A stretch of 36,481 nt of DNA from Candidatus Zixiibacteriota bacterium. Lineage in GTDB: Bacteria; Zixibacteria; MSB-5A5; RBG-16-43-9. The stretch is from the NCBI GenBank assembly GCA_022865345.1, contig JALHSU010000016.1:1-36481 (forward strand), in the 5' to 3' direction. Below, piece by piece: positions 1 through 36,481 of the stretch. How positions within the stretch are numbered: position 1 is the stretch's first letter; every line of letters starts with the position of its first letter. Made by a program: the position numbers and the translations under genes. The notes beneath the pieces are model-generated. The model saw only the letters and a program-made list of their open reading frames with translations, had not been told where the DNA came from and searched no databases.

Positions 1-855
1 GAGGATATGACCAATGTCACTATCTATGCTATGAGAGCGAATGGTCTGGCTGTTACTTCCGACTATACTCCTTTCTGGGCAAATGCCGGGAATAACCATG
101 CGTGGAATGCAATAGTTACTCCGGATGGCAAAGCCATTCCTTTTATGGGGGCTGAGGCAAATCCGGGAGAATATCGTCTGGCGAATAAGCTTGCCAAAGT
201 CTATCGCAAGACTTTTGATAAGCAAAAAGATAATCTTGCCTTTCAGGAAAACAAGCAAAAGGAAATGCCAGGCTGGCTTGCGGGTAAAAGTTATAAGGAC
301 GTCACCAAAGATTACGAAGAGGTTTGTGACGTAACGGTCAACTTTAAAAAGGAAATTCCGGATTCAGTTGATATTGCATACCTATGCGTTTTCAACGATG
401 GCGAGTGGCAGCTTATTCACTGGGGAAGGATTAAAAATGGTATAACAGTTTTCACCGACATGGGCAAAGAGATTGCTTACGTTCCAGCGCTTTATCTGAA
501 TGGTAAGATCGCGCCTTACGGCGAGCCTTTTATTCTTCGCTCTGATTGCAGTGTCCAGGAGATTCAGAGCGATGAGAAGAAAACCATATCATTAACTCTA
601 ACCTCCACTACTGCCAGGAAACAAGAAGCTTCAACTGATGGAGTTGCTAAAACTTTTTTTACTCCAGGGAAAGAATACGAGCTTTTCTACTGGAAAGACG
701 GCTGGCAAAAGCTGGGAAGCTCAGTTGCCGGCGACAAGCCTCTGATTTTCGAAAAAGTCCCATCAGGATGTCTTTACTGGCTTGTGCCAAAAGATTCCAA
801 TAAAGAAGAAGAGCGGATTTTTACGATCGAGGATGGAAAGCAGGTGTGGTGGTAG
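1..855 (+). CDS. Transglutaminase-like protein, 5'-truncated by the window edge
   Basis: The frame is open to base 1 (codons GAG GAT, then ATG at 7), so the ATG at 7 is most likely an internal methionine. From memory of Bacteroidetes transglutaminase-like proteins, the run read here as E-D-M-T-N-V-T-I-Y-A-M-R lies just after the catalytic Cys, which would be upstream of the window. Residue 31 counted from that ATG (NNHAWN) is the expected catalytic His, followed by the typical IPFMGAE strand. The C-terminal half is a beta-rich region ending in ERIFTIEDGKQVWW, also typical of the Bacteroidetes proteins. The family contains secreted or periplasmic cysteine-protease-fold proteins; any signal peptide is outside the window. 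Substrate unknown. Family call fairly sure, function not. Confidence 0.75.
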   Translation, partial: EDMTNVTIYAMRANGLAVTSDYTPFWANAGNNHAWNAIVTPDGKAIPFMGAEANPGEYRLANKLAKVYRKTFDKQKDNLAFQENKQKEMPGWLAGKSYKDVTKDYEEVCDVTVNFKKEIPDSVDIAYLCVFNDGEWQLIHWGRIKNGITVFTDMGKEIAYVPALYLNGKIAPYGEPFILRSDCSVQEIQSDEKKTISLTLTSTTARKQEASTDGVAKTFFTPGKEYELFYWKDGWQKLGSSVAGDKPLIFEKVPSGCLYWLVPKDSNKEEERIFTIEDGKQVWW

Positions 856-955
856 TTTCTATGTGTTGCACCCCCAAACGAGTTTGGGGGTGGTACCCGT
901 CTAGGTAAGAAAATTTCTTTTAGGGTAACCCTTCAGGGTTGCCTGTTCGTAGTTC

Positions 956-980
956 GTAGCGTCCGGGTTTATCCCGGACG
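956..980 (+). repeat. REP-like hairpin (GTAG foot)
   Basis: GTAG is followed by CGTCCGGG, a TTTAT loop and CCCGGACG, an 8-bp perfect stem. A copy with a related stem (CGTCCCGC/GCGGGACG) and the same GTAG foot lies at 24323-24347. Confidence 0.7.
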
Positions 981-1036
981 TTTATATTTTCTCGTCCCAC
1001 ATAAAGCGGGACGCCACATAGAACCCCCTGATGAGC

Positions 1037-1093
1037 GGTAGAACAGACATTCTTGTCTGTTCTACACTGTCAGACATGAATATCTGACCTACC
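1037..1093. repeat. REPIN-like two-hairpin element (AACAGACA family)
   Basis: The element opens with GGTAG and closes with CTACC. Inside are a GAACAGACA/TGTCTGTTC hairpin and a second one, GTCAGACAT/ATCTGAC. A longer copy in the same orientation lies at 18708-18805 and an inverted copy at 29588-29678. Confidence 0.75.
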
Positions 1094-1451
1094 AAAGGTC
1101 TGTAGTGGCAATTTCCAGATGGATCCAACTGACATGAATTGCCCCTACATTTGTTTATACAAGGATTAGGGCAGACACGCAGGTCTGCCCCTACCTACGT
1201 AGCTATAATTTTCTTGCTCTTCAATTGACGCGTCTCAAAACAGATAACCGGTAACCCACCTTGCCCTCAAGGTGGGGGCTACTGGTATGATGACAAGAGC
1301 GCGGCACGCCGTGCCCCTACGACAGGAAACAAAGGCTAAAATAATCTTTGATTTTTATGACGACGGTCATAGTTTTTATATTTTGATGGTTTATTTTTAT
1401 TGCTGTCAAAAACGACAATAATTTTTAACTCCTGTTGTTGCTTCTTCCCCC

Positions 1452-1487
1452 ATCCTCGCTGGGTAAACCCCCGGCGGGGATTTTTTT
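1452..1487 (+). terminator. Intrinsic terminator
   Basis: A 12-bp stem, ATCCTCGCTGGG with CCCGGCGGGGAT (two G-T wobbles) around a six-base loop, is followed directly by seven T residues. It is about 600 bases past the transglutaminase stop, so it may end a long 3' UTR or a short separate transcript. Confidence 0.7.
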
Positions 1488-1606
1488 ATGATTGGTCTTT
1501 TTTGGAAAAATAATGTCCCCAGGTTGAGGGCAACCTGGGAATACCTTTTAAATGTCTCTTTTAATTTCTCTGTGGAGGCGATGTCACCTCGCCCTCTTTT
1601 TTTGGC

Positions 1607-1659
1607 TTGACATCACCTGAGGCTGGGTTAAATTATCGTAAAATATGTCGTAATATAAT
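1607..1659 (+). promoter_or_regulatory. Candidate promoter region of the Crp/Fnr gene
   Basis: TTGACA at 1607-1612 is followed after 16 bases by TAAATT (1629-1634). A second, perfect -10 box TATAAT lies at 1654-1659 without a clear -35. Either would give a leader of roughly 60-90 nt before the TTG start at 1729. Confidence 0.45.
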
Positions 1660-1719
1660 AAGAAGTTAGGTCATCTTAAATGCTCAAAAAATTAGAAATA
1701 GTCAGAAGGATTCCTTTTT

Positions 1720-1739
1720 TTTTCAGACTTGTCTGAAAA
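1720..1739. promoter_or_regulatory. Perfect palindrome over the Crp/Fnr start codon (candidate operator or hairpin)
   Basis: TTTTCAGAC, TT, GTCTGAAAA forms perfect 9-base arms around a 2-base centre. It covers the TTG start (1729-1731). Its length and dyad symmetry would suit a dimeric regulator such as the Crp-type protein it precedes, hence autoregulation. As RNA it could also hide the start codon. Function is inferred. Confidence 0.4.
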
Positions 1740-2367
1740 CGAGCTTCTGGAAATCAGTCAGAAATTTTCCGAAAAGGAATTTAAAAAAGGTGAATACCTA
1801 TTCTGGGAGGGTGAGCCTGCTTCTTACCTCTATGTGATCAAATCCGGAAAGGTAAAGGTTCTGAAGCATTCCGCAGGCGGTAAAGAGATTGTGTTAGAAG
1901 TCGTGACCCCGGGTGAAATCTGCGGCGGGGGAACGATTTTTTCCGACATCCAATATGCCTCAGCCAGAGCTGAGGAAAAGTCAAGAGTCTACTCTCTTTC
2001 AAAGAGGGATTTACTTTCCCTGCTCAAAACCCAGGAAGGTTTAGCCCAGGGAGTCATAGGTTTCCTGGGGAGAAAGCTGATGCAAGCCCATGAGATGATG
2101 ATCGGGCTTATCTCCGGAAAGGTGGAGAAAAGGCTGGCTGCGCTTCTGTTGGGACTTTCAGAAAAACACGGCACGCCGTTTCCGGGCGGGATAAAGATCA
2201 ATCTGAAACTTACCCGGCAGGATCTGGCTGATTCTGTGGGAACGACTGTTGAAACTGCAATCCGGGTGATGAGCCGGTTCAAAAAAGAAGGGATCTTAGG
2301 CTCCAGCTCAAAAGAAATTGTCATCAAAGATAAGGGAAGGCTGAAGGAATTGTTAAGAGAGGCTTGA
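1729..2367 (+). CDS. Crp/Fnr-family transcriptional regulator
   Basis: A 212-residue protein of normal family length. Residues about 8-120 form the cyclic-nucleotide-binding-type beta roll (GEYLFWEGEPASYLYVIKSG), followed by the long dimerisation helix. Residues about 159-192 form the winged helix-turn-helix (LTRQDLADSVGTTVETAIRV, then MSRF), with Glu and Arg in the recognition helix. The Fnr-type N-terminal cysteine cluster is absent (one Cys, C65), so it should not carry an Fe-S cluster; its effector is unknown. TTG at 1729 is the only plausible start, because an in-frame TAG lies at 1699-1701 with no ATG between; the purine run AGAAGGA (1704-1710) is rather far upstream. Probably autoregulated through the palindrome at its start. 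Confidence 0.88.
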   Translation: MSENELLEISQKFSEKEFKKGEYLFWEGEPASYLYVIKSGKVKVLKHSAGGKEIVLEVVTPGEICGGGTIFSDIQYASARAEEKSRVYSLSKRDLLSLLKTQEGLAQGVIGFLGRKLMQAHEMMIGLISGKVEKRLAALLLGLSEKHGTPFPGGIKINLKLTRQDLADSVGTTVETAIRVMSRFKKEGILGSSSKEIVIKDKGRLKELLREA

Positions 2368-2415
2368 GAAAAAATTTATCGTCCAATTGTGTTTTCATTC
2401 CAGATAGAATTTTTT

Positions 2416-2443
2416 GTAGGGGCACGGCGCGCCGTGCCCCTAC
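2416..2443. repeat. Perfect 28-bp REP-like palindrome between converging genes
   Basis: GTAGGGGCACGGCG and its exact complement abut with no loop. It sits between the ends of the Crp/Fnr and PAP2 genes. Its edge supplies the TAG stop codon of the minus-strand PAP2 gene (2440-2442). It may act as a bidirectional stem, but there is no U-tract. Confidence 0.75.
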
Positions 2444-3297
2444 ATGGTTCTCCTCTTTGACAACCTGCTGGATAAATATACGCTTGCCACCCCAATCAAA
2501 ATCCCAGCTATGACGTCAGAAAAATAATGATACCTTCCGTAGACCGTGGCTAAGAAAAAAAGCATAATTATCGGGCAGACAAAAGCGAATAGCTTTTTGT
2601 CAAAACGATAGGACAATAATATCATCACTGTTCCGGCTGCGCAGTGGGCAGAGGGGAAGGAACCGCCCTGAAACTGGCCGTTTCCCTCGATATAAAGCAT
2701 GATCTTCCTGAAAATGAATCCCTGCAGTTCTCTTCCGCCATCCAGAACAAACCGAGGGCTGGCCGCAGGGAAAATAAAAAACCCCAGGAAACAAATAGAA
2801 TAAGCAAAAATCAAGGGCAAAAGGAATTGGTCCAGCGCCTGAGGGTCAACTTTGAAGTAAAAATAAATACACAGAAATGGTATCATGGGCAGATAAATGA
2901 AGTAAGCAAACATCAGGATTTCGGTAGCAACTAGTGAAAAGAATCTCTCCAGCCAGAAATTTGGCAGAACACCGAATAGATTCACTTCAAAATTGATAAT
3001 CAAATTATCATACCAGCCCGGATAGAAGATGTGAACCATGCGTCCTGATTCCTTGTAAAGGTAAATAGAGGCTATTAGGGGGAAAATTGCCAGGCAAAAA
3101 TGCAAAATACCGCGGCTTAGTTTTTCTCTCAAGAACGAAAAGGCAATCAAGCCCAAAATGAAAATGAAATTTAAATAGATAAGAGAGGAAAAAGAGAAGT
3201 TGCCCTTGCCAAAAATGAGCAAAATTAGAGTCAGACTTGCCACATAAACCGTTAGGAGCAGGTCAACTGGTCTCAAGGATTCAAAGGTTTTTCTCAT
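2440..3297 (-). CDS. PAP2-superfamily membrane phosphatase
   Basis: A 285-residue polytopic membrane protein with about seven to eight hydrophobic segments. The phosphatase motifs are visible: GSFPSAH (residues 212-218) for motif 2, and YGRYHYFSD (253-261) with R255, H257 and D261 for motif 3. Motif 1 is less clear, possibly around PAASPR (178-182). The pattern resembles the inositolphosphotransferase/Aur1-like PAP2 branch, so it may dephosphorylate or transfer a lipid-linked phosphate at the membrane; the substrate is unknown. Its ATG directly follows the TAA of the CPBP gene (TAAATG), which suggests translational coupling as last gene of a three-gene minus-strand operon. The stop codon lies in a REP-like palindrome, so the C-terminus may have been altered by repeat insertion. 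Confidence 0.85.
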   Translation of the reverse strand: MRKTFESLRPVDLLLTVYVASLTLILLIFGKGNFSFSSLIYLNFIFILGLIAFSFLREKLSRGILHFCLAIFPLIASIYLYKESGRMVHIFYPGWYDNLIINFEVNLFGVLPNFWLERFFSLVATEILMFAYFIYLPMIPFLCIYFYFKVDPQALDQFLLPLIFAYSICFLGFFIFPAASPRFVLDGGRELQGFIFRKIMLYIEGNGQFQGGSFPSAHCAAGTVMILLSYRFDKKLFAFVCPIIMLFFLATVYGRYHYFSDVIAGILIGVASVYLSSRLSKRRTM

Positions 3298-3999
3298 TTA
3301 TAAATAGAGGATAAAAAGATCCATGGCCATTCCGATAAACCAGTGCAGCAGGAAAACATAATAGATAGATTTTCCCCTCAGGGCTAACTTCCCGAACAGT
3401 ATCCCGGCTGCGATGGAGGCTAAAATCTCCCCGTCCGGTTTTCCGATATGCATTAATACGGATGGCAAGGTCTGAATCAGAATGGCATTCCACTCTCCGA
3501 AGATATCTTTCAGCCCGAAAAGAAGGTATCCCCGGAAAAAGAACTCCCAGCTTATATAGTAAAGCCCATACATCAACTCATACAGCAAAACCAATGAAAA
3601 AGCTTTTCCGGCCAGGGCAAAAAGAGGATACTCTGCCTTGAATTGAGGCATCCCGGAAGAGGGGAGAATCATAACCAGTGCAATCAAAGGAAATAAAATC
3701 AGAAAAGAGGTCATCCCGAATTTGGAATCACCCTTTTTAAGACCATAATCTGAGACCTTTTCTTTCAAAACAAATTTTATCAGGATGAAGGGAACCAGTA
3801 TCAGAAGCAAAACCGAGCAGAGGAAAAAATATATATGGGCCGGGAAGCAATTCTTGAAATCTACTCCACAGGCAGTGTGGAAAATAGAAACGAATGATTG
3901 AGGGTAGCCATAGTATTTGAAAATGACCAGAATAATAGAAGCAGATAAAAGGATTATACTCGGCTTCAGCTCAACTTTTCCAAGATTGTGTTTATTCAT
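3298..3999 (-). CDS. CPBP-family intramembrane metalloprotease
   Basis: A 233-residue membrane protein with about six to seven hydrophobic segments. The CPBP (CAAX protease/bacteriocin-processing) motifs are present in order: WEFFFRG with E152 and R156 (a single-Glu form of the usual EExxxR), then H184 in LMHIGKP, then H219 in LLHWFIG. Family members cleave substrates within the membrane, or act in bacteriocin self-immunity; the substrate here is unknown. The start overlaps the stop of the upstream epimerase gene by four bases (ATGA), and the next gene begins right after its own stop, so the three genes are surely co-transcribed. Confidence 0.8.
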   Translation of the reverse strand: MNKHNLGKVELKPSIILLSASIILVIFKYYGYPQSFVSIFHTACGVDFKNCFPAHIYFFLCSVLLLILVPFILIKFVLKEKVSDYGLKKGDSKFGMTSFLILFPLIALVMILPSSGMPQFKAEYPLFALAGKAFSLVLLYELMYGLYYISWEFFFRGYLLFGLKDIFGEWNAILIQTLPSVLMHIGKPDGEILASIAAGILFGKLALRGKSIYYVFLLHWFIGMAMDLFILYL

Positions 4000-5042
4000 T
4001 GTATACTCTGTTTCGCCTGAGGTAAGAGTCTGCGGGGATTTTTGTTAGAGACTGTTTTCTGATTTAGAATCCAGTCACAGGTTATCTTTAATCCTTGTTT
4101 CAGGGGAAGATATTTATACCCCAGTTCTTTTTCCGCTTTTTCAGAAGAATATATCCAGTTCTGCAAAAAAGTATCCACCCAATCCCGGCTGATCATCGGA
4201 TACTTCTTGAAGATATCCGCTTTTTTCTCTTCTATCCAGGCAACAAACCTGGCTATTTTAGGGGGGATACTTATTTGCAGGTGTTTAGTTTCTGTTATCT
4301 CATTCAGCAGAGCGAAGAGATTTTTTAAAGATATATTCTCGCCTCCCAGAAGATACCTTTCCCCGTTTTTCCCCTTTTCCATTGCCAGGATTTGACCCGA
4401 GACCACGTCCTCAACAAAGGCATAATTGGCTATCTCCTTGCCATGATTTAAGATCACCGGAAACTTTCCCTCTACATACTGCTGGGCAATTCTGGTAACT
4501 GAATTGGCTTCGGTCAAAAGCCCAGGACCATACACTCTGGTCGGGTTTACCATCACCAGGTTTAATCCTTTATCAACGAATTTTAAGGCTTCCAGTTCAG
4601 CCGAGTATTTGCTCTTCTCGTACTCGGTGTAAAAGTGGTTTCTTTTCCTCCAGTCTTTTTCGGTGACGATACCATCAGAGCTGGGACCTAAGGTAACGCA
4701 GGAGGAGGTGAAGACCACTTTCTGCACTTTATTCCTTAACGATGCTTCAAAGACGTTTATTGCTCCGGTGACATTGACTTTATAATACTGGTTTTCATCA
4801 AAGCTCCAGTTTCTGGCATAGGCAGCCAGATGGTAAACTTTATCACACCCTTTCATCCCTTCTAAGACCGAATTTTCATCAGTGACGTCACCATAGAAAA
4901 AGTGAATCTTCTCATTTTTCCTCAGACCCGAAATGCTGCTCTGAGAACGGACTAAGAGATGCAGAGCTTCATCTCCTTGAGATAGTCTTTCTATCAACTT
5001 TCTCCCGATAAAACCGGTCCCGCCCGTAATAAAAATAGCCAT
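3996..5042 (-). CDS. NAD(P)-dependent epimerase/dehydratase (extended SDR)
   Basis: A 348-residue extended short-chain dehydrogenase. The Rossmann motif GGTGFIG is at residues 7-13, the active-site Ser/Thr at TSS (112-114), and the YxxxK pair is Y141 and K145. It resembles dihydroflavonol-4-reductase-like and HpnA-like enzymes, which act on NDP-sugars, sterol-like or lipid substrates. First gene of the operon with the CPBP protease and PAP2 phosphatase, so a membrane-lipid or lipid-linked-sugar substrate is plausible but unproven. A Shine-Dalgarno GAGGA lies about 10 bases upstream of the ATG, and a good promoter lies upstream at 5072-5099. Confidence 0.85.
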   Translation of the reverse strand: MAIFITGGTGFIGRKLIERLSQGDEALHLLVRSQSSISGLRKNEKIHFFYGDVTDENSVLEGMKGCDKVYHLAAYARNWSFDENQYYKVNVTGAINVFEASLRNKVQKVVFTSSCVTLGPSSDGIVTEKDWRKRNHFYTEYEKSKYSAELEALKFVDKGLNLVMVNPTRVYGPGLLTEANSVTRIAQQYVEGKFPVILNHGKEIANYAFVEDVVSGQILAMEKGKNGERYLLGGENISLKNLFALLNEITETKHLQISIPPKIARFVAWIEEKKADIFKKYPMISRDWVDTFLQNWIYSSEKAEKELGYKYLPLKQGLKITCDWILNQKTVSNKNPRRLLPQAKQSIQ

Positions 5043-5071
5043 AATTTAAAAGTCCTCAATTACTTGTCGGG

Positions 5072-5099
5072 AAAATAAGCTCAATAATGCTTTTGTCAA
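5072..5099 (-). promoter_or_regulatory. Promoter of the SDR-CPBP-PAP2 operon
   Basis: On the minus strand, TTGACA (5099-5094), a 16-base spacer and TATTTT (5077-5072). The expected start near 5065 leaves a leader of about 23 nt containing a GAGGA ribosome site. Confidence 0.7.
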
Positions 5100-5666
5100 G
5101 GTTTTTTACATTCGGGTGGTCTTATTGCGGCGGATACCTCCTTGGACAGTTTTTCGTAAGGCAACTCTCTAGATACATTCTGGTCTTTAAGGGTTGCTTC
5201 TTTTTGCTTTTCGCAAGGCTGAAGTTATGTAGTAACAGGGCTTGTTGAGCAAAGCGAAATCCCCGTAGGGGGTCCCTGTCCTAACTCTAACGTGGGCAGC
5301 CACAAGGGCTGCTCCTACTTAAATAACAAGGGCGGGCACGCCCTCTTCGGCCTGACTCAGGGTAGTGAGCTTGTCGAACTACAGGTCCGCCCCTACAGTT
5401 CGTATAAAAATTATCTTATCTTTTCTGTTGCTTTTTTTCGGTTATTACATAAAATAGATAAAAGAAGTCGAGATTTTGTAGGGGCGAGGTTACCTCGCCC
5501 CGTAAGTCGAAATGTGGCAGAGGCTTTAGACCTCCACCGAGCCTTAAAGGCTCGGCTACGCGACTCTGTGTCCGTCGGGTCCCCTGACCCGACGGTAATC
5601 CTCTCCTCTACGAGCCGTAAAGCTTTTATCGGCTTGAAAAGGAGAGGGTAATAGGATAGAATAATT
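5100..5666. other. Gene-free, repeat-rich region upstream of dnaE
   Basis: No gene is seen. Palindromes include a GGCAGCC/GGCTGCT hairpin ending in CTAC (about 5294-5318), the GTAG hairpin at 5478-5500, a GAGCCTT/AAGGCTC hairpin near 5539-5554 and a CCGTCGGGT/ACCCGACGG hairpin near 5574-5597. The open frame over 5292-5651 is made of these repeats. A weak promoter-like pair for dnaE, TTGCTT (5428-5433) and TAAAAT (5450-5455) with 16 bases between, lies just before the 5478 hairpin. Confidence 0.6.
5478..5500 (+). repeat. REP-like hairpin (GTAGGGGCGAGG family)
   Basis: GTAG followed by GGGCGAGG, a short loop and CCTCGCCC. Near-identical copies occur at 13779-13801, 15834-15856 and 34759-34781, differing mainly in the loop. 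Confidence 0.75.
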
Positions 5667-8600
5667 ATGAAGCATTCTGATTTTGTTCATCTGCATAACC
5701 ATACCCAGTATAGCCTCTTGGATGGTGCTTGTAAGATAATTGAGCTTCTTGCCCTGGCGAAAGAATTTCGATTGCCTGCCTTGGCTATTACCGACCACGG
5801 CAATATGTTCGGGGCAATAGAGTTTTATAATAAAGCTTTAGACTGCGGAATAAAACCTATAATCGGCTCTGAAGTTTACGTTGCTCCTGAAAGCAGGGAG
5901 AAAAAGGAGCCCCAGCGCGGGGTACCGGATGCAGGTTATCATTTGATACTTCTGGCAAAAAATCTGGCCGGGTATAAAAACCTGATTCAGCTTTCAACCA
6001 TCGGATATCTGGAGGGGTTTTATCATAAGCCCAGGATCGATAAAGAGGTTTTAAGAAAACACAACCAGGGGCTGATCGGGCTTTCCAGTTGTTTAAAAGG
6101 GGAGATACCTTACCTTTTGCTCAACGATAATTACAAGAAAGCAAAAGAAGTGGCTTTAGAATATTATGGAATTTTTGGAGAAGGTAATTTTTACATTGAG
6201 CTGCAAGATCATGGATTGGAGGAGGAGAAGAAAGCTAAAAATTTATTGATTCAGCTTTCCTCAGAGACAAAAATTCCCCTGGTTTGCACTAATGATTGTC
6301 ATTATCTCAAAAGAGAAGATTATTTAGCCCATGATGCACTCCTCTGTATCCAGACCGTGAAAAAGACGGAGGATGCTGACAGGATGAGGTTCGGCACAGA
6401 CCAGCTTTACGTGAAGTCTCCGGAGGAGATGAAGGAGCTTTTCAGCGAGGTTCCTCAAGCTCTGGAAAACACTTTAAAAATCGCTGAGGAGTGTAATTTA
6501 GAGCTGGAGTTTGGCAAAACCTATTTGCCTCATTATCCCCTGCCAGAAGGATATGAGAATTTAAGCTCATATCTGGAGTCCCTGGTTAAGAAAGGGTTTG
6601 AACAGAGGTATACTCACCAGACTGAGGAGTTGAAACAGAGACTGGAAAAAGAGCTGAAGGTTATAGAGCAAATGGGGTTTGCCGGATATTTCCTCATCGT
6701 CAAGGATTTCATTGATTATGCCAAGAACAATAATATTCCGGTTGGACCGGGAAGAGGTTCTGCTGCTGGAAGTTTAGTTTCCTATTGCCTGGGGATAACC
6801 AACATCGACCCGATGAAATATGGTCTTCTGTTTGAGAGATTTCTGAATCCGGAAAGGATCTCACTGCCGGATATCGACATAGATTTCTCTGATCGGGGAA
6901 GGGATAAGATCATCAAATACGTGGTGAATAAATATGGTGAGGAAAACGTTTCCCAGATAATCACCTTTGGAACGATGGCTGCCAGGGCAGTTGTCCGTGA
7001 CGTGGGCAGGGTCTTGGGGATGCCCTATTCAGAGGTGGACAAGATTGCCAAGATGATTCCTATGGAGCCGGATATGACTTTAGAAAGAGGGATGGAGTTA
7101 GAGCCGGAATTAAAAAAAATAGCCACAGAAAATCCTCAAACAGAGAAGTTACTTTCTTATTCAAAAACCTTAGAGGGGCTGACCAGACATGCGTCCACTC
7201 ATGCGGCAGGTGTGGTTATCGCTCCGTCTAAATTGACTGATTTTGTGCCCCTATATAAGAGTAACAAAAACGAAATAACCACCCAATATGATATGAAGGG
7301 GATCGAGAAGATCGGGCTTTTGAAGATGGATTTTCTGGGTCTGCGTACGCTTACGGTGATTGATGATACTCTCAGATTATTAAAGGAGGAGAAGAAAAAA
7401 GACTTAGATATAAATTCGATTGATCTTCGGGACGAGAAGGTGTTTGAGCTATTCTCCAAAGGGGAGACTGTAGGCATCTTCCAGTTTGAAAGCTCCGGGA
7501 TGAGGGATTATCTGCGCAAGCTAAAACCTGAATCCTTGGAGGACCTGACTGCGATGAATGCCTTGTACCGTCCGGGACCTTTAGATAGCTACGTGATCGA
7601 TGATTATATCGATTGTAAAAGAGGTAGAAAAAAGATAGCCTATGAACATCCGCTTCTGGAGCCGATCCTGAAGGAGACTTATGGTGTAATTGTCTACCAG
7701 GAACAGGTCTTGAGGATTGCCAGCGATCTTGCAGGGTATACTCTGGGCAAAGCAGACATCCTTCGCAAGGCTATGGGCAAAAAGCAGGCAGAGGTGATGG
7801 CTGAGCAGAGGGATGAATTCGTTTCCGGGGCAAAGTCCAAAGGGATAAATGAGAAAATATCAGATAAGATCTTCGATTTCATAGCCACTTTCGGCAGGTA
7901 TGGTTTCAATAAAGCCCACAGCGTGGGGTATGCCTATCTGGCTTACCAAACTGCTTATTTAAAAGCTCATTATCCTCTGGAATTTATGTCAGCCACACTT
8001 TCCTCAGAAATAGGGGATACTGACCGCATCGTCGTGCTTATGGATGAATGCAAAAGGATGAAGACCGGATTTTTGCCTCCGGATGTAAATGAAAGCAGCG
8101 GGAATTTCAAAGTAGAAGGGAAGAAGATAAGGTTTGGTTTGGGAGCGATTAAAAACGTAGGTGAGTCGGTCATACAGGTCATGATCTCTGCCAGGGAAAG
8201 GCATGGAAAATTCATATCGATTTTCGATTTCTGCCAGAAGGTGGATGCCAGGAAATTGAACAAAAGAGCTTTGGAGAGCTTTGTTCAAGCAGGAGCTTTT
8301 GATTCCTTGGAAGGACACCGGGCACAGCTTATGGCTTCAGTTGACAACGCTTTAAGTTATGGAGAAACTTTTCAGAAAGAGAAAGCCAACGGTCAGACTT
8401 CCCTTTTCGGCCAGAATACCGTTGATGGTAAATCTGAGATGGAGCCGAAGCTTGCTGAGGTGCCTAAATGGCATATTGCGGAGATTCTTTCTAAAGAAAA
8501 AGAAGTGTTGGGATTTTACGTTTCCGGGCATCCGCTTTCCAGGTTTGAATTAGAGCTAAAATCTTTTGCCAACCAGACTACCCAGAGTTTGGAAGGGGTA

Positions 8601-9113
8601 AAAGACGGGCAGATGGTCTCCTTGGGCGGGCTGGTTACCAATTTAAAGCTGAATATCGACAAAAAAGGGAAGCAGATGGCTTTTGTCACCTTAGAGGATT
8701 TCCTGGGCACAATCGAGGTTGTCATATTCTCAGACTGTTTTGAGAAGAACAAGAAGATTCTGAAAACCGATGCGATGGTTTTGATTTATGGCAGGGCTTC
8801 GACCAAAGAGCAGGAAAAGCCCAAGCTGATTGCCTCGGAGATTTATCTTTTGAGCAAAATTTATCACGAGTTGAACCCGGTTTTGCATCTTAAGGTTTTC
8901 TCCATTGATATGCAGGAGGGGTTTTCCAATAAGCTCAAAGAGATTTTGAGCTTTCATCCGGGGGAATCACAGGTAATTGTTCATTACCTGACTGAATTTG
9001 AGGAGATAAAAGTAAAAGCCAAAGATAAAATCCAGCTTTCCAGAGAGGTTTTGGAAAAGCTGAACCATTTATTGGGTGAGGAGAATCTTTACCTGTCGCA
9101 GAATTCAAAGTAG
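5667..9113 (+). CDS. dnaE: DNA polymerase III subunit alpha
   Basis: The replicative polymerase catalytic subunit: 1148 residues, the normal length for DnaE. The N-terminal PHP domain starts with FVHLHNHTQYSLLDG (H8, H10 and H12 as possible metal ligands) and keeps ITDHGN, so it may retain metal binding. Catalytic aspartates are D402 and D404 in PDIDIDF and D555 in KMDFLGL, nearly the E. coli numbering. QTSLF (910-914) looks like the beta-clamp-binding motif. An OB-fold region follows at about 980-1050 (VSLGGLVTNL, FVTLEDFLG). ATG at 5667 has AGGAT nine bases upstream and leads straight into the conserved PHP start. It stands alone, with repeat-filled gaps on both sides. A degraded copy of the GTAGGGGCGA hairpin family follows at about 9139-9159. 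Confidence 0.98.
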   Translation: MKHSDFVHLHNHTQYSLLDGACKIIELLALAKEFRLPALAITDHGNMFGAIEFYNKALDCGIKPIIGSEVYVAPESREKKEPQRGVPDAGYHLILLAKNLAGYKNLIQLSTIGYLEGFYHKPRIDKEVLRKHNQGLIGLSSCLKGEIPYLLLNDNYKKAKEVALEYYGIFGEGNFYIELQDHGLEEEKKAKNLLIQLSSETKIPLVCTNDCHYLKREDYLAHDALLCIQTVKKTEDADRMRFGTDQLYVKSPEEMKELFSEVPQALENTLKIAEECNLELEFGKTYLPHYPLPEGYENLSSYLESLVKKGFEQRYTHQTEELKQRLEKELKVIEQMGFAGYFLIVKDFIDYAKNNNIPVGPGRGSAAGSLVSYCLGITNIDPMKYGLLFERFLNPERISLPDIDIDFSDRGRDKIIKYVVNKYGEENVSQIITFGTMAARAVVRDVGRVLGMPYSEVDKIAKMIPMEPDMTLERGMELEPELKKIATENPQTEKLLSYSKTLEGLTRHASTHAAGVVIAPSKLTDFVPLYKSNKNEITTQYDMKGIEKIGLLKMDFLGLRTLTVIDDTLRLLKEEKKKDLDINSIDLRDEKVFELFSKGETVGIFQFESSGMRDYLRKLKPESLEDLTAMNALYRPGPLDSYVIDDYIDCKRGRKKIAYEHPLLEPILKETYGVIVYQEQVLRIASDLAGYTLGKADILRKAMGKKQAEVMAEQRDEFVSGAKSKGINEKISDKIFDFIATFGRYGFNKAHSVGYAYLAYQTAYLKAHYPLEFMSATLSSEIGDTDRIVVLMDECKRMKTGFLPPDVNESSGNFKVEGKKIRFGLGAIKNVGESVIQVMISARERHGKFISIFDFCQKVDARKLNKRALESFVQAGAFDSLEGHRAQLMASVDNALSYGETFQKEKANGQTSLFGQNTVDGKSEMEPKLAEVPKWHIAEILSKEKEVLGFYVSGHPLSRFELELKSFANQTTQSLEGVKDGQMVSLGGLVTNLKLNIDKKGKQMAFVTLEDFLGTIEVVIFSDCFEKNKKILKTDAMVLIYGRASTKEQEKPKLIASEIYLLSKIYHELNPVLHLKVFSIDMQEGFSNKLKEILSFHPGESQVIVHYLTEFEEIKVKAKDKIQLSREVLEKLNHLLGEENLYLSQNSK

Positions 9114-9189
9114 AAACGCATCGCATGCGTCTGCAAACGTAGGGGCGAAGTTTCCCCGCTATCGGCGCGCTCTTGCAGAAGAAATTTAG

Positions 9190-9218
9190 TTGACTTTTAG
9201 GGCAAAATAAGATAAAAT
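9190..9218 (+). promoter_or_regulatory. Promoter of the MfnB-like/CBASS operon
   Basis: TTGACT (9190-9195), a 17-base spacer and TAAAAT (9213-9218). The expected start near 9225 gives a leader of only about 12 nt with no clear ribosome-binding site before the ATG at 9237. I see no comparable promoter in the 48-base gap before the Cap5 gene. Confidence 0.75.
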
Positions 9219-9236
9219 AGATGTACTAAAGACAAT

Positions 9237-9959
9237 ATGAAACAGCTATTATTAGTTAGTGTCCGCGGTAAGACCGAGGCGTTGGAAGCATATAAAGGCG
9301 GTGCAGATATAATTGATGTTGAATATCCTGCCTCTGCCCTTGGAACACCATACCCGCTTAACATAAGGGCAGTGCGTGAGGCCTTACCTAAAAAAGTGAA
9401 GGTTGCAACAAATATAGGCGAAGAACAATTGGTGCGAAGCACAGCTTGCCAAGCAGCTTTAGGTGTAGCCTTGGCAGGAGCAGATTTTGTAAAGGTCGGG
9501 TTAGCAAAGTACATAAATAAGGATGCACAATATTTGGGAGAAAACGTAGTAAGAACTGTGAAACACTGGTTTCCTCGGAAGAAGGTAATCCCGGCATTCT
9601 TTGCGGATAAAAATTTAAGAAAGATTTTTGATCCTGTTAAAGAGGGTCACAATTTAGGGAAAATGATAAGGGCAGATGGCATTCTAATTGATACTTTCAT
9701 AAAATCAGGTAAGAATAGACTGGTTAATTTATTAACACTCAAAGAGATCAGAAAATTTGTCAAAAATTGTCATTCTTGTGGCTTGGAAGCTTGGATAGCT
9801 GGATCTATAACAGTAAAGGAAATGCCAAGGTTATGGGAAACAGGTGTTGATGTTATTTGCGTTCGAGGAGCTGCATGTAAGAGCGGGTCTGGAAGAATGG
9901 GAAAGGTCTCACGAGAGATTGTAAAGAACCTAGTGAAGACGATTCCTTCGTTTTCATGA
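9237..9959 (+). CDS. MfnB-like (DUF556) TIM-barrel protein with altered active site
   Basis: A 240-residue protein resembling (5-formylfuran-3-yl)methyl phosphate synthase (MfnB), which condenses two glyceraldehyde-3-phosphate molecules in methanofuran synthesis in methanogens and some methylotrophs. Shared patterns are GGADIIDVEYP (21-31), ALGVALAGADFVKVGL (74-89) and DGILIDTFIKSGK (147-159). The lysines matching K85 and K155 of the archaeal enzyme are present (K86, K156), but the one matching K27, recalled as the Schiff-base lysine of the DVKNP motif, is Glu (E29). Normal MfnB chemistry is therefore doubtful. No other methanofuran gene is present. The gene carries the promoter of the defence block and ends 48 bases before Cap5, so it is probably co-transcribed with CBASS. 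Its role is unknown. Confidence 0.75.
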   Translation: MKQLLLVSVRGKTEALEAYKGGADIIDVEYPASALGTPYPLNIRAVREALPKKVKVATNIGEEQLVRSTACQAALGVALAGADFVKVGLAKYINKDAQYLGENVVRTVKHWFPRKKVIPAFFADKNLRKIFDPVKEGHNLGKMIRADGILIDTFIKSGKNRLVNLLTLKEIRKFVKNCHSCGLEAWIAGSITVKEMPRLWETGVDVICVRGAACKSGSGRMGKVSREIVKNLVKTIPSFS

Positions 9960-10007
9960 CAAAATACCTGATGGGTAATGGACTGTCTCAAGTAAGAAGA
10001 GAAGAAA

Positions 10008-11159
10008 ATGTCTACTAAACGCGAGAAGAACAAATATGGAAGGCCGAATATACCGTCAGAAACGGTCTTGAAACTCTGGGCAGTAACTGCTGGACGCTGT
10101 GAATTCTTAGGGTGTAATAAACCGCTTTGGAGAGACGACCTTACTTGGAAAGAAGCTAATTTTTCACATATCGCTCATATAATTTCCTACTCCCCGAGCG
10201 GTCCAAGAGGTGATAAGATACAATCAAAGAAACTGGAAAAAGAATTTTCGAATCTTATGCTTGTTTGCTTAAAGCATCATAAATTGATAGATTCTAAAAA
10301 GTACGTTGATAAATACCCTGCTGAGCTTTTAAAGAGCTACAAAGAACAGCATGAAAAGCGAATAGGAATTCAGACTTCTAAGCAAAAAGATATGGTTACA
10401 ACTGTCTTGATTTTTAAGGCAAATATCGGTGACCGTAAAGTCCATATTGCCTTTGATGAGGCGTGTGAAGCAATAGAGCCTAAATTCCCTAGTGACGGGA
10501 AACCTATCGATCTAGACTTTACTGGTTTTAGCGGTGATGGTAGTAAGAACTACTGGATGACTTTACAACAGGAGATCATGGGGAAGGTAAAACTGAATTT
10601 AGACTCTGGAAATAGACCAAATCATCTTTCTATCTTCGCTTTAGGTCCAATACCACTGCTAGTACAATTGGGCAGGTCAGTTGGCAATACAATATCTGCT
10701 GATATTTATCAACATCATCGACATACCGAAGACTGGAAATGGAAAACAAATAATCAGAGTAGCAAATTTAAGTACATAGTGAAAAGACGACAAATCAATT
10801 CAAGAAGTAAAAAAATTGCTCTAATGTTATCTTTAAGTGGAAAGGTTCACCTGTCCGAGGTTAAGGATTTGTTGCACAAAAACATTCCCCTGTATGAAGT
10901 GACAATCAAGAAACCGTCAACGAGTTTCTTGAAATCAAAGGCACAGCTCTTGCAGTTTCAGAGAACTTATAGAGACCTGCTGACAGAAATCCGCACCAGG
11001 CATGGCTCAAACTGTGAAGTTCACCTCTTCCCGGCTGTGCCCGCACCAATAGCGGTTGTATGCGGTAGGGAACTTTTACCCAAGATTGATCCACCATTAT
11101 TCGTTTATGACAATAATAAGGAAAAAGGTGGATTTAAATATACGCTAACAATTAATTGA
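10008..11159 (+). CDS. cap5: CBASS effector Cap5: HNH endonuclease-SAVED fusion
   Basis: A 383-residue two-domain effector. The N-terminal HNH domain (about 20-120) has C31 and C36, then SHIAHII (H54, H57), N82 in FSNLMLVC, and C87/H90 in CLKHHKLID. These are the zinc and ββα-metal nuclease residues. The C-terminal SAVED domain (about 130-380) shows LSIFALGPIPLLVQLG, ADIYQHHR, and the late block EVHLFPAVPAPIAVVCG. In known Cap5 proteins the SAVED domain binds a cyclic di- or trinucleotide, which drives assembly and turns on indiscriminate double-stranded DNA cleavage, killing the infected cell. It lies 12 bases upstream of the CD-NTase gene. The ATG at 10008 has a purine-rich AAGAAGAGAAG upstream. 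Cognate signal not deducible from sequence. Confidence 0.92.
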   Translation: MSTKREKNKYGRPNIPSETVLKLWAVTAGRCEFLGCNKPLWRDDLTWKEANFSHIAHIISYSPSGPRGDKIQSKKLEKEFSNLMLVCLKHHKLIDSKKYVDKYPAELLKSYKEQHEKRIGIQTSKQKDMVTTVLIFKANIGDRKVHIAFDEACEAIEPKFPSDGKPIDLDFTGFSGDGSKNYWMTLQQEIMGKVKLNLDSGNRPNHLSIFALGPIPLLVQLGRSVGNTISADIYQHHRHTEDWKWKTNNQSSKFKYIVKRRQINSRSKKIALMLSLSGKVHLSEVKDLLHKNIPLYEVTIKKPSTSFLKSKAQLLQFQRTYRDLLTEIRTRHGSNCEVHLFPAVPAPIAVVCGRELLPKIDPPLFVYDNNKEKGGFKYTLTIN

Positions 11160-11171
11160 GGAGGCATTAAC

Positions 11172-12053
11172 ATGTCTGTCAATGAGTTTCTACAGGAGTT
11201 ATTAGACTCCCAAAAACTCTCAGGCGGAGAACTGGATGCCATTGCGCAAAACCGCGATGAAATTAAAGCAGTTCTAACCACCAAATTCGGAAACGAACCA
11301 AAGATTTGGGAGGCCGGCTCAAAAGCCAAGGGTACAATGATTAAGGAGAGTTACGATCTCGACCTAGTCTGTTATTTCCCTAGAGATTGTGGACGAGATA
11401 TCAAGGAGATATATGAGGATGTAGAAGGCGTGCTACAAGCAAAGTATGTTATAGAGCGTAAAACATCGGCATTGCGCATTCTACGCCTGGATAACAATAA
11501 AAACGCAATCTACTCTCATATTGATGTTGTTCCAGGCAGATTTATTGATGAAAAAGAGGAAGATGCGTTCTTATACATATCTCAAGGTGAAAAGGACTGG
11601 ATTCAAACAAATCTGGATGTTCATATTGAACACGTAAGAAAAAGTGGTTGCTCAGAGCTCATTAAGCTGGTCAAGCTTTGGAAGATTAGGAATCTTGTGC
11701 AGTTGAAGACTTTTATTTTAGAACTGTTAGTGGTTGAATTTCTTAAAGGTTCAAGAACAAAAGATAATCTTGAGAGCTCTTTTAAGAAGGTTCTGGAGTC
11801 TCTTCGAGATGATATCTCGGACATGCGACTGGAAGATCCCGCGAATTCCAATAATGATGTCTGTAACAACTGGAGTAAATCTGAAAGACTACGAATATCG
11901 TTTGAAGCTAAAGAGTCCTTGGCTCTTATCGGTGGCGAAAATGCAAACGATACTGAAAAATGGAAACAAGTCTTCAAAGAAAAATCTATTGAGGCGAGTT
12001 CCGCAAGCCCTTTAGTTATAAAGGATCCCGCAAAACATTGGTGTTCGCCTTGA
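11172..12053 (+). CDS. CBASS CD-NTase (cGAS/DncV-like nucleotidyltransferase)
   Basis: A 293-residue SMODS-type nucleotidyltransferase that should make the cyclic oligonucleotide second messenger. The signature is GS at 49-50 followed by D62 and D64 (SYDLDLV), with the third metal-binding aspartate D118 in HIDVVPGR. All three acidic residues are intact. A strong Shine-Dalgarno GAGGAGG sits eight bases before the ATG. The helical C-terminal part ends in VIKDPAKHWCSP. CD-NTases in CBASS types with ubiquitin-like machinery are conjugated through their C-terminus, but this tail does not end in the Gly or Ala usual for Cap2 substrates. Clade and product cannot be fixed by eye. The next gene starts six bases after its stop. 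Confidence 0.92.
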   Translation: MSVNEFLQELLDSQKLSGGELDAIAQNRDEIKAVLTTKFGNEPKIWEAGSKAKGTMIKESYDLDLVCYFPRDCGRDIKEIYEDVEGVLQAKYVIERKTSALRILRLDNNKNAIYSHIDVVPGRFIDEKEEDAFLYISQGEKDWIQTNLDVHIEHVRKSGCSELIKLVKLWKIRNLVQLKTFILELLVVEFLKGSRTKDNLESSFKKVLESLRDDISDMRLEDPANSNNDVCNNWSKSERLRISFEAKESLALIGGENANDTEKWKQVFKEKSIEASSASPLVIKDPAKHWCSP

Positions 12054-12059
12054 GCCATC

Positions 12060-12794
12060 ATGGCAAACAGTACCTACGACATAAGAACTGAAATTCTCAG
12101 TCTGCGGAGTTTCTATCGCGGCCTATGGTTAAGAGAAGAGGGAACCAGATTTTTGCTGGAGGGTAAATTAGGATACTGCGCCTCTTATGACCGCACAGCA
12201 AATGCCTTTGTTCTCAATCCTGCCACTGATGATGCGCATAACGTAATCCGCGACACATATGAAATCAGGATTGACTTTCCAAGCGATTTCCCCTCCTCTT
12301 TCCCTTCGGTGAGAGAAGTCGGTGGACGAATTGACAAAATTATGAAAGAAAAAGGAATAACTGATGAAAGAGACTTACATGTGAGCCCTGACAACGGCAT
12401 TATTTGTTTGTGTGTCGAACCAGAAAAATACCTACTGTTTCAAAATGGAGTAAGTGTTGTTGATTACTTGAATAGATTAGTTGTTCCTTACTTCTATGGT
12501 TTAAGCTATTTTCAAAAAAGGGGCAAGTGGCCTTGGGGTTTTTATAGCCACAGAGACCTAGGTGTGCTAGAGTCCTATCTTAGAAATAGGAACCCTGCAG
12601 ATACTAAGCTAGTAAGGATCTATTTCGAATGTTTGAAAGAAGTAAAAGTCAAGGAATTATTCAGCACTAAAGGGGCCATCCAAAGGCAGTGTGTATGTCC
12701 TTGTGGCAAACCAGCAAAATTCAGAAACTGTCATCGGGATGCGTTTCTTGGAGCCCGTTTGTTGAAAGAAGATTACGATTCTATATCTAATTAA
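12060..12794 (+). CDS. CBASS E2-like protein with C-terminal SEC-C-like zinc knuckle
   Basis: A 244-residue protein. The middle region has the bacterial E2 (ubiquitin-conjugating-like) pattern: IDFPSDFPSSFPSV (71-84), H107 in DLHVSP, and the likely catalytic Cys C116 in GIICLCVE (C118 also near). There is no E1 or JAB gene next to it, which matches short type II CBASS (E2 only), where the E2 acts on the CD-NTase. The C-terminus carries CPCGKPAKFRNCH (213-225), i.e. CxC-x8-CH, the SEC-C zinc-binding pattern seen in SecA tails. That domain may recruit a partner. The start follows the CD-NTase stop by six bases with no strong ribosome site, suggesting translational coupling. Family assignment rests on motif and context. 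Confidence 0.82.
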   Translation: MANSTYDIRTEILSLRSFYRGLWLREEGTRFLLEGKLGYCASYDRTANAFVLNPATDDAHNVIRDTYEIRIDFPSDFPSSFPSVREVGGRIDKIMKEKGITDERDLHVSPDNGIICLCVEPEKYLLFQNGVSVVDYLNRLVVPYFYGLSYFQKRGKWPWGFYSHRDLGVLESYLRNRNPADTKLVRIYFECLKEVKVKELFSTKGAIQRQCVCPCGKPAKFRNCHRDAFLGARLLKEDYDSISN

Positions 12795-12801
12795 ACATAG
12801 C

Positions 12802-13614
12802 ATGATGAATTTTGATTTCACCCACACCACCCTCGGCAAAAGCGGTCTAAGAGTGCACCGGCTGGGGCTTTCTGCTACTTACCGTCCGGGTAAGGAGGCT
12901 ATTTACAAGGCTGTGGATGAGGGTATAAACTTTTTCTTCTTCTTTGGCATCGACAACCAGATGATCAGTGCTCTGCGGGATGTTTTAAGGCACAATCGGG
13001 AAAAATACGTTATTGCCACTGGTCCGCCTAATCTTTTAGGGCACGGGAGTCCAAAGCGCTGTCTAGAGAAAAGGCTCAGGCAGTTGAGAACGGATTATAT
13101 TGATTGTTTTCTTTTTTTAGGCGTGACCAAGGAAAAGCATTTTCCTGAAAAGATCAGGGAAGAGCTTTATCGTTTACGGGAGCAGGGCAAGGTGCGTGGA
13201 GTGGGTATCTCCACTCATAACCGGAAATTTGCAGGTAAGCTTTGTGCAGAGGGCGCCCTGGATTTTATAATGATGAGATATAATGCGGCTCACCGCGGGG
13301 CAGAGCAGGATATTTTTCCTTACCTGACCCAGCATAATCCTGGGGTGATAAGCTATACAGCTACCCGCTGGACTTATCTGATCAGAAGACCCAAAAACTG
13401 GCCCAAAGATGGGAGAATTCCCACTCCCGGTATGTGTTACCGGTTTGTGCTTTCAAATCCGAATGTGCATGTTTGCTTAACCTCACCTCGAAACTCAAAA
13501 GAGCTTATGCAAAATCTACAATCGCTTCAAGACGGTCCGCTTTCAGAAGAAGATATGGAATTTATGCGAAAGTTTGGAGATGTGGTGCATCATACGAAGA
13601 AGTGGTTTATGTGA
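12802..13614 (+). CDS. Aldo/keto-reductase-like protein lacking the catalytic tetrad
   Basis: A 270-residue TIM-barrel protein with clear aldo/keto reductase framework: TTLGKSGLRVHRLGLS, LEKRLRQLRTDYIDCF, LREQGKVRGVGISTH, and the C-terminal YRFVLSNPNVHVCL. The usual Asp-Tyr-Lys-His tetrad cannot be found. GINFFFFFG (42-50) replaces the GxNFFDTAxxYG segment, YVIATGPP replaces the strand with Lys, and CFLFLG replaces the strand with His. A branch of the family with such a changed motif exists as far as I recall, so this may be a conserved non-classical subfamily and not decay. It follows the E2 gene by only seven bases, so read-through from the CBASS promoter is possible, but there is no reason to count it as part of CBASS. 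Start ATG 12802 or 12805. Confidence 0.8.
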   Translation: MMNFDFTHTTLGKSGLRVHRLGLSATYRPGKEAIYKAVDEGINFFFFFGIDNQMISALRDVLRHNREKYVIATGPPNLLGHGSPKRCLEKRLRQLRTDYIDCFLFLGVTKEKHFPEKIREELYRLREQGKVRGVGISTHNRKFAGKLCAEGALDFIMMRYNAAHRGAEQDIFPYLTQHNPGVISYTATRWTYLIRRPKNWPKDGRIPTPGMCYRFVLSNPNVHVCLTSPRNSKELMQNLQSLQDGPLSEEDMEFMRKFGDVVHHTKKWFM

Positions 13615-13778
13615 ATAAAACAAATGACGGATGACGGATGATGAATGACGGATAAAAGATAAAAATAATGTGAGTGTAAAAAAAGAAAAATGAAGACAGA
13701 AAACAGAAAATGACCTCACCCCCGCCTTTGGCGGGATTTTCAACCTGACCCTCTCCTGTGGGGAGAGGGGAAGAAAAT

Positions 13779-13831
13779 GTAGGGGCGAGGTTGCCTCGCC
13801 CAAAGGTAGGGCTGGGGAACCCAGCCCCTAC
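13779..13831 (+). repeat. Two adjacent GTAG REP-like hairpins
   Basis: 13779-13801 is a GTAGGGGCGAGG family copy. 13806-13831 starts GTAGGGCTGGG and ends CCCAGCCCCTAC, so it carries GTAG at one foot and CTAC at the other. Confidence 0.7.
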
Positions 13832-13840
13832 GAAAAGACC

Positions 13841-13910
13841 GTCATTGCGAGACCGTAGGTCGAAGCAATCTGTTTAGTTTTCGGTGGACGGATTGCTTCG
13901 TCGCAATGAC
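13841..13910. repeat. Long inverted repeat (CATTGCGA...TCGCAATG)
   Basis: GTCATTGCGA and CGAAGCAATC on the left are matched by GATTGCTTCG and CGCAATGAC on the right, giving two paired blocks around a 20-base loop. GTCATTGCGAAGCAATC at 36176-36192 is a collapsed half copy. Similar CATTGCGA/GAAGCAATC dispersed repeats occur in many bacterial genomes. Confidence 0.7.
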
Positions 13911-13995
13911 ATACCTATAAACTACAGAACTTTGTTGTGGTGTCAGGAGTTACCTCCTGACACCTGTTCAGGACAGGCTGGAAACCTGTCCCATG

Positions 13996-14024
13996 GTAGG
14001 GGCGACCCGCCGGGTCGCCCCTAC
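13996..14024. repeat. 29-bp palindrome with GTAG/CTAC ends
   Basis: GTAGGGGCGACCCG, one central base, CGGGTCGCCCCTAC. The arms are perfect over 14 bases. Confidence 0.75.
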
Positions 14025-14070
14025 AGAAGACCCACATTGTGGGCAACGTGGGTATACCGATGCAGGGAAT

Positions 14071-15147
14071 ATGATTTTAACCTTTTTTCACGAACTTTTC
14101 AAAATCGTCAATGATTCTTCTTTCTACCTTCTGGCCGGCTTCCTAATTGCTGGTCTGATTCACGAATTTGTCTCCAGCAAAAGATTAGCTCAGCATTTAG
14201 GCGGGAGCAGTTTCAAGTCGATTCTTAAAGCTGCACTTATCGGTGCTCCTTTGCCTTTGTGTTCCTGTGGTGTGATTCCTGCGGCGATATCGTTACGGAA
14301 AGATGGTGCCAGCCAGGAGGCAACGGTTGCTTTCTTGATCTCGACTCCTGAGACGGGAGTTGATTCCATCTCCATCTCTTATGCTCTCCTAGATCCTTTG
14401 ATGACCATAATCCGTCCGATTGCTGCTATCATAACCTCGATTACCGCGGGAATGTCCGAGAAAATATTCGGGAGGAAAGATAATCTGAAAATTGCCCCAG
14501 CAAAGGATAACTGTTGTGAGTGTGAATATGGAAACGAAAAATCAAAAGAAATATTGCCAGATAAGAATCTCCTCAAAAGGCTCAAGGATTCGTTTAATTA
14601 TGGTTTCCTGGATTTTTTCGGGGACATAGTGGTCTACATAATGATCGGGTATGTTCTGGCTGCTTTGATCTCCACTTTAATTCCGGAGAGTTTCATCCTG
14701 GCAAATTTCGCAGGTAAAGGGATTGTCCCGATGTTAGGAATGCTGGCAATCGGGATTCCGCTCTACATTTGCTCCACTTCAGCCACGCCCATTGCCGCAG
14801 CTTTGCTTTTGAAAGGGGTATCACCGGGTGCAGCTTTAGTCTTATTGCTGAGCGGGCCAGCGACTAATGTGACCACTATGGTAGCTGTGGGAAAATTCCT
14901 GGGCAAAAGGTCGTTATTTCTATACATCCTGAGCATTATGGTCGTAACCTTAATCCTGGGCTTCGGCTTAAACTGGGTTTATGACTTTATAAATCTGTCG
15001 CCGAGAGCGAAAGTCGGACAGGGGGCAGAACTTATACCAACCTGGCTGAGATCTATATCTTTTGTTCTTTTTATTTTGCTGACTTTGTTTCTGCTCTGGA
15101 AGAAAATCAGAAAGTCACTTTTGAGAAAGGTCAGACCAAACGTATGA
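14071..15147 (+). CDS. SO_0444-type metal efflux permease (DUF318/ArsP_1 family)
   Basis: A 358-residue membrane protein with about eight to ten hydrophobic segments. The family motif PLPLCSCGVIP (60-70) carries C64 and C66 in the membrane, and the second repeat has the related CSTSATPIAAALLLKG. A cysteine cluster CCEC (148-151) in the loop between halves may bind metal. The closest family by pattern is the Cu/Zn efflux permease type SO_0444; related proteins move organoarsenicals. I chose ATG 14071 because the frame upstream (an ATG at 13993) consists of palindromic repeats and gives a non-membrane N-terminus. AGGGA lies only two bases before 14071, so initiation is not clear-cut. Probably co-transcribed with the thioredoxin-fold gene 53 bases downstream. 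Confidence 0.82.
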   Translation: MILTFFHELFKIVNDSSFYLLAGFLIAGLIHEFVSSKRLAQHLGGSSFKSILKAALIGAPLPLCSCGVIPAAISLRKDGASQEATVAFLISTPETGVDSISISYALLDPLMTIIRPIAAIITSITAGMSEKIFGRKDNLKIAPAKDNCCECEYGNEKSKEILPDKNLLKRLKDSFNYGFLDFFGDIVVYIMIGYVLAALISTLIPESFILANFAGKGIVPMLGMLAIGIPLYICSTSATPIAAALLLKGVSPGAALVLLLSGPATNVTTMVAVGKFLGKRSLFLYILSIMVVTLILGFGLNWVYDFINLSPRAKVGQGAELIPTWLRSISFVLFILLTLFLLWKKIRKSLLRKVRPNV

Positions 15148-15200
15148 TTTGCCTGCCTCGTAAAAGTTATGATTTGAACCTATTTGGCTGAGGAGAGAAT

Positions 15201-15773
15201 ATGTCCAGAATTACAACAAAGGTTTTGACCCTCGCAGCACTAGTTTTCTTCATATTAAGTCTGAGCGTTTTTTCTCAAAAACCTACTTCAACCAAGGATA
15301 GCCCGTCAATCATCAACTGGCAAAGGTATGACCAGGGGTTAGAGCAAGCCAAGAAAAATGGAAAAAAAGTAATGGTTTTTTTCTATACAGACTGGTGTGG
15401 CTACTGCAAGAGAATGAATGCCTTGACCTTTACAGATGAGGGGGTAAAGAAGCTCCTGGCCGACAAATTCGTTACAGTAAAGGTGAACGGGGATTCCAGA
15501 AACACACTTCAGGTTGACAAAGCCAGCATCACGGAAAGAGAGCTTGCCGCCAAGTATGCAGTGAGAGGGTATCCGACCATCTGGTTTTTGGAGCCTAACA
15601 CAGAGAAGATCTCTCCTTTAGTGGGATATGTCCAGACCAATGATTTTACCAATATTCTTACCTATCTGGGCGGCGACTGGTATAAGACTATGAGCTATGA
15701 GGAATATCTCAAGAAAAAGGATGATCTGACTAAAGAGAAGAAAGAAGAAGGAAAGACAAAGAGTAAAAAGTAA
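15201..15773 (+). CDS. Secreted thioredoxin-fold protein
   Basis: A 190-residue protein with an N-terminal signal peptide (hydrophobic stretch about residues 8-25, MSRITTKVLTLAALVFFILS). The thioredoxin active site is WCGYCK with C66 and C69; the cis-proline is P125 in RGYPTIWFL. An insertion of about 15 residues (NTLQVDKASITEREL) precedes the YAVRGYPT segment, as in thioredoxin_7/SoxW-like periplasmic reductases. The C-terminal tail is highly charged Lys/Glu. It should act in the periplasm on disulfides, possibly supporting outer-membrane or metal-binding proteins. A GAGGAGAG ribosome site precedes the ATG. Neighbour of the metal permease. Confidence 0.88.
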   Translation: MSRITTKVLTLAALVFFILSLSVFSQKPTSTKDSPSIINWQRYDQGLEQAKKNGKKVMVFFYTDWCGYCKRMNALTFTDEGVKKLLADKFVTVKVNGDSRNTLQVDKASITERELAAKYAVRGYPTIWFLEPNTEKISPLVGYVQTNDFTNILTYLGGDWYKTMSYEEYLKKKDDLTKEKKEEGKTKSKK

Positions 15774-15833
15774 GACGTAAGAAGGGAAAAACAAAAAGAG
15801 GGTTTTCTTATCGATATTTTCTAAGGGTTCAGT

Positions 15834-15856
15834 GTAGGGGCGAGGTTTCCTCGCCC
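15834..15856 (+). repeat. REP-like hairpin (GTAGGGGCGAGG family)
   Basis: GTAG, then GGGCGAGG, a TTT loop and CCTCGCCC. A second hairpin, GGGTTGGGTAACCCCGCCCC, follows at about 15873-15894. Confidence 0.75.
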
Positions 15857-15909
15857 TGTATAATGATTGCTATGGGGTTGGGTAACCCCGCCCCAACAGA
15901 TGAATTTTG

Positions 15910-15938
15910 TTGACACCGCCTGCGTCGGGAATTATTAT
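15910..15938 (+). promoter_or_regulatory. Strong promoter of the porV-like gene, implying a leaderless mRNA
   Basis: TTGACA (15910-15915), a 17-base spacer and TATTAT (15933-15938). The ATG at 15948 is nine bases after the -10 box, so transcription should begin within a few bases of the start codon. No ribosome-binding site fits between. Confidence 0.75.
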
Positions 15939-15947
15939 TAGTCAAGT

Positions 15948-16910
15948 ATGATAAGAAAATCTCTTTTTCTATTCTTGGTTCTGCTTTTTATCTTTAATGA
16001 GGCATATTCAGAGAAATATGCTGGGGAGTTCCTGAATTTAGGAGTTGGGGCAAGGGCGTTGGGTATGGGTGGTGCCTTTGTGGCGATTTCTGATGATGCC
16101 ACCGCAACTTATTGGAATCCGGCCGGGCTGGCAAGAGTTTCCTCTCAGGAGCTTGTTTTTATGCATTCGGAGACCTTCGGCTCCCTTTTAAATCACGACT
16201 TCATAGCCTGGGCAATTCCTTTGCATAATCGATTTGAAAACTCCACTTTGGGATTAAGCCTGATGCGCTTGGGAGGTGGGGATATAAAAGTAACTGATTT
16301 GCCCAACCCTGGACAGCCAATAAGCAGCACCAATCGTCCTTACGTCAAAAAAGAAGCCGGGCATGCAGATTACCTTTTGACATTCTCTTTTGCCAAACAA
16401 AAAAATCCAAAGCTTTCTTTTGGAGGAAATGCCAAGATCATCTATCGGCATATAGTCGATCATTCTGCTTTTGGAATGGGAATCGATTTAGGATTGCTCT
16501 ATAGTCCATACGAGTTCCTGAGTTTAGGAGCAAATCTCAAAGATGCCGTTTCCACTCTGCTTTCTTATGATAACGGAACTCGTGAAACCATCTCCCCATC
16601 TTTAAGGACCGGGTTTAGTCTGAATAAGGCGTACAAAGATTTCAATTTTCTCTTTTCGACTGAAGCTGAGTTGAACTTCGAGGGAAGAAAATATGCCGCC
16701 CAGTACTGGCAGGGGGATATTTCCGCAGATATGCATTACGGCTGGGAGGTTGTCTATCTTAAGCGGGTAAGTGCCAGATTAGGGTTTGATGTGGGGAATT
16801 TCAGCGCAGGAGGAGGTGTAAACTTTAGGAAATTTGCCGTTGACCTGGCTTTCTTGAGCCATAAGGAATTAGATAATAGTTATCGAGTGTCTCTAAAAGT
16901 AAAACTCTAA
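15948..16910 (+). CDS. PorV/PorQ-family outer-membrane beta-barrel protein
   Basis: A 320-residue protein with a signal peptide (MIRKSLFLFLVLLFIFNEAYS) and the hallmark N-terminal block of the PorV/PorQ/UPF0164 family, FLNLGVGARALGMGGAFVA followed by DDATATYWNPAGLA (residues 28-61). The rest is alternating strands ending in VSLKVKL, a typical barrel C-terminus. In Bacteroidetes PorV is part of the type IX secretion system, but the wider family is common in FCB phyla without that system. No other type IX genes are in the window, so a general outer-membrane role is the safer reading. The parvulin gene 24 bases downstream would help fold such barrels. The start is well fixed by the signal peptide. 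Confidence 0.88.
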   Translation: MIRKSLFLFLVLLFIFNEAYSEKYAGEFLNLGVGARALGMGGAFVAISDDATATYWNPAGLARVSSQELVFMHSETFGSLLNHDFIAWAIPLHNRFENSTLGLSLMRLGGGDIKVTDLPNPGQPISSTNRPYVKKEAGHADYLLTFSFAKQKNPKLSFGGNAKIIYRHIVDHSAFGMGIDLGLLYSPYEFLSLGANLKDAVSTLLSYDNGTRETISPSLRTGFSLNKAYKDFNFLFSTEAELNFEGRKYAAQYWQGDISADMHYGWEVVYLKRVSARLGFDVGNFSAGGGVNFRKFAVDLAFLSHKELDNSYRVSLKVKL

Positions 16911-16934
16911 AGATATTCACATCAAGAGGAGGAT

Positions 16935-18680
16935 ATGCAAAAAGCGAGAATAGTTATTCAGTTGGTCACATTGGGATTATTTTCCTTAAGCCTGAGCACG
17001 AATTCCAATGCTTTTCTGTTCAGTTCCAAGAATAAGGATATCGCGGCAAAAGTGAACGGGGAAATCATAACCAGAGAGGATTTCAAGAAGAAATTGGAGT
17101 CTTTGGATTTCGTTACCAAAGATAATAAAGCTGGGGAACAGAAAACCAAAAGGGATGCTCTGGAGACGCTGATCACCGACAGGTTAGTGGAGCAAAAAGC
17201 CAAGAAATTAGATGTGAATCAGGATGAGGTGTGGAAACAGAAACAAGAGAAATATTCCCTGGAGTACCTGCTGGATTTGATGTTCAGAAAGGATATAATA
17301 GAAAAAGTCCAGGTGCAGGACAGCGAGATTACCGCTTTCTACAACGAGAACCGGGAGAAGCTGTTTAACAAGCCGGAGCAGTTTAAGGTCAGTCATATCT
17401 TGATTGAAATAAAAACTGATACCTTACAAAAGGGAAACTCCAAAAAGGCAAAGCAAGCTGAAAAGGAGGCTGAGACCAAAGCATTTAAAAAGATCGAGTC
17501 GATCTACGAAAGAGCTAAGAATGGGGAGGATTTTGCGGCTTTAGCCAGGCAGTTTTCCGAAGAGGATGGATCCAGGGACAAAGGGGGAGAATTAGGGTTC
17601 CTTCCCAGGGGAAGGATGCTCAAGGAGTTTGAGGATCAGCTTACGACTCTTCAGCCGAACGAGGTTTCCAAGCCTTTCAAGACAAAATTCGGCTACCACA
17701 TCCTGAAATACACGGACGAGAAGCCAGCCGAGCTAGTGGAGCTGAACAAGGATACAATGGACCGGATAAGGCTCGCCCTGACAAAAGATAAGCAGAAGAA
17801 AAAGGCTGAAGAGTACGTTTCTGATTTGAAGAAAGGGACTGATTACGTTTTCAATGAAGAGGTTTTGAACCAGAACCCGGATTCGGTTGAAGACGATCCC
17901 TGGGTTCTTATTATAGATGATAAGGATACTACCAGATTCCTGAAATACAAAGGGGAGTTAAACCCGTATAAGCAGTACTTGCGGAAAAATGACCTTACCT
18001 TAGAGGATAAAAAGAAGCTCCTCACGGATAACATATCCCTCTTTAACCTCTTGATTCTTCAAGCAAGGAAAGAAGGGTATGACACCCTTCCCGAATATGT
18101 CAATGAGATAAACAATTTCAGGATGAAAGAAGCAAGACTAAGGGTTAGACGCGAAGGAACCCTACAGGGATATATCCCCTCAGATGCAGAGGTATACGAT
18201 TATTATGTTGCACACCGGAGCGAATATCCACCAGACAGCTCGATTCACGTTTACCACATAATTTTCAGCGATTCACTCAAGGCTGAGGAAGTTTTGAAAA
18301 GGATCAAAGACGGAGCAGATTTCGTAGAGATGGCTAAGGAATATTATCCCGGGGAGAAGGAAATCCGTGACGTAGCCTACGATTTAGGCTTTATCAGCGA
18401 TAAAGATATCTCCGCGGAGTTCTATAAAACAGCAGCTCAATTGAAAGAAGGCGAGGTCGGGGGTCCGGTAAAGTCGGACTGGGGGTATCATCTGATTAAA
18501 GTAGTGGAAAGAAGAAGCGGCTCTCCTATGGAATTGTACAAGAGCAAGATCAAGAATTTAGTATTTAACGAGAAGGCAAGCAAACTTAAGGCGGAATGGG
18601 AAAAGAAATTAAGGGATGGTCAGCAGATCTGGATTAACGAAAAGTTAGTGAAGAATTTTAAATTTTTACCTGGAAAGTAA
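16935..18680 (+). CDS. Periplasmic peptidyl-prolyl isomerase with two parvulin domains (SurA/PrsA-like)
   Basis: A 581-residue exported chaperone. A signal peptide (VTLGLFSLSLSTNSNAFLF) is followed by a SurA-N-like helical region (AAKVNGEIITREDFKKKLE, ETLITDRLVEQKA). Parvulin domain 1 lies at about 153-262 (FKVSHILIEI, DGSRDKGGELGFLPRGRM, FGYHILKYTDE) and domain 2 at about 433-530 (HVYHIIFSD, YDLGFISDKDIS, WGYHLIKVVERR). Domain 2 is more diverged. It should assist folding of outer-membrane proteins in the periplasm, which agrees with its place directly behind the porV-like gene. A strong AGAGGAGGAT ribosome site precedes the ATG. Confidence 0.9.
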   Translation: MQKARIVIQLVTLGLFSLSLSTNSNAFLFSSKNKDIAAKVNGEIITREDFKKKLESLDFVTKDNKAGEQKTKRDALETLITDRLVEQKAKKLDVNQDEVWKQKQEKYSLEYLLDLMFRKDIIEKVQVQDSEITAFYNENREKLFNKPEQFKVSHILIEIKTDTLQKGNSKKAKQAEKEAETKAFKKIESIYERAKNGEDFAALARQFSEEDGSRDKGGELGFLPRGRMLKEFEDQLTTLQPNEVSKPFKTKFGYHILKYTDEKPAELVELNKDTMDRIRLALTKDKQKKKAEEYVSDLKKGTDYVFNEEVLNQNPDSVEDDPWVLIIDDKDTTRFLKYKGELNPYKQYLRKNDLTLEDKKKLLTDNISLFNLLILQARKEGYDTLPEYVNEINNFRMKEARLRVRREGTLQGYIPSDAEVYDYYVAHRSEYPPDSSIHVYHIIFSDSLKAEEVLKRIKDGADFVEMAKEYYPGEKEIRDVAYDLGFISDKDISAEFYKTAAQLKEGEVGGPVKSDWGYHLIKVVERRSGSPMELYKSKIKNLVFNEKASKLKAEWEKKLRDGQQIWINEKLVKNFKFLPGK

Positions 18681-18707
18681 AAAAACTTTTGCTTTTCAAA
18701 AAGAAAT

Positions 18708-18805
18708 GGTAGAACAGACATTCTTGTCTGTTCCTTGCTGTCAGAGAGCAAGCCTGGCGTCCTACGGACGGGCTGGCTCGTAGCCACAGGGATGTCTGAC
18801 CTACC
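18708..18805. repeat. REPIN-like element (AACAGACA family, long copy)
   Basis: Starts GGTAGAACAGACA/TGTCTGTTC and ends TCTGACCTACC like 1037-1093. It carries about 40 extra bases in the middle, which contain a further hairpin, CTGGCGTCCTACGGACGGGCTGG. Confidence 0.7.
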
Positions 18806-18839
18806 AGAATAACTGGCAATTATTTTTTTTGAAAAATCC

Positions 18840-19418
18840 TTGGAAATATCTCTTTATAACGAGTTCAAGAGAAAAGGGATTCATCTATTCGCCTTAGCCA
18901 TTCCCATAGCATATTATCTTCTTCCCAAGAAGATTGCTCTTCTGGTGCTCGTCCCTCTTGCCCTTGGTTCGATCCTGGTCGACATAATCAGGCTGAGGAA
19001 ACTCCCTTTAGCCAATTTTTTTAACTGGTTTTTAGGTCCCATTTTAAGAGAGCATGAAAGCTACTCCCTGACCGGCTCAAGCCACATACTTTCCGCTTCG
19101 GCCTTATCCATACTTTTTTTTGATAAAAAAGTAGCCATTGCTGCCATTGTCTATGTTATTCTGGGTGACATTGCCGCCGCCCTGATAGGGAGGGTTTACG
19201 GAAAGACTAAGATAGAGAAAAAAAGCTTGGAGGGAAGTCTGGCTTTCTTGTCGGTTTGCCTACTGGTTGCCCTGGTACTTCCGGGTTTGCCTTTCTGGAT
19301 CGGAGCCATCGGAGCATTGGTTGCAACTGCAGTTGAAGCCCTGAGTATTTCTATAGATGATAATCTCAGTGTACCTCTTTTATCCGGGCTTGTGATGGAG
19401 ATCCTGCATTTGCTTTAA
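18840..19418 (+). CDS. Diacylglycerol/polyprenol kinase-family membrane protein
   Basis: A 192-residue polytopic protein (about six hydrophobic segments) of the SEC59/DGK1/VTE5 family. Family members use CTP to phosphorylate dolichol, diacylglycerol or phytol. Visible signatures are EFKRKGIHLFALAIP at the N-terminus and VYVILGDIAAALIGRVYGKT followed by KKSLEGSLAF, which matches the nucleotide-binding region. The start is TTG at 18840; no ATG or GTG occurs between it and the REPIN element upstream, and no ribosome site is seen. The substrate is unknown; lipid recycling is a reasonable guess. Confidence 0.8.
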   Translation: MEISLYNEFKRKGIHLFALAIPIAYYLLPKKIALLVLVPLALGSILVDIIRLRKLPLANFFNWFLGPILREHESYSLTGSSHILSASALSILFFDKKVAIAAIVYVILGDIAAALIGRVYGKTKIEKKSLEGSLAFLSVCLLVALVLPGLPFWIGAIGALVATAVEALSISIDDNLSVPLLSGLVMEILHLL

Positions 19419-19732
19419 ACTTTTTGCAGCGGAAACCTTTCCTATAGGTCCACTTCTCGGACAAGTTTACAGTTGAAAAAGAAGGTGGAACAGGCATCTT
19501 GCCTGTTCTTTAAAAGTGCGGAGAGACCACCTGACCCAGACTCTAAAACCCTCGTAGGCGGGGCTCCCAGCCCCGAAATGCAGATTTTTCAGAGTTCTCA
19601 TACAAAATCTTGACCTAATCTTTCTTATAAATACTAAAAAAATAACTTGCCAAGCCTTAAAGGAGGAGTAAATTATAGCCAACAAAAGCTTTTCTTAACT
19701 TAAAATACCCTGACTTGAGGAGGGTTAAAATA
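19419..19732. other. Intergenic region with REP fragments
   Basis: No gene is seen. A GGAACAGGCA/TGCCTGTTC hairpin lies at 19487-19509, and a half element of the CTCGTAGGCGG family at 19551-19574 (CTCGTAGGCGGGGCTCCCAGCCCC). After 19580 the repeats stop and the sequence turns AT-rich, coinciding with the approach to the AAA/TOPRIM pair. A weak -35-like TTGACC (19610-19615) has no convincing -10. Confidence 0.55.
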
Positions 19733-20704
19733 ATGATAAAAAATTTGAACATTCAAAACTTTAAATCAATACAAAATCTCGAGTTAGATTGCAAAAAAAT
19801 AAATGTTTTTATTGGTAAGCCGAATACTGGCAAGTCAAATGTTTTAGAGAGTGCTGGGATTTTTTCCCTCCCATATGCAAAACTGGAAGAACTGGTTCGA
19901 TTTGAAAAGGACATGTCTAATCTATTTTATGACCAAGACTTAACCAAGAGGATAAAAATATTTTCTGAAGGTTTGCAGTTTGAAATACAATCTGTAAAAG
20001 GAATGTTCATAGGTTGGGGTCAGCAGAAAGCGGATGACCAAGGGATTTTTCATTTTAATTTCGATTTTGACTATGGAGGCAATGGGAAGTTTTCATCTAA
20101 CGGGATTTCTCCTTTCAAATTTTATAAATTTGAGGTAATTGATGATTTCAAGAGTCATGAACCTGGTTTTCTTCGTCCTCCTAAAGGAGAAAATCTTCTG
20201 ACGCTTCTTCAAACTAACAAGATTCTGAAGGAATTAGTGAAAGATATATTAAGTGAATTTAGACTCAGGATCGGCTTTCGTCCTAAAGAAAGACAATTGG
20301 AAGTAGTGAAGGAAATTGAAGATGTAATAATTTCTTATCCATATCCTATGGTTTCAGATACTATACAACGAATTATCTTTCACCTTGCCGCGATTGAAAC
20401 AAATAGGCATTCCATTATAATCTTTGAAGAGCCCGAGGCTCATGCTTTTCCTTATTATACAAAGTTTCTTGCCGAAATAATAGCCAGGGATGAAACCAAT
20501 CAATATTTCATCTCTACCCACAACCCTTATTTTCTGCTATCTTTAATAGAAAAGTCACCAAAAGATGATATTGGTATCTTCGTTACTTATTTTAGGGATT
20601 ATCAGACCAAAGTTAAAATCTTAAGTCAAGAAGAATTATCCGAAGTACTCGATCTTGATATAGATATATTCTTTAACCTTGACAGATTTGTAGAGGGAGA
20701 ATGA
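19733..20704 (+). CDS. AAA-family (OLD/SMC-like) ATPase
   Basis: A 323-residue ABC-type ATPase of the AAA_15/AAA_21 kind. The N-terminus IKNLNIQNFKSIQNLELD leads to Walker A GKPNTGKSN (28-36). Walker B is IIIFEEPEAHAFP (228-240), and the H-switch is FISTHNPYF (259-267). The signature region reads VSDTIQRIIFHLAA (207-220), with Asp where Gly is usual. There is no TOPRIM domain in this chain, but the next gene, overlapping by four bases, appears to supply one. This recalls OLD-type and PARIS-type defence systems. ATG 19733 is preferred over the in-frame TTG at 19715 because GAGGAGGG sits eight bases before it. Codon use looks more AT-rich than the neighbouring cvpA and mutS2. Confidence 0.82.
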   Translation: MIKNLNIQNFKSIQNLELDCKKINVFIGKPNTGKSNVLESAGIFSLPYAKLEELVRFEKDMSNLFYDQDLTKRIKIFSEGLQFEIQSVKGMFIGWGQQKADDQGIFHFNFDFDYGGNGKFSSNGISPFKFYKFEVIDDFKSHEPGFLRPPKGENLLTLLQTNKILKELVKDILSEFRLRIGFRPKERQLEVVKEIEDVIISYPYPMVSDTIQRIIFHLAAIETNRHSIIIFEEPEAHAFPYYTKFLAEIIARDETNQYFISTHNPYFLLSLIEKSPKDDIGIFVTYFRDYQTKVKILSQEELSEVLDLDIDIFFNLDRFVEGE

Positions 20705-21162
20705 TATACCTGGAGTGCAAACCTGATAAGGCCTTAGTCAGCGCCATTGGTATTCCCAGTAGAGAAATAAGTCACGAGAGAGGAAAGACAAAAGTTTGCA
20801 AAAAATTAGAAAAGTACAACAATTCTAAAGGTCTAGTTGATGAAGACCCTTTTGGCACTCAACCCAGGTATATCAGAAAGCTAAGAGTCCATTCAAATAA
20901 ACATAGTGTAAAAATCTTAGAGGATGAAACGAATAATAATTATCTGATTGTATTGTGCCCAGCATTAGAAGGATGGGTATTAGAAGCAGCTAGAGAAGCA
21001 AAGATTGATATTTCTGAATACGGCTTTCCTCCCGAACCTAATCGATTTCATAAGGCAGTAAATACAAGACTTAAAAATTTCGAAAGGCTATTAGAGGATT
21101 TGATTAAACAAAAAAGCAAGATGATAATAACCTTAGAAGGATTCTTAAAAGGAAAAATTTGA
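20701..21162 (+). CDS. Small TOPRIM-like partner of the AAA ATPase
   Basis: A 153-residue protein not matched to a named family by eye. The N-terminus IYLECKPDKALV (E5, D9) resembles the TOPRIM first strand with its catalytic Glu, and GLVDEDPFG (44-52, D47 and D49) resembles the DxD strand. The rest is helical with a charged tail, and LIVLCPALEGWVLEA (85-99) may be a further core strand and helix. Its ATG overlaps the ATPase stop (ATGA), so the two are made together and likely form a complex. If the TOPRIM reading holds, this is a nuclease switched by the ATPase, as in OLD proteins but split. Very short for DUF4435/AriB, so it is not simply PARIS. Confidence 0.6.
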   Translation: MIYLECKPDKALVSAIGIPSREISHERGKTKVCKKLEKYNNSKGLVDEDPFGTQPRYIRKLRVHSNKHSVKILEDETNNNYLIVLCPALEGWVLEAAREAKIDISEYGFPPEPNRFHKAVNTRLKNFERLLEDLIKQKSKMIITLEGFLKGKI

Positions 21163-21178
21163 ATGAAAGGAGGGAAAG

Positions 21179-21826
21179 ATGAACTGGATTGATTACGTTT
21201 TAATTGCTTTGCTTTTGGTGGCGATCTTCATCGGCTCCAAGCGAGGACTCTTCAGCGGGATTATGGGGACGATCGGCCTTTTCCTTGGGGTGATTGTGTC
21301 CATCAACTATGTGGATAAAGTTACCTTAAGGGTTTTATCCAATATGAAGGTCTCGCCGGTGGTGGTCTCCTTTTTCAGCCTGATCTTCCTTTTCGCGATA
21401 GTTTACCTGGTAGTCAAGCTTCTGGCTTTTCTGTTTTACAAAGTGGCTTCTTTAAACCCGCTGGGGAAGATGGACAAGTTCGGTGGCATAATTTTTGGCT
21501 TCTTTCAGGGATGGATAGTTTTAGGATTTGTTCTGATCCTCTTGATCTTCCCGCCTCTGCCGCTGAGCCTGACCAATAAAATCGACACCTCTACTTTGGG
21601 TCCCATAATCCGGGGTTCAATTCCTTTGATCTATCAGGAAGCTGTTTTTCTCCATCCGCAAAGCCCCTCTTTTGCGGACAAGCTAAAAATAGCCCTAAAA
21701 CAGGAGTCGCCAGAAGGGGTCAAAAGCCCATGGGAGTCTCTGGGCAGGACACCGCCTGAAAGAACCAACCGGGCCGAGATAATTGCCCAGGACCTGGATG
21801 AATATTTCGGAAAAGGAAATAAATAG
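21179..21826 (+). CDS. cvpA: CvpA-family membrane protein
   Basis: A 215-residue protein with four hydrophobic segments and the family start NWIDYVLIALLLVAIFIGSK followed by RGLFSGI. LGKMDKFGGIIFGFFQG is the conserved later block. CvpA was named for colicin V production in E. coli; its general role is envelope-related and unclear. The C-terminal 70 residues are a soluble tail. GGAGGG precedes the ATG by about five bases. The order cvpA-mutS2 is common in bacteria and shows that the AAA/TOPRIM pair was set in front of a conserved housekeeping block. Confidence 0.88.
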   Translation: MNWIDYVLIALLLVAIFIGSKRGLFSGIMGTIGLFLGVIVSINYVDKVTLRVLSNMKVSPVVVSFFSLIFLFAIVYLVVKLLAFLFYKVASLNPLGKMDKFGGIIFGFFQGWIVLGFVLILLIFPPLPLSLTNKIDTSTLGPIIRGSIPLIYQEAVFLHPQSPSFADKLKIALKQESPEGVKSPWESLGRTPPERTNRAEIIAQDLDEYFGKGNK

Positions 21827-21924
21827 AAAAGCAGTCAAAACAAGTTTAGGAGTTTATCCTTCTAAAGCTGGTTCCAACCCTTTAACCCTTTCCGCCGAAG
21901 GCGGATTTAACCTTTGAGTCTTCT

Positions 21925-24285
21925 TTGGACGAGCATACTCTCAGAGTTTTAGAATTTGACAAGATAAAAAAGATTTTAGACTCGAAGTGCTTATCGGAAT
22001 TAGGTAAGAATAAAGTTGCTTCTCTTTTTCCAGTCACGGAGCAGGAGCTTATCTCAAAATGGCAGAAGGATACGACCGAGCTGAAAGAGATTTTGCAGTT
22101 CGAGGAGAAGTTTCCCCTGTATTCGGTTCCAGACCTCTCCGATTCTTTTAAAAAAGCGGAAAGGATCGGTGGATATTTGGAGCCGAGAGAGTTTCTGAGG
22201 ATAGAGGAGATGCTAAAACTCTGCCGGCTGCTCCTCAAATTCATCCAGGAGAAAGAAAAAAAATATCCACAGATAATCACTTTGATTTCAAAGCTCAAAC
22301 GATTCGACGAGCTTTCCAAAACTATAAACAAAGCCATAGATTCCTCAGGCGAGATAAAAGATAATGCCACCTCCGCTCTTTTTTCGATCAGACAGGGAAA
22401 GAATACCAATCGGAATAAGATATTGGAGAAACTGCAAGGTTTTTTAAAAATAAAAAAAAGGGAGGCACAAGAGGAGATCGTTACTTTAAGGGAGGGAAGG
22501 TACGTGGTCTCACTTCCCGTGGAGGAATTTCACAAAAGCAAAGGGATTGTGCATGACCGCTCCAGTTCCGGGGCTACTCTTTTTGTCGAGCCTTTACCAG
22601 TGGTGGAGTTGAACAACAAACAAAGAGAATTGGAAATTGAGGAGAAAAATGAGATAGAGAAGATTTTAAAGGAACTGACTTCCCTGATCAGAAAAGATAT
22701 AGAGGACCTTCAGATTTCTTTGGAGGTAATAGCGGAGTTGGATTTCATATATTCCAAAGCGCTTCTATCCTTGGAGTGCAGGGGGAATGAGCCAAAATTC
22801 AATTCAGAGGGGTATCTTAATCTCAAAGACGCCCGGCATCCGATTTTGTATCTTTCCGGTATGTTATCCAAAGAAGAGATTGTTCCCCTTTCTTTAGAGT
22901 TAGGCAAAAAATTCAGCGTTCTGATTATCACCGGGCCTAATACTGGTGGAAAGACCGTAGCTTTAAAGACAACCGGGATAACATCTCTGATGGCTCAGGC
23001 CGGACTTCATATACCCGCAGAATTCGGCTCCACCCTTCCGATTTTCAAGCAGGTCTTTGCGGATATAGGAGATGAGCAGTCCATAGAGATGTCTTTATCC
23101 ACGTTCTCCTCCCATATCGGTCAGATAATCAAAGCCCTCAAAACTGCGGATGAAAATAGCCTGGTCCTCTTGGACGAATTAGGGTCAGGCACTGATCCAA
23201 AAGAAGGAGTGGCTTTAGGGGAAGCAATCGTTGCAAACTTGATCCAGAAAAAGGTAAAAACGGTGATAACCACTCATCAGGGCGTTTTAAAAACTTTGGC
23301 CCAGATCTATCCGCAGGTGGAAAATGCTTCTTTAGAATTTGACAAGGAAAGCCTCAAGCCAACATACAGGTTTCAGATCGGTTACCCTGGGGGAAGTTAC
23401 GGAATAGAAATCGCCAGAAGATTGGGTATGCCGGAAAACATAATCCAGAGATCTTTTGAGCTTTTAGGCACCAAGGAAAGGGATATGGGTCTGCTTTTAG
23501 AGGAGCTGGAAAGAAATCTAAAAGTGGTAAGGGAGAATAGAAAAGCAATAGAGGAGCAAAAAAAAGTCTCGGATGAACTGGTAAATCTCTATCAGGATAG
23601 ATTAAAAAAGCTCGAATCAAGTCAAAAGGAGCTGAGGGTCAAAGCCCTAAAGGAATCAAGAGAGCTGGTGGAAAAGACCAGGGTGGAGATCGAACACCTT
23701 ATCTCCGAGCTAAAAAGCACCAAAGCTCAAAAGGAGATCATAAAGCAAGCCCATACATATTTTGAGCGAACGAAAAAGAACTTAGAAGAGGGATTAGGGA
23801 ATTTAGAAGAAAAAGCTCCCGTGGTTAAGGAGCAAATAAAGCCCGGCGATCTGGTCTGGATCGAGTCCTTAAAGATGGAAGGAGAGGTTCTGTCCGAGCC
23901 GGACAAAGCAGGCAAAGTGAAGCTCAAGATCGGCAACTTTACGTATACTGTGGAACAGAGCGAGCTATCTTTAGTCAAGGAAAAAAAGAAAGAGGAGCCT
24001 TTATCCTCGACCAAATATGAGCTATATTCATTCAAGGAGATCTCGCCAGAAATAGATTTAAGAGGTTTGACTTCAGATGAGGCATTCGATAAGGTGGATA
24101 AATATTTAGACGATGCCTATTTAGCTGGTTTGTCTGAGGTGGTTTTAATTCACGGCAAGGGAACCGGAGCGTTGAGGGAAAAGATAGGGAAGTTTCTCAC
24201 CGGACATCATCGGGTAAAAGAGACCAGAATAGGCACGTTAGAAGAAGGGGGAGCAGGAGTAACGATTGTAAAATTAAAGGAATGA
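21925..24285 (+). CDS. mutS2: Endonuclease MutS2
   Basis: A 786-residue protein, full length for MutS2. The start DEHTLRVLEFDKIKKIL matches the family N-terminus, so TTG 21925 is the start; no ATG or GTG exists after the in-frame TAA at 21883. Walker A is GPNTGGKT (337-344). Walker B is SLVLLDELGSGTDPKEG (around 412-428). A long coiled-coil segment follows at about 510-625, then a linker domain, and the Smr nuclease domain from about 708 (IDLRGLT, then IHGKGTG near 741) to the end. MutS2 suppresses recombination and acts in ribosome rescue in some species. A CCGCC-GAAGGCGG palindrome lies 20 bases before the start, and the Shine-Dalgarno sequence is weak. Confidence 0.95.
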   Translation: MDEHTLRVLEFDKIKKILDSKCLSELGKNKVASLFPVTEQELISKWQKDTTELKEILQFEEKFPLYSVPDLSDSFKKAERIGGYLEPREFLRIEEMLKLCRLLLKFIQEKEKKYPQIITLISKLKRFDELSKTINKAIDSSGEIKDNATSALFSIRQGKNTNRNKILEKLQGFLKIKKREAQEEIVTLREGRYVVSLPVEEFHKSKGIVHDRSSSGATLFVEPLPVVELNNKQRELEIEEKNEIEKILKELTSLIRKDIEDLQISLEVIAELDFIYSKALLSLECRGNEPKFNSEGYLNLKDARHPILYLSGMLSKEEIVPLSLELGKKFSVLIITGPNTGGKTVALKTTGITSLMAQAGLHIPAEFGSTLPIFKQVFADIGDEQSIEMSLSTFSSHIGQIIKALKTADENSLVLLDELGSGTDPKEGVALGEAIVANLIQKKVKTVITTHQGVLKTLAQIYPQVENASLEFDKESLKPTYRFQIGYPGGSYGIEIARRLGMPENIIQRSFELLGTKERDMGLLLEELERNLKVVRENRKAIEEQKKVSDELVNLYQDRLKKLESSQKELRVKALKESRELVEKTRVEIEHLISELKSTKAQKEIIKQAHTYFERTKKNLEEGLGNLEEKAPVVKEQIKPGDLVWIESLKMEGEVLSEPDKAGKVKLKIGNFTYTVEQSELSLVKEKKKEEPLSSTKYELYSFKEISPEIDLRGLTSDEAFDKVDKYLDDAYLAGLSEVVLIHGKGTGALREKIGKFLTGHHRVKETRIGTLEEGGAGVTIVKLKE

Positions 24286-24322
24286 GTAAGACGTAAGATG
24301 GGAGACGTGAGACGAATCGTTC

Positions 24323-24347
24323 GTAGCGTCCCGCCTCTTGCGGGACG
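24323..24347 (+). repeat. REP-like hairpin (GTAGCGTCC family)
   Basis: GTAG, then CGTCCCGC, a CTCTT loop and GCGGGACG. Related to 956-980. Confidence 0.7.
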
Positions 24348-24389
24348 ATGCCAGTTTTGGAGCGTAAACCTTCAGGTTTGTCAAAAGCT

Positions 24390-24417
24390 GTAGGGGTTCA
24401 AAATTTTGAACCCCTAC
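24390..24417. repeat. Perfect 28-bp palindrome with GTAG/CTAC ends
   Basis: GTAGGGGTTCAAAA and its exact complement without a loop, ending 11 bases before the dnaG start. As RNA it would put a strong hairpin just upstream of the dnaG initiation region, where no Shine-Dalgarno is seen. Confidence 0.75.
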
Positions 24418-24428
24418 AAGTTGCAAAT

Positions 24429-26171
24429 ATGTCAAATTTCATTCCAGACGAGCTGATCAATCAGGTGAGGGAGGCTAACGACATCGTTGAAGTCATCTCC
24501 GAATACCTGCCTCTCAAGAAAAAAGGAAAAAGCTATACGGCTTTATGCCCCTTTCATCCGGAGAAGACGCCTTCTTTTTCAGTTAGCCAGGAAAGGCAGA
24601 TCTATCACTGCTTTGGATGCGGAAAGGGCGGGAATGTCTATACTTTCCTGATGGAGCATGAGAAACTAAGCTTCTTTGAAGCTCTGAAACTACTGGCTAA
24701 GCGGGCTAATATCTCTCTTCCCAAAAAGACTTCAGACCAGAAGGCTACGGAAACTTTAGATCAGCTTTTTTATGCCAATCAGGTAGCTAACGAGTATTTT
24801 CGAGATTCTCTGAAACACAGCAAAAAAGCAAAGGAGTATCTTCAAAGCCGCGGGTTTTCCTCAGAAACTATTGAGGTTTTCTCATTAGGATATGCTCCTG
24901 CAGAGTGGGAAGGGCTGATCAGGTTCTCGAAAGAGAAGGATCTGAAGCCAGAAATCCTTTTGTCCGCTGGTCTGGTGGTGGAAAAAGAGAAAAAAGCCGG
25001 CTGGTATGACCGGTTCAGAGACCGGGTAACCTTCCCTATATTTAACTTAAGCCAGAAGATCGTGGGATTTGGAGGAAGAATCATCCAGGAGAAGGACGAG
25101 CCGAAATACCTGAATTCGCCTGAATCTCCCATATATCACAAAGGGAAAATCCTCTATGGCCTTAATATTTCAAAGGATCTGATCAGGGACAAAAAAGCAG
25201 CCGTGCTGGTAGAAGGGTATATCGATTTAATCAGTCTATATCAATCCGGGATAAAGAACGTGGTCGCTCCTCTGGGAACCTCTTTTACGCAAGACCAAGC
25301 CCGGCTTCTTTCGCGTTATGCGGAGAAAGTCTATCTGCTGTTTGATTCAGACCGCGCAGGAGAGTCTGCCGTATTCCGCAGCGCGGACCTTCTTTTTGAC
25401 TCAGAAATGGAGATGATGATAGTAGTCTTACCCTCAGGGGAAGATCCGGATAGTTTTGTAAGGAAGCATGGTCTAAAAGGAATGGCTCAGAAGTTGAGAG
25501 AGGCCAAAAGCTTTATCGATTATAAAAAGGATTCTTTGCCTGCAGAATTCAATTCACTGCCTATGAAGGAGCAGGAGGGAATAATCAAGGAATTGGCCGA
25601 AACTGCCAGCCGGATAAAAAACCAGCTCTGGAAAGACCTTTTCATAAATAAAGCTGTTCAGGCTTTCAAGGTAAACGAGAAAATCATCCTGGATGCAATC
25701 AAGGGGATAGGCAGAAAAGAGGAGCGCTCCAAGGTTTTACCAGAGGAGAAGCTTAAAGGGCCGCATAAATTAGAAAGAGAGCTTTTAAAAATCTTAATAG
25801 ATGAGAATAGATTAATTCCTCTGACCAGAAACAGGCTAAGCAAGGAAGATTTCTATTTTCCTGAAAATGCAGAGTTATTTAAGATGATCCTGAATCTTTT
25901 TGAAACAGCCGGAAAAGTCTCGCCTTCGGCCCTGATCGATAAGGCTCAAGCTCAAAAGTTAAAAGAGCTTATATCGGAGATATCCACCCTGGACTTAGGG
26001 CTGGCTGAGCCGGAGCTTATGCTGGGGGATTATATCAAAAGGATAGAGCAGAAGAAGAAATCTGACCAGATCAGGAGATTGAAGGAAGAGGTCAAAATTG
26101 CCTGGGGTAAAGGTGAAAAGGAAAAGGCAGAGGAGCTGACAGTTATACTTCATAAACTGATAAGAAAGTGA
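24429..26171 (+). CDS. dnaG: DNA primase
   Basis: A 580-residue primase. The zinc-binding domain has C40, H43, C61 and C64 (CPFH and CFGC). The catalytic core shows the KIVGFGGR-type RNA-polymerase basic motif (QKIVGFGGRII), the TOPRIM Glu E262 in VLVEGYIDL and the pair D306/D308 in LLFDSDRAGE. The C-terminal region is shorter and variable. I start it at ATG 24429 (MSNFIPDELINQVREANDIV), the usual DnaG N-terminus. An in-frame ATG at 24348 would add 27 residues encoded by palindromic repeats. rpoD, a frequent neighbour, does not follow; two tRNA genes do. Confidence 0.96.
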   Translation: MSNFIPDELINQVREANDIVEVISEYLPLKKKGKSYTALCPFHPEKTPSFSVSQERQIYHCFGCGKGGNVYTFLMEHEKLSFFEALKLLAKRANISLPKKTSDQKATETLDQLFYANQVANEYFRDSLKHSKKAKEYLQSRGFSSETIEVFSLGYAPAEWEGLIRFSKEKDLKPEILLSAGLVVEKEKKAGWYDRFRDRVTFPIFNLSQKIVGFGGRIIQEKDEPKYLNSPESPIYHKGKILYGLNISKDLIRDKKAAVLVEGYIDLISLYQSGIKNVVAPLGTSFTQDQARLLSRYAEKVYLLFDSDRAGESAVFRSADLLFDSEMEMMIVVLPSGEDPDSFVRKHGLKGMAQKLREAKSFIDYKKDSLPAEFNSLPMKEQEGIIKELAETASRIKNQLWKDLFINKAVQAFKVNEKIILDAIKGIGRKEERSKVLPEEKLKGPHKLERELLKILIDENRLIPLTRNRLSKEDFYFPENAELFKMILNLFETAGKVSPSALIDKAQAQKLKELISEISTLDLGLAEPELMLGDYIKRIEQKKKSDQIRRLKEEVKIAWGKGEKEKAEELTVILHKLIRK

Positions 26172-26254
26172 GCCTCTGTCTCAAAAAAGTTTCTTCCGGG
26201 ACGTATGGATTTGCAAAAGCCAAAAAGAGCATAGCTGATAGACTGAAAAAAATC

Positions 26255-26284
26255 TTGACTAATGAGGTTGGTAAGTAATATATT
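26255..26284 (+). promoter_or_regulatory. tRNA promoter
   Basis: TTGACT (26255-26260), an 18-base spacer and TATATT (26279-26284), about 20 bases before the first tRNA. Confidence 0.65.
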
Positions 26285-26303
26285 CTTTTTTAGATGTTTT
26301 CAG

Positions 26304-26377
26304 GGGCCCATAGCTCAGTTGGTTAGAGCAACTGACTCATAATCAGTGGGTCCCAGGTTCAAGTCCTGGTGGGCCCA
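26304..26377 (+). tRNA. tRNA with CAT anticodon, probably tRNA-Ile2 (lysidine type) or elongator Met
   Basis: A full cloverleaf: acceptor GGGCCCA/TGGGCCC, D-arm GCTC/GAGC, anticodon stem ACTGA/TCAGT with loop CTCATAA, T-arm CCAGG/CCTGG with TTCAAGT. The anticodon is CAT. C4-G69 and C5-G68 in the acceptor favour the TilS-modified isoleucine tRNA, but elongator Met cannot be excluded by eye. CCA is not encoded; AGAT follows the acceptor. Confidence 0.92.
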
Positions 26378-26442
26378 GATAAGAGTGATAAAGTGACTGA
26401 GTGATGGAGTAATTAGTTAATCACTTCTTCACTGTATTATGT

Positions 26443-26519
26443 GGGCGATTAGCTCAGTTGGTTAGAGCGTTCGGTTCACATCCGAAAGGTCATCCGTTCA
26501 AGTCGGATATTGCCCACCA
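26443..26519 (+). tRNA. tRNA-Val (CAC anticodon)
   Basis: Acceptor GGGCGAT/ATTGCCC (one G-T pair), D-arm GCTC/GAGC, anticodon stem TTCGG/CCGAA with loop TTCACAT, T-arm ATCCG/CGGAT. The anticodon CAC reads GTG. CCA is encoded at 26517-26519, unlike the tRNA 66 bases upstream. Confidence 0.95.
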
Positions 26520-26640
26520 TAAAGGCAGTTAGTAGTTAATAGTTCATGGTTCATAGACAAGGGAAAATGGATGAAAGTTTTTCAGAGGGAAGAGAACGTC
26601 TACGGTTTTTCAAAGGTTTCGAGAATAGGGCAAATTTAAA

Positions 26641-26676
26641 AGAGAAGTGCACGATGAAAAGTGCACTTTTCTTTTT
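26641..26676 (+). terminator. Intrinsic terminator after the tRNAs
   Basis: AAGTGCAC and GTGCACTT form an 8-bp stem around a short A-rich loop, followed by TTCTTTTT. It ends the tRNA transcript and isolates the zinc-ribbon gene that starts at 26705, unless it serves as an attenuator for that gene. Confidence 0.75.
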
Positions 26677-26704
26677 AAGTAAAATAAACTAAGGAGTCCT
26701 GGTA

Positions 26705-28877
<2,173 letters not shown>

Positions 28878-28879
28878 GC

Positions 28880-28908
28880 TTGACAACTTTTTCCAAAACC
28901 TTTATATT
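28880..28908 (+). promoter_or_regulatory. Strong promoter, probably for RNase P RNA
   Basis: TTGACA (28880-28885), a 17-base spacer and TATATT (28903-28908), beginning just past the guaB stop. The next gene downstream is the RNase P RNA at 29077, so the transcript would carry a leader of about 160 nt that includes a REPIN-like element. Confidence 0.7.
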
Positions 28909-28943
28909 GATTGTTGCAGTAGAGTTCTTTAAGTCTCGACAAG

Positions 28944-29011
28944 CTCGTAGGCGGAGCACCTTGCTCCGCCATAGAAGAAAAATCAACGGGGCTGGGAGCC
29001 CCGCCTACGAG
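28944..29011. repeat. REPIN-like element (CTCGTAGGCGG family)
   Basis: Outer arms CTCGTAGGCGG and CCGCCTACGAG enclose a GCGGAGC/GCTCCGC hairpin and a GGGGCT/AGCCCC hairpin. Nearly the same element lies at 34816-34872, with half copies at 19551-19574 and 36269-36295. Confidence 0.8.
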
Positions 29012-29076
29012 AGGATAAACAGGTTTTAGGGGTGCTGAAACTGAAGGATTTAAGAGAGAAGTGATTTTTGCTCTTT

Positions 29077-29450
29077 GACCAAAACAGACCAGACGATCGT
29101 CCCGCCTTTGGCGGGAAGGAAAGTCCGAGCTCTCCAAGGCAGAGTGCCTCGTAACCCGAGGGTCCCCTACAGGGGAACGGAAAGTGTCACAGAAACTATA
29201 CCGCCCCCGCCCCGATACATCGGGGCAGGAGCAAGGGTGAAATGGTGGTGTAAGAGACTACCGTCCCGGTAGTGATACCGGGAGCAGGACAAACCCCACT
29301 TGAGAGCAAGACCAAATAGGGGAGGAGAAGTTGCCTGCTTCGTTTTTACTCCCGGGTAGGTCGCTTGAGTCCAGGTGCAAACCTGGTCCCAGATAGATGA
29401 TCGTCATATCCAGATGGATAACAGAACTCGGCTTATGGTCTGTTTTGGTC
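29077..29450 (+). ncRNA. rnpB: RNase P RNA (bacterial class A)
   Basis: The catalytic RNA that trims tRNA 5' ends. The ends pair perfectly as helix P1: GACCAAAACAGACC (29077-29090) with GGTCTGTTTTGGTC (29437-29450). P2 is GACGATC (29092-29098) with GATCGTC (29399-29405). The universal core blocks are present: GAAGGAAAGTCCGAGCTC, AAGGGTGAAATGGTGGTGTAAGAG, GGGTAGGTCGCTTGAG, AGATAGATGATCGTC and ACAGAACTCGGCTTAT. P3 is reduced to a short hairpin, CCCGCC-TTT-GGCGGG. Coding frames that cross this region are chance. Confidence 0.97.
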
Positions 29451-29463
29451 TTTATTAAAAACT

Positions 29464-29577
29464 GTAGCGAGGTTTTCAGGCCTCCACAGATAAAGGATGA
29501 AAAGAATTCTGGAAGGCTGAAGCCTTCCGCTACAAGTGCTTGCTGGAACAATGTAGCGGAGGTCTTCAGACCTCCAC
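29464..29577. repeat. Cluster of GTAGCGGAGG-family REP-like hairpins
   Basis: Three hairpins: GTAGCGAGGTTTTCAGGCCTCCAC (29464-29487), GGAAGGCTGAAGCCTTCCGCTAC in the opposite orientation (29511-29533) and GTAGCGGAGGTCTTCAGACCTCCAC (29553-29577). The same stems appear as one two-hairpin element at 36110-36162. Confidence 0.75.
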
Positions 29578-29587
29578 TTACTGAGAG

Positions 29588-29678
29588 GGTAGGTCAGACA
29601 TTCCTGTCTGACCACAAGTACACTGTCACGAGAACAGACAAGTCCTATGACGGATCCGTAGGAAATGTCTGTTCTACC
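29588..29678. repeat. Inverted copy of the AACAGACA-family REPIN
   Basis: Begins GGTAGGTCAGACA and ends TGTCTGTTCTACC, the reverse complement of the order seen at 1037-1093 and 18708-18805. It ends 23 bases before the recJ start. Confidence 0.75.
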
Positions 29679-29701
29679 AAATTGAGAAAGGAAAAGTCTT
29701 C

Positions 29702-31405
29702 GTGGAATTGAGATGGGAATTTCCCCAAAAAATAGATGAGAACAAGTGCGAAGAGCTCTCATCTGAATTAGGGCTGCCTCCAGTAGTCGGAAAAATTCTG
29801 ATCAATCGGGGGTATTCAGAACCAGAAGAAGCCAGGAACTTCTTAAACCCCAGCCTGAACGATCTGTACGACCCGTTCTGCTTTAAGGATATGGAGAAAG
29901 GGGTTGAAAAAGTCATCTCCGCTTTGAAGGAAAACGAGAGGATAATGATTTTCGGAGACTACGACGTGGACGGGATCACCTCAGCTTCTCTTATGTATCT
30001 GGTTTTGACCAAATTAGGAGCCCAGGTCTCATATTATCTGCCTAACCGACTGGTCGAAGGTTATGGACTTTCTGAGGAAGGAATTTTAGAGGCTGAAAGA
30101 AGGGGAGCAAAACTTATTATCTCAGTCGATTGCGGTATCAATGCAGTAAAAGAGGTTGATTTTGCTAAGAAGAAGGGGATAGATTGTATCATTACTGATC
30201 ATCATGAGCCGGCTGAGACCTTACCGGATGCCTGCGCTATTATCAATCCCAAGCAGGAAGGAGAGACCTATAAGGGAAAGGAACTTTCCGGAGTAGGAGT
30301 GGCTTTTAAATTAGCTCAAGCTATTTACAGAAAATTGGGTCAGGATGAAAAAGAATTAGAGGACCATCTTGACTTAGTAGCCCTGGGAACTGCCGCAGAC
30401 ATTGTCCCTCTCCTGGGTGAGAACAGGATTTTGACCAGATACGGGCTTTTGCAGGTTGCCAAAACCTCCAAACCGGGGCTTAAATCTCTAATCTTCATCT
30501 CAGGGCTGATGGGAAAGGAGATCGGGACAGGACAGGTTGTGTTCATCCTGGCCCCGCGGATAAACGCAGTAGGAAGATTAGGAGATGCGGAAAGGGCAAT
30601 CAAGCTCCTGACAACCAGAGATGAGAGATTAGCTTCGGAGATCTCACGGGTTTTGGATGAGGAGAATAGAAAAAGAAAAAATATAGATGAGGGAACCCTG
30701 GAACAGGCTTTAGAGCTGATCCAGGAAGAGGTTGACCTGGAAAATGATAAGGCGATTATTTTAGCTTCTGCTGGCTGGCATCAGGGAGTTATCGGGATAG
30801 TCGCCTCAAGAGTTGCCGAAAGATTCTACAGGCCAACCGTGATGATTTCCATAGATGGTGAAGAAGGAAAGGGTTCAGCCAGGAGTATCCCCGGATTTCA
30901 CCTGTTCGAGGCTCTAAAAGAATGCGAGGATTGTCTCTTGAAATACGGGGGTCACAAGTATGCGGCTGGTCTTTCTATCTCAGCTAAGGAGATCGAATCC
31001 TTCAAAGAGAAATTTAAATTAGTTTCATCCAGGATAATTAAAGATGAGGATTTAATTCCCAGGCTTTCTGTGGATGCCGAGCTGGAGCTGGAGGAGATTC
31101 AAGATGAGCTTATATCTGCCCTGGAGCTTTTTGCTCCTTTTGGCCCCGGCAATTTAAAACCGGTTTTCGTGACCAGAGGTCTGGAATTAGCGGATGATGC
31201 CTACGTGGTAGGAAAGAATCATCTGAGGTTGAAAGTGAAGAAAAACGGGATAATTATGGATGCTATCGGGTTTAATTTAGGAGATTTTGCCAAACCTCTG
31301 GCAATGCGGGGCACAAAAATAGATTTAGCTTACGTGCTGGAGCTCAACGTTTGGAATGGAAACTCCAAAATCCAGATGCGTCTTAAAGACCTGCAGATGA
31401 GATAA
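29702..31405 (+). CDS. recJ: Single-strand-DNA-specific exonuclease RecJ
   Basis: A 567-residue 5'-3' exonuclease of the DHH family. The DHH domain has DYDVDG at 86-91 and the DHH triad at 166-168 (TDHHEP), with further metal ligands in SVDCGIN and DLVALGTAADIVPL. The DHHA1 domain carries GGHKYAAGLS near 416-425. The C-terminal OB-like domain includes FAPFGPGNLKPVF. It acts in recombination and mismatch or base-excision repair. The start is GTG 29702, with AAAGGA nine bases upstream. It runs 10 bases before the MeaB-type GTPase gene, so the metabolic genes behind it may be partly co-transcribed. Confidence 0.95.
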   Translation: MELRWEFPQKIDENKCEELSSELGLPPVVGKILINRGYSEPEEARNFLNPSLNDLYDPFCFKDMEKGVEKVISALKENERIMIFGDYDVDGITSASLMYLVLTKLGAQVSYYLPNRLVEGYGLSEEGILEAERRGAKLIISVDCGINAVKEVDFAKKKGIDCIITDHHEPAETLPDACAIINPKQEGETYKGKELSGVGVAFKLAQAIYRKLGQDEKELEDHLDLVALGTAADIVPLLGENRILTRYGLLQVAKTSKPGLKSLIFISGLMGKEIGTGQVVFILAPRINAVGRLGDAERAIKLLTTRDERLASEISRVLDEENRKRKNIDEGTLEQALELIQEEVDLENDKAIILASAGWHQGVIGIVASRVAERFYRPTVMISIDGEEGKGSARSIPGFHLFEALKECEDCLLKYGGHKYAAGLSISAKEIESFKEKFKLVSSRIIKDEDLIPRLSVDAELELEEIQDELISALELFAPFGPGNLKPVFVTRGLELADDAYVVGKNHLRLKVKKNGIIMDAIGFNLGDFAKPLAMRGTKIDLAYVLELNVWNGNSKIQMRLKDLQMR

Positions 31406-31415
31406 AAAGAAAGAT

Positions 31416-32352
31416 ATGTCTTTATTAGATAGATTCCTTCAAAAAGACGAGGTGGCACTTGCCAGGCTTATCTCCTATGTGGAAAATCAAGCCCCTGATT
31501 ATCGCAAGATCTTATCCTCTCTATACTCCAGAACCGGGAAAGCTTACCGGGTAGGGATAACCGGTCCGCCAGGGGCTGGGAAGAGCACCCTCGTGGACAA
31601 ATTAAGCTGTGACCTGATTCAAAACGGAAATGAAGTGGGGATAATCGCGGTCGACCCATCCAGCCCCTTTACCGGGGGCGCACTTTTAGGAGACCGGATA
31701 AGGATGCAGGATTTGACCACCAGAAAAGGTATCTTCATTCGCAGCATGGCAACCCGGGGCTCCCTGGGTGGACTTGCTTTTGCCACCAAGGAGGTGTCTT
31801 TGCTTTTAGACGCCTTTGGTAAGGATTTTATTTTGATAGAAACCGTAGGCGTAGGCCAGATAGAATTGGACATAGTTGATGCCTGCGACACCACCCTGGT
31901 TGTATTTGTGCCGGAATCTGGTGACAGCATTCAGGCGATGAAGGCCGGGCTGATGGAGATTGCAGATATATTCGTTGTGAACAAAGCTGATAGGGAGGGA
32001 GCAAACAGGATAGTTTCGGAGTTAGATATGATTTTGGATGTGCGGCGAAAAAAAAAACGAGTGGAATTACCCGATCGTTTCCACGGAAGCGGTTAATAAC
32101 AAAGGCATAGATGAACTTCTGAAGAAAATCAATGAGCACCGGAAATTTATCACCGAGAACCATCTTTTAGAAAAACATCGTAAAGAGCAGATAAAAACAG
32201 AGTTAAGAAAAATAATGGAGCTAAAACTAAAAGAGCTGATCGAAAAGAACTTAAGCGATGCCAATCTGGACCAGCTGGCAGAGAGGGTTTATTCCGGTCA
32301 GGAAGATCCTTATTCTGCCGGCGAGAAGATTCTGGAGAATTTGAATTTGTAA
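31416..32352 (+). CDS. MeaB/ArgK-type GTPase chaperone of a B12 mutase, interrupted by a frameshift
   Basis: A P-loop GTPase that protects and loads adenosylcobalamin mutases. The first part (31416-32096) shows Walker A GPPGAGKS (50-57), the switch region DPSSPFTGGALLGDRIRM, ETVGVGQIE and the base-recognition motif NKAD (189-192). After RRKK the frame runs into a run of ten A (32048-32057) and then meets an early stop. Reading the run as nine A continues in the next frame as NEWNYPIVSTEAVNNKGIDE through a dimerisation arm to a stop at 32352, giving a normal 311 residues. This is either a sequencing slip, a real mutation, or a slippage site. The next gene is the mutase it would serve. Confidence 0.88.
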
Positions 32353-32374
32353 ATCAGTCTAAAGGTGAGGTCTT

Positions 32375-34042
32375 ATGTTTGATAAGGATAAATTAAAAAA
32401 AATCGAAGAGGAAAAAAGAAAATGGGAGGGGGTTTATAAAACCTGCAAAGCTACCAATCGAAGATGCATAACCGTTTCCGGGGAGGAGGTCAACCCTCTT
32501 TACAGTCCAACGGACATAGCGAAGATCGATTTCAGCAGGGATATCGCATTTCCCGGAGAATATCCTTATACCCGGGGGATCAGGACCAATATGTACCGGG
32601 GAAGATTATGGACTATGCGTCAGTTCTCCGGAATGGGAACTCCCAGACAGACCAACGAAAGGTACCATTTTCTCCTGCAAAGAGGACAAACCGGCCTTTC
32701 AGTTGCTTTTGACCTGCCGACTTTGATGGGTTATGATTCAGACCATCCTCGTTCTTTGGGTGAGGTTGGGGTATGCGGGGTAGCTGTCGACTCGTTGAAG
32801 GACATGGAGATAATCTTCGATGGAATAAGCCTGGATAAAATCTCTACCTCTATGACCATCAATGCTCCAGCTTCCATACTCTTCGCGATGTACATTGCAG
32901 TCGGGGAAAAGCAGGGGATTTCATCAGAAAAGTTGACAGGAACAATTCAAAATGACATTTTAAAGGAATATATTGCTCAGAAAGAGTGGATCTTCCCTCC
33001 GCTCCCTCATATGAGATTGATCACTGACGTAATGGCTTTTTCCTCTCAGCACGTTCCCAAATGGAATACTATCTCTATTTCCGGATATCACATAAGGGAG
33101 GCAGGCGCTACCGCGGTACAAGAATTAGCTTTTACCCTGGCAGATGGGTTTGCTTACGTAGAGGCAGGGATCAAGGCAGGTTTAGACGTGGATGATTTTG
33201 CTCCGCGCCTATCTTTTTTCTTCAACTCACACCTTGATTTTTTTGAGGAGATTGCCAAATACCGGGCTGCGCGCAGGATCTGGGCAAGGCATATGAGAGA
33301 AAGATACAAAGCTAAAAAAGAAGAGTCCTGGCTCTTGAGGTTTCATACCCAGACTGCAGGGTGTAGTTTAACCGCGCAGCAGCCGGAGAATAACATCGCG
33401 CGCACGGCTTTTGAGGCATTGGCTGCAGTTTTAGGAGGGACTCAGAGTTTGCACACTAACTCTATGGATGAGTCCTGGGCTTTGCCATCTGAGAAAGCAG
33501 TGCAAATAGCCCTGAGGACCCAGCAGCTTATCGCTTTTGAGACCGGGGTGGCTAATACGATTGATCCATTGGCTGGCTCATATTACGTTGAATCGCTGAC
33601 CAACAAGATGGAAGAAGAAGCAGAAAAATATTTTGCAGAAATCGAGAGGAGAGGCGGAGTTCTGAAAGGCATTGAGGATGGATATTTTCAGAGAGAGATA
33701 GCAGAAGCAGCTTACCGTTACCAGAAAGAGATAGAGAGCAAAGATAGGATCGTAGTAGGAATTAATGATTTTGTAATCCAGGATGAAAAAATAGAAATAC
33801 CTATTTTGAAGATAGATCCAGAGGTGGAAAGAGAACAGGTTCAGGCAGTCAAAAAAGTCAAGACTGAAAGGGATAATGATAAGGTAAAAAGGAGTCTGGA
33901 AAATCTGAAAAAGGTGGTTCAGGGAACTGATAATACTATGCCTGCCATCTTAGAATGTGTGAGATGTTATGCCACCGAGGGTGAGATAGTGGAGGTTATG
34001 AAAAGCATTTTTGGGGAATATGTGGAACCTCCGTTAATTTAA
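32375..34042 (+). CDS. icmA: Adenosylcobalamin-dependent acyl-CoA mutase large subunit, isobutyryl-CoA mutase-like
   Basis: A 555-residue TIM-barrel subunit of the methylmalonyl-CoA mutase superfamily, without the B12-binding domain, which is a separate gene at 34229. Core blocks are GLSVAFDLPTLMGYDSDHP, GTIQNDILKEYIAQKEW and ISISGYHIREAGATA (H239). By my hand alignment to Propionibacterium methylmalonyl-CoA mutase, its substrate-setting Tyr89 is Phe84 here (RQFSG) and its Arg207 is Gln202. That Phe/Gln pair is the mark of isobutyryl-CoA mutase (isobutyryl-CoA to n-butyryl-CoA), and the split 555 plus 139 residue layout matches IcmA/IcmB. General annotation would call it methylmalonyl-CoA mutase; I favour isobutyryl-CoA or a related substrate. 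Start ATG 32375 is preceded by AGGTGAGG. Confidence 0.88.
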   Translation: MFDKDKLKKIEEEKRKWEGVYKTCKATNRRCITVSGEEVNPLYSPTDIAKIDFSRDIAFPGEYPYTRGIRTNMYRGRLWTMRQFSGMGTPRQTNERYHFLLQRGQTGLSVAFDLPTLMGYDSDHPRSLGEVGVCGVAVDSLKDMEIIFDGISLDKISTSMTINAPASILFAMYIAVGEKQGISSEKLTGTIQNDILKEYIAQKEWIFPPLPHMRLITDVMAFSSQHVPKWNTISISGYHIREAGATAVQELAFTLADGFAYVEAGIKAGLDVDDFAPRLSFFFNSHLDFFEEIAKYRAARRIWARHMRERYKAKKEESWLLRFHTQTAGCSLTAQQPENNIARTAFEALAAVLGGTQSLHTNSMDESWALPSEKAVQIALRTQQLIAFETGVANTIDPLAGSYYVESLTNKMEEEAEKYFAEIERRGGVLKGIEDGYFQREIAEAAYRYQKEIESKDRIVVGINDFVIQDEKIEIPILKIDPEVEREQVQAVKKVKTERDNDKVKRSLENLKKVVQGTDNTMPAILECVRCYATEGEIVEVMKSIFGEYVEPPLI

Positions 34043-34228
34043 AAAAATGGAAAAAGGAAGATGAGAAAACGTAGCGCGACCCTTTCAGGGTCGCATTGCG
34101 AGGCTGAAAGCCTCGCGCTACAAACCTAATAGATCGGTAAACCCCACGTTGCCCACAACGTGGGTACAGATTTGGATGATCGTAACGTCCGACGTTTCTG
34201 TAGGACGTGCAAGTAGAAAGGAAAATTT
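34043..34228. repeat. REPIN-like elements between the two mutase subunit genes
   Basis: 34071-34121 is a two-hairpin element with outer arms GTAGCGCG and CGCGCTAC, and inner stems CGACCCT/AGGGTCG and GAGGCT/AGCCTC. 34135-34167 is a CCCACGTTG/CAACGTGGG hairpin preceded by CGGTAA. 34186-34211 is a weak ACGTCC/GGACGT pair. Together they fill the gap between subunits that should be made in equal amounts. Confidence 0.75.
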
Positions 34229-34648
34229 ATGCGAAAAAAATATCGAATACTCTTAGCCAAACCTGGTCTGGATGGGCATGACCGGGGAATCAAAGTGGTG
34301 GCTGCCGCGCTCAGGGATGCAGGATTTGAGGTCATTTACACCGGATTGAGACAGACCGCGGAGATGATCGTGGAAGCAGCCATTCAGGAGGATGTGGATG
34401 CCATCGGGATGAGCATCCTCTCCGGTGCGCATATGACCCTGTTTCCTGCGGTTCTGGATTTGCTCAAGAAAAGGAAGTGCGAACATATCCTCGTTTTCGG
34501 TGGAGGGATTATCCCGGATGAGGACATTGCTAAATTGGAGAAAAAAGGAGTGGGAAAGCTTTTTACTCCGGGAGCTACGACTGGAGAGATAATCGAATAT
34601 CTGAATAAAGCCTTAAAAGAGGGAAGGAAAGAAGAGGCGGTTTTTTAG
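34229..34648 (+). CDS. icmB: Acyl-CoA mutase small subunit (B12-binding domain)
   Basis: A 139-residue cobalamin-binding Rossmann-like domain. The DxHxxG motif is DGHDRG (15-20) with the cobalt-ligating His17. The conserved SILSGAH (63-69) and [10 protein letters not shown] (86 onward) blocks that hold the nucleotide tail are intact. It completes the large subunit at 32375. The length matches IcmB-type small subunits. GAAAGGAAAA precedes the ATG. A gap of 186 bases of repeats separates it from the large subunit gene. Confidence 0.92.
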
Positions 34649-34758
34649 GAAAAAACGTGAACGTTTCTCGTTGCTCGTGAGCGGAATTAAGAAATAAGAA
34701 AGGCGGAAAAAGGAAGAACAAATGACAGATGACGGATAACGAATGACGGAGGAAATTT

Positions 34759-34781
34759 GTAGGGGCGAGGTTCCCTCGCCC
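34759..34781 (+). repeat. REP-like hairpin (GTAGGGGCGAGG family)
   Basis: Same stem as 5478-5500, 13779-13801 and 15834-15856. Confidence 0.75.
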
Positions 34782-34815
34782 ACGAAAATAATAAGAGAAT
34801 AACATTCAATCTAAG

Positions 34816-34872
34816 CTCGTAGGCGGAGCACCTTGCTCCGCCACTGCGGGGCTGGGAAGCCCCGCCTACGAG
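34816..34872. repeat. REPIN-like element (CTCGTAGGCGG family)
   Basis: Outer arms CTCGTAGGCGG/CCGCCTACGAG with two inner hairpins. A near-copy of 28944-29011 with a shorter middle (5 bases where that copy has 16). Confidence 0.8.
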
Positions 34873-34976
34873 GTTAAAAAAGAGGAAAATCGGTAACCCC
34901 ACGTTGCCCACAATGTGGGTGGATGTTCAAATGAAAAAAAGATTTGAAAAATTAACATCTAAATACAGGAGGTAGG

Positions 34977-36104
34977 ATGACTTTTAATTTAGACGAGAAA
35001 CAGCAGGCGGTTAGGGATCTGGCAAAGGAGTTCGGCGAGAAATATATCGCACCGGTTGCTGTGGAGATGGACAGAAAACCACCGGAGTTTCCCAGGGAGC
35101 TTTTCAAAAAGATGGCGGAAAAGGGATTTATGGCTTTTCCGGTCAATAAGCAATATGGCGGTCTGGGTAAAAGCAGACTCGAATATACTACGCTGATTGA
35201 GGAGATAGCCTGGTTTGATGCGGCGTCTGCCATAATTATGGCGGTAAATAACCTAGCAGGTTACCCGATTGAGACCTTCGGTTCTGAGGAGCAGAAGAAA
35301 AAGTATCTGCCCAAGATGTGCTCTGGTGAAATGGTCGGCGCTTTTGCCTTGACTGAGCCGAATGCTGGTTCTGATGCCGGCAACCAGCAGACCACAGCCA
35401 AACTGGAGGGTGATTCCTATGTGCTCAACGGCGAGAAGATATTCATCACCAGCGGAAACGTGGCAGATATAACCGTGATCATAGCCAAAACTGAGGATAA
35501 AGTCTCAGCTTTCTTAGTGGAGGGAAAAACTCCCGGGTTTACTTCAGAGGTTCTAAAATGGAAAATGGGTCTGAGAGCATCGACTACTGCGCGTTTAAAG
35601 CTGAATAACGTGAGAATTCCGAAAGAAAATCTCCTGGGCGAGGTAGGGAAAGGTTTCAGGATTGCCCTGGTAACTCTGGATGGTGCCAGGATAGGTGTGG
35701 CGGCTCAGGCTCTGGGAATTGCCCAGAGGGCTTTTGACGAGTCGATAAAATACTCCAAAACCAGGGTGCAGTTCGGAGCGCCAATTGCCAAACTGCAGGC
35801 GATCCAGTGGATGATTGCAGATATGGGTACCCGTTTAGAGGCTGCACGAATGCTGACTTACAAGGCCGCGATGATGGATGATAAAGGAGAGAAGATCTCC
35901 AGGGAAGCTGCCCAGGCCAAGCTGTATACGTCTGAGGCTTCCAATTTCATCGTGGACCGGGCAATGCAGATTCACGGCGGGTACGGCTATATCGGCGAAT
36001 TTTCCGAGATCGAGAAGCTCTACCGGGATCAGAGGATTACCGAGATCTACGAAGGCACCTCAGAGGTGCAGAGACTGGTTATTTCGAGCGCGTACTTGAG
36101 ATAA
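34977..36104 (+). CDS. Acyl-CoA dehydrogenase
   Basis: A 375-residue flavoenzyme of normal length that introduces the alpha-beta double bond in acyl-CoA and passes electrons to ETF. FAD- and substrate-binding signatures are present: AFALTEPNAGSDAG, FITSGNVADI, KMGLRAS, GARIGVAAQALGIAQ and QIHGGYGYIGEF. The catalytic base is Glu359 in YEGTSEVQR, the short- and branched-chain position. Substrate is not fixed by sequence alone. Its place behind the mutase subunits suggests butyryl-CoA or isobutyryl-CoA, linking the pathway to butyrate or valine breakdown (inference). AGGAGG precedes the ATG by about six bases. Confidence 0.93.
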   Translation: MTFNLDEKQQAVRDLAKEFGEKYIAPVAVEMDRKPPEFPRELFKKMAEKGFMAFPVNKQYGGLGKSRLEYTTLIEEIAWFDAASAIIMAVNNLAGYPIETFGSEEQKKKYLPKMCSGEMVGAFALTEPNAGSDAGNQQTTAKLEGDSYVLNGEKIFITSGNVADITVIIAKTEDKVSAFLVEGKTPGFTSEVLKWKMGLRASTTARLKLNNVRIPKENLLGEVGKGFRIALVTLDGARIGVAAQALGIAQRAFDESIKYSKTRVQFGAPIAKLQAIQWMIADMGTRLEAARMLTYKAAMMDDKGEKISREAAQAKLYTSEASNFIVDRAMQIHGGYGYIGEFSEIEKLYRDQRITEIYEGTSEVQRLVISSAYLR

Positions 36105-36109
36105 AAAAT

Positions 36110-36162
36110 GTAGCGGAAGACTTCAGCCTTCCAATAGTTGGAGGTCTAAAGACCTCCGCTAC
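36110..36162. repeat. REPIN-like element (GTAGCGGAAG/GTAGCGGAGG)
   Basis: GTAGCGGAAG with its CTTCAGCCTTCC partner, then GGAGGTCT/AGACCTCC, closing with GCTAC. It starts six bases past the acyl-CoA dehydrogenase stop. Confidence 0.75.
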
Positions 36163-36268
36163 AAAACATAATTCTGTCATTGCGAAGCAATCCGTTGAAA
36201 CAGAAAATGAAAAAAGGAAGATGAAGGATGAATGACGAATGTCGGATGTCGAATGATGAATGAGAAAT

Positions 36269-36295
36269 CTCGTAGGCGGAGCACCCTGCTCCGCC
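36269..36295 (+). repeat. Half element of the CTCGTAGGCGG family
   Basis: CTCGTAGGCGGAGC, loop, GCTCCGCC. The second hairpin and the closing arm seen at 28944 and 34816 are missing. It follows a low-complexity GATGAATGACGA-type tract (about 36218-36265). Confidence 0.7.
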
Positions 36296-36310
36296 ACAGG
36301 AATGAAACCC

Positions 36311-36340
36311 ATAACGCCCGGCCAGCATGTCGGGCGTTAT
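36311..36340. terminator. Perfect 10-bp hairpin, possible bidirectional terminator or element end
   Basis: ATAACGCCCG and CGGGCGTTAT around a 10-base loop. Only a short T-rich tail (TATTTG) follows on the plus strand. It lies 20 bases beyond the stop codon of the minus-strand transposase gene and could be its terminator or sit near the element's end. Confidence 0.45.
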
Positions 36341-36359
36341 TATTTGTAGATACCGTCTT

Positions 36360-36481
36360 TCATGTCAAGCTTTGAATAGCTGGGTTAAAAGGTATTTTTT
36401 GAGTTAGTATAGCTCTAATCATTATCAGTAATTTTTTCATACAAGCAACCAGGGCCAGCATTTTGGGTTTCCCTTTAGCCA
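36360..36481 (-). CDS. IS110-family transposase, C-terminal 39 residues (cut by window edge)
   Basis: On the minus strand the frame read from the window edge gives AKGKPKMLALVACMKKLL and then IMIRAILTQKIPFNPAIQSLT, stopping at 36360-36362. The GKPK-x2-AL-A-CM-KLL pattern is the conserved C-terminal end of IS110/IS116/IS902 transposases, which carry a RuvC-like DEDD domain and a C-terminal serine-containing domain and are guided by a bridge RNA made from the element's non-coding end. Only this tail is visible, so integrity of the element cannot be judged. The non-coding flank at 36341-36359 and beyond may include the element's end. Confidence 0.72.
   Translation of the reverse strand, partial: AKGKPKMLALVACMKKLLIMIRAILTQKIPFNPAIQSLT

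Follow-up and report, generated by a model that had tools for sequence, protein, structure and literature searches.

A Candidatus Zixiibacteriota genome carries two overlapping genes, one for an ABC-type ATPase and one for an unusually small TOPRIM-like protein, which form a recurrent, conserved and co-inherited two-gene unit in bacteria and archaea. From the fold of the small protein, its conserved residues and the family matches of the ATPase, we judge that the pair is probably a minimal split OLD-type abortive-infection module comparable to PARIS, AbiL and MADS3-4. The association of an OLD-ABC ATPase with TOPRIM is of a broad kind that includes PARIS, Gabija, retron and Menshen forms (PMC10568477, PMC12796447, PMC12839542, PMC10952713), to which a further source adds AbiL and MADS (PMC12409363).

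Gene layout and distribution

The window, the whole stretch of DNA analysed, is 36,481 nucleotides long. Its features bearing on the pair are as follows:

19647..19676, + strand: promoter-like element ahead of the pair (TTGCCA, 16-18 nt, TAAATT/AATTAT), interpreted as belonging to the cvpA leader
19733..20704, + strand: ABC-type (OLD/AAA_15-AAA_21) ATPase, 323 aa (Pfam, PADLOC, fold); proposed sensor and antitoxin-like keeper
20701..20704, + strand: ATGA shared by the ATPase stop and the TOPRIM start (sequence)
20701..21162, + strand: mini TOPRIM protein, 153 aa (AF2, VIA-align, invariant residues); proposed metal-dependent nuclease effector

The ATPase reading frame yields 323 aa from the ATG at 19733, and an alternative TTG start at 19715 would extend it to 329 aa. 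The four-base overlap reported in the initial annotation was recovered from the window ORFs, which share ATGA, and the ATPase and TOPRIM genes are likely to be translationally coupled through it. GC content is 34-36% within the pair versus 41-46% in 500-base blocks away from it. The region had been called a repeat-free insert, and that description holds: inverted repeats are absent, and direct repeats are limited to three short ones of two copies each. Sixteen bases separate the end of the pair from the start of the downstream ORF, which we take to be cvpA and which is present in 10 of the 12 genomes searched (source genome included). The promoter-like element scored 9/12 in a promoter scan that by itself was not above chance (8 sites versus 5.5 ± 2.7 in shuffles); it aligns, largely conserved, in congeners G001 and G002. 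Between genes, before the pair, these two congeners also share a short GC-rich palindrome-like text with the window (19553-19576; CGTAGGCGGGGCTCCCAGCCCCG).

The ATPase carries the Walker A motif GKPNTGKSN at residue 28, FEEPEAH at 231 and STHNPYF at 261; these positions, and E5, D47 and D49 of the small protein, are correct as first annotated, and an ABC signature-like SDTIQR at 208 is added here. Pfam assigned it to AAA_15 (1.2e-18) and AAA_21 (3.5e-9). Over residues 1-288, the best PADLOC model was AbiLi (1.6e-16), followed by ATPase-Toprim (1.9e-15), AriA (4.4e-15), GajA (2.7e-14) and NsnB (5.7e-14), and NCBIfam returned the retron Eco8 effector and MADS3 (1.1e-7) with scores well below the model cut-offs. 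The AF2 model, mediocre at pLDDT 69, resembles SMC/Rad50/PtuA/GajA head folds (Z 13-15), and the chain has no TOPRIM part.

The small gene was found at 27 loci in total: the window and congener G002, the Geoglobus ahangari provirus GahPV1, seven more genomes identified by title (Dadabacteria, Dehalococcoidia, Spirochaetota, Aenigmatarchaeota, Freyarchaeota, Thermoguttaceae and Limisphaera), 13 more from the Freyarchaeota genome's phylum (where 14 of 227 genomes have the small gene) and 4 more from the Dehalococcoidia genome's phylum (where 5 of 400 have it). The former phylum we take, from the genome title, to be the Asgard archaea. In the window's phylum, the genomes with the ATPase and those with the small gene are the same two out of 132. 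Weak matches (E 0.01 to 1, 18 genomes) were left uncounted, as the profile search did not confirm them. That the small gene is a chance ORF is ruled out by protein conservation across the 27 homologous loci.

A recognisable ATPase gene adjoins the small gene in 26 of the 27 loci. The exception is L117, where the first codons of an ATPase gene run directly into the later portion of the small gene (1363-1869); the contig measures at least 1.8 Mb, and this remnant is likely a real deletion. Counting it, six loci are broken: G002, L092 and L114 have the lesion in the small gene, L086 and L115 in the ATPase gene, and some of these may be assembly errors. The ATPase is cut by a contig edge in L030, L088 and L094. 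In G002 the small TOPRIM gene (L002, 1262-1749) is interrupted at an A-rich stretch with a slippery-type heptamer (A AAA AAT), which leaves two overlapping ORFs; the cause may equally be inactivation, an error of assembly or frameshifting.

Searches of plasmids (three queries) and of IMG/VR viral contigs (four scans) yielded no confirmed relative of the small protein, and a single-sequence scan of genome contigs gave no lead. With the ATPase as query, the viral contigs yielded one weak relative (L083, 32% identity over 90 residues), on an 8,131-base contig in which the small protein was not found. An ATPase match on a Parabacteroides plasmid was dropped, its neighbourhood looking unrelated.

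Fold and active-site residues of the small protein

No family was assigned to the 153-aa protein by Pfam, PADLOC, NCBIfam or PHROGs, and searches of the PDB by sequence or profile returned solely unrelated weak matches. AF2 (alignment of 8 sequences) gave a model with pLDDT 93.1 and pTM 0.86, whose predicted N-terminal topology is beta-alpha-beta-alpha-beta, with E5 following strand 1 and D47 and D49 ending strand 3. Foldseek of this model against the PDB and BFVD found none at E ≤ 0.001. VIA-align, a structural second look at Foldseek's own 1,000 top PDB chains, placed OLD, Gabija, PARIS or retron Eco2 in 15 of the first 16 PDB entries (Z 9.1 to 5.1), a ranking that excludes no family outside its listed entries. 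The best was the OLD CTR 6nk8 (Z 9.1, rmsd 3.4, 138 of 153 residues aligned), followed by other OLD CTRs, GajA, PH0156 (2p62, unclassified), PARIS chains (8ux9, Z 6.5; 8v46, Z 5.9) and retron Eco2 (Z 5.5 and 5.1); by the tool's own warning, Z under 8 may reflect a common arrangement, and the four entries above 8 are all OLD or GajA. The first entry of a different named fold stood at rank 17 (Z 5.1).

Seven residues (E5, C6, D9, H25, D49, L89 and E90) are invariant in all 21 intact homologues, and D47 is kept in 20, being E in L029. The resulting signature is VEC-x2-D, an invariant His, DxD-P and LE-x-W. The metal-binding or catalytic residues given for Bp OLD are E400, E404, D455, D457, T506, E508 and K562 (PMC6755086); E5, D9, D47, D49 and E90 correspond to E400, E404, D455, D457 and E508 by order, spacing and element rather than by residue-level superposition. 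In the sequence alignment, no conserved counterpart of K562 or T506 is apparent: across the 21 homologues no C-terminal Lys/Arg is invariant, and no Thr stands two positions before E90, so that the small protein may be a TOPRIM with weak nuclease activity or none. The predicted fold and the conserved acidic residues support assignment of the small protein to the OLD-type TOPRIMs, in keeping with its first description as TOPRIM-like.

At the sequence level, divergent Asgard members appear to form a bridge to known systems: 3 of the 21 homologues match PADLOC mad4 (4.8e-4, 0.036 and 0.042), and one of these also matches PADLOC AriB (5.5e-5, over 68 residues). The window protein itself has no AriB or mad4 match. 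Among the 21 homologues, DUF4435 and RloB (PF13707) found none at E ≤ 1, Pfam DUF4276 found none, and Pfam DUF3226 matched one (0.0075). Alignment with hhalign to home-made sets of OLD (17 or 14 rows), DUF4276 (5 rows; p 0.0064) and RloB (1 row) sequences gave weak, partly in-register matches, a convincing sequence link being absent, and these alignments were not used as evidence. Left out of the sets were L043, L067 (no usable ORF) and duplicates, among them L050-L052 and L059. A RloB-family TOPRIM gene (L068, 6.5e-42) occurs in another genome of the same class (G039).

Allele divergence and genomic neighbourhoods

At one and the same site, the window genome (G000) and congener G002 carry ATPases that are 62% identical and small proteins whose two alignable pieces are 48 and 51% identical, versus 95% for the putative cvpA. 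Fourfold-degenerate sites agree at 27 of 79 positions in the pair and at 63 of 93 in cvpA, the only coding control in this comparison. Within the ATPase gene, DNA identity drops from about 90% to about 50-80%, and it rises again in the final codons of the small gene. The ATPase tree supports a trio of the window, G002 and Dadabacteria sequences (98/97) and does not resolve the order among them. Because the pair has diverged where cvpA is conserved, and because of this tree, its alleles are not simply vertical; they were probably replaced, or acquired separately, at the one site.

Congener G001 has the cvpA leader and the same promoter-like element, with the pair absent apart from a 53-N gap; on account of that gap, true absence of the pair from G001 is likely rather than proven. 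In GahPV1 (L023, 5020-7174), the pair lies between two HxlR-type regulator genes that are 58% identical to each other, and in the sister viruses GacPV1 and ThalV2, which lack the pair, homologues of this regulator lie beside a homologue of the adjoining gene gp13. The pair behaves as exchangeable cargo. The available text of the paper on Geoglobus viruses (PMC10919331) contains no words on ATPase, AAA, defense or toxin and none beginning with nuclease-.

Some loci have defence-type neighbours. The pair of L095, seen in L109, lies on the same strand as, and downstream of, genes matching Cmr1, Cmr4 and Cmr3; the pair of L025 is followed by an N6 DNA methylase; and on the contig of L092 (L106) a C5 methylase lies about 4 kb from the pair. 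By eye, the surroundings look like housekeeping in the window, L024, L027 and L029. The neighbour survey covered 80 ORFs around 14 Asgard loci with no control and names families rather than members; as it is uncontrolled, we claim no enrichment of defence genes, and the neighbours are suggestive only. The L109 contig (G177, 93-6599) displays a type III-B (Cmr) CRISPR operon and then the ATPase-TOPRIM pair on the same strand. About 1 kb from the Spirochaetota pair lies a gene of the RNA-repair nucleotidyltransferase family RlaP (L026 2641-3435, 3.2e-86).

Carriage by a provirus, together with the bicistronic layout, would also suit a toxin-antitoxin or addiction unit that stabilises mobile DNA (a provirus or a chromosome segment) through the same ATPase-holds-TOPRIM biochemistry, with no sensing of viruses. 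Neutralisation assays have indeed shown antitoxin and toxin behaviour for AAA-TOPRIM_OLD pairs (PMC10440598), and in G002, L092 and L114 the small gene is broken while the ATPase remains open. Nonetheless, the type III-B CRISPR and methylase neighbours and the unlike alleles at one site suit immunity at least equally, and the named relatives are defence systems, so we regard the addiction reading as rather unlikely.

The proximity of the pair to cvpA in the window is not general: homologues are not always next to that gene, and neighbourhoods vary between lineages. A housekeeping companion of cvpA was rejected, since none of seven cvpA-bearing relatives outside the genus has the pair within 1,500 bases before cvpA and G001 apparently lacks it as well. 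A cellular role of another kind, derived from OLD as in Cran1 or from RNA processing as in the TOPRIM protein RNase M5, would gain from the possibility that the cvpA operon promoter drives the pair in the window. Cran1, a cell-cycle ATPase of Sulfolobales, is a precedent for co-opted archaeal OLD proteins, but it is one chain that includes the TOPRIM domain (PMC12796447). With occurrence so sporadic (2/132, 14/227 and 5/400 genomes), neighbourhoods that differ by lineage, frequent decay and carriage by a virus, a cellular function seems improbable. Least probable of all is a restriction-like, DNA-cutting pair that destroys invader DNA with no host death, as in Gabija: the fold comparison ranks the TOPRIMs of OLD and GajA, which cut DNA, highest, but a helicase gene is absent beside the pair in the window, and among named sequence families a divergent member matches AriB, a tRNase, best.

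Proposed mechanism and known systems

We return to the split abortive-infection module as the preferred reading. In PARIS, an AriA hexamer sequesters AriB, and a viral trigger frees AriB to cut tRNA (PMC12409363); in AbiL, the toxic effector is a TOPRIM_OLD protein, and neutralisation assays validate toxin-antitoxin behaviour for AAA/TOPRIM_OLD pairs (PMC10440598). Since architecture, fold and metal ligands match, the same logic of holding and release is the best guess here. By analogy with PARIS, AbiL and NetFlax, the ABC ATPase would bind the 153-aa TOPRIM protein and hold it inactive. Infection or another insult would change the state of the ATPase, and the TOPRIM protein would be freed or activated, as in its relatives. 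Once active, it would cleave nucleic acid with two metal ions, the candidate targets being tRNA (as for AriB) or DNA (as for OLD and GajA). Growth would then stop before the invader finishes, which would amount to abortive infection if toxicity and defensive role follow those of the relatives.

More tentatively, and with somewhat less than even confidence, the pair may form a distinct, undescribed class within split OLD immunity, one whose TOPRIM effector stands alone and is unusually small. Such a class would be commonest, among the sampled phyla, in Asgard archaea, with transfer to bacteria and to pleolipovirus-like proviruses of archaea. It might then exclude rival viruses in the provirus and act as an extra effector at one type III-B CRISPR locus.

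The initial annotation called the pair possibly undescribed; none of four family libraries names it and no description was found in the literature searched, within which the word stands. A catalogue of ABC-ATPase conflict systems by Krishnan et al. 2020 reportedly exists and is a likely place for a prior listing. If our reading is true, the pair is a compact, cross-domain addition to the ATPase-TOPRIM immune systems, and its 153-residue effector offers a simple setting in which to study the control of a TOPRIM nuclease by an ABC ATPase, and the target of that nuclease. The split, PARIS-like layout would also reach archaea and an archaeal virus, class 4 OLD being bacteria-only in the data set of PMC12796447.

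PARIS had been put forward as the split form. It is a two-gene system, but not the sole one: AbiL and the AAA/TOPRIM_OLD toxin-antitoxin pairs also consist of two genes, the association recurs in MADS, and split ATPase-TOPRIM pairs are thus already known besides PARIS. Like PARIS (AriA-AriB, class 4 OLD), the present pair has separate adjacent genes for an ABC ATPase and a TOPRIM protein, its ATPase matches the AriA model, and the fold of its small protein matches PARIS chains of about 305 residues (8ux9, Z 6.5; 8v46, Z 5.9), which we take to be AriB. Unlike PARIS, its TOPRIM protein is 153 aa long, half of the matched chain, the window protein falls outside the AriB family (matched by 1 of 21 homologues), and the pair is present in many archaea.

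With MADS mad3-mad4, the likeness lies in the MADS3 model, which matches the window ATPase below cut-off (1.1e-7), and in the 110-position mad4 model, which matches 3 of 21 homologues (best 4.8e-4) and not the window protein. MADS is a larger, methylation-linked system, whereas the present pair stands alone. AbiL (AbiLi/AbiLii, RloB) shares the bicistronic AAA and TOPRIM arrangement and supplies the best PADLOC model for the ATPase, but a RloB match is absent in the 21 homologues. The NetFlax AAA-TOPRIM_OLD toxin-antitoxin pairs are likewise bicistronic.

OLD classes 1 and 2 (GajA) have in common with the small protein a TOPRIM domain with a helical C-terminal part (138 of 153 residues on the Bp OLD CTR 6nk8) and the acidic residue pattern. 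They differ in being one chain, versus separate ORFs in the window and related loci, and in having mostly VEG where the present family has an invariant Cys after the Glu (VEC); H25 is invariant in the latter, and no conserved K562 equivalent is apparent in its alignment. Unlike Gabija, the present pair has no GajB gene beside it. By the sequence features compared, the pair would work like PARIS or AbiL, yet it is a member of neither.
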